A stretch of 64,000 nucleotides of DNA from Marinicauda algicola (GTDB lineage Bacteria; Pseudomonadota; Alphaproteobacteria; Caulobacterales; Maricaulaceae). The notes beneath the pieces were generated by a model, which saw only the letters and a list, made by a program, of their open reading frames with translations, ran no database searches and was not told where the DNA came from. The stretch spans positions 2,047,501-2,111,500 of the forward strand of contig NZ_CP071057.1 in the NCBI RefSeq assembly GCF_017161425.1. Direction: 5' to 3'. Of this stretch, positions 1 through 64,000 are shown piece after piece. Each line of letters opens with the position of its first letter. The first letter of the stretch is position 1. The translations under genes were made by a program, and so were the position numbers.

Positions 1-563
1 CCGCGCACGTCGAGCGTCAGGACGCCGGACCACAGAAGCAGGGCCGGAACGATTCCGGCGAGGATGCCGGCAAGTCCGGTCAGGCGCCAGAGCCACCCAT
101 CGCGCAGCATTCCCAGCCCGAGGAACACGAACGCGGCCGAGGTCGCGTAGAAGCCAAGCGCGGCCAGGCTGCGGTTTCCCGCCCAGAGCAGCACGAAGAT
201 CTCATGGTGATCGGCCGGCGTCACGCGCTCGGCGACCAGCGGCGTGATGAACCCGCTGATGCTGGCCGCGCCAACATGGCCGAACAGGCTGATCGCGTAG
301 GCGACGACGCCGGCCAGCATCAGGAGGCCGGGCCTGCGCGCCAGCGCGAGCACGCACAATCCGAAGAAGATGACGGAGAGCAGGATGATCATCCCGGCGT
401 GCACGGACTGGTTGCCCGGCGCATGCCCGCCGGTGGGATGATGGGCCATTGCCAGGACGGTGGCCGCGGAGGCCGCGATCAGGAGGGCGCCGGCGATCCG
501 GCGCGCGCAGGCGCCATCGGCCACTGCGGGCGGCTGTGAGGAGGCGGGGGATGACGAGACCAT
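1..563 (-). CDS. Multi-pass membrane protein, unknown function (3' end outside window)
   Basis: Open minus-strand frame from an ATG at 563 running off the left edge, so about 187 residues are visible and the C-terminus is missing. After a short polar N-terminus (MVSSSPASSQPP) the product shows several hydrophobic stretches, for example IAGALLIAASAATVLAMAHH, MIILLSVIFFGLCVLAL and FYATSAAFVFLGLGML. The two histidine-bearing segments (MAHHPTGGHAPG and TPADHHE) are notable but I cannot assign them to a known metal site. The gene is divergent from the TetR-type regulator at 674, which makes it a likely target of that regulator. No Shine-Dalgarno is obvious. I do not recognise the family. Confidence 0.6.
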   Translation of the reverse strand, partial: MVSSSPASSQPPAVADGACARRIAGALLIAASAATVLAMAHHPTGGHAPGNQSVHAGMIILLSVIFFGLCVLALARRPGLLMLAGVVAYAISLFGHVGAASISGFITPLVAERVTPADHHEIFVLLWAGNRSLAALGFYATSAAFVFLGLGMLRDGWLWRLTGLAGILAGIVPALLLWSGVLTLDVR

Positions 564-626
564 TGGCGGCACCCGATTCTTGTTGAAGACCGAGCCCGCG
601 AGCGTAATTGTGTCCCGGCCCGGCGG

Positions 627-654
627 AACGGAATGCCGAACCGTTTTGACCGTT
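627..654. promoter_or_regulatory. Possible TetR operator
   Basis: The gap between the divergent membrane-protein and TetR genes holds AACGG (627-631) facing CCGTT (641-645), with a second CCGTT at 650-654. TetR-family repressors commonly bind inverted repeats in such divergent gaps. Arms are short, so this is only a candidate. Confidence 0.25.
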
Positions 655-673
655 ACCGGACGGAGAGGCGCAA

Positions 674-1240
674 ATGTCCGAACCTGACCGTTCGCGCCGA
701 GCGCCCGATCGCCGGGTGCGGCGCACGCGGCAAGCCCTCATCGAGGCCTTCAACCGCCTGGTCCTGTCCCGCCGCTACGAGGATATCCGCGTCGCCGACA
801 TCGCCGCCGAGGCCGATGTCGGGCGTTCGACCTTCTACGACCACTATCCCGGCCGGGACGCGATCCATCTCGAGGCGCTGCGCCGCCCGCTCGGCCTGCT
901 CGCCGATTGCGTCACGGGCGAAGGCGACCCCGTCGTGCTCACGCGGCTGCTGGGCCATTTCTGGGACAACCGGGCTCTCGCGCGATCGACCTTTTCCGGG
1001 CATCAGCGATCACAGGTCGTGCGGACCCTGGCCGAGCTGATCGGCGAACGTCTGGGCGGTGCCGATGACCAGGCCTGCCGCATCCTCGCCATCCAGCTGG
1101 CGGAAGGTCAGGTCGGGCTGATCCGCGCCTGGGTCTCCGGGGAGGTCAGTGCGCGTCCCGAGACCATCGCCGAGGCGATCTCGCAAGCCTCGGCCGAGGC
1201 CTGCTCGCGCCTGCGAAGCCCTTCCCCGCCGCCGTCGTGA
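674..1240 (+). CDS. TetR/AcrR family transcriptional regulator
   Basis: 188-residue protein with an N-terminal helix-turn-helix typical of TetR: RRTRQALIEAFNRLVLSRRY followed by IRVADIAAEADVGRSTFYDH at about residues 35-55. The GRSTFYDHYPGRDAI stretch is the hallmark recognition-helix region. The C-terminal half is a variable ligand-binding domain, so the inducer is unknown. Start chosen at the ATG at 674, with GGAGAGG a few bases upstream. It is transcribed away from the membrane protein at 563, the usual arrangement for a local repressor and its target. It ends 13 bp before the convergent purA stop. Confidence 0.85.
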   Translation: MSEPDRSRRAPDRRVRRTRQALIEAFNRLVLSRRYEDIRVADIAAEADVGRSTFYDHYPGRDAIHLEALRRPLGLLADCVTGEGDPVVLTRLLGHFWDNRALARSTFSGHQRSQVVRTLAELIGERLGGADDQACRILAIQLAEGQVGLIRAWVSGEVSARPETIAEAISQASAEACSRLRSPSPPPS

Positions 1241-1253
1241 GCCGGCCGCGCTC

Positions 1254-2543
<1,290 letters not shown>

Positions 2544-2702
2544 GGGGGAAACTCCGCGTGCCGCTCGATGAAACTGCGGGACGATGGCTTACCGGTCGCG
2601 CGCGCGGCCCGCAAGCGCGACGCGCGCCTTCGCGCGATTATGTGTTGGCAAGGCCCGCACCCTTCGGCCAGACTGGCGTGATCGACCGACAGGGGACAGA
2701 CC

Positions 2703-3320
2703 ATGCGCATCACGACGAGCCTTGCCCTCACCGCCTCGCTTCTCGCCGCGCCCGCCCTCGCCCAGGAGGAGGCGTCCGAAGCGCCCCGGGGCCCGCAGGG
2801 CTGCGGGGCCTACCCGGCCCATGACGATTTCGACTTCTGGGTCGGCGACTGGAACGTCTATGGCCGCGACGGGCGGTTCGCCGGCCAGAACTTCATCTCC
2901 AGGCGCTCGGGCGGCTGCCTTCTTCTCGAGGAGTGGTTCTCCGCCGGCGGCGGCGACGGCACCTCGATGAACTATGTCGATCCCGCCACCGGCGACTGGC
3001 GCCAGATCTGGATGAGCGCCAATCTCTATATCGATTATTCCGGCGGGCTGAACGCGGCCGGCCAGATGCAGCTCGACGGCGAGATCACCTATTTCAACGA
3101 CGAAGGCAGCTCCAGCGCCGCCTTCCGCGGCGTCTGGACGCCGCTGGAAAACGGTCACGTCATCCAGCACTTCAAGCAGTACGACGCCGAGGCGGAGACC
3201 TGGAACGACTGGTTCATCGGCTCCTATGTCCCGATCGCGGAGGATCCGAACGGCGCGGAGCCCGGGCCGGACGCGACGGGTCCCGCGATCGAGGAGGCGC
3301 CGGCCTTCGCGTTCGAGTAG
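2703..3320 (+). CDS. Exported DUF1579-like (lipocalin-like) protein
   Basis: 205 residues beginning with a clear Sec signal peptide (MRITTSLALTASLLAAPALA, cleaved near residue 20). The mature part opens with HDDFDFWVGDWNVYGRDG, the FDFWxGDW motif typical of DUF1579-like proteins with a lipocalin-like beta-barrel. It goes on through beta-rich segments ending at about residue 185. The role in these families is not established; small-ligand binding in the periplasm is an inference from the fold. It is monocistronic: a 10-bp stem terminator follows 20 bp after the stop. ATG chosen because it directly opens the signal peptide. Confidence 0.6.
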   Translation: MRITTSLALTASLLAAPALAQEEASEAPRGPQGCGAYPAHDDFDFWVGDWNVYGRDGRFAGQNFISRRSGGCLLLEEWFSAGGGDGTSMNYVDPATGDWRQIWMSANLYIDYSGGLNAAGQMQLDGEITYFNDEGSSSAAFRGVWTPLENGHVIQHFKQYDAEAETWNDWFIGSYVPIAEDPNGAEPGPDATGPAIEEAPAFAFE

Positions 3321-3337
3321 GGGATGGGAAGTCAGCG

Positions 3338-3367
3338 AAAAGCCCGGCTCGCTCGGAGCCGGGCTCT
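3338..3367. terminator. Hairpin terminator between convergent genes
   Basis: A perfect 10-bp stem (3341-3350 with 3356-3365, GC-rich, 5-nt loop) is preceded by AAAA and followed by CTT. It can act on both strands and separates the DUF1579-like gene from the convergent PagL-type gene. Confidence 0.75.
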
Positions 3368-3390
3368 TCCGGTCGGCCTGGCCGCCGGTC

Positions 3391-3954
3391 TCAATCCCCG
3401 AAATGCCAGCCGATGCGCACGCCGACCTCGTCGAGGGCCTGGTTGCGGCCGTTGCCGAGGATCTGGCCGTGGGAGAAGTGCTCGTAATACACCCCCGCGC
3501 TCCAGCGCTCGGTGACCATGTAGTCGGCGCCGAGCTGGGTGCGCCAGAGCCAGCGCGAGCCCAGCAGGGCGCGCGTGCTCGCCGTCTCGATCCGGTAGGG
3601 ATCGTCGGGCGGCAGATGGACGATGTCGTCCACCCCGTCATTGTAGGAGATCCCGAACGAGAACTCGAGCTCGAGCCGCTCTGTGATGTCGCCATCCCAG
3701 GCCAGCCCCGTCGCGACGAGATTGGTATAGCCCTGGGTGCTGAACGAGCCGTAGAGATAGGGCTCGGGCGACCAGATCGGCTCGAGGAATTCGGGCGTGT
3801 CCCACAGGAGCTCGATCGAGACCTGGGGCCCGTCCTCGGCATGGTCGACGACATCGTGGGCGACGAGGCCGACGCGGACCTCTTCGAGCTGGGCGTGCGC
3901 GGCCGCAGCGGTGAGGGCGGAGGCGGCGAGCGCCCCGGCAAGCAGGCGAATCAT
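3391..3954 (-). CDS. Acyloxyacyl hydrolase, PagL-type lipid A 3-O-deacylase
   Basis: 187 residues with a signal peptide (MIRLLAGALAASALTAAAAHA) and a small outer-membrane beta-barrel. Near the C-terminus YYEHFSHGQILG...DEVGVRIGWHF matches the PagL signature, in which His and Ser (HFS) and a downstream Glu (in DEVG) form the catalytic triad. PagL removes the 3-O-linked acyl chain from lipid A and so changes the outer leaflet of the outer membrane. The final residues GWHFGD fit a barrel whose last strand ends close to the C-terminus. It lies downstream of serC on the same strand with a 69-bp gap and may share readthrough. The exact acyl substrate cannot be predicted. Confidence 0.8.
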   Translation of the reverse strand: MIRLLAGALAASALTAAAAHAQLEEVRVGLVAHDVVDHAEDGPQVSIELLWDTPEFLEPIWSPEPYLYGSFSTQGYTNLVATGLAWDGDITERLELEFSFGISYNDGVDDIVHLPPDDPYRIETASTRALLGSRWLWRTQLGADYMVTERWSAGVYYEHFSHGQILGNGRNQALDEVGVRIGWHFGD

Positions 3955-4023
3955 GGTTCGGCATCCCCCGGAGATGGTTTATCGGGCGGCACCTTAGTAT
4001 CTCCCGCGCGAACGGGGAAGCGC

Positions 4024-5187
4024 CTACGCGCCTGCGCCCGCCAGCGCCTCGCCATAGGCCCAGTCGAGCCAGGGGCCGAGCGCGGCGAGATCGTCGGCGT
4101 CCACGGTGGGGCCGCACCAGATGCGCAGCCCCGCCGGCGCCTTGGGATGGGGGATGATGTCGAAGGCCGCCCCCTCCAGGTCGAGCAGCGCGCCCATCGC
4201 GCGCGACACCGCCCAGCGCTCCTCCTCGGTCCTGCCGGACAGATCGGCGCCGGAGAATTTCAGCGTCACCGAGGTGTGCGAGCGGATGGCGCGGTCGGCC
4301 GCGAGAAAATCGATCCAGTCCGCACCGTCGGCCCATTGCGCGAGCGCGGCGTAATTGGCGTCGGTGCGCGCGACGAGCCGGCCGACCCCGCCCTCGCGCT
4401 CGGCCCATTTCAGCGCGTCGATATAGTCCTCGGTGCACAGGAGCGAGGGCGTGTTGATGGTCGAGCCCTCGAACATCTTGCTGTCCTCCTCGCCGGCCTC
4501 GAACCATTGCAGCACGCGCGGCACGGGCCATGACGGGCGATGGTCGCGCAGCCGCTCGCGGGCGCGCGGGGACAGCACGGCGATGCCGTGCTGGGCCTCC
4601 CCGCCCATGCATTTCTGCCAGGAGAAGGTCGTCACATCGAGCTTGTCCCAGGGCAGGTCCATCGCGAAGGCCGCCGAGGTCGCGTCGCAGATCGTCAGCC
4701 CGGTGCGGTCGGGGGCGATCCAGTCGCCGTCCGGGATGCGCACGCCGGAGGCCGTCGCATTCCAGGTGAAGATCACGTCGCGGTCGAAATCGGCCTGCCG
4801 ATAGTCCGGCGCGCTGCCGTAATCGGCCCAGAAGGTGCGCAGGTCGGAGAGTTTCAGCTCCTGCTTCGCGTCGGTCAGCCAGCGCTTGCCGAACTCGTCG
4901 CACGCGAAGACGTCGACGCCGCGCGCGCCCAGCATCGACCACATCGCCCCTTCCAGCGCCCCGGTGTCGGAGGCGGGGGTTAGGATGACCCGGTAATCGT
5001 CCGGGATCTCCAGCACCGCCGCGGTGCGCTCCAGCGCCTCGGCGAGGCGGGCCTTGGGGATGCCGCCGCGATGGGTGCGCCCGAGCGGGGCGCCGGCGAG
5101 CGCGGCCGGCTCCCAGCCGGGCCGCTTCTTCGTCGGCCCGGAGGAAAAGCGTGGATCGGCAGGGCGGGTGGAGGGCTTCTGGGTCAT
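4024..5187 (-). CDS. serC: Phosphoserine aminotransferase (alphaproteobacterial type)
   Basis: 387 residues; makes 3-phosphoserine from 3-phosphohydroxypyruvate and glutamate in serine synthesis. The N-terminus MTQKPSTRPADPRFSSGPTK and the GRTHRGG segment are typical of the shorter alphaproteobacterial SerC. The PLP lysine is in TTFSWQKCMGGEAQHG, with CDATSAAFAMD supplying the PLP-ring aspartate. An upstream in-frame start would add about 50 unrelated residues, so I use the ATG at 5187. Divergent, 148 bp away, lies another class-V aminotransferase. In many relatives serA sits next to serC; here a PagL-type gene follows and serA is not in the window. Confidence 0.92.
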   Translation of the reverse strand: MTQKPSTRPADPRFSSGPTKKRPGWEPAALAGAPLGRTHRGGIPKARLAEALERTAAVLEIPDDYRVILTPASDTGALEGAMWSMLGARGVDVFACDEFGKRWLTDAKQELKLSDLRTFWADYGSAPDYRQADFDRDVIFTWNATASGVRIPDGDWIAPDRTGLTICDATSAAFAMDLPWDKLDVTTFSWQKCMGGEAQHGIAVLSPRARERLRDHRPSWPVPRVLQWFEAGEEDSKMFEGSTINTPSLLCTEDYIDALKWAEREGGVGRLVARTDANYAALAQWADGADWIDFLAADRAIRSHTSVTLKFSGADLSGRTEEERWAVSRAMGALLDLEGAAFDIIPHPKAPAGLRIWCGPTVDADDLAALGPWLDWAYGEALAGAGA

Positions 5188-5335
5188 GGGAGGGATTCGT
5201 CCGGCTGGCAGGAAGGCGCACTGTGCGACGCCGGGCAGGTGATGAAAAGGGGGAAGGCGGACCGGTGCGGCGATCTGCGCGGGCGGGCCTTTCCGCGCTT
5301 GACCGGAAGCGGAAGCGGGCCTACCCGCTCGGGCC

Positions 5336-6478
5336 ATGATCCAGCTTGCCGACGCCCGTTCCCTGTTCGACCTGCCGCGCGAGCGTGTCTGGCTGAACGC
5401 CGCCTACATGGGACCGCTGCCGCGCGCCGCCGTGGCGGCGGGAGAGCGCAGCTACGCGCGCAAGGCCGCGCCGTGGGACTATGACGTCCCGACCGACTTC
5501 TTCGCCGTGCCGAACGCCTTCCGCCGCGCCGGCGCGCGCCTGTTCGGGGCGCGCGAGGAGGACGTCGCGATCGTGCCCGCGGCGAGCTACGGCATCGCGA
5601 CCGCCGTGCGCAATCTCAAGGTCGGCGCCGGCCAGGAGATCCTGCTCCTGGACGGCCAGTTCCCCTCCAACGTCTATCCCTGGCGGCGCATGGCCGAGCG
5701 CGACCGGGCGCGGATCCGCACGGTGAACCGCCGCGAGGGGGAGAGCTGGAGCGAGGCGCTGCTCGCCGCGATCGGACCCCAGACCGGGCTCGTCGCCTGC
5801 GCGGGCACGCACTGGATCGATGGCGGGCGGATCGACCTGCAGGCGGTCTCCCGGCGCTGCCGGGAATTCGGCGCCCATCTCGTGCTCGACCTCACCCAGT
5901 CGCTGGGCGTGCAGGCCTTCGACGCGGGGACCGTCGATCCCGACTTCGCCGTGGCGGCCAATTACAAATGGCTCCTGGGGCCCTACTCGACCGGCATGCT
6001 CTACGCCGCGCCGCGCCACCAGAACGGCGAGCCGCTGGAGGAGAACTGGATCGGGCGCGAGGGCTCGTCCGATTTCGCCGGACTGACGCAGTACCGCGAC
6101 GGATACGATCCCGGCGCGCGGCGCTTCGACATGGGCGAGCGCGGCAATTTCCAGCTCCTGCCGGCCGCGATCGAATCCCTCGAATTGCTGAACGGCTTCG
6201 GCGTGCGCGCGATCGAGGCGCGCCTCGGCGAGCTGTCCGACGCCATCGTCGAGGCGGTGAAGCCGCTGGGCCTTGCCGCCGACACGCCCGAGCGGGCCGC
6301 GCACTATCTCGCCCTGACCCTTCCCGGCGGCGCACCGGGCGACCTGCTCGCGCGCCTCGCCGCGCAGAAGGTGCACGTCTCCCAGCGCGGGCCGCGGCTT
6401 CGCGTCTCGGCCCACATCTACAATGACGAGGCCGATATCGCGCGCTTCGCCGCGGCGCTGAAGGACGCGCTCGCGTGA
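5336..6478 (+). CDS. Class-V aminotransferase (NifS/kynureninase-like fold)
   Basis: 380-residue PLP enzyme of fold type I. WLNAAYMGPLP at the start matches the substrate loop of the class. HLVLDLTQSLGVQAFD holds the PLP aspartate and glutamine, and AANYKWLLGPYSTG has the Schiff-base lysine at about residue 211. There is no catalytic-loop cysteine like that of cysteine desulfurases, so sulfur transfer is unlikely; the natural substrate is unknown. The stop overlaps the GTG start of the EamA transporter by 4 bp (GTGA), implying coupled translation and perhaps a shared metabolite. It is divergent from serC. Confidence 0.75.
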   Translation: MIQLADARSLFDLPRERVWLNAAYMGPLPRAAVAAGERSYARKAAPWDYDVPTDFFAVPNAFRRAGARLFGAREEDVAIVPAASYGIATAVRNLKVGAGQEILLLDGQFPSNVYPWRRMAERDRARIRTVNRREGESWSEALLAAIGPQTGLVACAGTHWIDGGRIDLQAVSRRCREFGAHLVLDLTQSLGVQAFDAGTVDPDFAVAANYKWLLGPYSTGMLYAAPRHQNGEPLEENWIGREGSSDFAGLTQYRDGYDPGARRFDMGERGNFQLLPAAIESLELLNGFGVRAIEARLGELSDAIVEAVKPLGLAADTPERAAHYLALTLPGGAPGDLLARLAAQKVHVSQRGPRLRVSAHIYNDEADIARFAAALKDALA

Positions 6479-7371
6479 CGCCGGAGCGTCCGGGCGTGCA
6501 GGGCTGGGGCGGGCTCGTCGTGCTCGCCCTGGTGTGGGGATCGGCCTTCGCCTTCATCCGGGTGGGCGTGGAGACCCTGCCGCCCTCCCTCGTCGCCTTC
6601 GGGCGCCTCGCCGTGGCGGCCCTCGCGCTGACCGCCTGGATGGTCTACCGCCGGCGGCGCCTGCCCCCGCTCGCCGATCCGCGCTGGCTCTGGCTCGCCG
6701 CGCTCGGCCTGTTCGGCAACGCCCTTCCTTTCACCCTCATCGCCGCCGGACAGACCACGGTGCCCTCCGGCGTGGCGGGCATCCTGATGGGCATGACCCC
6801 GCTCGCCATCATCGCCGCGGCCCATTTCGTGCTGCCGAACGAGAGGCTGACGGCGTGGAAGGCGGCCGGTTTCCTGATGGGCTTTGCCGGCATCGTGATG
6901 CTGACCGGGCCGGCCGCGCTCGCCGGCATGCTGGAGGCCGATTTCCTCGGCCAGCTCGCCATCCTCGCCGCGACGCTGTGCTATGCCACCCACGCCATCG
7001 CCTATCAGCGCATGCCGGAAATGGCGCCGAGCGCGGTGGCGGCCGGATCGATGATCTGCGCCGCCCTGCTCGCCGCGCCGCTCGCGGCCTTCGACGCGAT
7101 GGCCGGGCCCGCCCTCGCCCCCAGCGCGGCCTCGCTCGGCGCGGTGCTGGTCCTCGGCCTGTTCCCGACCGCGCTCGCCGGCATCGTCTACATGATGATC
7201 GCGAGGAAGGTCGGGGCGGCCTTCATCGCCATGATCAACTACGTGGTTCCCGTGGTCGCGGCGCTGATCGGCGTCGCGCTCGGCGAGACGCTCGGCCTCA
7301 ACGCCTTCCTCGCCCTCGCCGTGATCCTCGCCGGCATCGCGGTGGCGCGCAGGAGGCCCGCCCCCCGCTAG
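6475..7371 (+). CDS. EamA/DMT-superfamily transporter
   Basis: 298 residues with about ten transmembrane helices arranged as two EamA repeats (roughly residues 10-140 and 155-290). Motifs typical of the family include LVWGSAFAFIRVG in helix 1, the FTLIAAGQTTVPSGVAGILM stretch and YMMIARKVGAAFIAMINYVV in the second repeat. It starts with GTG overlapping the aminotransferase stop by 4 bp. Members export amino acids, metabolites or nucleosides; pairing with an aminotransferase hints at efflux of an amino-acid-like compound, but that is inference. Its TAG stop shares the CTAG tetranucleotide 7368-7371 with the convergent SelD-fusion gene. Confidence 0.88.
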   Translation: MTPERPGVQGWGGLVVLALVWGSAFAFIRVGVETLPPSLVAFGRLAVAALALTAWMVYRRRRLPPLADPRWLWLAALGLFGNALPFTLIAAGQTTVPSGVAGILMGMTPLAIIAAAHFVLPNERLTAWKAAGFLMGFAGIVMLTGPAALAGMLEADFLGQLAILAATLCYATHAIAYQRMPEMAPSAVAAGSMICAALLAAPLAAFDAMAGPALAPSAASLGAVLVLGLFPTALAGIVYMMIARKVGAAFIAMINYVVPVVAALIGVALGETLGLNAFLALAVILAGIAVARRRPAPR

Positions 7372-9578
7372 GCGAGCGCGATGCGCCCCGCCCCGCCGGC
7401 GACCTCGCCCACGATCGCGGCCGGGTAGCCGGCCTCGATCAGCGCGTCGATCACGTCGCCGGCCCTCTCGCGCGGCACCCCGGCCAGCAGGCCACCGGCG
7501 GTCTGGGGATCGAACAGGAGCTGGGCCTTCGCGCCCCCGAGAACGCCCGCCTCCGCCTCGATCGCGCCGGCGGCGCGGGCATTGTCGGCGTGCAGCGAGC
7601 TGGTCACGCCGGCCGCGATCAGATCGAGCGCGCCCGGCAGGGCCGGGACCCGGTCGAGCGCCACCCGCGCGCCGGTCCCCGAAGCCTCGCACATCGCCAG
7701 AAGATGGCCGGCCAGGCCGAAGCCGGTCACGTCCGTCATCGCGCTCGCATGCGGGGCGAGGATCTCCGCCGCGCGCCCGTTGGCCCGCTGCATGGCCTCG
7801 AGCGCGGCGGCATAGTCGCGCCCCCTGGCCTGCCCGCGCATCTCCCCGGCCAGGATCGCCCCGGTGCCCAGCGGCTTGGTCAGGATCAGCGCCTCACCCG
7901 GCTTCAGCCCGCCGATGCCGATCGCACGCCCGTCCGGGGCAAGGCCGGTGACGGTGAGGCCGACCGTGAACTCCGCCCCCTGGCTGGTATGGCCGCCGAC
8001 GAGATCGGCCCCGGCCTCGGCCAGGATGGACTGCACGCCCGACAGGAACTCGCGCGCCGTGCGCGTCTGCAGTGCGGCGGACAGCCTGGGCAGGGTGATC
8101 TGGGCGAGCACGGCCTGCGGGCGCGCGCCCATCGCCCAGACATCGCCGAGCGCATGGACGGCGAGGATGCGCCCCAGGACATAGCCGTCCTGCGTGAACG
8201 CACGGAAATGATCGGTGGTGACGACCTGCGCACCCGCCTCGCCCCATCTCAGCACCGCCGCGTCGTCGCCTGCCCCGGCCAGCACGTCGGCGCGCGACGG
8301 GGCGGGAAGCGCCGCCAGCGCCTCGGCGAGCGCGGAGCGGGCGAGCTTCGACCCGCAACCCGCGCACAGCGGCGCCCCGGCCTCGAGCGCCCGCACGCCC
8401 TCCGCGACCGGACCCTCGACGGGCTCGGGCGGAGCCATCTGCGGCAGGTCGGACAGGCGCGCCATGAAGCGGGTGTCGATGAGGTGCTTCCAGCGCCACA
8501 GCCAGCGGGCCGAGAGGGCAAGGCCCCACTTCTCCGCGGCCGCGCGCTTTTCGCCGAGACTGACCAGCTTGAGATAATCGGCCTGCGGCTCGAAGCGCGT
8601 CAGCTTCCGGCCCGACAGGGCCGCGCGCAGATTCGCGTGCAGCGCCTTTCCCGCGCGCACCGCATAGACCCCGGCCTTCGGGCGCGGGGCGTGCCCGAGA
8701 TGGGCGATGTCCCCGGCGGCGAAGACGTGGGGATGACTGACCGATCGCAGATACGGGTCGACCCGCACGAACCCGTCCTCCAGGGCGAGCCCGGTGTCCT
8801 GCAGCCAGCCGGCCGGCTCGGCCCCGGCGGTCGAGGCGATGAAGGCGGCAGGGATTTCCTCGCCGCTGGTCAGGCGCAGCATTCCGGGCGCGGCGCGCCC
8901 GGCCTCCACCCCGGCATGGACCGCGATGTCCGCGCGGGCGAGCGCCCGGGCGAGCTCGCGCCGCAGGGCGGCGGCGTCGTTCGGCAGGATGGCCGCGTTG
9001 CGCTCGACGACGGCGACCTTCACCGCCCTGGCATCGCGCACCGCACCGCGCAGGCGGTGGGCCATGGCGAGCGCCAGCTCGCACCCGCCCACCCCGCCGC
9101 CGATCGCCACCGCATGGGGCGGCGTGCGCCCGGCCGCCACCTCGGCGAGGAAGGCGTCCCAGGCGTTCGCGAAGCCCTGCATCGGCTTGACGCGGTGCGA
9201 TGCGTGCCCGCTGCCGGACAGGCCGGAGCGCGCCGAGACGCCGATATTGATCGAGCAGATGTCGAACTCGAGCGGCGGGCGCGATCTCAGCGCGACCTGC
9301 CGGCGCTCGGGATCGAGCCCGACGGCCGCATCGAGAACGATGCGCGCACCGGCGAAACGGGCCAGGCGCACGAGGTCGATCTCGACCGCCTCGCGCGCGT
9401 AGTGGCCCGCGACATAGCCGGGCAGCATGCCGGTATAGGGTGCTTCCGGGCCGGGATTGACGAGGGTGACGCGCACGCCGGGCAGCGGCTTCATCGCCCA
9501 CATGCGCAGCATCACGCCATGGGCGTGGCCGCCGCCGATCAGGACGAGGTCGCGGGTGCGCGGGACGGGGTCGAACAT
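7368..9578 (-). CDS. selD: Fusion of NADH dehydrogenase-like FAD domain and selenophosphate synthase
   Basis: 736 residues. Residues 1 to about 360 form an FAD/NAD-dependent oxidoreductase: LVLIGGGHAHG is the FAD-binding GxGxxG, AVAIGGGVGGCELA the NAD-binding motif, and FAAGDIAHLGH the C-terminal FAD contact. From about residue 400 a full SelD domain follows: CAGCGSK aligns with the catalytic Cys and Lys of E. coli SelD (its GAGCGCK), then GDDAAVL, TTDHFRAF, GGHTSQGAEF and MTDVTGFGLAGHL. SelD makes selenophosphate from selenide and ATP. Such fusions are known in some bacteria and algae; the oxidoreductase may supply reduced selenium, which is unproven. No selA, selB, selU or tRNA-Sec is visible here. 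Start is the ATG at 9578. Confidence 0.92.
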   Translation of the reverse strand: MFDPVPRTRDLVLIGGGHAHGVMLRMWAMKPLPGVRVTLVNPGPEAPYTGMLPGYVAGHYAREAVEIDLVRLARFAGARIVLDAAVGLDPERRQVALRSRPPLEFDICSINIGVSARSGLSGSGHASHRVKPMQGFANAWDAFLAEVAAGRTPPHAVAIGGGVGGCELALAMAHRLRGAVRDARAVKVAVVERNAAILPNDAAALRRELARALARADIAVHAGVEAGRAAPGMLRLTSGEEIPAAFIASTAGAEPAGWLQDTGLALEDGFVRVDPYLRSVSHPHVFAAGDIAHLGHAPRPKAGVYAVRAGKALHANLRAALSGRKLTRFEPQADYLKLVSLGEKRAAAEKWGLALSARWLWRWKHLIDTRFMARLSDLPQMAPPEPVEGPVAEGVRALEAGAPLCAGCGSKLARSALAEALAALPAPSRADVLAGAGDDAAVLRWGEAGAQVVTTDHFRAFTQDGYVLGRILAVHALGDVWAMGARPQAVLAQITLPRLSAALQTRTAREFLSGVQSILAEAGADLVGGHTSQGAEFTVGLTVTGLAPDGRAIGIGGLKPGEALILTKPLGTGAILAGEMRGQARGRDYAAALEAMQRANGRAAEILAPHASAMTDVTGFGLAGHLLAMCEASGTGARVALDRVPALPGALDLIAAGVTSSLHADNARAAGAIEAEAGVLGGAKAQLLFDPQTAGGLLAGVPRERAGDVIDALIEAGYPAAIVGEVAGGAGRIALA

Positions 9579-9748
9579 GGCGCGTTCCTAGCCGAGGCGA
9601 AGGAGCGCGGCAAAAAGTTTGCAAGATTTGCAGCAGCCGGCGGGAGCCTTTCGCGATCCGGCGCGTTCCGGGGCGCGAGGACGAAGATCAACCCTCCTGC
9701 TTCCCCTGTGCGCACCCTGTCCCCCAAGCCCAGATGCGCACAAACCGG

Positions 9749-9788
9749 CGGCGGTCCCGGAATTCTGCCGGGGCCGCCGTCTTGTTTT
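9749..9788 (+). terminator. Strong rho-independent terminator without an obvious upstream gene
   Basis: A 12-bp stem (9749-9760 with 9768-9779, one G-U pair) and 7-nt loop is followed by TCTTGTTTT, the form of a plus-strand intrinsic terminator. The preceding 170 bp carry no convincing plus-strand CDS because selD is read on the other strand. It may end a short untranslated RNA or limit transcription into the small-protein cluster at 9871. Confidence 0.65.
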
Positions 9789-9870
9789 GCGGTGCCGCGG
9801 CGGAACCATCAAACCCGCTCCTAGTTGTTCGGTCAGGACCTGTAACTCACGGCCCGACAGGAGACCGGAC

Positions 9871-10044
9871 ATGCTGAGACTTGCCCTCGCGTTTTTCATC
9901 ATCGCCATCATCGCGGCGATCTTCGGCTTCGGCGGCATCGCCGCGGGCGCCGCGACGATCGCCAAATGGCTGTTCTTCATCTTCCTCATCCTCTTCGTGG
10001 TGGCCCTCCTGGCCGGCGCGCTGAGAGGCCGGGCGCCGAGATAG
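9871..10044 (+). CDS. DUF1328 small membrane protein (YtjA-like)
   Basis: 57-residue protein made of two hydrophobic helices ([19 protein letters not shown] and [20 protein letters not shown]) separated by a Gly/Ala-rich turn, ending in the basic tail RGRAPR. This is the DUF1328/YtjA pattern; function unknown, inner membrane location expected. The start is fixed by AGGAG 8 bases upstream of the ATG; the same GGAGACCG context precedes the next two genes, so the three are probably read as one message. It is the first gene of a cluster of four tiny envelope proteins. Confidence 0.85.
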
Positions 10045-10081
10045 GCCGCCCCGGACACGCACACAGATCAAGGAGACCGAC

Positions 10082-10276
10082 ATGCGCACCCTTCTCGCGA
10101 CGCTGTTTTCCAGCGCGTTCATGCTGATCGCCGCCTGCGAGGCCGAAGAGGAAGGCCCGATGGAGGAAGCCGGCGAGGAACTCGACGAAGCCGGCGAGGA
10201 AATGGAAGAGGCCACCGAGGAGGCCGCCGATGCCGTCGAGGAGGCGCCCGAGGAGGAAGGCGAGCCCTACCGCTGA
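10082..10276 (+). CDS. Small Glu-rich lipoprotein
   Basis: 64 residues. A hydrophobic leader (MRTLLATLFSSAFMLIAAC) ends in the lipobox IAAC with the acylated Cys at residue 19. Everything after is extremely acidic, with repeats of the type EEAGEELDEAGEEMEEATEE, likely helical or disordered. No family recognised. AAGGAG precedes the ATG. Its stop codon is immediately followed by the leader of the DUF883 gene. The negative charge suggests an electrostatic role in the periplasm, but that is only a guess. Confidence 0.75.
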   Translation: MRTLLATLFSSAFMLIAACEAEEEGPMEEAGEELDEAGEEMEEATEEAADAVEEAPEEEGEPYR

Positions 10277-10311
10277 TGGCCCGCAGACCCGTTACAGAAA
10301 GGGAGACCGAG

Positions 10312-10599
10312 ATGGCCACCCGACAGACCGCCAGCAACGATGTGGAGATAAGTGCCGTGAAGGACGATATCGCAGCCTTACGCAAGGACGTCGACAAGCT
10401 GGTCGGGGATCTGTCCAAGATCGCCGAGCAGGAAACCGAGAAGGGTATCAAGCGCACGCGCAAGGCCGCGAGCCAGGCCCAGGACGAGATCGAGTCCTAT
10501 GGCAGCGACGTGCGCGACTATATCCGCGACAACCCGCTCTCGGCCTGCGGCGCGGCGCTCGGCGTCGGCTTCATCGCCGCCCTCCTGATGCGCAAATAG
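10312..10599 (+). CDS. DUF883 family membrane-anchored protein (YqjD/ElaB-like)
   Basis: 95 residues. An amphipathic, charged helical segment (about residues 10-65, for example KDDIAALRKDVDKLVGDLSK) is followed by RDYIRDNPLSACGAALGVGF and a single C-terminal transmembrane helix ending in LLMRK. The RDNPL..AxGxAxGxGF pattern is diagnostic of DUF883. E. coli members YqjD and ElaB are inner-membrane proteins that bind ribosomes in stationary phase; that role is not shown here. I prefer the ATG at 10312, preceded by AAGGGAG, over an in-frame ATG at 10276 that would overlap the previous stop. Confidence 0.85.
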   Translation: MATRQTASNDVEISAVKDDIAALRKDVDKLVGDLSKIAEQETEKGIKRTRKAASQAQDEIESYGSDVRDYIRDNPLSACGAALGVGFIAALLMRK

Positions 10600-10612
10600 G
10601 CGGGGTGACGCC

Positions 10613-10960
10613 TTGCGGGTATTCCTTCTCATCATCGCCTGCGCCGGGCCGCTGGTCGCGGTCATCTTCGGCACGCATGCCCTGTGGATGTGGCTCGCGG
10701 TCACCTGGTCGGTGACGATCGCGAGCGCCGTGGTCGCGGGCGCCTATCTGATCCTCGCGTCGCTCGCCGCGATCGCCTTCCTGTCCATCCAGGAGCAGAA
10801 GAAGGACGAGCCGCCCGCCCCCATCGCCGGGCTGATCGCGCTGCTGGAGGAGTCCATGCAGAAGAAGCCGATCGAGACTACCGGCGCCATGCTCGCCGTC
10901 GGCGTGCTGCTGGGCCGGCGGCCGGACCTTCTGATGAAGGCGCTGTCCAAGGTGCTCTGA
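10613..10960 (+). CDS. Two-helix inner membrane protein, holin-like, unknown function
   Basis: 115 residues with hydrophobic helices at about 3-20 (FLLIIACAGPLVAVIFG) and 24-58, followed by a soluble charged segment (QEQKKDEPPAP) and an amphipathic C-terminus with GVLLGRRPDLL. It resembles the small phage-holin/Actinobacterial holin-like proteins that often follow DUF883 genes, but I cannot confirm the family. The start is TTG at 10613, 13 bp after the DUF883 stop, with AGGCGGGG upstream; no in-frame ATG is available before the first helix. Last gene of the small envelope cluster, closed by a terminator. Confidence 0.65.
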   Translation: MRVFLLIIACAGPLVAVIFGTHALWMWLAVTWSVTIASAVVAGAYLILASLAAIAFLSIQEQKKDEPPAPIAGLIALLEESMQKKPIETTGAMLAVGVLLGRRPDLLMKALSKVL

Positions 10961-10985
10961 AGCACGTCGCATCCGGGACGATAAG

Positions 10986-11018
10986 GGCCGATCCGGGCTG
11001 GACCCGGGTCGGCCTTTT
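10986..11018 (+). terminator. Rho-independent terminator of the small envelope cluster
   Basis: A 12-bp stem (10986-10997 with 11003-11014, one G-U pair), 5-nt loop and TTTT. It ends only 15 bp before the rsmI ATG, so rsmI must have a promoter within or upstream of the hairpin, or depend on readthrough. Confidence 0.85.
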
Positions 11019-11032
11019 GCTATGGAGAGGTC

Positions 11033-11839
11033 ATGTCCGAGCCCGTCCTCTATCTCGTCGCCACCCCGATCGGAAACCTGGAGGACATGTCCTACCGGGC
11101 CGTCCGCGTGCTGTCGCAGGTCTCCACGATCGCGGCCGAGGACACGCGGGTCACCCGCACCCTGCTCGATCATTATCAGATAGCCGACAAGCGCATCATC
11201 GCCTGCCACGACCATAACGAGCGCGCCAGCGCGGCCGGGATCGTCTCGCTGATGGAGCGCGGGGAGAGCGTGGCGCTGGTCTCCGACGCCGGCATGCCGG
11301 TGATCAACGATCCGGGCTACCGGGTGATGCAGGCGGTGCGCGAGGCCGGCTTCCGGGTCGAGCTGGTGCCCGGCCCGTCCGCGGTGCTCGCCGCACTCGT
11401 GCTGTCCGGTTTCCCGCCCGACCGCTTCGTCTTCCTGGGCTTCCCGCCGAGGAAGGAGGGTCAGCGCAGGAACTGGCTGACCGATGCGGCAAGGCATGGC
11501 TGCACGCTCATCCTCATGGAGGCCCCGCACCGCCTCGCCGACTTCCTCAAGGACGCCGCGGAGATCTACGGCGAGGTCGAGGGCGCGGTGTGCCGGGAGA
11601 TCACCAAGACGTACGAGGAGACCGTGCGCGCGCCCCTGCCGGCGCTGGCCGAGCGCTTCGCGGGCGGCACGAGGGGCGAGGTCATGGTCGTGATCGACGG
11701 CGGCTCGATCCCGCCGCTCCACGCCGGGCAGGAGGCGCGCAGGGAGAAGCCCCGCAAGGGCAAGGGCAAGCGCCGCCAGGCCCAGCAGGAGGCCGCCGAG
11801 GCGGCGAAGGCGGCACGAGCGGCGGAGGCGGAGGAGTAG
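11033..11839 (+). CDS. rsmI: 16S rRNA (cytidine1402-2'-O)-methyltransferase
   Basis: 268 residues of the tetrapyrrole-methylase fold. LYLVATPIGNLEDMSYRAV is the RsmI start signature, AAEDTRVTRTLL follows, VALVSDAGMPVINDPG is the SAM-binding segment, and ELVPGPSAVLAAL completes the family pattern. It 2'-O-methylates C1402 in the decoding centre of 16S rRNA using SAM. The C-terminus after about residue 235 is a low-complexity Lys/Arg/Ala tail (KRRQAQQEAAEAAKAARAA) that may aid RNA binding. GAGAGG lies just before the ATG. It converges on amtB with a 4-bp gap. Confidence 0.95.
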   Translation: MSEPVLYLVATPIGNLEDMSYRAVRVLSQVSTIAAEDTRVTRTLLDHYQIADKRIIACHDHNERASAAGIVSLMERGESVALVSDAGMPVINDPGYRVMQAVREAGFRVELVPGPSAVLAALVLSGFPPDRFVFLGFPPRKEGQRRNWLTDAARHGCTLILMEAPHRLADFLKDAAEIYGEVEGAVCREITKTYEETVRAPLPALAERFAGGTRGEVMVVIDGGSIPPLHAGQEARREKPRKGKGKRRQAQQEAAEAAKAARAAEAEE

Positions 11840-11843
11840 GCCC

Positions 11844-13055
11844 TCACGCACTCTCTCCGTGCAGCGCCACGTCGAGGCCGGTGATCTCGTCCTCGGGATC
11901 GACGCGCAGGCTCATGAAACGCTCCATCACCCACAGGATGAGGAAGGTCGCGACCGCGCAATATCCCGCCGCGGCGAGCGCGCCCCAGGTCTGCGTCCAG
12001 ACCAGGCCGATATTGCCCTCCACGAGCCCGCCCGTCCCGCCGATGGCCGAGCTGGCGAACACCCCGGTGAGGATCGCGCCGGCGAGCCCGCCTATGCCAT
12101 GCAGGCCGAAGGCGTCGAGGCTGTCGTCATACCCGAACCAGCGCTTGAACCAGCCCACCGCCACGAAGGCCGCCGCCGCAGTCAGCACGCCGATGAGCAG
12201 GGCCCCGTAGGGCTCCACGAAGCCCGCGGCCGGGGTCACGCCGACAAGGCCGGCGACCGCGCCCGAGGCCGCGCCGAGCACGCTCGCCTTGCCCTTGATG
12301 CCCCATTCCAGCCCCGCCCAGGTGAGCGCAGCGGCCGCCGCGGCGATCTGGGTGACCAGCGCCGCGTGGCCGGCGAGCGCGCCCGCGCCGAGCGCCGAGC
12401 CGCCGTTGAAGCCGAACCAGCCGACCCATAGCAGGCCCGCCCCGATCACGGTGAGGACGAGATTGTGCGGCGGCTGGCCCTCGCGCGGCCAGCCCCGGCG
12501 CGGGCCGAGCTTCAGGGCGAGCACCAGCCCGGCGACGCCGGAATTGATGTGCACCACCGCCCCGCCGGCGAAGTCCAGCACGCCCGCGGCGTGCAGGAAT
12601 CCCCCGCCCCAGACCCAGTGCGCGATCGGGGCGTAGACCAGCAGCAGCCAGACCGGCACGAAGACGACCCAGGCCGCGAAGTTCAGCCGCTCGGCCGCCG
12701 CGCCGGCGATGATCGCCACGGTGATGATGGCGAAGGTGAGCTGGAACAGGATGAAGACCGTCTCCGGCAGGGCACCGGAGGCGGAGTCGAGCCCGACCCC
12801 GGACAGGCCCAGCTTCGAGAACCCGCCGAACAGCGCGCCCTCCCCGCCGAACGCGATCGAATAGCCCGCGATCACCCAGGCGAGCGTGACGAGCACGGCG
12901 GCGGTCAGCGCCTGCATCAGGGTGGACAGCACGTTGGTGCGCCTGACCATGCCGCCGTAGAACAGGGCAAGGCCCGGCACGGTCATCATCAGCACCAGCG
13001 CGCAGGCGGTCAGCACCCAGGCAACGTCTCCGGCGGCAAACACGGTCTCGGTCAT
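11844..13055 (-). CDS. amtB: Ammonium transporter
   Basis: 403 residues with 11 predicted transmembrane helices. GLALFYGGMVRRTNVLSTLM is the first family signature; DFAGGAVVHINSG contains the first pore histidine (His168 of E. coli AmtB) and FGLHGIGGLAGAILTG the second (His318). AmtB conducts ammonium across the inner membrane when nitrogen is scarce. An in-frame ATG at 13070 exists, but GGGGAG sits 7 bases before the ATG at 13055, so I chose that. No glnK (PII) gene adjoins it, unlike the usual glnK-amtB pair. A sigma-54-like promoter lies about 90 bp upstream. Confidence 0.95.
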   Translation of the reverse strand: MTETVFAAGDVAWVLTACALVLMMTVPGLALFYGGMVRRTNVLSTLMQALTAAVLVTLAWVIAGYSIAFGGEGALFGGFSKLGLSGVGLDSASGALPETVFILFQLTFAIITVAIIAGAAAERLNFAAWVVFVPVWLLLVYAPIAHWVWGGGFLHAAGVLDFAGGAVVHINSGVAGLVLALKLGPRRGWPREGQPPHNLVLTVIGAGLLWVGWFGFNGGSALGAGALAGHAALVTQIAAAAAALTWAGLEWGIKGKASVLGAASGAVAGLVGVTPAAGFVEPYGALLIGVLTAAAAFVAVGWFKRWFGYDDSLDAFGLHGIGGLAGAILTGVFASSAIGGTGGLVEGNIGLVWTQTWGALAAAGYCAVATFLILWVMERFMSLRVDPEDEITGLDVALHGESA

Positions 13056-13145
13056 GGCTCGGCTCCCCATGCAGGTCTGTCGTCCGGCGAGCCTTGGCGC
13101 GGCGCAGCGCGGGGGGAAGCGCCCGGCCGGAGTTCTGTTCGCAAA

Positions 13146-13161
13146 TGCACAATCCTGCCCG
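13146..13161 (-). promoter_or_regulatory. Possible sigma-54 (-24/-12) promoter for amtB
   Basis: On the minus strand CGGGCAGGATTGTGCA has GG and GC elements at the exact spacing of the -24/-12 consensus TGGCACGN4TTGCA, and keeps G7, T13, G14, C15 and A16. The C4-A5-C6 part is not conserved. amtB genes are commonly controlled by NtrC and sigma-54, so location supports the call. Confidence 0.3.
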
Positions 13162-13276
13162 GATCACGGGCACGTCTGCGCGCTTTTCGGGCACGACGGG
13201 CGCTGTGCCGGCGGCTGAACCGCGTCCGGCGGGGCCGCGTTAGCGCTTCAGACAGGCAATGCGAAGGAGCCCCTTC

Positions 13277-14146
13277 ATGGCCCAGACCGGCGACAGGACC
13301 ATGCTCGTGAGCGGCGCGACCGGCAGCCAGGGCGGCGCCGTGGCGCGCCATCTCATGGCCCGCGGCTTCAGCGTGCGCGCCATGACCCGCGACCGGGACA
13401 AGGCCGGGCGCGAAGGCCCGGACGTGGCGAAGATCGAATGGATCGAGGCCGATTTCGACGACCGCGCCTCGCTCGACGAGGCGCTGCGCGGCGTCCATGG
13501 CGCCTATTCGGTGCAGAATCCCTGGCAGGCCGGCGGCACGGACGCTGAAGTGCGCCAGGGCCGCACCTTCGCCGAGGCCGCCCGCGATGCCGGCGTCGAG
13601 CACTTCGTCTACAGCTCGGTGGGCGGCGCGGACCGCGATAGCGGCGTTCCCCATTTCGAGAGCAAGTGGGCGATCGAGGGCCATATCCGCTCGCTAGGCC
13701 TGGATGCGACGATCCTTCGCCCCGTCTTCTTCATGGAGAACTGGGAGGACAGGCTGAAGGACCTCATCGAGACGGGCGAGCTGCCCCAGCCCCTCAACCC
13801 GGAGACCAGGCTGCAGCAGATCGCGGTCGACGATATCGGGGCCTTCGCCGCGCTCGCCTTCGCCGACAAGGACAAGTGGGCCGGGCGCGCCGTCGAACTC
13901 GCCGGCGACGAGCTGACCATGAAGGAGACCGCCCAGGTCTTCTCCCGCGTCATGGGCCGCGACATCGAGTACGTGCAGGTGCCCTGGGACCGGTTCGAGC
14001 GCGAGGCCGGCGAGGAGATGACGGTGATGTACCGCTGGTTCGAGGACCAGGGCTATGCCGCCGACATCCAGGCGCTCCGCAAGGAATACCCGCCGCTCAA
14101 GCGCCTCGTCGACTTCCTGAAGGAGAAGGGCTGGGAGACCCGGTAG
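13277..14146 (+). CDS. NmrA-like NAD(P)-binding Rossmann protein
   Basis: 289 residues. The N-terminus MLVSGATGSQGGAVARHLMA is the GxxGxxG dinucleotide-binding loop of NmrA/atypical SDR proteins, followed by VRAMTRDRDKAG where an Arg contacts NADP phosphate. EADFDDRASLDEAL and YSSVGGADR are also family hallmarks; the classical SDR YxxxK catalytic motif is not evident. Members act as redox sensors or NADPH-dependent reductases; no substrate can be named. ATG at 13277 is chosen because AAGGAG lies 7 bases upstream, in preference to an in-frame ATG at 13259. It is divergent from amtB. Confidence 0.82.
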   Translation: MAQTGDRTMLVSGATGSQGGAVARHLMARGFSVRAMTRDRDKAGREGPDVAKIEWIEADFDDRASLDEALRGVHGAYSVQNPWQAGGTDAEVRQGRTFAEAARDAGVEHFVYSSVGGADRDSGVPHFESKWAIEGHIRSLGLDATILRPVFFMENWEDRLKDLIETGELPQPLNPETRLQQIAVDDIGAFAALAFADKDKWAGRAVELAGDELTMKETAQVFSRVMGRDIEYVQVPWDRFEREAGEEMTVMYRWFEDQGYAADIQALRKEYPPLKRLVDFLKEKGWETR

Positions 14147-14171
14147 GACCCCGCCCTCCCGGCCGCGAGAG

Positions 14172-14196
14172 CGCCTGCCCCCCAGGGGGGCGGGCG
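14172..14196. terminator. GC-rich hairpin between convergent genes
   Basis: Inverted repeat 14172-14183 with 14185-14196 (one G-U pair; the innermost bases must form the loop). It lies between the convergent NmrA-like and OsmC genes. No T-run follows, so it may be a weak or rho-assisted terminator. Confidence 0.45.
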
Positions 14197-14224
14197 GTCC
14201 CGTCCTCCCCCGGTACCCGAGCCG

Positions 14225-14650
14225 TCAGCCCTCCAGGCTCGCGTCCATCGTGATCTCGGCCTTGAGGACCTTGGAGACCGGGCAGCCCTTCCTGGCGGCC
14301 TCGGCGGCTTGCCTGAAGGCGTCCTCGCTGGCGCCGGGCACCTTGGCGCGCACGGTGAGGTGGGACCTGGTGATGGCGAAGTCGCCCTCGACCTGCTCGA
14401 TCGTCACGTCGGCCTTCGCGTTGATCACCTCGGCGGTGAGATCCTTCTGGCCGAGGATCATCGACAGCGCCATGGCGTAGCACCCCGCATGGGCCGCGCC
14501 GATCAGCTCTTCCGGATTTGTGCCGGGCTCGTCCTCGAAGCGGGTCCTGAAGCCGTAGGCCTTGCCGTCGAGGACGCCGGAGCCGGTGGTGAGGCGGCCC
14601 TTGCCGGTCTTCAGGTCGCCGGTCCAGACGGCGGATGCGGTACGTTTCAT
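14225..14650 (-). CDS. OsmC-family peroxiredoxin
   Basis: 141 residues, the standard OsmC length. It has the two catalytic cysteines of the family: one in AAHAGCYAMALS and one in RKGCPVSKVL. ANPEEL-like TNPEELIGAAHAG just before the first Cys is also typical. OsmC proteins reduce organic hydroperoxides using thiols, in the cytoplasm. The N-terminal MKRTASAVWTGDLKTGKG with GSGVL later fits OsmC rather than Ohr. Start at 14650 is supported by AAGGAG 7 bases upstream. It is transcribed alone, divergent from the HI0933 flavoprotein. Confidence 0.9.
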   Translation of the reverse strand: MKRTASAVWTGDLKTGKGRLTTGSGVLDGKAYGFRTRFEDEPGTNPEELIGAAHAGCYAMALSMILGQKDLTAEVINAKADVTIEQVEGDFAITRSHLTVRAKVPGASEDAFRQAAEAARKGCPVSKVLKAEITMDASLEG

Positions 14651-14783
14651 GGGGAGGCTCCTTGTTCTGCCCGTCGGGTCATAGCGTCGCGGCCGGAAGG
14701 ACCGGCCGCGCCCGACCAACGCGCCGGACGCCGCGAAAGGTTCGCCCCGCGCTGACGAAAAGGGCTGGACCGGGCGCGCGCCC

Positions 14784-16031
14784 ATGCCTAGGTGCACGCC
14801 GATCACGCACGGGAGCGCGCAGACGGTGAGCCGCACACGGACCTACGACGCCATCGTGCTCGGCGCGGGCGCGGCCGGGCTGTTCTGCGCCGGGCGGGCC
14901 GCGCAGGCCGGGCTCTCGGTGCTCGTGCTCGACCATGCAAGGGCGCCTGCGGAGAAGGTGCGCATCTCCGGCGGGGGCCGGTGCAACTTCACAAATCTGG
15001 AGACCGTGCCGGAGCGCTTCATCAGCGCGAATCCGCATTTCGCCAAGTCCGCGCTGGCGCGCTACACGCCGTCCGATTTCCTCGCCCTGATGGCCGCCCA
15101 TGGCCTGACCTGGCACGAGAAGACGCTGGGCCAGCTGTTCTGCGACCAGCGCTCGGGCGCGATCATCGCGATGCTTCTCGCCGAGCTGGAAAAGGGCGGC
15201 GGCGCGCTTCGCCTGCAGACGCCAATCAGGGACATCGCCCATGCCGACGCCCGCTTCCGCGTCGAGACGGACGCGGAAACGTTCGAGACCGGCCAGCTCG
15301 TCGTCGCGACCGGCGGACTCTCCATCCCGAAGATGGGCGCGAGCGGGTTCGCCTACGAGCTCGCCGAGCGCTTCGGGCACGCCCTGGTGACGCCGCGCCC
15401 GGCCCTCGTCCCGTTCACGGTGGAAGGCCGGCTGAAGGAGGAGTTCGCCGCGCTCGCCGGGGTGGCCGCGCCGGTCAGGGCGCAGGCGCAGGGGCCCGCC
15501 TTCACCGAGGCGATGCTGTTCACCCATCGCGGCCTGTCGGGACCGGCCATGCTGCAGGTTTCCTCCTACTGGCGCGAGGGCGAGCGCGTGGCGATCGACT
15601 TCTTCGCCGGAGAGGACGGCGCGCAGGCGCTGAAGGCGCTGAAGGAAGAATTCCCCATGCGCAGCCTCGCCGGCGCGCTGGAGACGCGCCTGCCCAGGCG
15701 CCTGGTGGACTATCTCGCCGGACGCGGCCTCGTCCAGTCCGGGGGGCGGCTTGCGGAGACCTCCCACGGCGAACTCGAGCGCGTCGCCGCGTCGCTCTCG
15801 GCCTTCGCGGTCACGCCCTCGGGTACCGAGGGCTGGCGCACCGCGGAGGTGACGGCCGGCGGGATCGGCACGGACGGGCTGTCCTCGAAGACGATGGAGA
15901 GCCGGCACGTGCCGGGACTCCATTTCATCGGGGAGTGCGTCGACGTAACCGGCTGGCTCGGCGGCTATAATTTCCAGTGGGCATGGGCGAGCGCCGCGGC
16001 GTGTGCCGCGGCGCTCGAAAGCTCCCGGTAA
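14784..16031 (+). CDS. HI0933/YhiN-family FAD-dependent oxidoreductase
   Basis: 415 residues. The FAD loop is AIVLGAGAAGLFCAGRAAQA at about residues 23-42, followed by VRISGGGRCNFTN, the defining signature of the HI0933 family. TGGLSIPKMGASGFAYELAE and the C-terminal GLHFIGECVDVTGWLGGYNF (FAD site) also match. The family's reaction is unknown; members are soluble flavoproteins. The ATG at 14784 gives a 16-residue tail before the FAD domain; a GTG at 14826 is an equally possible start. It ends 9 bp before the convergent DUF892 gene. Confidence 0.88.
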   Translation: MPRCTPITHGSAQTVSRTRTYDAIVLGAGAAGLFCAGRAAQAGLSVLVLDHARAPAEKVRISGGGRCNFTNLETVPERFISANPHFAKSALARYTPSDFLALMAAHGLTWHEKTLGQLFCDQRSGAIIAMLLAELEKGGGALRLQTPIRDIAHADARFRVETDAETFETGQLVVATGGLSIPKMGASGFAYELAERFGHALVTPRPALVPFTVEGRLKEEFAALAGVAAPVRAQAQGPAFTEAMLFTHRGLSGPAMLQVSSYWREGERVAIDFFAGEDGAQALKALKEEFPMRSLAGALETRLPRRLVDYLAGRGLVQSGGRLAETSHGELERVAASLSAFAVTPSGTEGWRTAEVTAGGIGTDGLSSKTMESRHVPGLHFIGECVDVTGWLGGYNFQWAWASAAACAAALESSR

Positions 16032-16040
16032 GGGGCGGCG

Positions 16041-16535
16041 CTACGCGGCCTTCTTGTTGACCTTGGTCTCGGCGATCTTCGTCATCGTCTCATCGCCCTG
16101 CGCGGTTTCGTCGAGGCATTTCCGGATCTTGTCGGCTTCCGCCTCGAGACCGAGCCGGCTCGCATAGGCGCGCACGCAGCCATAGCCGGCGATCGCGTAG
16201 TGCACCATGCGCTGGTATTGCGCGATGATCATCGCATCGCGCGCGTCGTCGTCGGTGAACCGCGCCTCGATGGCGTGGGCCTTGGCCTCGTTGACCAGGC
16301 CCTGCATGCCCTTGCAGAACTCGTCGGTGGGATCCTCGTTATGGCCCTTGACGATCTCGGACATGGTTTCCAGCCCGGCGCCGATTCCGTCGATGCCGCG
16401 GCTGAGGGCCTTCTTCAGCTCCTCGTTCTTCGCCGCGGTCTCCAGCATCCGCGTGACCTGCAGGGACTGCCGGTTCGCGCTGTAGAGGTCCTGCAGCTGG
16501 TCGATATAGACGTCCTTGAGCGAGGAAAGCGCCAT
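16041..16535 (-). CDS. DUF892 ferritin-like protein (YciE/YciF type)
   Basis: 164 residues, almost entirely helical. It opens MALSSLKDVYIDQLQDLYSA, the standard YciF/YciE start with the Glu/Asp-Gln iron-region residues, and later has DDDARDAMIIAQYQRMVHYA and IAGYGCVRAYASRLG, typical of the four-helix ferritin-like bundle. Members are linked to osmotic and oxidative stress; iron binding is likely but not proven. GGAGAG precedes the ATG at 16535. It is divergent, by 174 bp, from the zinc-ribbon protein. Confidence 0.85.
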   Translation of the reverse strand: MALSSLKDVYIDQLQDLYSANRQSLQVTRMLETAAKNEELKKALSRGIDGIGAGLETMSEIVKGHNEDPTDEFCKGMQGLVNEAKAHAIEARFTDDDARDAMIIAQYQRMVHYAIAGYGCVRAYASRLGLEAEADKIRKCLDETAQGDETMTKIAETKVNKKAA

Positions 16536-16709
16536 GGTGTCTCTCTCCGTGATCTGCCTGGCGGGCGGGCGCCCGCTTGGGCCGGCGCGGCGGCCGGCAT
16601 TCGGTGTGTCCAACGTCTTTTTCGCACCGGGCGTTCCGCGCGATCTTGTAGCGGCGCGGACATGTCTTATGTCCTTGTCGACGCCGCCCGTGCGAGCAAG
16701 GAGCCAGAC

Positions 16710-16985
16710 ATGAAGTGCCCCGTCGACAACGAGACCCTCGTCATGACCGAGCGAAAGGGCGTGGAGATCGACTACTGCCCCAAATGCCGCGGCGTCTGGC
16801 TCGATCGCGGCGAGCTCGACAAGATCATCGAGAAGAGCGCCGAGGCCGAGGCGCGCGGCCCCGAGCCGCGCCGCGAGCATTCCGAACGCGAGCGCGAGGA
16901 CTATCGTCCCAATGCGCGCGCCGAGTACAAGCCGCACAGGAAGAAGCGCGAGAGCCTGCTGGGCGAGATCTTCGACATTTTCTGA
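16710..16985 (+). CDS. TFIIB-type zinc-ribbon protein
   Basis: 91 residues. The N-terminus MKCPVDNETLVMTERKGVEI followed by DYCPKCRGVWLDRGELDKII is the zf-TFIIB (DUF1922-like) domain with CPxC-like pairs: Cys3 with the partly replaced second knuckle (CPVD) and CPKC at about residue 22. The CPKCRGVWLDRGEL motif is nearly invariant in the family. The rest (residues 45-91) is highly charged and ends in RESLLGEIFDIF. Function unknown; often found near stress genes, as here with DUF892. AAGGAG precedes the ATG. A terminator follows at 17018. Confidence 0.82.
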   Translation: MKCPVDNETLVMTERKGVEIDYCPKCRGVWLDRGELDKIIEKSAEAEARGPEPRREHSEREREDYRPNARAEYKPHRKKRESLLGEIFDIF

Positions 16986-17017
16986 CGGCTTGCCCCCGGG
17001 AAATGTTGCAGCGCAGC

Positions 17018-17052
17018 GAAAGCCGCCGGCCAGTGCCAGGCGGCTTTCCTAT
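17018..17052 (+). terminator. Terminator after the zinc-ribbon gene
   Basis: Perfect 10-bp stem 17018-17027 with 17039-17048, GC core, then a T/A-rich tail. It isolates the zinc-ribbon gene from the gltDB operon. Confidence 0.8.
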
Positions 17053-17054
17053 AT

Positions 17055-17131
17055 ATTTCAATGAAATAGGGTAAAATTTGCGCGGCAGGCCGCTTTGCGC
17101 TTAGCCTTGTGCGTCTGCGAACAGAGTTCGC
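17055..17131 (+). promoter_or_regulatory. gltDB control region with two inverted repeats
   Basis: The AT-rich stretch before gltD holds ATTTCA-a-TGAAAT (17055-17067, a perfect 6-bp dyad) and a TAAAAT that could serve as a -10 element. Further down GCGAAC-aga-GTTCGC (17117-17131) is a second perfect dyad. A near-identical copy of the latter lies just after gltB. These look like regulator sites but the regulator is not known. Confidence 0.45.
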
Positions 17132-17156
17132 GGACGGACCGAGCGAAAGGACCTGG

Positions 17157-18565
17157 ATGGCGTCGCGCCTGCTGAAATTCTTCAAGATCGCCCACGAGCC
17201 CCCGCACGTGCGCGACGCCGGCGAACGCATTTGCGATTTCGACGAGATCAGCGACGAGTTCATCCGCGAAAAGGCCGCCGAGCAGGCCTCGCGCTGCTCC
17301 CAGTGCGGCATCCCCTTCTGCCAGTCCCACTGCCCGCTCGGAAACCACATTCCCGACTGGCTCCAGCTCGCCGCCGAGGGGCGCGTGCGCGAGGCGTACG
17401 AGGTCTCCGCGGCGACCAACCCGATGCCCGAGGTGTGCGGCCGGGTCTGCCCGCAGGACCGGCTGTGCGAAGGCAATTGCGTGGTGGAGAAGGCCGGCTT
17501 CGGCACGGTGACGATCGGCGCGGTGGAACGCTGGCTGACCGACACGGCAGTGAAGGAAGGCTGGATCGCCCCCATCGCGCCCGAAATCGAACGCGGGGAA
17601 AGCGTCGCCATCGTCGGGGCCGGTCCGGCCGGCATGGCGGCCGCCGAGCGCCTGCGCCGGGCGGGTTTCCAGGTCACGGTTCTTGACCGCTACGACCGCG
17701 CCGGCGGGCTGATGATCTACGGCATCCCCAATTTCAAGCTCGACAAGTCGATTCCCGCGCGCCGCCACGAGGCCCTGCGCGAGGGCGGCGTAAGGTTCGC
17801 CTTAGGATGGGAGCTCGGCCGCGACGGCACGATCGCGGATCTCCGGCGCAGCCACGACGCGGTGATTCTCGCCTTCGGCGCCTATGCCGCGCGCCGGCTC
17901 GACCTGCCCGGCGAGGCGGGGATGGAACCGGTCGCCGCGCTCGACTTCCTCACCGCCTCCAACCGCAAGGGGCTCGGCGACGCCGTGCCCGGCTTCGAGG
18001 CGGGCGAGCTGAACGCGCACGCCAAGAAGGTCGTCGTGGTCGGCGGCGGGGACACCGCGATGGACTGCGTGCGCACCGCCGTGCGCCAGGGTGCGGCGAG
18101 CGTGACCTGCCTCTACCGGCGCGGGCGCGATACCATGCCGGGCTCGGCGCGCGAGGTGAAGCATGCCGAGGCCGAGGGCGTGACCTTCCAGTGGCTCTCC
18201 GCCCCGGCGCGCATCGGCGAGGGCCATATCGAGGTCCAGCCCATGAAGCTCGACATGAGCGCAGGCGGGCGCGGCACGGTGCTGCCCGACGAGGGGCCGG
18301 TCTGGCGCCTCGAGGCGGACATGGTGATCGAGGCGCTCGGCTTCTCCCCCGAGGACGCCGCGGCGATGGCCGGCGGGGCGAGGATCGAGCTCACCCGGCG
18401 CGGCACGGTCAAGGCCGACCCGAAGACGTTCGAGACCGGCGAGCCGGGCGTCTATGCCGCCGGCGACCTCGTGCGCGGGCCGTCCCTGGTGGTGTGGGCG
18501 CTGAAGGACGCGATCACGGTGAGCGATGCGATCGTGCGCCGGTTCGCCAATGCGAGGGAGCCGGC

Positions 18566-18569
<4 letters not shown>
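17157..18569 (+). CDS. gltD: Glutamate synthase [NADPH] small chain
   Basis: 470 residues, the normal size. It transfers electrons from NADPH through FAD and iron-sulfur clusters to the large subunit for glutamate synthesis. N-terminal cysteines in CSQCGIPFCQSHCPLGNHIP and CGRVCPQDRLCEGNCV coordinate the 4Fe-4S clusters. VAIVGAGPAGMAAAERL is the FAD loop, GGLMIYGIPNFKLDK the conserved flavin segment, and VVVVGGGDTAMDCVRTA the NADPH loop. ATG at 17157 has AAAGGA 6 bases upstream and fits the usual N-terminus; the GTG at 17109 would overlap the upstream dyad. Its stop overlaps the gltB start by 4 bp (ATGA). Confidence 0.96.
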
Positions 18570-23101
<4,532 letters not shown>

Positions 23102-23149
23102 GCCGGCCCGCTTTATCTTCCGCTTTCCCGGGGTTATCGTCGGGCAGTT

Positions 23150-23168
23150 TCGCGAACAGGGTTCGCGA
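23150..23168. repeat. Palindrome shared with the gltD upstream region
   Basis: TCGCGAAC-agg-GTTCGCGA: perfect 8-bp arms and a 3-nt centre, 28 bp before the ATG at 23196. The core GCGAACAGRGTTCGC is the same as at 17117-17131. It could be an operator for the gene at 23196 or a hairpin after gltB; no T-run follows, so it is not a classical terminator. Confidence 0.6.
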
Positions 23169-23195
23169 GGCTTCACCGCTCCCGGGGAGGGCTGC

Positions 23196-23624
23196 ATGGA
23201 CGCACCGGCGCTGACCTTCTCGCTCGGCGTGCTCGCCCTGATCATCGCCAGCGCCTTCGTCTTCGCGCGCAAGCCGGGCCTGAGGCTCGCCAGCCGCGAG
23301 GAGGCCGCGCGCCTGTTCCTGGTCGATCACTGGGACGCGCCGGTGCGCGCGGTGAGCCTTTCGGGTGACGGGCGGGCGGCCCTGCTCGAACTCGATGGCG
23401 GGGAGGTCGGCATCGTCAGCGTGTTCGGCGACCGGGCCGTGACCCGCCGCCTGCCGGCGAAGGCCCTGCGGGTGGCCGGTCGCGGCGACGGCCTCGAGCT
23501 GCGCCTGCCCGATGCGAGCCTGCCGCGCCTGCGCCTCGATCTCGCCCCGGACGAGCACGCACGCTGGGCGGCGCGTCTCGACGCGCAAGACCCGGCCCTG
23601 AAGGCGGAGGCGCGTGCCGCCTGA
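23196..23624 (+). CDS. Small membrane-anchored protein, unknown function
   Basis: 142 residues: one N-terminal transmembrane helix (about 6-24, LTFSLGVLALIIASAFVFAR) followed by a soluble domain of short beta-strands, for example GRAALLELDGGEVGIVSVFG and LRLDLAPDEHARWAARL. No recognised family. GGGGAGGG precedes the ATG. The stop TGA overlaps the next ATG by one base (TGATG), so it is translationally coupled to the fatty acid hydroxylase and may help it, for example by assembly at the membrane. Confidence 0.65.
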   Translation: MDAPALTFSLGVLALIIASAFVFARKPGLRLASREEAARLFLVDHWDAPVRAVSLSGDGRAALLELDGGEVGIVSVFGDRAVTRRLPAKALRVAGRGDGLELRLPDASLPRLRLDLAPDEHARWAARLDAQDPALKAEARAA

Positions 23625-24556
23625 TGCCCGAGATCCTGACCAGCGATCCGCAATACGCCGTCCTTCCCGTCGTCATCGCGATCATGTTCGCCGAGATCGT
23701 GTTCAGCCGCTTCTCGGGCCGCGTGCGCTACGAGGCGAAGGACACGATGGCGAACATGCTGCTCGGCTTCGGCTCGACCATCGTCGGCGCGCTCGCCGCG
23801 GGCGGCATCTTCGCGGTGGGCATATGGATCTGGGACAATTTCGCCCTGTTCGAGATCGGCTGGTCGGTGTGGGCCTTCATCGCCGCCTTCGTCCTGACCG
23901 ACTTCGCCTTCTACTGGGACCACAGGCTCGGCCACCGGGTGCGCTGGATGTGGGCGAGCCATTCGGTCCACCACTCCTCCCAGCACTTCAACCTGACGAC
24001 GGCCTTCCGCCAGACCTGGACCGCGCCGGTCGCGCTGACCTGGCTGGTCTATCTGCCGCTCTTCGCCATCGGCTTCCATCCGCTGATGATCGCCTTCGTG
24101 AAGGGGCTGAACCTGATCTACCAGTTCTGGATCCACACCGAGGCGATCGGCAAGCTGCCGCGCCCGGTCGAGTGGCTGATGAACACGCCGTCCAACCACC
24201 GCGTCCACCATGCCCGCAATCCGCGCTATATCGACGCCAACTATGCCGGCGTGTTCATGCTCTGGGACCGGATTTTCGGCACCGCGGTCGACGAGGACGA
24301 GGCCGAGCCCTGCCGCTACGGCCTCGTCACCAATATCGCGACCTTCAACCCGGTCCACATCGCGCTCGCCGAATGGATCGCGCTCGGGCGCGACCTCGTC
24401 ACGGCCAGGAGCTGGCGCGACCGGGCGAACCATGTCTTCGCCCCGCCCGGCTGGCGCCCGGACGGCAAATCCCTGACCTCGCGGATTCTGCGCCAGCGGT
24501 GGGAAGCGCACGCCAAATCGGCTAGCAAGGGGCCCGAAGCGGAAGCGGCCGAGTAG
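23624..24556 (+). CDS. Fatty acid hydroxylase/sterol desaturase family protein
   Basis: 310-residue di-iron membrane enzyme. The histidine boxes of the family are all present: HRLGH (about residue 103), HSVHHSSQHFN, and HRVHHARNPRYID. Four or more transmembrane helices surround them. Family members hydroxylate or desaturate lipids with O2; in alphaproteobacteria they act on fatty acids, carotenoids or sterol-like lipids, and the substrate here is unknown. After about residue 270 the protein is a charged tail. Starts by one-base overlap with the preceding small membrane protein. Confidence 0.87.
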   Translation: MPEILTSDPQYAVLPVVIAIMFAEIVFSRFSGRVRYEAKDTMANMLLGFGSTIVGALAAGGIFAVGIWIWDNFALFEIGWSVWAFIAAFVLTDFAFYWDHRLGHRVRWMWASHSVHHSSQHFNLTTAFRQTWTAPVALTWLVYLPLFAIGFHPLMIAFVKGLNLIYQFWIHTEAIGKLPRPVEWLMNTPSNHRVHHARNPRYIDANYAGVFMLWDRIFGTAVDEDEAEPCRYGLVTNIATFNPVHIALAEWIALGRDLVTARSWRDRANHVFAPPGWRPDGKSLTSRILRQRWEAHAKSASKGPEAEAAE

Positions 24557-24594
24557 ACGCGGGCCGCAAGCTCCAGCCACGAGAGGCCCTCCCC

Positions 24595-25722
24595 ATGCGC
24601 ATTTCCAGCGTGTTCGACGCCGGCAACATCCTCGTCAAATCCGCCAGCAACCCGGCCGACATCCGCCTCGAGATCGAGAAGGACAACGGCTCGGACTTCT
24701 ATCAATGGTTCTATTTCCGCCTCACCGGCGCGAAGGACCAGGTGGTGAGGATGACCATCGAGAATGCCGGCGGCGCGGCCTATCCCAAGGGCTGGGAAGG
24801 CTACGAGGCCGTCGCCTCCACCGACCGCGAGGTGTGGGAGCGCATCCCGACGACGTATACGGACGGCAAGCTGGTCCTCGAGCACAAGCCGGACGGCGAC
24901 GCGGTCTGGTTCGCCTATTTCGCGCCCTACTCCATGACCCGCCACGACGAGCTGATCGCCGCCTGCCAGCAATCGGGACAGGTCCGCCTCGACGTCATCG
25001 GCACGACGCTCGACGGGCGCGACATGGACCGGCTGATCGTCGGCGAGCCGGGCAGCGGCAAGAAGACCGTCTGGGTCATCGCCCGCCAGCATCCCGGCGA
25101 GACCATGGCCGAGTGGGCCGCCGAGGGTTTGCTGACCCGCCTGCTGGACGAGACCGACCCGGTCGCGCGCGATCTCCTGGACCGGGCCGTGTTCCACGTC
25201 GTGCCCAACATGAACCCGGACGGCAGCTTCCGCGGCCATCTGCGCACGAATGCCAAGGGCATCAATCTGAACCGGGAATGGGACAAGGCCAGCGAGGCGA
25301 ACTCGCCGGAGGTGCTCGCCGTGCTCGAGGAGATGAAGAAGACCGGCGTCGATCTCTTCCTCGACATGCACGGCGACGAGGCCCTGCCCTACAATTTCAT
25401 CGCCGGGGCCGAGGGCGTGCCGAGCTTCACCGAAGAGGACGCCAGGCTGCTGAACGCCTACAAGGACGCGCTCGCCTCGATCAATCCGGACTTCCAGACG
25501 AAGCACGGCTATGCGGTCGACAAGCCGGGCACGGCCGACCTCTCCATCGCGACGAACTGGATGGCGGAAACCTTCCGCTGCCTCGCGATGACGCTGGAAA
25601 TGCCGTTCAAGGACAATGCCGACATGCCCGAACCGTCCGAGGGCTGGTCGCCGGACCGCTCGATGAAGATGGGCGCGAGCCAGCTCGATGCCATGCGCGC
25701 GGTGCTGCACCGGCTGAAATAG
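24595..25722 (+). CDS. M14-family zinc carboxypeptidase (cytosolic carboxypeptidase-like)
   Basis: 375 residues with no signal peptide. An N-terminal beta-sandwich (residues 1-125; FYQWFYFRLTGA and WFAYFAPYSM) typical of cytosolic carboxypeptidases precedes the catalytic domain. Zinc ligands are in ARQHPGETMAEW (His and Glu) and FLDMHGDEALPYNF (His); NPDGSFRGHLRTNAKGINLN supplies substrate-binding Asn/Arg, and LAMTLEMPFKDN the catalytic Glu. Eukaryotic relatives trim polyglutamate from tubulin. The bacterial substrate is unknown; gamma-linked or C-terminal acidic peptides are possible. It lies 38 bp after the hydroxylase gene, probably monocistronic. Confidence 0.9.
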   Translation: MRISSVFDAGNILVKSASNPADIRLEIEKDNGSDFYQWFYFRLTGAKDQVVRMTIENAGGAAYPKGWEGYEAVASTDREVWERIPTTYTDGKLVLEHKPDGDAVWFAYFAPYSMTRHDELIAACQQSGQVRLDVIGTTLDGRDMDRLIVGEPGSGKKTVWVIARQHPGETMAEWAAEGLLTRLLDETDPVARDLLDRAVFHVVPNMNPDGSFRGHLRTNAKGINLNREWDKASEANSPEVLAVLEEMKKTGVDLFLDMHGDEALPYNFIAGAEGVPSFTEEDARLLNAYKDALASINPDFQTKHGYAVDKPGTADLSIATNWMAETFRCLAMTLEMPFKDNADMPEPSEGWSPDRSMKMGASQLDAMRAVLHRLK

Positions 25723-25726
25723 GCGT

Positions 25727-25748
25727 AATTCCTCCCTTCGGGAGAATT
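25727..25748. terminator. Weak hairpin after the M14 peptidase gene
   Basis: AATTC(c)TCCC pairs with GGGAGAATT around a TTC loop, with one bulged base. Followed by a modestly T-rich sequence. A plausible but weak terminator. Confidence 0.4.
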
Positions 25749-25821
25749 TCCACATGACTCCGGTTGTCTTGCCCGGAGCCCTCCTGTTAGCGTCCCCGCC
25801 AAGCAACGGGGACGCTTCATC

Positions 25822-27309
25822 ATGACCAGCTTGTTCGCCGCCGCCCTGGCCGCCGCAATTCAGGGGGCCGGTCCGGGCGGGATCGACGCGGCCTGCCCGG
25901 ACGAAACCGAGATCATGGATCTCGCCGCGCTCGACTTCGACGCCGACGGCCGCCGCGACCTCGCGGTGGTGTGCGGCCCGGACGGACCGGCCACGCTCGG
26001 CGGCACGATCGCCCTGTGGCGGGCCCTCGACACGGGAGGGTTCGAGCCGGCCGGTACGCGCGATCCCGGCGACAATCCCGACGAGGCCACCACCGGGGAT
26101 ATCGACGCAGACGGCGATATCGATCTCGTCGTCGTCGCACAGGGCCAGCACGAGCGCACCCTGGCCATCTTCGAGCAGACCGGGGACGGCCTCGCGAGCG
26201 AGCCTGTCACCCATTCGCGCGGCGGCTATCCGACCGGCGGCATGGCCCTTCACGACGTCGACGGCGACCGGGTGATGGACATCGTGCTGACCGATGTGCC
26301 CATGCCGCACAGCGCCCAGGCGCTGATCCAGGCCGAGGGCGAAGGCATCGGCCCGTTCCGGGACGGCCCAGTTCCCGGCGCCGGGCCGGACGCACAGCCC
26401 TTCGTGGCCGATCTCGTCGGCAACGGGATCGACGACATCGCCGTGCTCAAGGAAGACGAATCCCTCATCCTGCTCGCGGGCAGCAGCGACGACCGGCTCG
26501 AGCTCCCGCTCGCCGGCGATGCGGACCTCTATGCCGTGCGTGCCGGCGGCATGGTGAACGCCGACCGGCTGCCCGATCTCCTGGTCTCGGTGCGCACCGG
26601 GCCGAACTCGGCCGAGCCGCAGCTCGCCCTGAGCGAGGGAATGGAGCTGACCCTCTCCGGCCCGCTGCCCGGCGCGGGCTATCTGCTGCAGGGCCATATC
26701 GCCAGCTTCGACGACGATCCGGCCACGGTCGAAATCCTCGCCATCGAGCGCGAAAGCGCCCGCAGCGACGCGCCGGAAGGCATTCTCTACCAGTATCGCA
26801 ACGGCGAGTTCAGCGAGCTCGGCCGGCTGCCGCTCGGCGGCTATCCGTATGCCGCCAAGGCCATCGATTTCGACGGCGACGGCCAGGCGCAACTCGTCAT
26901 CGGCGATCTGGAGACCAACCAGGTGCGCATCCTCTCCTGGTCGCCCGCTCCCGACGAGGCGCCGCCGGCGGAGGAGTCCGCGGACGGCGCGGACGCAGGC
27001 GGAAGCGCCGCGACGGGCGAGGCACGGATGTGCGGGACGGACGAGGACTGTTTCGAGAACGCCTTCGCCGCCTGCGACCCCGGCGCGACCGTGACGATCC
27101 GCGGAACCCCCGCCATCCATTACCGCTTCGAGATCCTCGGGCCCGAGGACGAGGCCTGCGCCGTGACCGCAGGCTTCACGGAGAATCCGAACCCGGACTT
27201 CGTCGGACCTTCCATGGTCTGCCGCTGGGACAACGCGCAGGCGTTCGACGATGTCGTGCGCGACCTGTCGGCCTGCGAAGGCGAGCTCGTCGAGATGATG
27301 ACCCGCTAG
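25822..27309 (+). CDS. FG-GAP/VCBS-repeat protein
   Basis: 495 residues. Repeated acidic motifs of the calcium-binding FG-GAP/VCBS type are seen: LDFDADGRRDLAVV, GDIDADGDIDLVVVAQ, HDVDGDRVMDIVL, VADLVGNGIDDIAVL and IDFDGDGQAQLVIGDL. Together they suggest a beta-propeller of about seven blades. A short hydrophobic N-terminus (MTSLFAAALAAAIQG) may be a signal peptide. After a Glu/Ala linker (about residues 375-400) there is a cysteine-containing C-terminal domain (CGTDEDCFENAFAACDPG) with probable disulfides, supporting export. Function unknown. It precedes, and is probably co-transcribed with, the secreted protein at 27334. Confidence 0.7.
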   Translation: MTSLFAAALAAAIQGAGPGGIDAACPDETEIMDLAALDFDADGRRDLAVVCGPDGPATLGGTIALWRALDTGGFEPAGTRDPGDNPDEATTGDIDADGDIDLVVVAQGQHERTLAIFEQTGDGLASEPVTHSRGGYPTGGMALHDVDGDRVMDIVLTDVPMPHSAQALIQAEGEGIGPFRDGPVPGAGPDAQPFVADLVGNGIDDIAVLKEDESLILLAGSSDDRLELPLAGDADLYAVRAGGMVNADRLPDLLVSVRTGPNSAEPQLALSEGMELTLSGPLPGAGYLLQGHIASFDDDPATVEILAIERESARSDAPEGILYQYRNGEFSELGRLPLGGYPYAAKAIDFDGDGQAQLVIGDLETNQVRILSWSPAPDEAPPAEESADGADAGGSAATGEARMCGTDEDCFENAFAACDPGATVTIRGTPAIHYRFEILGPEDEACAVTAGFTENPNPDFVGPSMVCRWDNAQAFDDVVRDLSACEGELVEMMTR

Positions 27310-27333
27310 CCCGAAATGAAAGGACGTTCCGTC

Positions 27334-28017
27334 ATGACCCGAACCCTTCTTGCCGCTCTCGCCGCGAGCGCGCTGGCCTCCGCCGCGCACGCCGACGGCG
27401 TCGCCGAGATCTCCACCCCGTCCCAGCCTGGCAGCGAGACCGCGACGATCGCCTGGCAGGACGCGGACACGCTGCGGATCGATACGCCCGATCCTGCCGG
27501 CTACATGCTGATCCGCGACGGCAACGCCTATGCGGTGACCGACCAGCCCGGCATGGGCCTGATGGTGCTCGATCTCGCCTCGATCATGACCATGGCGCGG
27601 GGCATGGCCGCCGCCGGCGGCATGGACACGCCCTCGCTCGACGAGCATCGCGCCGCCGCGGTCGAGCGCATCACGGCCACCGGCACGCGCGAGACGGTCG
27701 CGGGCCTGGAGGGCGAGGTCTACGAGATCGTCTGGACCGATGCGGCCGGGGACAGTCACACCGACACCGCCGTGCTGAGCGGCGATGCGCTGGCGCGCGA
27801 GTTCACCGCAGCCTTCGCCGCCTTCGCCCAGGCATCGGGCACCGAGCCGGACGCGCGCAGCGTGGAGCTGCACGATCGCGGCCTCGGCATCCTGCGCTAC
27901 GGTGATGATTTCGCGCTGGTCTCGATCAGCGGCGACGCGCCGGGCGCGGACCATTTCGAACTGCCCGCCGAGCCGATGACCATGCAGGACATGATGCGCG
28001 GGCGCATGCCGGACTGA
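27334..28017 (+). CDS. Exported protein of unknown function
   Basis: 227 residues with a Sec signal peptide (MTRTLLAALAASALASAAHA). The mature region has alternating short strands (ETATIAWQDADTLRIDTPDP, GYMLIRDGNAYAVTDQPG), a Met-rich helix (MTMARGMAAAGGM) and a second beta region (VAGLEGEVYEIVWTDAAGD). This is reminiscent of DUF4412/LolA-like periplasmic proteins, but I cannot assign it. ATG at 27334 has AAAGGA 9 bases upstream; an in-frame ATG at 27316 would overlap that site. It follows the FG-GAP gene by 24 bp. Confidence 0.7.
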   Translation: MTRTLLAALAASALASAAHADGVAEISTPSQPGSETATIAWQDADTLRIDTPDPAGYMLIRDGNAYAVTDQPGMGLMVLDLASIMTMARGMAAAGGMDTPSLDEHRAAAVERITATGTRETVAGLEGEVYEIVWTDAAGDSHTDTAVLSGDALAREFTAAFAAFAQASGTEPDARSVELHDRGLGILRYGDDFALVSISGDAPGADHFELPAEPMTMQDMMRGRMPD

Positions 28018-28021
28018 CGCC

Positions 28022-28390
28022 TCAGATCATCCAGAGCAGCACGCCCAGAAGGACCGAGCCGGCCGCCAGCATGGTGGTGATGATCCACAGGTTCGTGGAG
28101 CGCAGGGCCGCGACCTGATGGCGCTCCATGCGCCCGATCACCTCGAAGGCGTTGCGGTGGGCGAGCACGATGATGCCGAGCGCGATGAGGATGAAGAGCG
28201 TCGCGCCGATCTTCGCGATCCAGGCGCGTTCGGCCAGGTTGAAGATGGCGTGGAAGCCGAGCGCGATGCCCAGCGCGGCAAGCGCGGTGCGCGCCCAGCC
28301 GCCATAGGTGCGCTCGTTGGCCAGCAGCGTGCGGTCCTCGGCCCATTCCGTGCGCTGCTCGGCGAGTTCTTCCTTGTCTCCGCTGTCCAT
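28022..28390 (-). CDS. DUF202/YidH family inner membrane protein
   Basis: 122 residues with three transmembrane helices. The stretch LLANERTYGGWARTALAALG near residue 25 is the diagnostic N-E-R-T-x-x-x-W-x-R-T motif of DUF202. Later helices are IGATLFILIALGIIVLAH and IITTMLAAGSVLLGVLLW. Function unknown. The N-terminal 20 residues are charged (MDSGDKEELAEQRTEWAED). ATG at 28390 is the closest start that keeps this soluble leader. It is divergent from the amine oxidase gene. Confidence 0.85.
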   Translation of the reverse strand: MDSGDKEELAEQRTEWAEDRTLLANERTYGGWARTALAALGIALGFHAIFNLAERAWIAKIGATLFILIALGIIVLAHRNAFEVIGRMERHQVAALRSTNLWIITTMLAAGSVLLGVLLWMI

Positions 28391-28508
28391 GCCGGGTCTC
28401 GCGTCGCTGCGGGGCAATAACGCGGTTCGTCCCGGTGAGGCTCCCTGGGCTCTGGAAAGCGCCGGCGCGCCGGGGCATGCTCGGCGCCGGGTCAAGGGGG
28501 GAGAGCTC

Positions 28509-29873
28509 ATGGCGCAATCGGGCGACGTCATCGTCATCGGGGCAGGGTTCTCGGGTCTGGAGGCCGCGCGCCGGCTCGCCGACCGGTTCGAGGTGACCGT
28601 GATCGAGGCGCGCGAGCGCGTCGGCGGGCGCGCCCTGCTCCACCGGTTCCCCAATGGCGACGAGACCGATCTCGGCGGGCAATGGGTCGGACCCGGCCAG
28701 GACCGGCTCCAGGCGCTGATCGAGGCGCTGGGCGCGAAGACCTACCCGCTGTGGAACGAGGGCGATCATCTCGTCGCCGCGGGCAAGCGCCTGAAGCGCT
28801 ATCGCGGCACGATTCCGGCCCTTCCCGTCCACGTCCTGCTAGATCTCGACCGCATGCTGAAGCGGTTCGAGACGATGGCGGCCGGGATCGATCCGGACGC
28901 GCCCTGGAAGCACGAGAAGGCGCTCGCCTGGGACCGCATGAGCGTGGCCGAGTTCATGAACCGGACCGGCTTCACGGCCCGCGCGAAGGAGATGTTCCGC
29001 ATCGGGATCGGCGCGGTGTTCTGCGCCGAGCCGCACGAGCTCTCCCTGCTCCATGCCCTGTTCTACGCCAGGGCCGGCGGCTCGCTGAACCGGCTCCTCT
29101 CGGTGGAGGGGGGCGCCCAGCAGGACCGCGTCCATGGCGGCATGGGCGGGATCGCGCGCGCCATGGCGGACGGTCTCGGCGAGCGCGTCCGGCTCGGCGA
29201 GCCGGTGCGGTCCGTCGCCTGGAACCACGAGGGGGTGCGCGTGCGCACCGAGGCCGGGGAGTACGCCGCCCGGCGCGCCATCCTCGCCCTGCCGCCGAAC
29301 CAGGGCCTTGCCATCCGCTTCGAACCCGCCCTGCCGAGCACGCGCGACGCGCTGTGGCGGCGCATGCCGGCGGGGGCGTGCATCAAGTGCGTCGCCCAGT
29401 ACGAGACGGCGTTCTGGCGCGACGAGGGCCTGTCAGGACAATCCGTGGGCGGACCGGGCCCGGTCAGCGTCACCTTCGACAACACCGAGCCCGGCGCGAA
29501 ATCGGGCCTTCTGCTCGGCTTCGTGGAGGGCGATGCGGCGCGCGACTGGTCGCCGGCCGATCCCGACGACCGGCGCCGCGCCGTGCTGAAGAGCTTCGCC
29601 GCCGTGTTCGGCGATCGTGCCCTGTCCCCCGTCGCCTACGCCGAGCAGGACTGGACCGCGGAGGAATTCACCCGCGGCTGCTATGCGGCCTTCATGGGGC
29701 CGGGCGTGTGGACGAGCCTCGGACCCGAGCTGCGCAGGCCCTTCGGCCCGATCCATGTCGCCGGCACCGAGACGGCACGCTCCGGCTACGGCTATTTCGA
29801 AGGCGCGCTGGAAGCCGCCGAGCGCGCCGCGAGCGAGGTGCGCATCGCGCTCGGGGGCAGGCGGCAGCGCTAG
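28509..29873 (+). CDS. Flavin-containing amine oxidase (MAO-like)
   Basis: 454 residues. VIVIGAGFSGLEAARRLADR is the FAD dinucleotide loop; EARERVGGRALLHRF has the RxGGR motif, and DLGGQWVGPGQDRL the GG-x-W substrate/flavin segment typical of monoamine oxidases. Near the C-terminus PIHVAGTETARSGYGYFEGA binds FAD and closes the active site. It oxidises a primary or secondary amine with O2 to aldehyde, ammonia and H2O2; the amine is unknown. AAGGGGGAG precedes the ATG. No signal peptide is seen, so it is cytoplasmic or peripheral. It converges on the hut operon's last gene. Confidence 0.88.
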   Translation: MAQSGDVIVIGAGFSGLEAARRLADRFEVTVIEARERVGGRALLHRFPNGDETDLGGQWVGPGQDRLQALIEALGAKTYPLWNEGDHLVAAGKRLKRYRGTIPALPVHVLLDLDRMLKRFETMAAGIDPDAPWKHEKALAWDRMSVAEFMNRTGFTARAKEMFRIGIGAVFCAEPHELSLLHALFYARAGGSLNRLLSVEGGAQQDRVHGGMGGIARAMADGLGERVRLGEPVRSVAWNHEGVRVRTEAGEYAARRAILALPPNQGLAIRFEPALPSTRDALWRRMPAGACIKCVAQYETAFWRDEGLSGQSVGGPGPVSVTFDNTEPGAKSGLLLGFVEGDAARDWSPADPDDRRRAVLKSFAAVFGDRALSPVAYAEQDWTAEEFTRGCYAAFMGPGVWTSLGPELRRPFGPIHVAGTETARSGYGYFEGALEAAERAASEVRIALGGRRQR

Positions 29874-29930
29874 ACTCCGCGGCGTTTCAGCTGGACCCTC
29901 CCCCTCGATGGCGAGGCCGGGCGGGGCCTG

Positions 29931-31061
29931 CTACCCGTCCACCCACAGCACGCTGATCGCCGGCCCGTCCGTGTCGGGGCCGAGCGTCACCCCGCCCGCG
30001 TCGACGAGAATGGCCCGCCCGTCCGAGCCGAGATCCCAGAGCTCGCCGCGCAGGAAGGTCGTCAGGCCGGCTTGCGCCCCGGCGCCGGAGAGCCGGCCCG
30101 CCAGCGCATGGGTCTGCCAGGCCTCGCCTTCCGTGAGCCGGCCGGCATCGGCGCGCGGGGCATCGTCCGGCCAGGGCGTGGTGTAGCCGCCCCACGGCCG
30201 GTCCCAGACGCCGGAGGGCTGCAGGAAGGCCGGCACGGCAAGGAGTTCGGCGCCCCGATCGCGCAGGGCCGCATAGACGTCGGGATGCCAGGAATCGGCG
30301 CAGATCAGCACGCCGAGCCGGCCCGCCGGGGTGTCGAACACCGGATAGTCCGGGACCGGCGCTCCGGCCGTGAAGCCGCGTTCGGACGGGATCGGATAGG
30401 CCTTGCGCACGAGCTCGGGATGGATCGAGCCGTCCGGCGCGAATACCGCCGAGACATTGTAGAGCGGGCCCGCGCGGCGAACCTCCAGCCGGCCCTCGCG
30501 CACGTGAGGATCGGGCAGCACGATCGAGCCGGCCGCGATGGTGACGCCGTATTCGGCGGCGAGGCGCGAGAAGACCTGCTGATAGGCCTGCGCCATGCGC
30601 GCGCCGTTCGCCCGGAACACCGCTGCCGCGGCGCGATCGGCCTCCCGGCTGCGCAGGAAGGCCCCGGCGAAGGCCAGCGGGCGCGCGGCGACGAGACGCA
30701 CCATCGCCGCCTCGACGCCGGGAGCGGAATAGACCGCAGACGGAGCGTGGGCCGCGACGAGCCAGGTTCCCGCGTGCTCGGGAAACGCGACGACGCTTTG
30801 CGGCGTCAGCACGCCTGCCTCGCGCGCAGCCTCGAGATAGGCCCCGAGGGCGGCATGAAGGGACCCGGCGCTGCGATAGTCGAGCTCCTCCAGCCACGGC
30901 TGGATACCGACAAGATTGCGCCCGGACGGCGTGCCGACGACCGAGACCTGCGGCGCACCGGCGGCATGGGGGCGGTCCGGCAGCGGCCACAGCCGGAACA
31001 CGATCCAGGCCAGGACCAGCAGGGCGATCAGCCCCGCCAGGATGAAGCCGCCAACGCGCAT
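29931..31061 (-). CDS. Membrane-anchored carbon-nitrogen hydrolase (nitrilase family) in the hut operon
   Basis: 376 residues. One N-terminal transmembrane anchor (GGFILAGLIALLVLAWIVFRL) should place the enzyme outside the inner membrane. The nitrilase triad is intact: Glu in VVAFPEHAGTW, Lys in VRKAYPIPSERG and Cys in GVLICADSWHPDVY. The family hydrolyses nitriles, amides or carbamoyl groups. Its start overlaps the hutH stop by one base (TGATG), so it belongs to the hut operon. Since HutG releases formamide, a formamidase-like role is tempting but untested; an alternative is an unrelated amidase. No other membrane segment. Confidence 0.82.
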   Translation of the reverse strand: MRVGGFILAGLIALLVLAWIVFRLWPLPDRPHAAGAPQVSVVGTPSGRNLVGIQPWLEELDYRSAGSLHAALGAYLEAAREAGVLTPQSVVAFPEHAGTWLVAAHAPSAVYSAPGVEAAMVRLVAARPLAFAGAFLRSREADRAAAAVFRANGARMAQAYQQVFSRLAAEYGVTIAAGSIVLPDPHVREGRLEVRRAGPLYNVSAVFAPDGSIHPELVRKAYPIPSERGFTAGAPVPDYPVFDTPAGRLGVLICADSWHPDVYAALRDRGAELLAVPAFLQPSGVWDRPWGGYTTPWPDDAPRADAGRLTEGEAWQTHALAGRLSGAGAQAGLTTFLRGELWDLGSDGRAILVDAGGVTLGPDTDGPAISVLWVDG

Positions 31062-32571
31062 CACTGCCAAAGCTCCGTTGCCGGATTGAACGCGCCGTCG
31101 AGCACGCCGGCCGCCATCGCCTCGAGGTCCCCGGCCATGTAGCGGTCGGCCTCGAGTCGCGCGACGCGCGTGCGGATGGCCGTGAACACCGCTTCCAGCG
31201 CGGCGCTGGTCTTCAGCGGGCGGCGCAGGTCGAGACCCTGCGCGCCGGCCATCAGCTCGATCCCGACCGTGACCGCGGTATTGCGTGCGATCTCGCCGGC
31301 CTTGCGCGCCGCGCCGGTCGCCATCGAGACATGGTCCTCCTGGTTCGCCGAGGTCGGCACCGAATCCACGCTCGCCGGGAAGGCCTTGGAGCGGTTCTCC
31401 GCGACCAGCGCCGCGGCGGTCACCTGCGCGATCATGAAGCCGGAATTGAGCCCGCCATCGCTGGTCAGGAAGGCGGGCAGGCCGCTCATCTTCGGATCGA
31501 CGAGCACGGCGAGCCGGCGCTCGGAGATCGAGCCGGTCTCGCACAGCGCCATGGCGATCATGTCGGCCGCGAAGGCGACCGGCTGGGCGTGGAAATTGCC
31601 GCCCGAGACCGCTTCGTCCGCATCGGGAAAGACAATCGGGTTGTCGGAGACCGCATTGGCCTCGATCTGCAGCGTGCGCGCCGCATGGCGCATCAGGTCA
31701 ACCGCCGCGCCCATCACCTGGGGCTGGCAGCGGAAGGAATAGGGATCCTGGACCCGGTCGCAATTGGCGTGGGCCTTCTCGATCTCGCTGCCCTTCAGCA
31801 GGGCGCGCAGGACGCGCGCGACATCGATCTGGCCGGGCTGTCCGCGTACGGTGTGAAGCCGGTCCCCGAACGGGGCGTGCGAGCCCATCAGCGCCTCCAC
31901 CGAGAGCGCGCCGGCATGCAGGCCCGCATCGATCACCTGCTCCCCGGCGAACAGCGCATCGAGCGCGAGGGCGGTGGAGACCTGCGTGCCGTTGATCAGG
32001 GCAAGGCCCTCCTTCGGACCCAGCGTCAGCGGCTCGAGCCCGGCGCGCTTCAGCCCCTCGGCGGCGGGCAGGCGCGCGCCCTCGAACTCGACCTCGCCCG
32101 CCCCGATCAGCACGCAGGACAGGTGGGCGAGCGGGGCGAGATCGCCCGAGGCCCCGACCGAACCCTGCGCCGGGATCACTGGCAGGCAGTCGCGCTCCAG
32201 CAGGGCGAGCAGCAGGCGCACGATGTCGGCATGCACCCCGGAATGGCCGCGCGCGAGCCCGATGACCTTCAGCGCGACGATGAGCCGGACGACGCTGCGC
32301 GCCAGCGCCGGGCCGACGCCGCAGGCATGGGAGAGCAGGAGGTTGGTCTGCAGCTGGGCAAGCTTGTCCTTCGCGATGCGGGTATTGGCGAGCAGGCCGA
32401 ACCCGGTGTTCACGCCGTATACGGTGCGTCCGCTCGCGACGATGCGCGCCACGCTCTCGGCGCAGCGGTCGATGGCCGCGAACGCCGCCTCGTCGAGGCT
32501 CATCGCCGCGCCGGCATGGATGGCGCGCAGGTCGGCGAGGCTCACCGCGCCGGGCTTCAGGGTCACTCGGC

Positions 32572-32575
<4 letters not shown>
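31061..32575 (-). CDS. hutH: Histidine ammonia-lyase
   Basis: 504 residues, the standard size. It deaminates histidine to urocanate, first step of histidine breakdown. The Ala-Ser-Gly that cyclises into the MIO cofactor lies in [27 protein letters not shown] and [11 protein letters not shown] are further family signatures, as is [14 protein letters not shown]. The ATG overlaps the hutU stop by 4 bp (ATGA), and the stop overlaps the nitrilase ATG by one base. Operon order hutI-hutU-hutH-nitrilase. Confidence 0.97.
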
Positions 32576-34244
<1,669 letters not shown>

Positions 34245-34248
<4 letters not shown>

Positions 34249-35492
34249 GGTTTGCGTCCTGTTCCCTCGGCAGTCATGTTGCGCCCGGCGATGTAGAGCC
34301 GATCGGGTCCGGGCAGCCCGATCCAGTAGGCGATCTCGGCCGGGTGCGAAATGCGCCACAGGGCGAGATCGGCCCGCTTGCCGCTCTCGATCGTGCCGGC
34401 CTCGTCCGAGATCCCCAGTGCCGCGGCCGCATTGCGCGTCATGCCCGCCAGCGCCTCTTCCGGCGTCAGGCCGAACAGGGTGCAGGCCATGTTCATGGCG
34501 AGCGTCGGCGAGACCAGCGGCGAGGAGCCCGGATTGAGATCGGTGGCGATCGCGATGCGCACCCCGTGTTCGCGCAGCAGGGCGACCGGCGGCTTGCGCG
34601 TCTCCTTCAGCGCATAGAAGGCGCCGGGCAGGAGGACCGCGACGACCCCGGCCCCGGCCATCGCCCTGATGCCGTCCTCGCTGGCGAACTCCAGATGGTC
34701 GGCCGAGAGCGCACCGAACTCCGCCGCCAGCGCGGCCCCGCCCTGGTCGGACAGCTGCTCGGCATGCAGGCGGACCGGCAGGCCGAGCGCCTTCGCCGTC
34801 TCGAACACGCGCCGGACCTCCGCGGCGGTGAAGCCGATGCGCTCGCAGAACGCATCCACCGCATCGACGAGCCCGGCCTCGCAGGCCTTCGGCAGGGCTT
34901 CCTGGCAGACGAGATCGACATAGCCGGCGCGATCGTCCGCATAGTCTTCGGGCAAGGCGTGGAGGCCGAGAAACGTGCGCTCGAGATGCAGGCCGGCGCG
35001 CCGGGCCGCCTCGCCGGCCGCGCGCAGCATCTTCAGCTCGGTCTCCACGTCGAGTCCGTATCCGGACTTGATCTCCACCGTCGTCACGCCGCCGCGCCGC
35101 AGCGTCTCCAGGCGCGAGAGCGCGGCCTCGGCGAGGCTCTCCTCGCTCGCCTCGCGCGTCGCCGTCACCGTGGAGCGTATGCCGCCGCCGGCCTTGGCGA
35201 TCTCCTCGTAGGAGGCTCCCTCAAGCCGGGCCTCGAACTCGCCGACCCGATCGCCGCCGAACACGGCATGGGTGTGGCAGTCGATGAGGCCCGGCGTCAC
35301 CCAAGCGCCGTCGCAGGCGATCACCATGGCCGCGAGCGCGTCGGGTTTTCCCGGCAGGTCGGCGCGCGGCCCGGCCCAGGCGATTCGGCCGCGGTCGATC
35401 GCGATCGCCGCGTCATCGATCGCGCCATAGGCCGTGTCGGCACCGGCCCGCATCGTCGCGGCCCGGCAATCGATCCAGAGTTCGTCCCACAT
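34245..35492 (-). CDS. hutI: Imidazolonepropionase
   Basis: 415 residues. Amidohydrolase-fold enzyme opening the imidazolone ring to give N-formimino-L-glutamate. Metal ligands: HTH in [14 protein letters not shown], His in [15 protein letters not shown], and Asp in [23 protein letters not shown] is a further hallmark. First gene of the minus-strand hut operon; its start is 93 bp from the divergent hutG, so both may share one control region. No HutC or other hut repressor gene is in the window. Confidence 0.96.
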
Positions 35493-35585
35493 GATGAGGG
35501 TGTGAATATCCCATGCTTGAGCGGAAGTCGCGAGACTGATAGCAGAAGCTCACCTGTGTCCAGCCCGCGGGGTCACCCGAACGCC

Positions 35586-36503
35586 ATGAGCGCAAGCGAC
35601 CGTTCCGAATGCCGCGGCTGGCACGCTGCCGCCGAACTCCTGACGAAGGACGAGGGCGCGCCGCTCGCCCTGCTCGGCGCGCCGCTGGCCGAGCGCTCGC
35701 TCACCCCGGGGCGCTGCGACCTCGCGCCGGGCCGCGTGCGCGAGGTACTCAAGCGGTTTTCCGTATACGATCTCGAAGCCGGACTCTCGCTCGATGCGCT
35801 GACGCTCTTCGATGCCGGCGATCTCGACCTGAAGGCGGTCTCGCCCGCCGACGCCTTCACCCCGATCCGCGATCGGCTCGCCGCGCTGACGAGGAATCGC
35901 GAACTCACCCTCCTGCTCGGCGGCAACAATGCCGTGACCTGGCCGGGCGTGCATGGGCTCGGCCCGCTGGAGCGGACGGGGCTCGTCACGCTCGATGCCC
36001 ATTTCGACCTGCGCGACACCGATTGCGGGCCGCTCAACGGCAATCCGGTCAGATGCCTGCTCGAGGACGGGCTTCCCGGCGCCAACATCGTCCAGATCGG
36101 CCTTGCCCCCTTCGCCAACACGCGGCGTATGCACGAGACGGCGAGGGCGAACGCCATCACCGTATTCACGGCCGCGGATGTGCGCGAGCGGGGCATTCTG
36201 GAGGTCATCGACGCCGCGATCGGCACGCTCCAGGGCCGCGTCGACCGGGTCTATGTGGATTTCGACATCGACGTGATCGACCGGGCCCAGTGCCCCGGCG
36301 CGCCGGGCGCGCGCCCCGGCGGGATGGCGGTCACCGACTTCTTCGCCGCGGCGCGAAGGCTCGCGGCCTGGGACAGGGTGAAGGCGGTCGATCTCACCGA
36401 GTTCGATCCCGGCCTCGATGTCGCCGACATCACCGCGCTCACCGCCGGGCGTTGGGTGTGCGAGATCCTCGCCGGCTACGCGGGTCGCGGCGGCCGCGCC
36501 TAG
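35586..36503 (+). CDS. hutG: Formimidoylglutamase (arginase superfamily)
   Basis: 305 residues of the arginase/agmatinase superfamily. VTLDAHFDLRDTD provides the DAHxD metal ligands and VYVDFDIDVIDRAQCPG the DxDxxD ligands; DLTEFDP completes the active site. Where arginases have GGDHS the protein reads LLGGNNAVTWPG, replacing one metal-binding His with Asn; I recall a comparable change in Bacillus HutG. In hut context it converts formiminoglutamate to glutamate and formamide. Start chosen at ATG 35586, since earlier frame would read through the divergent promoter. Its stop shares CTAG 36500-36503 with the convergent EAL gene. Confidence 0.88.
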   Translation: MSASDRSECRGWHAAAELLTKDEGAPLALLGAPLAERSLTPGRCDLAPGRVREVLKRFSVYDLEAGLSLDALTLFDAGDLDLKAVSPADAFTPIRDRLAALTRNRELTLLLGGNNAVTWPGVHGLGPLERTGLVTLDAHFDLRDTDCGPLNGNPVRCLLEDGLPGANIVQIGLAPFANTRRMHETARANAITVFTAADVRERGILEVIDAAIGTLQGRVDRVYVDFDIDVIDRAQCPGAPGARPGGMAVTDFFAAARRLAAWDRVKAVDLTEFDPGLDVADITALTAGRWVCEILAGYAGRGGRA

Positions 36504-39169
36504 CGGGTGACTTCCTTCAGATCCGGGCCCGGGCGTTCCGCCGGCGCTGCGGGCAAGCGCCCGGCCTCCTCCACGCGCCTGAGGAAGTCGATGAAGCCGT
36601 CCAGCGGCAGGGCCTTCGACAGGCCGTAACCCTGCGCCCAGTCGGCGCCGAGCAGCTTGAGCAGGGCCAGCGCCTCGTCGGTCTCCACCCCTTCCGCGGT
36701 CATCGCCAGGCCCAGATTGTGGGCGAGGTCGACGGTGGATTTCACCAGCATCTGGTCGCGCTTGCTCTCGGCGACATGGGTGACGAAGGCGCGGTCGAGC
36801 TTCAGCTCGTGGCTCGGCAGCATCTTCAGATAGGCCAGCGAGGACATGCCCGAGCCGTAATCGTCGATGGCGAGCCTGATCCCGGCCCTGACCCATTTCT
36901 CCAGATTGGTCATCGCCTGTTCGGGATCGGCCATGATCGCGGTCTCGGTGACCTCGAAGGTGATCTCTCCCGGGGCCCCGCGGCAGATGTTGAGCGCGCG
37001 CTCGGCGAGTTCGGAATCGTTGAGCACCGCGCCGGACACGTTCACCGACAGCGCCATCTCGATGCCGGCCTCGTAGAGGCGTTTCTGGTCGCGCACGACC
37101 TGCTCGATCGACCATTCGGTGACGGCGCGGATATGGCCGGTCTTCTCCGCCAGCGGGATGAAGTCGTTCGGCGGGATGTTGCGGTCGCCGTCGCGCCAGC
37201 GGCACAGCGCCTCGGCCGCGCCGTAGCGCCCGGTGCGAAGGTTGAGCTTGGGCTGGTAGTGCAGGCTCATCGCGCCGTTGCGCGTGGCGTCCACCATGCG
37301 GCTCATCAAGGTGAGGTTTTCCGCCGGGTTGCCGTATCTCTGCGCATCGAAGGCAGCCACGGTCTGGTAGGCGTCGCGGGCCTGGCGCACGGCGATGTTG
37401 GCCTTGCGCACGCAGGCCTCGCCCAGCGTGTCGATGCCGATGCCGGCGATGACCGAGACGTCGATGTCGAGATCGTCGACGCGCAGCGGCGCGGCGAAGC
37501 AGGCGCGCATGCGCTCGGCTTCCTCGCTCGCCGCCGCCTCGTCGCCGTGGGGCAGCAGCACGCCGAGCACGCCCGGCGAGACGATGCCGATCAGGCGGTC
37601 GAAGCCGGCCGACTTCAGCCGCGCGGCCATCTCCGCCTTCAGGCGCGAGACGGTGGCGAAGCCCAGCACGCCGCGCAGATGGGTGTGCCGCTTGATTTCC
37701 AGCGCGATGACCGTGACCGGATGACCGAGGGCGGAGGCCGCCTCTCCGGCGGCGCGCTCCAGCGCCTTGCGCGAGGGCAGGCCCGTCTCGGCGTCTTCAT
37801 ACAGGGCGCGCGAGAGCACGCGCTGGCGTTCGCGCGCGACCCTCTGGCGCCACAGCGCGATGACGATTCCGATCAGGGACAGCATGAGCAGCGCCCCGAC
37901 GAGCATCAGGCGCTGATTGGCGCGGGCCCGCGCGAGTTCCGCGTCCTGGGCCAGGCGCTGGGAGCGCAGCTGCTCGATCTCCAGTTCCTGCTCGGCGAAG
38001 TCGAACTCCGCGGCCATCAGCGCGTTGTTGGCCGAGGCCGCGACGTCGCGGCCCTCGTCGTCGAGGCGCTTGAAGGCGCGCAGGTGCTCGGCGGCCTGCC
38101 GCCACAGGCCGAGCACGGTGTAGATGTCGGCCGCCGCCTCGTGGAATTCGCGGAAATGCTGCGGCGTCCCGCCGATATCGATGCCCTGGAAGGTGCGCTC
38201 GATATCGGTGCGCGCCTGCCGGTAGTCGCCGCGCCCGTAGGCGGTCTGCGCCCGCGTCCCCCACAGGAAGCGGGTCCATTCCGCGCCCTCCTGGCCATCG
38301 GCCTTGTCGAAGGCGGCATCGAGCGCCTCGTCCGCCGCATCGAAACGGCCGAAGGCGACGTGCAGCGAGGCGATATTGTTCAGGATGCGCGCTTCCAGCG
38401 TGCTGCTGCCCATCTCGGAGGCGATGGCGAGCGCCTGCTGGTACTGGTCCAGCGCCTCGTCGTAGCGGCCGAGCTCGCGATAGGCGTTGCCGCGATTGTT
38501 GAAGGCGGCGAGATCGAGCGAGGCGTCGTCGGTGAATCGCGCAGTCGCGTCGTCGAAATAGGAGATCGCGCGCTCGTACTGGCGCGCATCGTTATAGATC
38601 GAGCCGATCGACTGCAGGATGATCGCTTCCGACCGGGTCTGGCCGATCTGGCGATACACCTCGTAGGCGGTGCGGAAACGGCCGAGCGCCCCGCCATGGT
38701 CGCCGGTCTGCTGGCTCGCGCGGGCGGCGGAGACGAGCAGGTCGGCATAGAGCTTGGTCGGCTCCGGAGCGGCGCCGAGCGTCTCGAGCGCGCGCTCGGC
38801 CACGGGCCGGGCCTCGAGCGGCCGGCCGAGCCGGGTCAGGGCTTCGGACTGCAGCCACCAGGCGGTGACGAGCCCGATGTCCTGCTCGGCCGGGGTCGCG
38901 AAATCGAGGGCGAGCGCGGCGGCGCGTTCGGCATGGGCGAGCGCGGCGTGCGGGTCGGCCATCATGATGGCGCGCGCCTCGTTGACCGCAGCCTCGAACG
39001 GTGTGGCCTGCACCGCTTCTTCCCCGGCGGGCAGCTGCACGGCCAGGGCCGCGCCGGCAGGTCCCGTGGCCGCGAGCCCGCCCGCGGCGAACGCCACGCA
39101 CAGGCCGCGCGCCAGACTGCGGACGGTCCGGCTCCGGAACGCGGGGCGGTTCGGCATCGGGGAACGCAT
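36500..39169 (-). CDS. TPR sensor with degenerate GGDEF and intact EAL domain
   Basis: 889 residues. A signal/anchor region at the N-terminus is followed by TPR-like helical repeats (about 60-400, for example NNRGNAYRELGRYDEALDQY), a coiled segment, one transmembrane helix (about 420-442), a degenerate GGDEF domain (455-620) and an EAL domain (630-870). The GGDEF signature is replaced by SPGVLGVLL, so cyclase activity is unlikely. The EAL domain keeps EALCRW, SVNVSG, EVTETAI, IDDYGSG, KLDRAF, AEGVET and AQGY, so c-di-GMP hydrolysis is likely. The TPR part would sense in the periplasm. Start ATG at 39169; 39157 is an alternative. Confidence 0.9.
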   Translation of the reverse strand: MRSPMPNRPAFRSRTVRSLARGLCVAFAAGGLAATGPAGAALAVQLPAGEEAVQATPFEAAVNEARAIMMADPHAALAHAERAAALALDFATPAEQDIGLVTAWWLQSEALTRLGRPLEARPVAERALETLGAAPEPTKLYADLLVSAARASQQTGDHGGALGRFRTAYEVYRQIGQTRSEAIILQSIGSIYNDARQYERAISYFDDATARFTDDASLDLAAFNNRGNAYRELGRYDEALDQYQQALAIASEMGSSTLEARILNNIASLHVAFGRFDAADEALDAAFDKADGQEGAEWTRFLWGTRAQTAYGRGDYRQARTDIERTFQGIDIGGTPQHFREFHEAAADIYTVLGLWRQAAEHLRAFKRLDDEGRDVAASANNALMAAEFDFAEQELEIEQLRSQRLAQDAELARARANQRLMLVGALLMLSLIGIVIALWRQRVARERQRVLSRALYEDAETGLPSRKALERAAGEAASALGHPVTVIALEIKRHTHLRGVLGFATVSRLKAEMAARLKSAGFDRLIGIVSPGVLGVLLPHGDEAAASEEAERMRACFAAPLRVDDLDIDVSVIAGIGIDTLGEACVRKANIAVRQARDAYQTVAAFDAQRYGNPAENLTLMSRMVDATRNGAMSLHYQPKLNLRTGRYGAAEALCRWRDGDRNIPPNDFIPLAEKTGHIRAVTEWSIEQVVRDQKRLYEAGIEMALSVNVSGAVLNDSELAERALNICRGAPGEITFEVTETAIMADPEQAMTNLEKWVRAGIRLAIDDYGSGMSSLAYLKMLPSHELKLDRAFVTHVAESKRDQMLVKSTVDLAHNLGLAMTAEGVETDEALALLKLLGADWAQGYGLSKALPLDGFIDFLRRVEEAGRLPAAPAERPGPDLKEVTR

Positions 39170-39229
39170 CGTCGAATAGCTCTCAAGCCAGGAACGGACT
39201 CGGAAGTCACTCTCGCAGCGGTATGTTAA

Positions 39230-39257
39230 TATTCCGAAAATTCCGCATCACGCGGAA
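39230..39257. repeat. Direct and inverted repeat upstream of the EAL gene
   Basis: TTCCGC (39241-39246) and GCGGAA (39252-39257) form a dyad with a 5-nt centre, preceded by another ATTCCG. The surrounding 60 bp is AT-richer than average. Possible promoter/operator for the EAL gene, whose start is at 39169. Confidence 0.3.
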
Positions 39258-39343
39258 AGCAACGGACGCTTCCCCCGGGGTGAATACTTGAGGTTTCAAA
39301 GCGCGCGCCAAGTAGAATAGGCGCATTCTGCAAGACAAACGGA

Positions 39344-39374
39344 CGCCGCCGCCCGCAGGTCACGGGCGGCGGCG
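39344..39374 (-). terminator. Terminator of the subtilase gene
   Basis: Perfect 12-bp GC stem (39344-39355 with 39363-39374) lying 22 bp beyond the subtilase stop. On the minus strand it is followed by TCCGTTTGTCTTG, moderately T-rich. Confidence 0.75.
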
Positions 39375-39395
39375 CCGTTTCGGGAGCCTTTCGGC

Positions 39396-42233
39396 CTAGT
39401 AGTCGAGGGTGAAGCGCAGGCCCGAGGCGATCTCGCGGTCTGCCTCGAACCCGGCCTCGCCGGCGAGCATGGCCCGGCCGAAGAGGCTGAGATCGCCCCG
39501 GTCGCCGAACAGCGGGATCGCGTAGAGCAGCTCCGCCGCGATCGGGCGTTGTCCGCCGAGCGCCCAGCTCTGGCTGTCCAGGGCCAGCGTTCCGCTCTGC
39601 CGGTCGGCGATGCCCATGGCCCGGTATTCCAGCGAGCCGCTCTCCTGGTGCAGCGTCTGGATCACGCTCGCCCGGACCGCGTCGGAGCGGGTGATGATCC
39701 CATCGCGGCGCAGGGAGACCTGGAAGGCGGTCGAGACCGGCGTCTCGCCGATCGAGATCGCCCGCGTGTCAAACCCGTCCGCCGCCGTGCGCGCCGCGGT
39801 CGCAGAAGCGCTGAGGCTGAGGCGGGCCGGCAGCAGGGCCTCGGCCCCGACGGTGACCGCATCGGTCGCCGCGCCGCCGTCGAGATCGAGCACGCCCGTA
39901 CCCTGGGCGCCGAGCAGGCCGGTCGCCTCGTGCAGGTGGGTGTAGCCCAGCGTGATCACGAAGCGGTCGGACACCTCGTGGCTCACCCCGGTGAAGAAGG
40001 CGATCGCCTCGTACACCGAGAGCCCGTCGAGCACCTCGTCCTCGGCCCCGGTGATCGGGTTGACGAAGGTGTACTCGTCGCGTCCCGAGCTCACGCCGAA
40101 GGAGACGCGGGTGGCGTCCCCGACCCGCATGCCGCCGGCCATGTAGGCTCCGCCCGAGGCAAAGCCGAGCACAGGGTTGACCCCGCCGGTCTCCGGCCGG
40201 TGGTCGGAGAACAGGGCGAAGCCGTCCTGGCCGTTCAGCGCCAGCGCGCCCTCGCCGAAGCCGATCTGGAACTCGCGTCCCGAAGCGGTGTCGGTGAAGC
40301 GGAAGCCGGTCTGGATGTCGAGTTCGCCATCGGCATCGAGATCGAGCGGATCGGCCGGTGCCGCGAAGGCGGACATCTCGAAATCGCCGCGGCGCGAGAT
40401 CGTCCGCGTGAAGCCGAGCGTGTCGGAGAAGGCGGTTGCGTTGAAGCCGGTCGCCGCCTGGGTCGAGGCGTATTGCGCCGACTTGCTGCTGCCGCCGCCC
40501 TGGCCCTTGGCCGGCTTGATCACGATGTCGTCGAGCGAGATCGTGAAGTCGCGATAGGTGCCGTTTATCGTCTCGAAGACGGTCACCGCGTTCTGCGCGG
40601 CCGAATGGAAGCGCAGCGCGCCGGAAACATAGCCGAGCGTCACGACGTCGCGTGCGGTCGAGGTCTCGTCGAGATAGAAGAGAGACCTCTCGTCCAGCGG
40701 CCTCATCGCCGCGTCGACATTGAGCAGGCCCCAGCCATAGACCTCGTCGACGCCGGGGACGCCGAGATCGGTCGCGGAGCGGAACAGGATGTCGGCGACG
40801 TCGCCGGGCTCCAGCCAGCCCCAGCGTCCCTTGATCAGGGCCGCGGCGCCGGAGACCATCGGAGCGGCGAACGAGGTGCCGGACATGCGCGCCGTGCCGC
40901 CCTGGCCGTCGGAGACGAGGATCAGCTCGCCCGGCGCGACGATGAAGCGGTCCATCAGCCGGTTGCCGGCCTGGCAGGTGCCGTTCACCGTCAGGCACGC
41001 CGTACCCGGACGATTGGAGAAGGAGGAGATCTCGCCCCACGGATTGACCGAGCCGACGATGATCAGGTTCTCCAGCACCGGCACGCCCGTCCAGTCGAGA
41101 TCGGCGGTCTGGGTGGCGCCGTTGTTGCCCGCGGCGATCACGAACAGCATGTCGCCGACATGGGGCGCGAGCTGCTGGTCGGAGAACACGCTCGCCCAGT
41201 CCTGGTGCAGCGTCCACCCGGGCACGCCCAGCGACATGTTGACGATGTCCGACTGCAGCTGGCCCAGGCGCACGACGCCGTCGCGCACGCTCTGCCAGCT
41301 CGCCGTCAGGCTCGCATCGAACGGGTTGTAGACATTGATCGTCACGCCCGGCGCGATGCCCATCACGCCCTGGCCGTCATGGGCGGCACCGATGATGCCG
41401 GCCACGGCCGCGCCGTGATTGAAGTTCAGGTAGTCGCGCGTGCCGTGGGTGATGCGCAGATTGACCCCGTCGGTGCCCTGGGTGGAGAAGTCGAGCACGC
41501 CGACGAGCGCCCCGGAGCCGCCGCCGACGGCTTGCGACAGGGCAGGCGACCAGTGGATGGCGGGCATCCAGTGATCGGGCCGGTCCGCGCCGGAATAGGC
41601 CATCAGCCCGTCGTAGAAGTCGAGGAAGAAGGCCCCGCGCTTGTTCGCCGACCAGCTGTCGAGCGTCGACAGGTCGGCGAGGTCCAGCTCGTAGGCGTCC
41701 AGGAGGCCCTGCAGGAAGGCCTCGCGGAAGGACAGGCCGGTCGCGTCGCGGACCGCCGGCCCGAAGACCGCCTCGGCCTGCGCGAACATGGTCTCCAGCT
41801 GGGTGGCCAGCGTCGCGTAATCGCCCGAGGTCGTGTCGGAGAAGGCCCCGATATCGCCCCAGAACGCGTTGATGTCGCCGTAGAACGGTCCGATATCGCC
41901 CCAGAACGCACCGATATCGCCCCAGAAGGCGGCGATGTCGCCGTAGAACGGGCTTATATCGCCCCAGAACGCGGCGATGTCGCCGTAGAACGGGTTGATG
42001 TCGCCCCAGAAGGGAGAGATGTCCCCCCAGAAGGGCGAGATATCGCCGTAGAACGGGTTGATATCGCCGTAGAACGGGTTGATGTCGCCGTAGAACGGAT
42101 TGATGTCGCCGTAATAGGGCAGGACGAACTCGGTGTCCTGCGTGTCCTGTCCCGCGGCGCCCGGCGCCGCGCTCGCGGCGATCGCGCCGGCCAGGGCCGA
42201 CAGCGCCACGCCTCTGTACAAGAAGTCCCTCAT
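39396..42233 (-). CDS. Secreted S8 serine protease with 13 aromatic heptapeptide repeats and C-terminal beta-rich domain
   Basis: 945 residues. Signal peptide (MRDFLYRGVALSALAGAIAA, cleaved near residue 28), then residues 41-131 made of 13 tandem heptads [YW]GDI[NSAG][PA]F, then a helical stretch (about 139-215), then a subtilisin domain. The triad is complete: Asp248 (GVLDFS), His273 (NHGAAVAG), Ser454 (MSGTSFAAPMVSG), with oxyanion Asn370 (AAGNNG). From about residue 600 the protein is beta-rich and ends in RFTLDY, like an autotransporter barrel with an aromatic last residue, though a classic barrel is not certain. AGGGG precedes the ATG at 42233. Divergent from a tryptophan halogenase. Confidence 0.85.
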   Translation of the reverse strand: MRDFLYRGVALSALAGAIAASAAPGAAGQDTQDTEFVLPYYGDINPFYGDINPFYGDINPFYGDISPFWGDISPFWGDINPFYGDIAAFWGDISPFYGDIAAFWGDIGAFWGDIGPFYGDINAFWGDIGAFSDTTSGDYATLATQLETMFAQAEAVFGPAVRDATGLSFREAFLQGLLDAYELDLADLSTLDSWSANKRGAFFLDFYDGLMAYSGADRPDHWMPAIHWSPALSQAVGGGSGALVGVLDFSTQGTDGVNLRITHGTRDYLNFNHGAAVAGIIGAAHDGQGVMGIAPGVTINVYNPFDASLTASWQSVRDGVVRLGQLQSDIVNMSLGVPGWTLHQDWASVFSDQQLAPHVGDMLFVIAAGNNGATQTADLDWTGVPVLENLIIVGSVNPWGEISSFSNRPGTACLTVNGTCQAGNRLMDRFIVAPGELILVSDGQGGTARMSGTSFAAPMVSGAAALIKGRWGWLEPGDVADILFRSATDLGVPGVDEVYGWGLLNVDAAMRPLDERSLFYLDETSTARDVVTLGYVSGALRFHSAAQNAVTVFETINGTYRDFTISLDDIVIKPAKGQGGGSSKSAQYASTQAATGFNATAFSDTLGFTRTISRRGDFEMSAFAAPADPLDLDADGELDIQTGFRFTDTASGREFQIGFGEGALALNGQDGFALFSDHRPETGGVNPVLGFASGGAYMAGGMRVGDATRVSFGVSSGRDEYTFVNPITGAEDEVLDGLSVYEAIAFFTGVSHEVSDRFVITLGYTHLHEATGLLGAQGTGVLDLDGGAATDAVTVGAEALLPARLSLSASATAARTAADGFDTRAISIGETPVSTAFQVSLRRDGIITRSDAVRASVIQTLHQESGSLEYRAMGIADRQSGTLALDSQSWALGGQRPIAAELLYAIPLFGDRGDLSLFGRAMLAGEAGFEADREIASGLRFTLDY
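41841..42113 (-). repeat. 13 tandem 21-bp units encoding [YW]GDIxxF heptapeptides
   Basis: The 273-bp tract in the subtilase gene is 13 consecutive 21-bp units. Units 1-4, 7, 9 and 12 start with Tyr, units 5, 6, 8, 10, 11 and 13 with Trp; GDI and the final Phe never vary, while positions 5-6 read NP, SP, AA, GA, GP or NA. The first four DNA units are almost identical, so recent duplication or gene conversion is likely, and length may vary between strains. Confidence 0.95.
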
Positions 42234-42306
42234 GGTTACCCCTCGCCTTTTCCTGGCCCTTTCACGGGCTACGATAGGCGAACGATCGCACACCCCAATC
42301 TAAGTG

Positions 42307-42328
42307 CGGTTTAAGGAAGACGGTTAAG
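42307..42328. repeat. Direct repeat in the subtilase/halogenase divergent region
   Basis: CGGTTTAAG (42307-42315) and CGGTTAAG (42321-42328) lie in the 250-bp gap between the divergent subtilase and halogenase genes. Spacing between the two TTAA cores is 9 bp, not the 7 bp of CtrA sites. Possible regulator site shared by both genes. Confidence 0.3.
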
Positions 42329-42483
42329 AACCGGTGACTTGGAGCAATGGTTTACGCCCGCCTAACATGCTCTCGGGCCGCATGACTGCAGGAAATCCGG
42401 CCCGGCGGCCGCGCCGCGCTTGCCTCGCCCGGCCCCGCTCCTAGACTGGATTTTCCAGGTCCGGTCGCGGGGGAGGCTTAACA

Positions 42484-43989
42484 ATGCGCCAGGGGCAGAT
42501 CGAACGCATCGTCGTCGTCGGCGGCGGATCGGCGGGCTGGATGGCGGCGGCCGCGCTGGCGAATGCCGCCCCGCGCGAGTGCCGGATCACGCTGGTGGAA
42601 TCGGAGGCCATCGGGATCGTCGGGGTCGGCGAAGCCACCATCCCGCCGATCAAGGTCTTCAACCGGCTCCTGGGCATCTCCGAGGCGGAGTTCCTGCGCG
42701 AGACCAAGGGCAGCTTCAAGCTGGGGATCGAGTTTCCCGGCTGGCGGCGCGAGGGCACGCGCTACTTCCACCAGTTCGGCTCGTTCGGCCGCGAGTTCGA
42801 TCTCGTGCCGATGCACCAGTACTGGCTCAAGATGCGCCATGAAGGCGACGACACGCCGATCGAGGATTTCTCCATGGCCTGGGCGCTGGCGCGGCGCAAC
42901 CGGTTCGCCCCCCCGGTCAGCGATCCGCGCATGGTCCAGTCCACCCACGACTACGCCTATCATTTCGACGCCGTGCTCTACGGCCAGTTCCTGCGCCGCT
43001 ATGCGGAGGCGCGCGGGGTCGTGCGCGTGGAGGGCAAGGTGGCCGACGTGCGCCTCGATGCGGAAAGCGGCGACATCGCCGGGCTGACGCTCGATGACGG
43101 GCGCACGGTGGACGGGGAGTTCTTCCTCGACTGCACCGGGTTTCGCGGCGTGCTCATCGAGGGCGCGCTGCAGACCGGATATCACGACTGGCGCCGGTGG
43201 CTGCCGTGCGACCGGGCGATCGCGGTCCCCTGCGCGCACGGCGGGGACTTCACGCCCTATACGCGCTCGACGGCGAAGGCCGCGGGCTGGCGCTGGCGCA
43301 TCCCGCTGCAGCACCGCATCGGCAACGGCTATGTCCACTGCAGCGAGTTCATTGGCGAGGACGAGGCGACGCAGGCCCTGCTCGCCGACCTGGATGGCGC
43401 GCCGGAGGCCGATCCGCGCGTGCTGCGCTTCGTCACCGGCCGGCGCAAGATGTTCTGGAACCGCAACTGCGTGGCGATCGGGCTCGCCGCCGGCTTCATG
43501 GAGCCGCTGGAATCCACCTCCATCCACCTCATCCAGACCGGGATCATGCGCCTCATCGCGCTCTTCCCGGACCGGTCGGACAATGCGCTGGCCCGCCGGG
43601 AGTACAACCGCCTGACCGAGGCCGAGTACGAGCACATCCGCGACTTCCTGGTCCTGCACTATCACGAGACCGCGCGCGAGGAGCCGCTCTGGCGCCATAC
43701 CCGCGCCATGGAGATTCCCGACACGCTGCGATACCGGCTCGACCATTACCGCGCCTGCGGCCGGCAGGTGGCGTTCGGCCACGACCTTTTTCCCAACGCC
43801 AGCTGGCTGGCGGTGATGGCCGGCCAGGGTGTCGAGCCGGAGACCTACGATCCCATCGTGGACAAGCGCGACACCCCGTTCCGCGAGCGACTGGCGGGGC
43901 TGAAGCGGTTGATCCATGAAGCCGCGGAGCGCGCACCCGACCATCGCACCGCGCTGAACGCGGTGATGGACGCGGCCAGCGCGGCCTGA
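42484..43989 (+). CDS. FAD-dependent tryptophan halogenase family protein (copy 1)
   Basis: 501 residues. VVVGGGSAGWMAAAALA is the FAD loop with the halogenase-type GGGxAGWM; GVGEATIPPIKVFN follows, and GWRWRIPLQHR is the WxWxIP motif that separates halogenases from monooxygenases. The catalytic Lys is expected in TKGSFKLGIEF and the active-site Glu in PLESTSIHLIQTG. Such enzymes use FADH2, O2 and halide to chlorinate or brominate indole rings; substrates of this Caulobacter/Xanthomonas-type clade are mostly unknown. GGGGGAGG precedes the ATG. It converges on a second halogenase (about one base apart) and diverges from the subtilase. Confidence 0.9.
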   Translation: MRQGQIERIVVVGGGSAGWMAAAALANAAPRECRITLVESEAIGIVGVGEATIPPIKVFNRLLGISEAEFLRETKGSFKLGIEFPGWRREGTRYFHQFGSFGREFDLVPMHQYWLKMRHEGDDTPIEDFSMAWALARRNRFAPPVSDPRMVQSTHDYAYHFDAVLYGQFLRRYAEARGVVRVEGKVADVRLDAESGDIAGLTLDDGRTVDGEFFLDCTGFRGVLIEGALQTGYHDWRRWLPCDRAIAVPCAHGGDFTPYTRSTAKAAGWRWRIPLQHRIGNGYVHCSEFIGEDEATQALLADLDGAPEADPRVLRFVTGRRKMFWNRNCVAIGLAAGFMEPLESTSIHLIQTGIMRLIALFPDRSDNALARREYNRLTEAEYEHIRDFLVLHYHETAREEPLWRHTRAMEIPDTLRYRLDHYRACGRQVAFGHDLFPNASWLAVMAGQGVEPETYDPIVDKRDTPFRERLAGLKRLIHEAAERAPDHRTALNAVMDAASAA

Positions 43990-43990
43990 G

Positions 43991-45520
43991 CTATTCGGCC
44001 GCCTGCGGCGCGGCGCAGCAGCGCGCTATATGGTCGGCGTGGCTGGGCAGCTTGGCCGCCGCGCCGGTGACGATCTGGCGGATATTGGCGAGCATGTCGC
44101 GCAGCTCGGCCTCGCTCAGCTTGTCGGCCATCGGATGCCAGGCCTGCGGCGTCAGCCCCTGGCCGTGCATGACCTGCAGCCAGCTCGCCTCGGTGAACAG
44201 GTCCTGCGCGTCGCGATAGATCCGGCCCGACGCCTTGAACAGGGCGATCTTGCTGGTGAGCGTCTCGGGCACGTCCATCTCGCGCACATCGATCCAGAAG
44301 GGCGAATCGGTGCGCTCGTTCAGGTGATAGTGCAGGATCAGGAAGTCGCGGATGCGCTCGAACTCCAGCGTCACCTGGCGATTGTACTCGTCGCGCTCCG
44401 CGTCCGCGATCGGGCGCGTCGGGAACATCTGGATGAAACGGCTGATCCCCGACTGTACGAGATGGATGGAGGTGGATTCCAGCGGCTCCAGGAACCCGCT
44501 GGCCAGGCCCAGCGCCAGGACGTTCCTGTTCCAGAACTTCCGGCGCCGGCCGGTGGTGAAGCGGATGAGGCGCGGTTCGGCGAGGGCCTCGCCTTCCAGA
44601 TTGGCGAGCAGGGTCTCGCGGGCCGTGTCGACATCGACATAGCCGCTCGAGAAGACGTGCCCGTTGCCGGTGCGGTGCTGCAGCGGAATGCGCCACTGCC
44701 AGCCCGCCTCGCGGGCGATGGCCTGTGTGAAGGGGCGCGGCGGCCGGGTATTGCGGCTGGGGACCGCCAGGGCGCTGTCGCATTTCAGCCAGCGCGACCA
44801 GTCCTCGTATCCGGTCTTCAGCGCGCCCTCGATCAGCAGCGCCCGGAAGCCCGAGCAGTCGACGAAGATCTCGCCGGCGACCTCGCGCCCGTCCTCCAGG
44901 CGCACGCGCTCGACATCGCCGCTCTCTGGATCCTGGATCACCTCGACGATCCGGCCTTCGGTGCGCCGCGCGCCGCGGGATTCCGCGTAGCGGCGCAGGT
45001 ACTGGCCGTAGAGCGCGGCGTCGAAATGATAGGCGTAGGCGACACCCCCCAGCGGCGAGGAGCCGAGCCGCTCCATCGGCGCGAACCGGCCCGCACGCGC
45101 GGCCTGGGTGTTGACGCAGTAATCCCACAGATCGCCGCCATAGCCTTCCGCCTGGGCGCGGAAGACGTGGTGGTGAAAGTGGATCTGGTTCACCGACAGG
45201 CCGATGGAGCCGAAATTGTGCAGATAGCTGTGGTCGAGCCGGCGCCAGTTGATGAACTCGATGCCGAGCTTGAAGGAGCCGTTGGTTCCGGCGACGAAGT
45301 CGGCCTCGTCGATCTCCAGCGCCCGGTTGAGATTGCGGATCTGCGGGATCGTGGCCTCGCCGACCCCGACGATCCCGATGGCCTCCGATTCCACCACCTC
45401 GACCTCGACCAGCCGGCCGAGGAACTTGACCAGCGAGGCGGCCGCCATCCAGCCCGCCGTCCCGCCGCCGACGACAACGACCTTGCGCGGCGCTTCCCGG
45501 TGAGATTGCGGCTTCGCCAT
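43991..45520 (-). CDS. FAD-dependent tryptophan halogenase family protein (copy 2)
   Basis: 509 residues, paralogous to the gene at 42484. FAD loop VVVVGGGTAGWMAAASL, then GVGEATIPQIRNLN, GSFKLGIEF with the catalytic Lys, GWQWRIPLQHRTGNGHVF with the WxWxIP motif, and PLESTSIHLVQSG with the Glu. It carries an insertion around residues 115-145 (HHHVFRAQAEGYGGDLWDYC) not in copy 1. It is on the same strand as the TonB-dependent receptor and 130 bp downstream of it, beyond a strong terminator. The reducing partner (a flavin reductase) is not in the window. Confidence 0.9.
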   Translation of the reverse strand: MAKPQSHREAPRKVVVVGGGTAGWMAAASLVKFLGRLVEVEVVESEAIGIVGVGEATIPQIRNLNRALEIDEADFVAGTNGSFKLGIEFINWRRLDHSYLHNFGSIGLSVNQIHFHHHVFRAQAEGYGGDLWDYCVNTQAARAGRFAPMERLGSSPLGGVAYAYHFDAALYGQYLRRYAESRGARRTEGRIVEVIQDPESGDVERVRLEDGREVAGEIFVDCSGFRALLIEGALKTGYEDWSRWLKCDSALAVPSRNTRPPRPFTQAIAREAGWQWRIPLQHRTGNGHVFSSGYVDVDTARETLLANLEGEALAEPRLIRFTTGRRRKFWNRNVLALGLASGFLEPLESTSIHLVQSGISRFIQMFPTRPIADAERDEYNRQVTLEFERIRDFLILHYHLNERTDSPFWIDVREMDVPETLTSKIALFKASGRIYRDAQDLFTEASWLQVMHGQGLTPQAWHPMADKLSEAELRDMLANIRQIVTGAAAKLPSHADHIARCCAAPQAAE

Positions 45521-45589
45521 GGGGCCTCCAGATCATCGAGCGGCAATGAAACCCTTCGCCGGGCCCGGGGCCGGGTCAAGGCCCGCCGG

Positions 45590-45627
45590 AAAGAAAAAGC
45601 CCCGCCGGCGCTGGGCGCCGGCGGGGC
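45590..45627 (-). terminator. Strong terminator of the TonB-dependent receptor gene
   Basis: Perfect 13-bp GC stem (45599-45611 with 45615-45627), 3-nt loop, followed on the minus strand by TTTTTCTTTC. Textbook intrinsic terminator between the receptor and the downstream halogenase. Confidence 0.93.
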
Positions 45628-45649
45628 GATGGCGTGATGCAGCCCCGCC

Positions 45650-48481
45650 TTAGCGGCGATAGCTGACGCGCAGGGTGTACGTCGTGCCGTACTCTTCCCA
45701 GTTCCGGGCGAGGCGTTCGTCATCGTTGATGTACGTCCCGAACCGCTCGTCGGTCAGGTTGTTCGCCTGGAGCTGGACCGTGAGGCCGCTGGCCGGGCCG
45801 TCGACGAATTCGTAGCCGATCTGGGCGTCGATCACGCTTTCGTCGAACACGCGCCGGAAATCGGGCTGCCCGGTGAAGTCGGGCAGCTCGCCGAGGAAGT
45901 CGGACCGGAAGCGGTTGGAAATCCGGGCTTCCCAGCCGCCGCGCTCGTAGTACACGGTGATGTTGCCCAACTCCTCCGAAAGCCCCGGGATGTTGATCGG
46001 GGACGGCGCGGTGGAGGGCTGGATCTCGCTGTCGGTCACCGAATAGCTCGCGAACAGGCCGAACCCTTCGAATTGCTCCGGCAGGAACGCCTCGGCCGGC
46101 AGGCTCAGCGAGAATTCAAGCCCCCGCAGCCAGCCGCCATCGGCGTTCTCGGCGGCGAAGAAGCGGCCGTCCGAGACGCCCGGATTGGCCGCAGAAGTAC
46201 CGGCCCCGAAGATCTCGTCGACGATCGCCGTGGTGTCCACGTCGCGTCCGACATTGCCGAAGACCCAGTTGTCGATCTCCTTGTGGAACGCGGCGATCGA
46301 GACATAGCCCCCGCCATCGGCGAAGTAGTGCTCGAGCGAGATGTCGAACGAGTCCGCCATGTAGGGGCGAAGCTGCGGATTGCCGCTGCCGCCGCTGATG
46401 CAGACCGCGTTCGGGTCGCTCGGGTTGGGCGTGTATTCGAACTGGTTGGTGATCGGGTTGATCCGGCAGACCTGGCTGTTGATGCCGATCCCGACACTGG
46501 CCCGCATGTCGTCCATGCGGGGACGCGCCAGGGTACGCGCCGCACCCAGGCGCAGGAAGGTGTTCTCCCCCAGTTCGAACGCCAGGTTCAGGCTGGGCAG
46601 CACCTCGGTATAGGTGTCGCCGTCGGTGGCCACCACCGGGAGGAAGGCCAGCCCGTTGGCGATCGGTCCGGTCGAGCTCTGGTCGGTGTGCACGACCTGA
46701 ACGCCGGCATTGCCCCGCACCGGCACGCCGATATTGGTGTCGATGTTGGCCTGGAGGTAGGCGGTCGTGATCTGCTCTTCGACCTGCCATTGCTTCTGCG
46801 GAATGAAGCCGAGCGGCAGCGGACGCAGCGTGTAGATGCCGTCGCGCAGCAGGGCGGCCGGATCGTAGGCGATCATCTGCACGTTCGAGACGAAGAAGAT
46901 ATCCGTCGGATTGAGCAGGTATTGAGTGGGGATCGCGAGCTCGTCGACGCCGACGAGGTCGACGAAGTCCTCGATCGTTTCGCGCTGCTTCTCGCGGTCG
47001 GAGAAGTAGACGCCGGCCTCGACCGAGCTCAGGAAGCCCCGGTCGAATTCACGCGTTGCGCTCAGGCGCAGCGCGGAGAGCTGGTCGTCCGTGTTCAGCG
47101 TCTTGCGGAAGCCGTCCTGGCCCCAGCCGCCCGGGTCGGTGAGCACCATCAGGCTGGGATCGGCGTAGTCGGATCCGACCTGCGAGTGGAACCGGTAGCG
47201 GTCGCCGGTGAAGGCGAAGTCCAGCTGGTCCACCGCGGCCGTGTAGTTCTGCCAGGCGCCCACGCCGAGGCCGGCATAGGATTCGAAATCCAAGGCGGAC
47301 CGCTCGACGCTGGAGTGGCTGAGATCGCCCTCGAACAGCCAGCTTTCGAACGGACGCCACTGGACGTTCCAGCCCACCGAGAACAGCTCGGCCTCGCGCT
47401 CCTGGATATCGTTGCGTCCGACCGCGAAGACCGGATCGAACGTGCCGGCCGTGACCAGCCCGTCCTCGACCTGCGCGCCAAGCAGCTGAAGGCCCGAACC
47501 GCCCCCGAGCCAGGTGCCCGTCGGGAATTCCGCGCCGCGGCGCACGCCGCCGTCGGTGAACTCGGTGTACAGGAGATCGAGCGAGGTGTTCAGCGTGGCG
47601 TTCGGCTCGAATTCGAGCGTTCCGAGATAGGCGGTCCGATCCAGGTCGCGGGATTCGGAGAACATCTTGAAACAGCCCGGCGCCTGGGCACCCCCGCGGT
47701 CGTCGAAGTTGCAGATCTCGTACTTCTCGCCCTGGGTCGGGGTGTTCTGGTCCGCGATCGACAGCACGATGCCGATGGTGTCGTTGGCGAACTGGTTCAC
47801 GTAGGTCCCGGTCAGGCGGTAGCCCCTCTCGTCGAACCCGTCGTTGAGCTCGCCGTTGGAGTTGTACTCGTAGCTGGCGGACAGGTTCACCGCACGCTCG
47901 CCGAAGGCCAGCGGGCGGATGGTGCGCAGGTCCACCGTGCCGGCCAGGCCCTGGGCCACCAGCTGGGCGTCCGGCGTCTTGTAGACGAGCGCCTGGCTGA
48001 TCAGCTCGGAGGGATACTGGTCGAATTCCACGCCGCGGTTGTCGCCGGCGGTCACCTGCTCGCGCCCGTTCAGGAGCGCCGTGGTGTAGTCCGGGCCGAG
48101 ACCGCGAACCGAGAGCACCTGCGCCCGGCCGCGCACGCGCTGGGCGGCGAGGCCCGGCAGGCGCGCCAGCGCTTCGGCGATCGAGACGTCCGGCAGCTTG
48201 CCGATGTCTTCGGCCGAGATCGCCTCGACGATCTGGTCGCTCTCGCGCTTGGCCGCGATCGAGGAGCGGATGGACGAACGGATGCCGGTGACGACGATGA
48301 CGTCGCCATTGGCGCCTTCGGCGGACTCCTCCTCGCTCGCATCGGCAGGAAGCGCATCACCCGCAGGCGGCGGATCCTGCGCGTCCTGGGCCCAGGCCGG
48401 GCCGGAGGCGAGAAGAAGCAGCGAGCTCGCGGCGGCGCTGCTCAGGAGCCATGAACGGCGAAACGGTTTCACAGATTGCAT
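45650..48481 (-). CDS. TonB-dependent outer-membrane receptor (Caulobacter/Xanthomonas type)
   Basis: 943 residues. Signal peptide through LLASGPAWAQ, a Glu/Ala-rich linker, the TonB box region GDVIVVTGIRSS, and a plug domain with IVEAISAEDIGKLPDVSIAE and ALARLPGLAAQRVRGRAQ, the pattern of the Caulobacter-Xanthomonas receptor group that includes the maltose receptor MalA. The remaining 700 residues form a 22-strand barrel ending in YTLRVSYRR, with aromatic last strand. Neighbouring LacI, MFS and GH13/GH97 genes make maltodextrin the likely ligand. It is divergent from the GH13 alpha-glucosidase across a region with a LacI-type operator. Confidence 0.92.
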   Translation of the reverse strand: MQSVKPFRRSWLLSSAAASSLLLLASGPAWAQDAQDPPPAGDALPADASEEESAEGANGDVIVVTGIRSSIRSSIAAKRESDQIVEAISAEDIGKLPDVSIAEALARLPGLAAQRVRGRAQVLSVRGLGPDYTTALLNGREQVTAGDNRGVEFDQYPSELISQALVYKTPDAQLVAQGLAGTVDLRTIRPLAFGERAVNLSASYEYNSNGELNDGFDERGYRLTGTYVNQFANDTIGIVLSIADQNTPTQGEKYEICNFDDRGGAQAPGCFKMFSESRDLDRTAYLGTLEFEPNATLNTSLDLLYTEFTDGGVRRGAEFPTGTWLGGGSGLQLLGAQVEDGLVTAGTFDPVFAVGRNDIQEREAELFSVGWNVQWRPFESWLFEGDLSHSSVERSALDFESYAGLGVGAWQNYTAAVDQLDFAFTGDRYRFHSQVGSDYADPSLMVLTDPGGWGQDGFRKTLNTDDQLSALRLSATREFDRGFLSSVEAGVYFSDREKQRETIEDFVDLVGVDELAIPTQYLLNPTDIFFVSNVQMIAYDPAALLRDGIYTLRPLPLGFIPQKQWQVEEQITTAYLQANIDTNIGVPVRGNAGVQVVHTDQSSTGPIANGLAFLPVVATDGDTYTEVLPSLNLAFELGENTFLRLGAARTLARPRMDDMRASVGIGINSQVCRINPITNQFEYTPNPSDPNAVCISGGSGNPQLRPYMADSFDISLEHYFADGGGYVSIAAFHKEIDNWVFGNVGRDVDTTAIVDEIFGAGTSAANPGVSDGRFFAAENADGGWLRGLEFSLSLPAEAFLPEQFEGFGLFASYSVTDSEIQPSTAPSPINIPGLSEELGNITVYYERGGWEARISNRFRSDFLGELPDFTGQPDFRRVFDESVIDAQIGYEFVDGPASGLTVQLQANNLTDERFGTYINDDERLARNWEEYGTTYTLRVSYRR

Positions 48482-48696
48482 TTTTTCCTCCCCCTGGCTC
48501 GCCGGATTGGTTTTTCAGCATGAGCCTCGATTACGCAAAATAATGAAAATTCATGAAAGTGCCAAGCAGAAAATTAGTCCGCATCCCTCCGGCGGAGGCT
48601 GCCCGCCCCCGAAATCGCCCGGATTTCCTCTTCGCAACTGCGGTCGCATGGCGTGAAAGCGAGCGCACGACAACGTTGACAGAATGCGCATGATTT

Positions 48697-48710
48697 TGCA
48701 AAAAATCGCA
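48697..48710. promoter_or_regulatory. Candidate LacI operator (receptor/alpha-glucosidase gap)
   Basis: TGCAAAAAATCGCA, 11 of 14 positions matching the perfect palindrome TGCAAAATTTTGCA at 51507. It lies in the gap between the divergent receptor and GH13 genes. Its reverse complement agrees at 13 of 14 positions with the site at 55286. Confidence 0.55.
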
Positions 48711-48736
48711 AATCACTACGCAAGCGCGGAGAACCG

Positions 48737-50368
48737 GTGAGGATGGAAACGGCGTCTGAAGCACCGGTGGAGAGCCGCGAGGCGGCGCAATGGTGGCGCG
48801 GCGCGGTGATCTACCAGATCTACCCGCGCAGCTTCGCCGATTCGAACGCGGACGGGATCGGCGATCTTCCCGGCATCACGGCCCGGCTCGACCACATCGC
48901 CTCGCTCGGGGTCGACGCGGTCTGGATCTCGCCCTTCTTCACCTCGCCGATGAAGGATTTCGGCTACGACGTCGCGGACTATTGCGGCGTCGATCCGATC
49001 TTCGGCACGCTCGAGGACTTCGACGCGCTGCTGGAGACCGCCCACCGCCTGGGCCTGAAGGTCATCATCGACCAGGTCTATTCCCACACCTCCGACCAGC
49101 ACGCCTGGTTCCGCGAGAGCCGGGAAAGCCGGGACAATGCCAAGGCGGACTGGTATGTCTGGGCGGACCCGAAGCCGGACGGCTCGCCGCCGTCCAACTG
49201 GCAGTCGGTGTTCGGCGGGCCGGCCTGGACCTGGGACAGCCGGCGCGAGCAGTACTACCTGCACAACTTTCTCAGTTCGCAGCCCGATCTCAACGTCCAC
49301 AACCGCGAGGTCCAGGACGCGCTTCTCGACACGATGGCCTTCTGGCTCGACCGCGGCGTGGACGGCTTCCGGCTCGATGCCGTCAATTTCATGATGCACG
49401 ATCCCGAGCTGCGCGATAACCCGGTCAATCCGAGCCCGAAGAAGCGCACGCGCCCGTTCGACTTCCAGCACCACACGCGCAACCAGTCCCATCCCGACAT
49501 CCCGAGGGTGCTCGAGCGCCTGCGCACGCTGGCGCGCTCGTATGGCGACCGCTTCCTCGTCGCCGAGGTCGGCGGGGAAACCGCGCTGGAAGAGATGAAG
49601 CTCTACACCGAGACCGAGGCGCGCCTGCACTCGGCCTACGGCTTCTTCTACCTCTACGCCGCCGACCTCACGCCCGACCTGGTGCGCCGCTGCGCGGCGG
49701 AGTGGGATTCGGTCGAGGGCGACGGCTGGCCGGCCTGGACCTTCTCCAACCACGACGCGCCGCGCGCGGTCTCGCGCTGGGCCAAGGGCCGCGACCGCAA
49801 GGCCTTCGCCGACATGCTTCTGCTGCTGCTCGTCTCGCTGCGCGGCAGCGTCTTCGTCTACCAGGGCGAGGAGCTGGGCCTGCCCCAGGCCGAGGTGCCG
49901 TTCGAGCGGCTGCAGGATCCCGAGGCGATCACCAACTGGCCCCAGACGCTGGGCCGGGACGGGGCGCGCACGCCCCTGCCCTGGACCGCCGATGCGCCCC
50001 ATGCCGGCTTCTCCGCCGTCGAGCCCTGGCTTCCCGTCGACCCGGCCCATCGCGTCCTGGCGGTCGACCGTCAGGACGCCGACCCCGACTCCACGCTCAA
50101 CCATGCGCGCCGCTGGCTGCGCCTGCGCCAGGACCATCCGGCTCTGCGCGAGGGCGAGCTCGTCTTCATCGGCGAGGACGCGGACATCCTGGTGTTCCGG
50201 CGCGGGGAGGGGCGCGAGGCGGTACTGTGCGCCTTCAATCTCGGCTTCGAGGAGAAGCCCTGGCGCCTGCCGGACGGCTGGGTCCCGGTCGCCCACGTCA
50301 ACGTCGCCGACCCGGCCGGCGACAGCCTGCCCGCGATGGGCGCCGTGCTCGCGCGGCGCAGGCGCTGA
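48737..50368 (+). CDS. GH13 alpha-glucosidase (cytoplasmic)
   Basis: 543 residues, no signal peptide. Family GH13, alpha-glucosidase/oligo-1,6-glucosidase type: VIYQIYPRSFADSNADGIGD at the start, IDQVYSHTSDQHAW, VDGFRLDAVNFM with the nucleophile Asp, FLVAEVGGE with the acid/base Glu, and TFSNHDAPRAV with the third Asp. It should release glucose from maltose or short maltodextrins brought in by the MFS carrier. GTG at 48737 has GGAG five bases upstream; the ATG at 48743 is an in-frame alternative. Divergent from the receptor, converging on the LacI gene with a 4-bp gap. Confidence 0.92.
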   Translation: MRMETASEAPVESREAAQWWRGAVIYQIYPRSFADSNADGIGDLPGITARLDHIASLGVDAVWISPFFTSPMKDFGYDVADYCGVDPIFGTLEDFDALLETAHRLGLKVIIDQVYSHTSDQHAWFRESRESRDNAKADWYVWADPKPDGSPPSNWQSVFGGPAWTWDSRREQYYLHNFLSSQPDLNVHNREVQDALLDTMAFWLDRGVDGFRLDAVNFMMHDPELRDNPVNPSPKKRTRPFDFQHHTRNQSHPDIPRVLERLRTLARSYGDRFLVAEVGGETALEEMKLYTETEARLHSAYGFFYLYAADLTPDLVRRCAAEWDSVEGDGWPAWTFSNHDAPRAVSRWAKGRDRKAFADMLLLLLVSLRGSVFVYQGEELGLPQAEVPFERLQDPEAITNWPQTLGRDGARTPLPWTADAPHAGFSAVEPWLPVDPAHRVLAVDRQDADPDSTLNHARRWLRLRQDHPALREGELVFIGEDADILVFRRGEGREAVLCAFNLGFEEKPWRLPDGWVPVAHVNVADPAGDSLPAMGAVLARRRR

Positions 50369-50372
50369 GCCT

Positions 50373-51386
50373 TCAGGCGCCGCAGGACTCCCGCACGATG
50401 AGGTCGGTCGCCAGGCGCTCGGAGCGCGCGATGGCGCCGCGCTGGCCGTCGAGCAGCTTGGCGAGCATCAGCCGGCCGGCATTGGCCACGTCCTGGTCGA
50501 CCGTGGTCAGGGCCGGCTCGCTGTAGCGCGCGTAGGAGATGTTGTCGTAGCCGACCAGGCTCACATCGTGCGGCACGCGCTTTCCCGCCCGGTGCAGCGC
50601 CCGCAGCGCGCCGAGCGCCATCACGTCGCTCGCCGCGATCACCCCGTCGAAGGCCACCCCGCGCGCGAGCAGCGCCTCGATCGCGCTCTGCGCCGACTGC
50701 AGCGAGAAATGGGCCGGCACGAGCAGGTCGGGGTCCTCGGCGAGCTTCGCGCGCGACAGCGCGGTGCGGTAGCCGCGATAGCGCTGCATCGCCTCGGGCG
50801 CCTCGGTCTCGCCGAGGAAGACGATGCGCTCGCGCCCGAGGCGGGCGAGATGCTGCGTCGCGCGCTCCCCGCCCAGCAGGTTGTCGCTGCCGACCGAGCA
50901 GTAGTTCTGCTCGGGCAGCTCCGCGCCCCAGACCACGAACTGCGTCTCGCTCTCGGCGAGCTGGTTGAAGGCGTGGTGCAGCGCGCTCTGGCCGACGAAG
51001 ATCACCCCGTCCGCGCGGTGGGTGGTCATCGCCGCGTGCAGGTCCTCGAAGCTCGCCGGCGCGACGTGGCTGACATGGATGTCGCAATCGCGCTCGCGCG
51101 CCGCGTCGCCGACGCCTGCCAGCAGCTCGAAGAAGAACGGGTCGGAGAGCTGCGCGCCCCGCCCCTGCGGCTTGGGCACCACGATCGAGACCGTCGCCTT
51201 CGCCCCGATCGGGCCGGCCGGCATGTGGCGGCGGAAGGGATAGTCCATCTCGCGCGCGAGCTGCCAGATCGCCCGCTTGGTGCGCATCGAGACGGCCGGG
51301 GAATCGTTGAGCGCGCGCGAGGCGGTCGACACCGACACCCCGGCCCGCTCGGCGAGATCCTCCAGCCGCGTGGTCTTCTTGGTCAT
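50373..51386 (-). CDS. LacI-family transcriptional regulator
   Basis: 337 residues. HTH at the N-terminus: TRLEDLAERAGVSVSTASRA followed by LNDSPAVSMRTKRAIWQLAR, with hinge helix, then a periplasmic-binding-protein-like sugar domain (FDGVIAASDVMALGALRALH, VGYDNISYARYSEPALTTV). It probably represses the alpha-glucan genes around it and is released by maltose or a derivative. Start taken at the ATG at 51386, which places the HTH near the N-terminus; longer in-frame starts run through the operator region. A perfect palindrome lies about 120 bp upstream, suggesting autoregulation. Comparable to malI of Caulobacter. Confidence 0.92.
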   Translation of the reverse strand: MTKKTTRLEDLAERAGVSVSTASRALNDSPAVSMRTKRAIWQLAREMDYPFRRHMPAGPIGAKATVSIVVPKPQGRGAQLSDPFFFELLAGVGDAARERDCDIHVSHVAPASFEDLHAAMTTHRADGVIFVGQSALHHAFNQLAESETQFVVWGAELPEQNYCSVGSDNLLGGERATQHLARLGRERIVFLGETEAPEAMQRYRGYRTALSRAKLAEDPDLLVPAHFSLQSAQSAIEALLARGVAFDGVIAASDVMALGALRALHRAGKRVPHDVSLVGYDNISYARYSEPALTTVDQDVANAGRLMLAKLLDGQRGAIARSERLATDLIVRESCGA

Positions 51387-51716
51387 GGCTCTCGCACTGC
51401 TCCCCGCCCGCCCGCCGGCCGCCTCGTGCCGGACAGGGGGCCCTGTCTGCCCGTCCCGGTACGCGCGGACAAGCCGCGAGCGGCAGGACCGGCGCGGACC
51501 GGACTTTGCAAAATTTTGCACCAATTGCGCAGGAAATGTCGAGACGCTTCGTCGAACCTCTCCGCGACCGCAGCCGGACCGGCGCTCCGGGCCGCACCGT
51601 TTCACCGGTGAGCGCTGGCGATTCGCACCGGTTCCGCGCGGCGGGCTCATCGCCTCTCGACAGCGGCGCGCATCTCGGCCAAGTTACAAAAAAATGAAAA
51701 CACGGGGGAGGACGCC
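51387..51716. other. 330-bp divergent control region of lacI-type and MFS genes
   Basis: No CDS found. It contains the perfect palindrome at 51507-51520 and an A-rich run before the MFS start ending in GGGGGAGG, its ribosome-binding site. This is the longest gap in the window without a gene. Confidence 0.7.
51507..51520. promoter_or_regulatory. Candidate LacI operator, perfect palindrome
   Basis: TGCAAAATTTTGCA is a perfect 14-bp palindrome between the divergent LacI and MFS genes. Similar sites lie at 48697 and 55286, in the two other divergent control regions of the locus. Best available operator consensus here. Confidence 0.65.
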
Positions 51717-53264
51717 ATGGCCCAGATGGACAAGCCGCGGCTTTCGTTCTGGCAGATCTTCAACATCTCGTTCGGCTTCTTCGGCATCCAGATCGCCTTC
51801 GCCCTGCAGAACGCGAATGTCAGCCGGATCTTCCAGACGCTCGGCGCTTCGATCGAGGCCCTGCCCGTGCTCTGGCTCGCGGGACCGATCACGGGCCTGC
51901 TCGTCCAGCCCATCGTCGGACATTTCTCCGACCGTACCTGGGGTCCTCTGGGGCGGCGCAGGCCCTATTTCCTCATCGGCGCGATCCTGTCCACGCTCGC
52001 CCTCTTCGTCATGCCGAACTCGCCCTATCTGTGGGTCGCGGCGGTGACGCTGTGGATTCTCGACGCCTCGATCAACATCTCGATGGAGCCGTTCCGCGCC
52101 TTCGTCGGGGACATGCTGCCGAGCGAGCAGCGCACGCGCGGCTTCGCCATGCAGACCATCTTCATCGGCACCGGCGCCTTCCTCGCCTCGCTCGCCCCGT
52201 GGACGCTGACCGAGCTGTTCGGCGTGTCCGCCGAGGCCCCGGCCGGGGTCATCCCCGACGCGGTGAAGTATTCCTTCTACATCGGCGCGGTCGCGCTCTT
52301 CCTGGCGGTCGGCTGGACGGTCGTCAGCTCGAAGGAATACTCCCCGGAGGAGCTGAAAAAGTTCAAGGAGCCGCCCGGCCTGTTTCGCGACGAGCGTCTG
52401 GAGGCGCGCGCCGAGCGCGGCGCCGGCCATTACCTGCGCTCGGGCGGCGGCTTCCTCCTCGCCGGCCTCGTCGCCAGCTGGGCGGTCCACCGCTTCGACG
52501 CGGTCGCGACGCTCTACATCCTCACCGGCGGGCTCGCCGTGCTCGGCGCGCTCCTGCTCTTCCACGCCGGGTTCAAGGCCGCCTCGAAGACCGACAACTT
52601 CCTCTCCCACATCCTCACCGATCTCGACGCCATGCCGCTCGTCATGCGCCGGCTCGCGGTGGTGCAGTTCTTCTCCTGGTTCGGCCTGTTCATCATGTGG
52701 GTCTACGCCACCCCGGCCGTCACCGCCCACCACTATGCCGCGCTCGACCCGACCTCGATCGCGTATAACGAGGGGGCCAACTGGGTGGGCGTGCTGTTCG
52801 CGGCCTACAACGTCATCGCGGCGGCCTGGGCCTTCGTCCTGCCGGTGATCGCGAAGGCGCTGAACCGGCGCGCGGCGCACGCGATCAACCTGGTGCTCGG
52901 CGGGCTGGCGCTCGCGAGCTTCTACGTGATCACCGACCCGACATGGCTGTGGGTTCCGATGATCGGGATCGGCATGGCCTGGGCCTCGATCCTGACCATG
53001 CCCTACGCGATCCTGTCGGACTCCCTGCCGGCGGCGAAGATGGGCGTCTACATGGGCATCTTCAATTTCTTCATCGTCATCCCGCAGATCGTCGTCGCGG
53101 GACTGATGGGCCCGATCCTGGCCTATGTCTTCGACAGCCAGGCGATCTACGCCTTCATCCTGGCCGGCGCCTCGTTCGGCGTGGCCGCCGCCGCGCTCGC
53201 CTTCGTGCCGGGCCGCAGGAAGGTCGCCGAAGCGGGAACGAGCGAGGCAGTGGCCCCGCTGTAA
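51717..53264 (+). CDS. MFS sugar transporter (maltose/sucrose type)
   Basis: 515 residues, about 12 transmembrane helices. [20 protein letters not shown] and [20 protein letters not shown] are the helix-1 and loop 2-3 signatures of the GPH/SLC45-like sugar carriers, which use proton symport to take up maltose or sucrose. Loop 6-7 holds a charged insertion ([16 protein letters not shown]). The neighbouring LacI and glucosidase point to maltose/maltodextrin across the inner membrane, like Caulobacter MalY. GGGGGAGG precedes the ATG. It converges on the GH13 amylase gene. Confidence 0.9.
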
Positions 53265-53284
53265 GGCCGGCTTCCCACCCCTCG

Positions 53285-53321
53285 GTCCGCTCCGCGGACA
53301 GCTCCCCCATCAAGGGGGAGC
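53285..53321. terminator. Double hairpin, REP-like element/bidirectional terminator
   Basis: Two adjacent hairpins: GTCCGC/GCGGAC (53285-53290, 53294-53299) and GCTCCCCC/GGGGGAGC (53301-53308, 53314-53321). They sit in the 74-bp gap between convergent MFS and amylase genes. The arrangement resembles repeated extragenic palindromes common in alphaproteobacteria, and it would also serve as terminator on both strands. Confidence 0.65.
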
Positions 53322-53338
53322 AGGCGATGACTCGCCCC

Positions 53339-55204
53339 CTACTCCACCGCCCGGCACAGCACGAAGTCGAGCGCGGGCACGCTGACGGGATAGCTTCCGG
53401 CCGCAGAGACCTCGCCCGCGCAGTCGCCCGCCAGCGCCTCGAAGCGGCGCGAGCGGCCATTGACCACCACGTTCGCCTGACGCGGCGCCTCGCCCGCATT
53501 GAACACGGCGAGATACTCCGCCCCCGTGTCGGGATCGAAGCGGGAGAAGGCGAGAAGGCCGCCCTCCAGATCGCTGTGGCGCACCACGAGTTCGCCGCGG
53601 CGCAGGGCCGGGTGGGCCTGGCGGATCGCGGCCATCTGCGCGATGAAGGCGTAGAGCGGGTGGGCGGTGTCGAAATTCTCGTCCGCCACGCTCGCATCGG
53701 TGCCGATGAGATCGTTGTCGACATAGCTGTCCTGGACGCTCGGGAAGAGCGTCTCGCGCGCGCCCTGGTCGCCGCGGTCGGAGACGAAGCCCTGCTCGTC
53801 GCCATAGTAGATCACCGGCACGCCGCGGCTGGCAAACATGAGCGCGTGGGCGAGGCGGGTGCGCGCAAGCAGCTCCTCGTCCGGGATTTCCGGATCGGCC
53901 TCGCGCACGAACTGGGAGAAGCGGCCCATGTCGTGATTGCCGAGGAAGGTCGGGTTGATGCGCGCCGTCGCGCGCCCGCCCTCGTAGGCGAAATCCTCGT
54001 CGAAGAAGCGCTCCATGACGCGCGCGCCCTGCCCGTCCGCGACATAGGCCCGCGCCGCGCCCTGGAAGGCGAAGTCGAGCACGCTGGGCACCTCACCCTC
54101 GTTGACGAAGCGGGCGAGCTGGCCGGGATCGAACTCGTAGACCTCGCCGAAGATGTGGAAGTGCTCGATGCCTTGCGCGCGCGCATGCTCGAGGATGGCC
54201 GGCGCGAATTGCTGCCAGAACTCGATATTGACGTGCTTGGTGGTGTCCACCCGGAAGCCGTCGACGCGGAAATCGGTGATCCACTGGCTGTAGATGTCGA
54301 TCATGCCCTCGACCACGCGCGGATGGGTCGTCATCAGATCGTCGAGCGTGGCGAAATCGCCGTAGACGGAATTCTCGCCCTCGAAGCGCGTATTGCCCCG
54401 GTTGTTGTAATGGATCGGATCGTTGAGCCAGGCCGGGTTCTTCACGCCCTCCTCGCCCTCGGGCACGTAAGGGGTATAGGCCCAGCGCGGATCGGTCAGC
54501 GCGGCGAAATTCCCCGCCGTCAGGTGCTCGCCATCCATGCCGAGGAAACCGTCATTGATCGCCTCCCCGTCCGGACCGCCGCGCGTCGTCCAGGGATAGT
54601 CGCCGATCGCGCGGTAGGCACAGTCCTCACCCGCCGCGTCCGGGCCGGAATACTCCGGGTCGTGACATTCGCGGTAGCGGATGACGTCGGCGGTGTGGTT
54701 GGTGATGATGTCCATATAGACCTTCATCCCCCTGGCATGGGCCGCCTCGACGAGCGCGCGGAAGTCCTCGCGCGTGCCGATATGGGGATCGACATTCAGG
54801 AAATCGGTGATCCAGTAGCCGTGATAGCCCGCCGAAGCCATCTCGCCCTCGCCCTGGACCGGCTTGTTCTCGAAGATGGGCGAGAGCCAGATCGCCGTCG
54901 CGCCGAGGCCCTGGATGTAGTCCAGCCGCTCGATCACCCCCTGCAGGTCGCCGCCGTGGAAGAAGCCGGTATGGGTCGGGTCGTGGCCGTGATCGAGCCG
55001 GCCGCCCTCGAACCCGCCGCGGTCATTGTCCGGGTTGGCGTTCTCGAACCGGTCGGGCAGGAGGAAATAGATGATCTCGTCTTCCGGCGCGCGCGCGGCG
55101 GCCGGGCCGGGCCCCGCGGCCTCTTCCTGCGCCCGTGCGCAGGCCATCAGCGCCATCGCGCCGGCCGCGGCCAGCAGCATGGATTTGCACAGTTTCGGCG
55201 TCAT
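53339..55204 (-). CDS. GH13 alpha-amylase family enzyme, exported
   Basis: 621 residues. Hydrophobic leader MTPKLCKSMLLAAAGAMALM then ACARA: Cys22 sits in a lipobox-like LMAC, or cleavage may follow ARA. GH13 regions: MDIITNHTADV, FRVDGFRVDTTKHVN with the nucleophile Asp, IFGEVYEF with the acid/base Glu, and TFLGNHDMGRFS with the third Asp. It resembles periplasmic alpha-amylases/cyclomaltodextrinases. Near the C-terminus an all-beta domain is seen. Divergent by 194 bp from the GH97 gene; a LacI-type site lies between them. It would shorten maltodextrins in the periplasm or on the cell surface. Confidence 0.92.
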   Translation of the reverse strand: MTPKLCKSMLLAAAGAMALMACARAQEEAAGPGPAAARAPEDEIIYFLLPDRFENANPDNDRGGFEGGRLDHGHDPTHTGFFHGGDLQGVIERLDYIQGLGATAIWLSPIFENKPVQGEGEMASAGYHGYWITDFLNVDPHIGTREDFRALVEAAHARGMKVYMDIITNHTADVIRYRECHDPEYSGPDAAGEDCAYRAIGDYPWTTRGGPDGEAINDGFLGMDGEHLTAGNFAALTDPRWAYTPYVPEGEEGVKNPAWLNDPIHYNNRGNTRFEGENSVYGDFATLDDLMTTHPRVVEGMIDIYSQWITDFRVDGFRVDTTKHVNIEFWQQFAPAILEHARAQGIEHFHIFGEVYEFDPGQLARFVNEGEVPSVLDFAFQGAARAYVADGQGARVMERFFDEDFAYEGGRATARINPTFLGNHDMGRFSQFVREADPEIPDEELLARTRLAHALMFASRGVPVIYYGDEQGFVSDRGDQGARETLFPSVQDSYVDNDLIGTDASVADENFDTAHPLYAFIAQMAAIRQAHPALRRGELVVRHSDLEGGLLAFSRFDPDTGAEYLAVFNAGEAPRQANVVVNGRSRRFEALAGDCAGEVSAAGSYPVSVPALDFVLCRAVE

Positions 55205-55285
55205 CCCGATCCTCCCCGGTTCGCTCGGCTGTCCTCTCCCACTTTAGCGCTCCGGCGCGTCCTGTCACTCGGAACCGGTTCGACT

Positions 55286-55299
55286 TGCGATTTTTTGCG
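55286..55299. promoter_or_regulatory. Candidate LacI operator (amylase/GH97 gap)
   Basis: TGCGATTTTTTGCG, 10 of 14 positions matching the palindrome at 51507 and, as reverse complement, 13 of 14 matching the site at 48697. It lies between the divergent exported amylase and the GH97-esterase pair. Confidence 0.55.
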
Positions 55300-55398
55300 C
55301 ACTGTGGGCATGCTTCGCAAAAGGCCGGCGCGCGCGCCGCGTCCGGCCCGCCGTCACGCTGCGATGCAGCAAAACAAGGACACCCGGGGAGGAAGACC

Positions 55399-57522
55399 AT
55401 GCACGCGACGATCGAGACACGGAAGTGGAAGCGCGCCGCGCCGGCACTTGCTTGCGCTGTGTTTGCGCTTGTTTGCGCTTGTTCGCCGCGGGAAGCCGCC
55501 GCGGGCCAGGCGTCCGGCGATCGCGCGCCCGCCGAAGCCGCCGCGATCGCCGCGCCGGCCGAGATCCTCTCCCCGGACGGGCGCCTCCTCATGCGGCTCA
55601 CCCAGGAGGACGGCGTCGTGCGCTATGCAGTCGAGTATGACGGCGCGCCGGTCATCGCGCCCTCGCGCCTCGGCTTCCGCTTCGTCACCGGGCCCAATCT
55701 CGAGAACGGCCTCTCCCTCGTCTCGGTCGAGCGCGACAGCCACGAGGGCGAGTGGGAGACGGTCTATGGCGAGCGGCGCGTCGTCACCGACCATTACAAC
55801 GAGATCGAGGCCGTGTTCGAAGCCGACGGCCAGCCGGGCACGCGCCTGACCCTGCGCGCGCGCCTGTTCGATACCGGGCTCGGCTTCCGCTACGAGGTCG
55901 AGCGCGACAGCCCGGGCGGAGAGACCCTGATCGCCGACGAGCTGACCGAGTTCACCTTCGCCTCGGACGGGACGGCCTGGTGGATCCCCTCGGGGGAGTT
56001 CAACCGCTACGAATACATCTTCCACACCACGCCGATCACCGAGGTCTGGAAGGCGCATACGCCCTTCACCGCGCGGCTCGAGGACGGGCCCTATGTCTCG
56101 ATCCACGAGGCGGCGCTCGTGGACTATTCGGGCATGTCGGTCGACCAGGAGCGCCCGCTCGTCTTCCAGGCATCGCTGTCGCCGGCCTCCGACGGGGTGC
56201 GCGTGCGCACCGGGGAACGCTTCGTCACGCCCTGGCGCACGATCCAGGCCAGCGACAGCGCGGTCGGGCTCGTCAACGGCTCGGACCTGATCCTCAATCT
56301 CAACGAGCCGAACGTCCTGGAGGACACCAGCTGGATCGAGCCGGGCAAGTATGTCGGCATCTGGTGGGGCATGCATCTCGGGCAGTGGACCTGGGGCTCG
56401 GGTCCCAACCATGGCGCCACGACCGAGCGCACGCGCGCCTATATCGATTTCGCCGCCGAGAACGGATTTGCCGGCGTGCTGGTGGAGGGCTGGAATCTCG
56501 GCTGGGACGGGGACTGGTTCAACAATGGCGAGATCATCGACTTCACCACGCCCTATCCCGATTTCGACCTGGAGGGCCTTGCCGCCTACGCTCAGGCGCG
56601 CGGGGTTCGCCTGATCGGCCATCACGAAACCTCCGGCGCGGTGACCAATTACGAGACCCAGATGGAGGCCGCCTTCGACCTCTACGAGGCCAACGGCGTG
56701 CGCGCCATCAAGACCGGCTATGTCGCCGATGCCGGCGAGATCCTGCGCCGCGATGCGGACGGCATCGCCCGCTACGAATGGCATGACGGCCAGTTCACCG
56801 TGAACCACCACCAGCGCGTCATCGAGCGGGCCGCCGAGCACCGCCTGTCGATCAACACCCACGAGCCGGTCAAGGATACCGGGCTGCGCCGCACCTGGCC
56901 GAACTGGATGACGCGCGAGGGCGCGCGCGGCCAGGAGTTCAACGCCTGGGGCGCGCCGCCCAACCCGCCCGAGCACGTGGCGATCCTGCCCTTCACCCGC
57001 CTGCTCGCCGGGCCGATGGACTACACGCCCGGCATCTTCGACCTCACCTTCGAGCGCCAGGACGGGGTGCGCGGCATCCAGCACACGCTCGCCAAGGAGC
57101 TCGCGCTCTACGTGGTGATCTACTCGCCGCTGCAGATGGCCGCCGACCTGATCGAGAACTACGAGGCCCACCCGCAGATGTTCCAGTTCATCCGCGACGT
57201 GCCGGCCGACTGGGAGAACTCGATCGCCCTGCAGGGCGAGGTCGCCGACTATATCGTCATGGCCCGCCAGGAACGCGGCGGGGCGGACTGGTATCTCGGC
57301 GCGCTGACCGACGAGACCCCCCGCAGCATCGAGGTCGCGCTCGACTTCCTGGAAGCGGGCCGCGCCTACACGGCCGAGATCTATCGCGACGGTCCGGATG
57401 CGCACTGGGACAGCGCGCCCTACGACTATGTCGTGGAGTCCCGTGAGGTCACCGCCGCCGACACGCTCGCCTTCGATCTCGCCGCGAGCGGCGGGGTCGC
57501 CGTGCGCTTCGCGGCGCAGTGA
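55399..57522 (+). CDS. GH97 glycoside hydrolase lipoprotein (SusB-like)
   Basis: 707 residues. After a basic leader, the hydrophobic stretch ALACAVFALVCAC ends in a probable lipobox Cys. The N-terminal beta-sandwich (about 50-300) precedes the (beta/alpha)8 domain. The GH97 acidic residues appear in LIGHHETSGAV, LSINTHEPVKDTGLRRTWPN and GQEFNAWGAPPNPPEH, matching the inverting, alpha-glucosidase-like group. This suggests calcium-dependent hydrolysis of alpha-glucosides from the non-reducing end in the periplasm. GGGGAGG precedes the ATG at 55399. Its stop is 13 bp from the CBM20-esterase start, so the two form an operon. Confidence 0.92.
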   Translation: MHATIETRKWKRAAPALACAVFALVCACSPREAAAGQASGDRAPAEAAAIAAPAEILSPDGRLLMRLTQEDGVVRYAVEYDGAPVIAPSRLGFRFVTGPNLENGLSLVSVERDSHEGEWETVYGERRVVTDHYNEIEAVFEADGQPGTRLTLRARLFDTGLGFRYEVERDSPGGETLIADELTEFTFASDGTAWWIPSGEFNRYEYIFHTTPITEVWKAHTPFTARLEDGPYVSIHEAALVDYSGMSVDQERPLVFQASLSPASDGVRVRTGERFVTPWRTIQASDSAVGLVNGSDLILNLNEPNVLEDTSWIEPGKYVGIWWGMHLGQWTWGSGPNHGATTERTRAYIDFAAENGFAGVLVEGWNLGWDGDWFNNGEIIDFTTPYPDFDLEGLAAYAQARGVRLIGHHETSGAVTNYETQMEAAFDLYEANGVRAIKTGYVADAGEILRRDADGIARYEWHDGQFTVNHHQRVIERAAEHRLSINTHEPVKDTGLRRTWPNWMTREGARGQEFNAWGAPPNPPEHVAILPFTRLLAGPMDYTPGIFDLTFERQDGVRGIQHTLAKELALYVVIYSPLQMAADLIENYEAHPQMFQFIRDVPADWENSIALQGEVADYIVMARQERGGADWYLGALTDETPRSIEVALDFLEAGRAYTAEIYRDGPDAHWDSAPYDYVVESREVTAADTLAFDLAASGGVAVRFAAQ

Positions 57523-57535
57523 CGCAGGCGTCGCG

Positions 57536-58777
57536 ATGAAGCCCGCTCTCGCCGCGCTCCTCCTCCTGGCCGCCTGCGCCCCGCAGGGCAGCCCGCCCGC
57601 CGAGGCGCCGGGCAGGACTCAGGAGCAGTCGATGACGCAGATCACGGTGATCGCCACCGTGCCGGAGGGGGCCGGGGAGATCTATCTCACCGGCAACCTG
57701 GACGAGCTCGGCCCCTGGCGGGCGGACGGCCTGCTGATGTCCGGCGAGGGCCGCGAGCGGCGCGCGAGCGTCCTCGTGCCCGAAGGCACGCTCTTCGAGT
57801 TCAAGATCACGGGCGGCAGCTGGGACCGCGAGGGCACCGGCCCCTCGGGCACGGTCCTGCCGAACTTCACCCACAGGGCGGAAGGCGAGGCAGGCGAGGC
57901 GCGCGTCGAGATCGTCGACTTCAAGCACCCGCCGGAGGCCTATATCGCCGACCCGCAGGGATCGGGCGTGCTCGGCACGCTGATCTACTGGACCGATCTG
58001 GACTCGGCCTTCCTGGAGACCACCCGCCACGTCTCGATCTGGCTGCCGCCAGGCTACGAGGCCGAGCCGGAGAAGCGCTACCCGGTCCTCTACATGCATG
58101 ACGGTCAGAACCTGTTCGACCCGCGCATCGCCAATACCGGCACCGACTGGGGCATCGACGAGGCGATGATGGCCAATGTCGAGGCCGGGCTTCACGGACC
58201 CGCCATCGTGGTTGGCATCTGGAGCACGAACCGGCGCGGCTACGAGCTCTCGCCCTGGCACGGCGGGCCGGACTACGCGCGCATGATCGTGGAGGAGATC
58301 AGGCCGCGCGTCGACGCGGCCTTCCGCACGCTGGACGGACCCGCGAACACCTTCACCATGGGCTCGTCGATGGGCGGGCTGATCTCGCAATACCTGGTGC
58401 GCGAATATCCGGACGTCTTCGGCGCCTGCGGCTGCGTCTCGACCCACGTGCCCCTGAGCCCGGCGATGGCGCGCGACTTCCTGGGGCTCGAGGGCGGGCC
58501 GGTCCTGGAAAGTCCGGACAAACCCTATCTCATCGCCGAGATCGAGGCGGGCGCGCAAATTCCGGCAAATGTCCGGATGTTCTTCGATCACGGCACGCAG
58601 ACGCTCGATGCGAATTACGGTCCCGGCCATGCGGCGATCCGCGACTGGCTCCTGGCCCAGGGCCTTTCCGAAGGCGAGGACTTCATTGTCCGGACCTATG
58701 AGGGCGCGGCGCACAACGAGGCGTCCTGGCGCGCCCGCGCGGGCGACCAGCTCGCCTTCCTGCTGGCCGGACACTAG
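57536..58777 (+). CDS. CBM20-esterase fusion lipoprotein
   Basis: 413 residues. Leader MKPALAALLLLAAC with lipobox LAAC (Cys14), then a starch-binding CBM20-like domain (about 33-140; MTQITVIATVPEGAGEIYLT, GNLDELGPWRADG). From about residue 155 comes an alpha/beta-hydrolase of the esterase D family: VLYMHDGQNLFD, nucleophile in FTMGSSMGGLISQ, and the probable His in YEGAAHNEASWRARAG. The pairing suggests an esterase acting on acylated starch or on a substrate bound to it. Co-transcribed with the GH97 gene. Its stop TAG shares CTAG with the convergent DUF6445 gene. Esterase substrate unknown. Confidence 0.82.
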   Translation: MKPALAALLLLAACAPQGSPPAEAPGRTQEQSMTQITVIATVPEGAGEIYLTGNLDELGPWRADGLLMSGEGRERRASVLVPEGTLFEFKITGGSWDREGTGPSGTVLPNFTHRAEGEAGEARVEIVDFKHPPEAYIADPQGSGVLGTLIYWTDLDSAFLETTRHVSIWLPPGYEAEPEKRYPVLYMHDGQNLFDPRIANTGTDWGIDEAMMANVEAGLHGPAIVVGIWSTNRRGYELSPWHGGPDYARMIVEEIRPRVDAAFRTLDGPANTFTMGSSMGGLISQYLVREYPDVFGACGCVSTHVPLSPAMARDFLGLEGGPVLESPDKPYLIAEIEAGAQIPANVRMFFDHGTQTLDANYGPGHAAIRDWLLAQGLSEGEDFIVRTYEGAAHNEASWRARAGDQLAFLLAGH

Positions 58778-59445
58778 GGCCGGACCTGCAGGAAGGTGTT
58801 CACCGTCAGCCGCCCGGTGCGCGGATCGGGATCGAAGGCGAACCCCTCCGGGATATCCCCCGAATGCAGCGAGATGCCGCGATAGACCGCGAGCCGGTTA
58901 TAGCGGGCCGGTAGCGTGAAGATAGGCTCGAACAGTGGCGAGGGCGCGGTGAAGTAACCGTCCGGCAGCCCCGCGCGCGCGACGTCCGCGCGCAGGGCCG
59001 CGTCGTAGGCGGAGAGCCGGTCCGGCGTGATCGTCTCGAACCCGGTCGAGACGTGCCGGTAGAAGCTCGTCCCGCCCATTTGCGGCCCGCACAGATAGTG
59101 CAGCACCGCGATCCTGCCCGCGTCCGCCCCGTCGAAATGGGGCAGGCGCTGGATCGGGGTGAGGGTCGCAGGGTCTTGGGTGACAAGGGAAAAATTGCAC
59201 TCGGCGAGCACCGCCCCGCGCACCGCGCCGAACACCTCGACAAGGATTTGCCTGATCAGGTCCATCCGTTCGCCGAGATAGGCCGAAGGCGCCGCGGCGC
59301 GCACGCCGGGATAGTGAATTCCGTTGCGCGAGAACGGTCTGGCCGAAGCGGCCTCGGCCAGGCGTTCCGGCTCGGCCGCGAAATCGTCCACGACCACGAC
59401 CGGCGCGCCCTCGCGGCCGATGCGGTGGACGACATAGCCGCTCAC
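58774..59445 (-). CDS. DUF6445 family protein (2-oxoglutarate dioxygenase-like)
   Basis: 223 residues. The core has IQRLPHFDGADAGRIAVLHY with an HxD pair and YRGISLHSGDIPEGF with a later His, a pattern expected for a non-heme Fe(II)/2-oxoglutarate site, and TGRLTVNTFLQV at the end. DUF6445 proteins commonly lie near tryptophan halogenases and TonB receptors in Caulobacterales and sphingomonads; their function is not known. The start is GTG at 59445 with GGGAG upstream. It is nested between the GH97-esterase operon and the second exported GH13, reading opposite to both. Confidence 0.72.
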   Translation of the reverse strand: MSGYVVHRIGREGAPVVVVDDFAAEPERLAEAASARPFSRNGIHYPGVRAAAPSAYLGERMDLIRQILVEVFGAVRGAVLAECNFSLVTQDPATLTPIQRLPHFDGADAGRIAVLHYLCGPQMGGTSFYRHVSTGFETITPDRLSAYDAALRADVARAGLPDGYFTAPSPLFEPIFTLPARYNRLAVYRGISLHSGDIPEGFAFDPDPRTGRLTVNTFLQVRP

Positions 59446-59697
59446 GGACGGATGCTCCCGGCGGCACCGGCGACTGAAAATCTCTGCAATCTGGCGGTCA
59501 TCGCCTGCCTTGCCCGATCTCGCGGCCGATCAATTGTCCCTAACAGGACAGGATTGTACAAGCGCGCGCCGGCCGGGCCACCTCTTGGAAATTTCCGCAA
59601 GTTTCCTCTACCATGCCCGTCGTTCCTGGCTTAGGGTGTCGATAGGCTAGCCGGATTCTGCGGGACACGCGCGCCTGATCGCGACGGGGAGGCGAGA

Positions 59698-61110
59698 ATG
59701 ATCGATCCGAGATGGACGAGCCTGATGGCAGGCCTCGCCCTCGCGGCCTGCTCGGCCGATGAGGAGCAGGCCCGTACCCTGGCCGACGCCGCCCCGCCCC
59801 ACACGCCCGAACCGTACGTGCAGGTGACCCACCCGGAGTGGACCCGCGATGCGGTGATCTACCAGATCAACACGCGCCAGTTCACGCGCGAGGGGACGTT
59901 CGCGGCCGCCGCCGGCGAGCTGCCGCGCCTCGCCGGGCTGGGCGTCGACATACTCTGGCTGATGCCGGTCCAGCCGATCGGCGAGGTCAACCGCAAGGGC
60001 CCGCTCGGCAGCCCGTACTCCATCGCCGACTACACCGGCGTCAATCCCGAACTCGGCACGCTGGACGAGCTGAAAGCCTTCATCGACGAGGCCCACGCGC
60101 TGGGCATGCACGTCATCCTGGACTGGGTCGCCAACCACACCGCCTGGGACAACCCGCTCGTCGCCGAGCATCCCGAATGGTATTCGCGCAACTGGGCCGG
60201 CGAGATGCAGCCCCCGCCCGGCACCGACTGGAGCGACGTCGTCGACCTCGACTATTCGCACGCCGGGCTTCGCGAATACATGAGCGATGCCATGGCCTTC
60301 TGGGTGCGCGAGGTGGGCTTCGACGGCTTCCGCGCGGATGTGGCCGGCTTCGTGCCGCTCGATTTCTGGGAGGACGTGCGCGCCGAGCTCGACGCGATCA
60401 AGCCGGTCTTCATGCTGGCCGAGTGGGAGACCCGCGACCTGCATGCGCACGCCTTCGATGCGACCTATGCCTGGAGCTGGTGGAACCGGATGCACGACAT
60501 CGCGCAGGGCCGCGCCGATGCCGGCGCGATCCGCGGCTGGTATTTCTACGATCATCACAACACCTGGCCGGAAGACGGCTACCGCATGGTCTTCGTGTCC
60601 AACCACGACAAGAATGCCTGGGAGGCCACCCAGTTCGAGGCCTTCGGGGAGATGCTGGAAGCCGCGATCGTGCTCTCGGTCACCGGCGAGGGCCTGCCGA
60701 TGATCTATAACGGCCAGGAGGCGGGAAACACCGACCGCCTCGCCTTCTTCGAGCGCGATCCGATCCAGTGGCGCGAACATCCGATCGGCGATCTCTACCG
60801 CTCGCTCTTCGCCCTGAAGGAGGAGACGAGCGCGCTCTGGAACGGCTCGGCCGGGGCGAAGATGGTCGATGTGCCCAACTCCGCGCCCGCGCGCGTGCTC
60901 AGCTTCGTGCGGCGCAACATGGAAGGCGGCGTGTTCGTCGTGCTGAACCTGTCCGGCGAGGCCCGCGAGGTCACGTTCGGGACGGGCCCCCATCACGGCG
61001 CCTACACCGACCGGTTCTCCGGCGAGCGCCTGGAGGTCGGCGCGACAACCGCCCTCGCGCTGGAGCCGTGGGGCTGGCGCGTGCTCGTGCTCGACACGCC
61101 CGGCGAGTGA
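59698..61110 (+). CDS. GH13 alpha-amylase family lipoprotein
   Basis: 470 residues. Leader with lipobox LAAC (SLMAGLALAACSADEEQ, Cys18). GH13 regions: AVIYQINTRQFTREGTF, VILDWVANHTAW, VGFDGFRADVAGFVP with the nucleophile Asp, FMLAEWETRD with the acid/base Glu, and VFVSNHDKNAWE with the third Asp. It should act on maltodextrins at the outer face of the inner membrane or in the periplasm, giving maltose and glucose. It is the first gene of a run with the SSS symporter (39 bp later) and zwf. Its own upstream gap contains TGGAAATTTCCGCA, only weakly like the LacI site. Confidence 0.9.
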   Translation: MIDPRWTSLMAGLALAACSADEEQARTLADAAPPHTPEPYVQVTHPEWTRDAVIYQINTRQFTREGTFAAAAGELPRLAGLGVDILWLMPVQPIGEVNRKGPLGSPYSIADYTGVNPELGTLDELKAFIDEAHALGMHVILDWVANHTAWDNPLVAEHPEWYSRNWAGEMQPPPGTDWSDVVDLDYSHAGLREYMSDAMAFWVREVGFDGFRADVAGFVPLDFWEDVRAELDAIKPVFMLAEWETRDLHAHAFDATYAWSWWNRMHDIAQGRADAGAIRGWYFYDHHNTWPEDGYRMVFVSNHDKNAWEATQFEAFGEMLEAAIVLSVTGEGLPMIYNGQEAGNTDRLAFFERDPIQWREHPIGDLYRSLFALKEETSALWNGSAGAKMVDVPNSAPARVLSFVRRNMEGGVFVVLNLSGEAREVTFGTGPHHGAYTDRFSGERLEVGATTALALEPWGWRVLVLDTPGE

Positions 61111-61149
61111 GGCAGGGCAAGCCTCGGCGCCCGGGGAGGGGCGGCAGAC

Positions 61150-62748
61150 ATGGCATTGGAATTTCTCGATCTTGCGATCGTTGCGGCGTATGCGGTGATC
61201 CTTGTTGCGCTTGCGCTTTTCGTGAGCCGTGAGAAGGCGGGCCACGTGAAGGACAGCCAGGACTATTTCCTGGCCGGCCGGGCCCTGCCCTGGTGGGCGG
61301 TGGGGGCCTCGCTGATCGCGGCGAACATCTCGGCCGAGCAGATCATCGGCCAGTCCGGTCAGGGCTATGTCGTGGGCCTGGCGATCGCGGCCTACGAGTG
61401 GCAGGCCGCCATCGTGCTGCTGGTCGTGGCGAAATTCTTCCTGCCGATCTTCCTGAAGCGCGAGATCTACACCATGCCGCAATTCCTCGACCAGCGGTTC
61501 GGGTCGGGGGTCAAGTCGGTGATGGCGGTGTTCTGGATCGTGCTCTACACCGCGGTGAACCTGACCGCGGTGCTCTGGCTCGGGGCGCTGGCGATCAACG
61601 GGCTGACCGGGCTCGCGGTGTGGCCGGCCATGGCGGCGCTCGCGGCCTTTGCCGTGATCTACTCGCTCTATGGCGGGCTGAAGGCGGTGGCGCTGACCGA
61701 CATCATCCAGGTCGTGATCCTGATCGTGGGCGGGGCGGTGATCACCTGGGTGGCGCTCTCCCTGGTCGCGGACGGGGGCGGGCCGGTGGCCGGCTTCGCC
61801 ATCCTCCTGTCCGAGCTGCCCGGCCATTTCGAGATGATCCTGCCGCGCGACCATGCCAGCTACGGCGACCTGCCGGGCATCTGGACGCTGCTGGGCGGGC
61901 TGTGGGTGCTGCATTTCTCCTACTGGGGCTTCAACCAGTACATCATCCAGCGCGCGCTCGGCGCGAAGTCGCTCGACGAGGCGCGCAAGGGCCTCGCCTT
62001 CGCGGCCTTCCTCAAGCTGCTGATCCCGCTCATCGTGGTCGTGCCCGGCATCGCGGCGCTGTATCTCGCGCAGGAAGGCCGGCTCGACCCGGCCCTGCTC
62101 GCGGCGCGGCCGGATTCCACCTACGGCGTGCTGATGACGCTGGTGCCCGGCGGGCTGCGCGGCCTGGTCTTCGCCGCGCTCATCGCGGCCATCGTCTCCT
62201 CGCTGGCCTCGATGATGAACTCGATCTCGACCATCTTCACCATGGACATCTACCGGGCCCTGCGCCCGAACGGGCAGCGGGGCCACTACGTGCTCGTGGG
62301 GCGGATCACGGCCTTTGCCGCGATCCTCATCGCCCTGCTGCTCGCCCAGCCCTTCCTCGGCGGGTTCGAGAGCGCCTTCCAGACGATCCAGGAATATACC
62401 GGCTTCATCGCGCCCGGCGTGGTGGCGGTCTTCCTGCTCGGCTTCTTCTGGAAGCGCATGAACACGCCGGGCGCGTTCGGCGTCCTGGCCGGATCGGTCG
62501 GGCTGTCCTTCGTGTTCTGGCTGATGGCCGGAAACGGCAGCCTGGAGCTGCCCTTCGTGATCCGGATCTGGATCGTCTTCCTGGCGTGCCTGGCCCTGGG
62601 CGTGATCGTCTCGCTGATCACTCCGGCCCCGCGCGAGGACCGGCCCGTCGACCTCTCCGGCATCCGCTTCGCCACCACCGGCGGCTTCAACGTCGCCGGC
62701 ATCGCGATCATCGCCATCCTCGCCCTCATCTACGGAGTGTTCTGGTGA
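61150..62748 (+). CDS. Sodium/sugar symporter (SSS family)
   Basis: 532 residues, about 14 transmembrane helices. DYFLAGRALPWWAVGASLIA followed by ANISAEQIIGQSGQGY is the SglT/SGLT substrate and sodium region; the stretch SSLASMMNSISTIFTMDIYR matches the SSS signature with sodium-site Ser residues, and GLKAVALTDIIQVV follows the family pattern. In context it would bring in glucose or galactose set free by the amylases. A GGGGAGGGG site precedes the ATG. It overlaps zwf by one base. Confidence 0.92.
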   Translation: MALEFLDLAIVAAYAVILVALALFVSREKAGHVKDSQDYFLAGRALPWWAVGASLIAANISAEQIIGQSGQGYVVGLAIAAYEWQAAIVLLVVAKFFLPIFLKREIYTMPQFLDQRFGSGVKSVMAVFWIVLYTAVNLTAVLWLGALAINGLTGLAVWPAMAALAAFAVIYSLYGGLKAVALTDIIQVVILIVGGAVITWVALSLVADGGGPVAGFAILLSELPGHFEMILPRDHASYGDLPGIWTLLGGLWVLHFSYWGFNQYIIQRALGAKSLDEARKGLAFAAFLKLLIPLIVVVPGIAALYLAQEGRLDPALLAARPDSTYGVLMTLVPGGLRGLVFAALIAAIVSSLASMMNSISTIFTMDIYRALRPNGQRGHYVLVGRITAFAAILIALLLAQPFLGGFESAFQTIQEYTGFIAPGVVAVFLLGFFWKRMNTPGAFGVLAGSVGLSFVFWLMAGNGSLELPFVIRIWIVFLACLALGVIVSLITPAPREDRPVDLSGIRFATTGGFNVAGIAIIAILALIYGVFW

Positions 62749-64000
62749 TGGCCGAACTCGTCCCCGTCCAGCCCTTCGACATCGTCATCTTCGGCGCAAC
62801 CGGCGATCTGGCGCAGGGCAAGCTCCTGCCCGCGCTGTTCCACCGCTGGTGCGACGGGCAGATCCCGGCCGAGAGCCGGATCGTGGCCGCGGCCCGCGAC
62901 GCCATGAGCGCCGAGGAGTTCCGCGCGCTCACCGCGGCGCGCGTCGCCCCCGACGGCACCGTCGCGGAGCGCCGCGAGGCCTTCGCGAAATTCGCCAGGC
63001 TGATCGACTATGTCGCCGTCGACGTCTCCGACGGGGGCAGCGGCTGGGGCGAACTGGAGGCCGCTCTGGCGGGCGGGGAGTCCAAGATCCGGCTGTTCTA
63101 TCTCGCCCTGCCGCCCTCGCTCTACGGTCCGGTGTGCGGCGCGATCGCGAAGCACGGCCTTCGCACGGCAAGCTCGCGCATCGTTCTGGAAAAGCCGATC
63201 GGGCACGATTTCCACTCCGCACGCGAGATAAACCGGCGCGTCGGCGAGGTCTTCCCCGAGGATTCGATCTTCCGGATCGACCATTATCTCGGCAAGGAGA
63301 CGGTCCAGAATCTCCTGATCCTGCGCTTTGCCAACTTCCTGTTCGAGCCGCTGTGGAACGCGAACGGGATCGACCATGTCCAGATCACCGTCGCCGAGAC
63401 GGTCGGAGCCGGCCGGCGCGCCAGCTATTACGACACGGCCGGGGCGCTGCGCGACATGGTGCAGAACCACCTCCTGCAGCTGATGTGCCTGGTCGCGATG
63501 GAGCCGCCCTCGAGCCTCGACGCCGATCCGGTGCGCACCGAGAAGCTGAAGGTGCTGCGCGCGCTCAAGCCGGTCACCCAGGAAAGCGTCGCAAGATCCG
63601 TCGTGCGCGGTCAGTACAGGGGCGGCGTCATCGAGGGCGAGCCGGTCCCCGGCTATTCCGAGGAACTCGGCGCGAAGAGCCGCACCGAGACCTTCGTCGC
63701 CCTGCGCGCCGAGATCGGCAACTGGCGCTGGGCCGGCGTGCCCTTCTACCTGCGCACCGGCAAGCGCATGGCCGAGCGCCGCTCCGAGATCATCGTCCAG
63801 TTCAAGCAGGTTCCGCACGACGTCGTCGCGGCCGATCACGGCCGGCCCCATCCCAACCGCCTCGTCATCCGCCTGCAGCCCGACGAGGGGGTCAAGCTCA
63901 TGCTGATGACCAAGGATCCGGGCCCCGGCGGAGTGCGCCTGCGCTATGTGCCGCTGAACCTCTCCTTCGCGGAGACCTTCACCAAGGACTATCCCGACGC
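62748..64000 (+). CDS. zwf: Glucose-6-phosphate 1-dehydrogenase (3' end outside window)
   Basis: 417 residues visible, family about 490. It oxidises glucose 6-phosphate with NADP to 6-phosphogluconolactone, feeding the Entner-Doudoroff and pentose phosphate routes. IVIFGATGDLAQGKLLPALF is the coenzyme loop (with GK where RK is more usual), VLEKPIGHD the substrate Lys region, and RIDHYLGKETVQNLLI the active-site signature. The ATG overlaps the symporter TGA by one base (TGATG), a GTG one codon earlier is possible. Its place after the symporter suggests co-expression of uptake and first oxidation; pgl/edd probably follow beyond the window. Confidence 0.96.
   Translation, partial: MAELVPVQPFDIVIFGATGDLAQGKLLPALFHRWCDGQIPAESRIVAAARDAMSAEEFRALTAARVAPDGTVAERREAFAKFARLIDYVAVDVSDGGSGWGELEAALAGGESKIRLFYLALPPSLYGPVCGAIAKHGLRTASSRIVLEKPIGHDFHSAREINRRVGEVFPEDSIFRIDHYLGKETVQNLLILRFANFLFEPLWNANGIDHVQITVAETVGAGRRASYYDTAGALRDMVQNHLLQLMCLVAMEPPSSLDADPVRTEKLKVLRALKPVTQESVARSVVRGQYRGGVIEGEPVPGYSEELGAKSRTETFVALRAEIGNWRWAGVPFYLRTGKRMAERRSEIIVQFKQVPHDVVAADHGRPHPNRLVIRLQPDEGVKLMLMTKDPGPGGVRLRYVPLNLSFAETFTKDYPD

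Follow-up and report, generated by a model that had tools for sequence, protein, structure and literature searches.

The window, a stretch of 64,000 nucleotides from Marinicauda algicola, carries on its reverse strand, where all features given here lie, a gene (39396..42233) whose translation from an ATG yields a 945-amino-acid protein made up of a heptad array, a pro-region, an S8 protease, and a beta-barrel. The signal peptide (approximately residues 1–29; 42147..42233) was assigned by eye from a positive N-terminus, a hydrophobic stretch, and AxA sites. It is followed by 13 heptads of the form [YW]GDI[NSAG][PA]F (residues 41–131; 41841..42113), delimited from the sequence, a repeat scan, and a unit count. 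These read, in order, YGDINPF three times, YGDISPF, WGDISPF, WGDINPF, YGDIAAF, WGDISPF, YGDIAAF, WGDIGAF, WGDIGPF, YGDINAF, and WGDIGAF; GDI and Phe are present in 13 of 13, as is a first residue that is Tyr or Trp, and the tandem period-7 array that the initial annotation had placed between the signal peptide and the S8 domain is real. The array is far from chance, because Tandem Repeats Finder scores it 278 at period 63 and 213 at period 21. Its units are not recent copies, since the codon differences summed over all pairs of them come to 94 synonymous and 143 nonsynonymous.

Related arrays were compared across the family (two of 48 loci, L093 and L100, yielded no open reading frame under our filter). 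Over 550 units from 46 proteins (L090 was omitted from the unit-level entropy and codon counts), heptad positions G2, I4, P/A6, and F7 are near-fixed and positions 1 and 5 are free, with entropy minima at positions 7 (0.24), 2 (0.30), 4 (0.38), and 6 (0.92) and maxima at positions 5 (2.58) and 1 (2.51). Copy number varies among relatives, as a count of the units proposed earlier brings out. The earlier description of the heptads as free of insertions holds for the window protein but not for the family: in 47 proteins (the window protein and 46 others, with a search pattern that demands Gly at position 2), 497 of 527 successive units are spaced exactly 7 apart, and the others 8, 12, 13, 14, 15, or more. 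Divergent arrays (DLHIDPL, WGSVSPF, YGIIRPF, and RGVVDPF) mainly retain [IV]4-x-[PAS]6-[FLV]7. Judged from the sequences compared, the heptad array is old and family-wide.

The view that no named domain covers the heptads stands with respect to Pfam and NCBIfam, which give only Defb50 (E 1.5) and the RiPP TigB (E 0.2), both dismissed as chance. In an AlphaFold2 model built with 40 sequences, 10-residue blocks of residues 41–100 average a pLDDT of 25–38 with isolated bridges only, and a helix is drawn over residues 105–127 (pLDDT 48–72). The array is thus modelled without a confident fold, a result from which neither disorder nor the absence of a fold follows; low pLDDT may also reflect a thin alignment. 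The beta-solenoid suggested in the initial annotation draws no support from this low-confidence model, which does not reject it outright.

What the conserved positions do resemble is a protease site. Natural subtilisins favor hydrophobic residues at S1 and S4 (PMC7935941, in part), and [IV]4-x-[PAS]6-[FLV]7 reads as a subtilisin P4-P2-P1 site. When 65 arrays (759 units) were entered into a test of all seven cut registers for P1 in FYLMW and a hydrophobic P4, only the register after position 7 fitted (product 0.94, against at most 0.07 for the other six), in a comparison that is partly circular in that the unit filter favors this register; L041, L153, and L155, of 67 loci, gave no commonest unit. 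Downstream of the array lies a conserved pro-region (residues 135–213; 41595..41831), delimited in alignments A3 and A4 and modelled mainly as helices (blocks at pLDDT 69–90); A3 comprises 39 of 46 proteins, without L059, L065, L077, L078, L081, L090, and L099. It ends at a putative pro/mature junction, L-M-A-Y|S-G-A (residues 210–216; 41586..41606), where L210 is conserved in 38 of 40 members, Y/F213 in 37 of 40, and G215 in 38 of 40, and model residue 216 aligns with residue 1 of mature subtilisin. An aliphatic P4, an aromatic P1, and Gly at P2' are common to the array unit and this junction, where cleavage is predicted. The two do not strictly covary, because L042 has Leu at P1 in the array versus Phe at the junction. 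In L143 and L157, the array extends nearly to the catalytic domain and most of the pro-region is missing.

The S8 catalytic domain (40674..41594) was identified by PF00082, by alignment, and by its structural match to subtilisin (Z 33.6). PF00082 matches residues 272–502 of the window protein (E 6.4e-36) and all 40 members examined, and the triad D248, H273, and S454 with the oxyanion N370 is complete in all 40 aligned members. Among NCBIfam models, mycosin scores best against the protease (E 9.7e-25), but it falls far under its cut-off (87 versus 279 bits) and was rejected as an identity. The C-terminal beta domain (residues 545–945; 39399..40601) is predicted to be a porin-like outer-membrane barrel. 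Its AlphaFold2 model (pLDDT 85.7, pTM 0.85) has 17 strands of at least 8 residues from residue 608 on, and among the matches listed are porins and other barrels. VIA-align indicates a porin-like fold for this model: the best 50 of 998 chains score Z 15.6–17.1 over 252–283 residues, and the best of them are porins. Foldseek results are weak and mixed, with TM-scores of 0.25–0.47 among the best 50 and BamA and CirA leading; 8q0g_A (row 24) comes from a BAM-EspP complex and is, by its length, presumably BamA. No autotransporter barrel was recognized in the best 50 rows of Foldseek or of VIA-align, although one may occur among the other chains. When the 40 members were scanned with Pfam profiles (E up to 1), the single porin family to match was BBP2 (putative beta-barrel porin-2), in one of 40 with E 0.021; YadA_anchor (type Vc) matched one of 40 (E 0.1). 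Two members from G415 apparently have no barrel. A C-terminal barrel of this predicted porin-like kind would probably leave both the array and the protease on the periplasmic side.

Some subtilase autotransporters likewise carry a C-terminal outer-membrane barrel, and our protein might be a surface protease of that type, with the array as an adhesive or flexible surface tail. S8 autotransporters such as Ssp, SphB1, and EprS are exported proteases (PMC9977779, in part); an EprS profile does match within the protease part (E 6.4e-10, far below cut-off), and the final residue is F in 39 of 40 aligned members and Y in one. The translocator barrel PF03797, however, matches none of the 40 members at E up to 1, the barrel model is porin-like and apparently missing in G415, and the partner gene product resembles a periplasmic sensor. 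Unlike these autotransporters, moreover, the protein has N-terminal heptads and a linked TPR sensor. We consider a surface protease very unlikely, and the adhesive segment raised in the initial annotation is made less likely by the predicted porin-like barrel and the linked periplasmic-type sensor, both of which point to the periplasm.

The partner gene (36500..39169), recognized by Pfam and linkage, encodes 889 amino acids comprising a TPR domain, a transmembrane segment, a degenerate GGDEF region, and an EAL domain. In the gap between protease and sensor genes is a terminator-like hairpin of 16 pairs (39342..39376), for which the evidence is weak because the window holds three such hairpins and shuffled sequences give an expectation of 1.6. 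The TPR domain (373 amino acids; 37901..39019), delimited by alignment across partners, is 368–374 amino acids long in 57 of 59 partner domains and matches PF13424 (E 4e-20), as do 9 of 9 other partners in a Pfam scan of 10. An approximate transmembrane segment (37862..37927; hydropathy peak 2.86) has an equivalent in 53 of 54 partners. The output that follows it is EAL or HisKA-HATPase among partners; here it is an EAL domain of the c-di-GMP phosphodiesterase type (36614..37291; PF00563, E 1.8e-58 at residues 627–852, with EALCRW present), and GGDEF has no Pfam match in the window sensor. From the transmembrane segment and a signal-like N-terminus we infer a periplasmic TPR domain; of 54 partners, 35 have an N-terminal hydrophobic peak above the threshold, and the window protein is not among them. 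Charge complementarity between array and sensor was considered and rejected, both being acidic (the sensor domain has 36 K+R and 58 D+E). Residue N215 (A5 numbering) is invariant in 33 of 33 sensors, and profile A5 aligns with Rap3T 106–261 (27.6 bits) so that N215 falls on Asn226, a match that is not specific because an Asn at this position is common among peptide-binding TPRs. In Rap3T, Asn226 anchors the pheromone (PMC11343458, in part).

The pairing of array protease with TPR sensor is well supported. Both occur in the identical 15 of 99 genomes (the window genome included) and neither in the other 84; the sensor is present in 18 of 18 array-protease-positive genomes of a second family (199 genomes) and in 4 of 4 such cases in a class sample of 385. 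It lies at 60 of 67 distinct loci (54 downstream on the same strand, four upstream, two on the opposite strand), and five of the seven sensor-less loci end at a contig edge; this count is without the duplicates L038, L147, and L160 and without L099 and L163, which have no S8 match. A TPR domain was found at 0 of 20 array-free S8 loci, drawn as a control from 38 array-free S8 matches. The pairing persists through exchanges of sensor output between GGDEF-EAL and histidine kinase: with outputs labelled by motif, the protease tree shows four changes, of which well-supported branches force at least two (the tree omitted L056, L060, L097, and L150, with a short or odd sensor ORF, L041 and L078, with no motif, and the three duplicates). 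Other neighbors were rejected as linked genes, tblastn finding a homolog of either tryptophan halogenase at 0 of 46 loci (E 1e-10) and of the TonB receptor at only two of 46 (L053 and L054). A tblastn search of PLSDB with P0001 found no plasmid carriage at 1e-30, and none of 16 viral pattern matches was confirmed.

Arrays also occur next to the sensor in the absence of a protease. YGDIIPLTAEG and YGEIIPLTASNG each immediately precede a TPR-kinase of the same sensor family, one of these two arrays having been joined from two contig ends by inference; their units, YGDIIPL and YGEIIPL, come from two genomes of one genus, of which the YGDIIPL array search covered four genomes. With the window array as query, matches at E <1e-6 in 199 genomes were confined to the 18 genomes that also carry the fused protease, in a weak test that missed the known stand-alone array of G636 and may miss others like it. 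Scanning 15 loci that hold unpaired or extra sensors for the motif turned up one stand-alone array (L181). Because the scan found only this one, and because the array protease is missing from 11 of the 29 second-family genomes that have the sensor, the sensor may have other ligands.

Taken together, the partner gene, the divergent arrays, and the protease-free arrays favor reading the heptads as a ligand and not as a structural segment. We see about an even chance that the array holds tandem copies of a short peptide ligand in precursor form, which the protein's own protease would cut and the adjacent TPR sensor would recognize. The initial annotation, partly supported as a whole, came closest with a propeptide removed by the protease: the repeat fits an S8 site in one of seven registers, at which cleavage would occur. 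A regulatory pro-segment, in which decoy substrates occupy the protease or delay its activation while the sensor responds to another protease product, would suit an array that adjoins the pro-region and fits S8 sites, as well as the arrays of L143 and L157 near the catalytic domain; yet the same kind of sensor also adjoins arrays that have no protease at all, and we regard this role as improbable. Less easily set aside, though still doubtful, is an uncut multivalent ligand, a tail spanning the periplasm from its anchor to the TPR sensor and reporting whether the outer-membrane protein is assembled or what state it is in, while the protease acts on other substrates. Linkage, co-occurrence, and the groove Asn suit it equally, and 91 extended residues could cross a periplasm of commonly given dimensions. 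It would leave the coincidence of the invariant positions with P4, P2, and P1 unexplained, however, and neither the protease-free arrays beside the sensor nor, apparently, the two G415 members have an outer-membrane anchor.

Under the peptide-precursor reading, the protein would be exported, its porin-like C-terminal barrel serving as the outer-membrane anchor and the array, pro-region, and S8 protease being left, on the predicted fold, in the periplasm. With Ile at P4, Pro/Ala at P2, and Phe at P1, every unit would be cut by the protease behind Phe7, which would set free heptapeptides of the YGDINPF kind. The periplasmic TPR groove would take up the peptide, or the exposed array, and the cytoplasmic output would be switched, affecting c-di-GMP turnover here and a histidine kinase in other lineages.

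The nearest parallel is Rap3T/Phr3T, with a tandemly duplicated secreted propeptide, extracellular proteolysis, and a TPR receptor for a short peptide (PMC11343458, in part). Our system resembles this RRNPPA pair in its tandem precursor and, by alignment, in a TPR domain with the anchoring Asn (N215 on Asn226). RRNPPA systems have a separate small precursor, whose peptide enters the cell and meets a cytoplasmic receptor that bears an N-terminal three-helix bundle; the alphaproteobacterial sensor, in contrast, has no such bundle or HTH effector and, by its predicted transmembrane segment, is not a cytoplasmic receptor. Here most precursors form one chain with an S8 protease and barrel, and a transmembrane TPR protein, whose output is GGDEF-EAL or a histidine kinase, would act as the receptor. 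Production of a peptide by such proteases has a counterpart in CSF, which is reportedly produced by subtilisin, Epr, and Vpr. LapD/LapG also ties a transmembrane c-di-GMP protein to a periplasmic protease (PMC3032545, PMC3032553, PMC4359373, each in part). The corresponding periplasmic part of our sensor is TPR, not a LapD periplasmic domain. Both that domain type in LapD and the protease class of LapG differ from those of the sensor and protease described here. In a further difference from LapD, the exchange of outputs with histidine kinases favors outside-in over inside-out signalling.

Searches of open-licence literature on the motif, subtilases, and periplasmic TPR sensors found no description of an array-protease/TPR-sensor system. 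An array of units resembling the protease's own cutting sites, encoded beside a membrane sensor of a peptide-binding type, suggests a hitherto unreported kind of peptide signalling among Gram-negative bacteria. More tentatively, and with the chances somewhat against it, we propose an alphaproteobacterial form of peptide signalling in which an array precursor fused to its maturation protease and a porin-like barrel would supply lineage-specific heptapeptides to a periplasmic TPR receptor with interchangeable outputs; the protease-free precursors would mark the peptide itself as the signal, and cell-cell communication may be what it serves. If true, a TPR-based Gram-negative peptide signal would feed directly into c-di-GMP or phosphorelay control, two adjacent genes would encode precursor, protease, anchor, and receptor, an unannotated repeat of marine and sphingomonad genomes would be accounted for, and the TPR sensor family would gain a ligand class. 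Even without cleavage, the pairing of array and TPR domain with swappable outputs would be a system not found described in the literature searched. The prediction is testable with one short peptide, one receptor domain, and one conserved Asn.

Many copies of one short peptide per exported precursor are also a feature of yeast alpha-factor; unlike that precursor, the fused form has units that mostly adjoin without a spacer, and it carries the protease in the same chain.

The array protease gene (42233..39396, minus strand) encodes 945 residues, of which residues 41-131 are 13 uninterrupted heptads, [YW]GDI[NSAG][PA]F; translation bears out the initial annotation on both the position and the absence of insertions. 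The units differ from one another at synonymous as well as nonsynonymous codon sites (94 and 143 differences, respectively, over all pairs), so the duplication is not a recent one. A Pfam scan of the protein matched the S8 domain alone (272-502) and left the array without any match, in keeping with the earlier statement that no named domain covers it. Counting units across relatives, as had been proposed, revealed that copy number varies, from 6 to 18 in 46 of 47 proteins under a strict pattern; this pattern finds 2 units in L090, a locus whose start is cut off, and the array of another relative (L037) has 26. Successive units are spaced by exactly seven residues in 497 of 527 steps.

Among 99 genomes of the window's GTDB neighbourhood (its own included), searched with the whole protein, 41 contain some S8 match and 15 an array-bearing protein, which in one of the 15 (G005) is represented solely by fragments at the ends of contigs. 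Scanning the GTDB representatives yielded 48 named array-protease loci, none from a viral contig, in Maricaulis, Marinicauda, Oceanicaulis, Hyphobacterium, Euryhalocaulis, Aquisalinus and other Parvularculaceae, Phenylobacterium, Erythrobacter, Sphingomonas, Sphingomicrobium, Qipengyuania, and unplaced bacteria labelled mostly alphaproteobacterial. Typically, the signal peptide is followed by the array, a helical pro-region, the S8 domain, and a C-terminal beta domain whose last residue is F or Y; the catalytic residues are kept in all 40 aligned members. Two family members are disrupted, one (L041, in G070) by an in-frame stop codon that falls after the pro-region and before the protease and the other (L078, Phenylobacterium J367) by a broken reading frame. 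In L143 (G575:C5) a YGFIIPV array reaches nearly to the catalytic domain and the pro-region is mostly missing, and L042 (4152-7937) carries a very long DLHIDPL heptad array with other segments interspersed and its own TPR-kinase downstream. Of the array-free S8 proteases examined (L101-L120), roughly half have long poly-proline stretches behind an N-terminus resembling that of a lipoprotein, and the last residue of most is aromatic.

Within the heptad, entropies at positions 1 to 7 are 2.51, 0.30, 1.13, 0.38, 2.58, 0.92, and 0.24 bits (550 units from 46 proteins, a unit being admitted when at least three of four typical residues were present). Reduced to one commonest unit per protein, the arrays show 42 distinct sequences, 38 of them ending in F and 38 having G as the second residue, a tally that is unbiased for position 2 only, the register having been chosen partly by positions 4, 6, and 7. 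It includes at least one artefact, GRRVQPL from the broken L078, which we reject as a genuine unit. Several arrays use one unit throughout a protein and another in other lineages; divergent units include DLHIDPL (L042), YGKIAPF (L043), WGSVSPF (L133), YGIIRPF (L128), SGSIDPF (L137), RGVVDPF (L142), YGNVRSF (L135), TGYIRAF (L140), and YGFIIPV (L143).

Directly downstream of the array protease, on the same (minus) strand, lies a gene encoding a TPR domain, a transmembrane segment, and a degenerate GGDEF-EAL output (39169..36500). Of 67 distinct loci, 60 contain a homolog of this sensor, which is downstream and on the protease strand in 54, upstream in four, and on the opposite strand in two. Five of the other seven loci stop at a contig edge within or just past the protease gene; L055 and L159 belong to genomes in which a second array-protease gene adjoins a sensor. 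No TPR domain was found at any of 20 array-free S8 loci (examined from 38 such matches), three of which gave kinase-type matches only, close to the locus edge. Sensor and array protease occupy the identical 15 of the 99 genomes; in 199 genomes of a second family all 18 with the protease fall inside the 29 with the sensor, and in a class sample of 385 all four fall inside six, although search thresholds vary between samples and shared ancestry means that the events are not independent. That array and TPR sensor are linked into one system is well supported, and we regard it as likely. The other neighbours in the window, two tryptophan-halogenase genes (PF04820; 42484-43989, plus strand, and 43991-45520, minus) and a TonB-dependent receptor gene (45650-48481, minus), have homologs at 0 and 2, respectively, of 46 relatives' loci.

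Arrays also accompany sensors without a protease. In G636, an exported 198-residue protein of YGDIIPLTAEG repeats (L181:6996-7592), part of whose record reads N, is encoded directly upstream of a family TPR-kinase and separated from it by a terminator-like hairpin. In G483 (L190/L186), of the same genus, an exported YGEIIPLTASNG array begins at one contig end, and a second contig end has the tail of a YGEIIPLTASNG-like array, stop codon included, directly upstream of another TPR-kinase; we infer that the two pieces are one gene. G483 additionally has a fused array protease with YGEIIPL units and its own adjoining sensor. The array would then be a ligand, a reading for which these protease-free arrays, from one genus only, are the strongest evidence.

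The sensor domain is 368-374 residues long in 57 of 59 partners, and its profile matches by sequence the peptide-binding TPRs of LGN/Pins, kinesin light chain, and RapF (E 8.5e-10), as well as designed TPRs. Since a groove Asn is common among peptide-binding TPRs, the invariant N215 of the sensor would indicate capability, not specificity. RapJ Asn225 is reported to bond the main chain of the peptide (PMC3601965). Closest in way of working are RRNPPA systems with tandem propeptides, but the array-sensor system differs from RRNPPA in effector domain and location and is therefore not placed there. The parts are known folds, and we found no known system that combines them in this way; the open-licence papers searched describe neither the repeat nor the pairing.

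By motif, 33 of 54 outputs are GGDEF-EAL and 21 are histidine kinase, and Pfam agrees where run; the GGDEF motif is intact in 17 of the former and not in 16, including the window sensor. A quick protease tree has four output-label changes, at least two forced by well-supported branches. Because the c-di-GMP input of LapD-type receptors is missing from the kinases, outside-in logic is more likely to be what the two classes share. At seven of 15 loci (L174, L177, L178, L179, L182, L183, and L184), TPR-kinases of the family that have no array adjoin a gene that looks by eye to encode a free-standing EAL protein, and a single receiver-domain gene also flanks several of them; from these neighbours, the kinase branch, too, may act on c-di-GMP.

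Ala-Ala-Pro-Phe is the classical subtilisin test substrate, and a heptad cut after position 7 would read Ile/Val at P4, any residue at P3, Pro/Ala at P2, and Phe at P1. S1 and S4 of natural subtilisins strongly prefer hydrophobic residues (PMC7935941). This register is the sole one of seven that fits (0.94 versus at most 0.07), in a test that the unit filter makes partly circular. The putative pro/mature junction, placed where residue 1 of mature subtilisin falls on model residue 216 in the alignment, has the sequence L-[MN]-x-[YF]/[STA]-G, cut at the slash (L210 in 38/40, Y/F213 in 37/40, G215 in 38/40), and shares with the array an aliphatic P4, an aromatic P1, and Gly at P2'; the likeness is support rather than proof, since the junction was chosen after the array was known. 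L042 counts against cleavage, with Leu at P1 of its array and Phe at P1 of its own junction. The specific proposal that the protease releases heptapeptides from the array stands, in our judgment, at about an even chance.

AlphaFold2, given the full protein and 39 relatives, modelled the pro-region and S8 domain at fair to good confidence; in the array, blocks over residues 41-100 have pLDDT 25-38, and residues 105-127 are drawn as a helix (48-72). The C-terminal domain modelled alone (pLDDT 85.7, pTM 0.85) gave weak, mixed Foldseek matches, BamA and a CirA model first and porins next (E from 1.3e-4; TM-scores 0.25-0.47 among the best 50), and porins at the top with VIA-align (Z 15.6-17.1 over 252-283 residues); PF03797 was found in none of 40 array proteases. 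As both termini of porins are periplasmic, array and protease probably face the periplasm. Two array proteases of G415 (L123 and L126), of about 640 residues with basic tails, end some 300 residues early and apparently have no C-terminal barrel, so outer-membrane anchoring seems dispensable.
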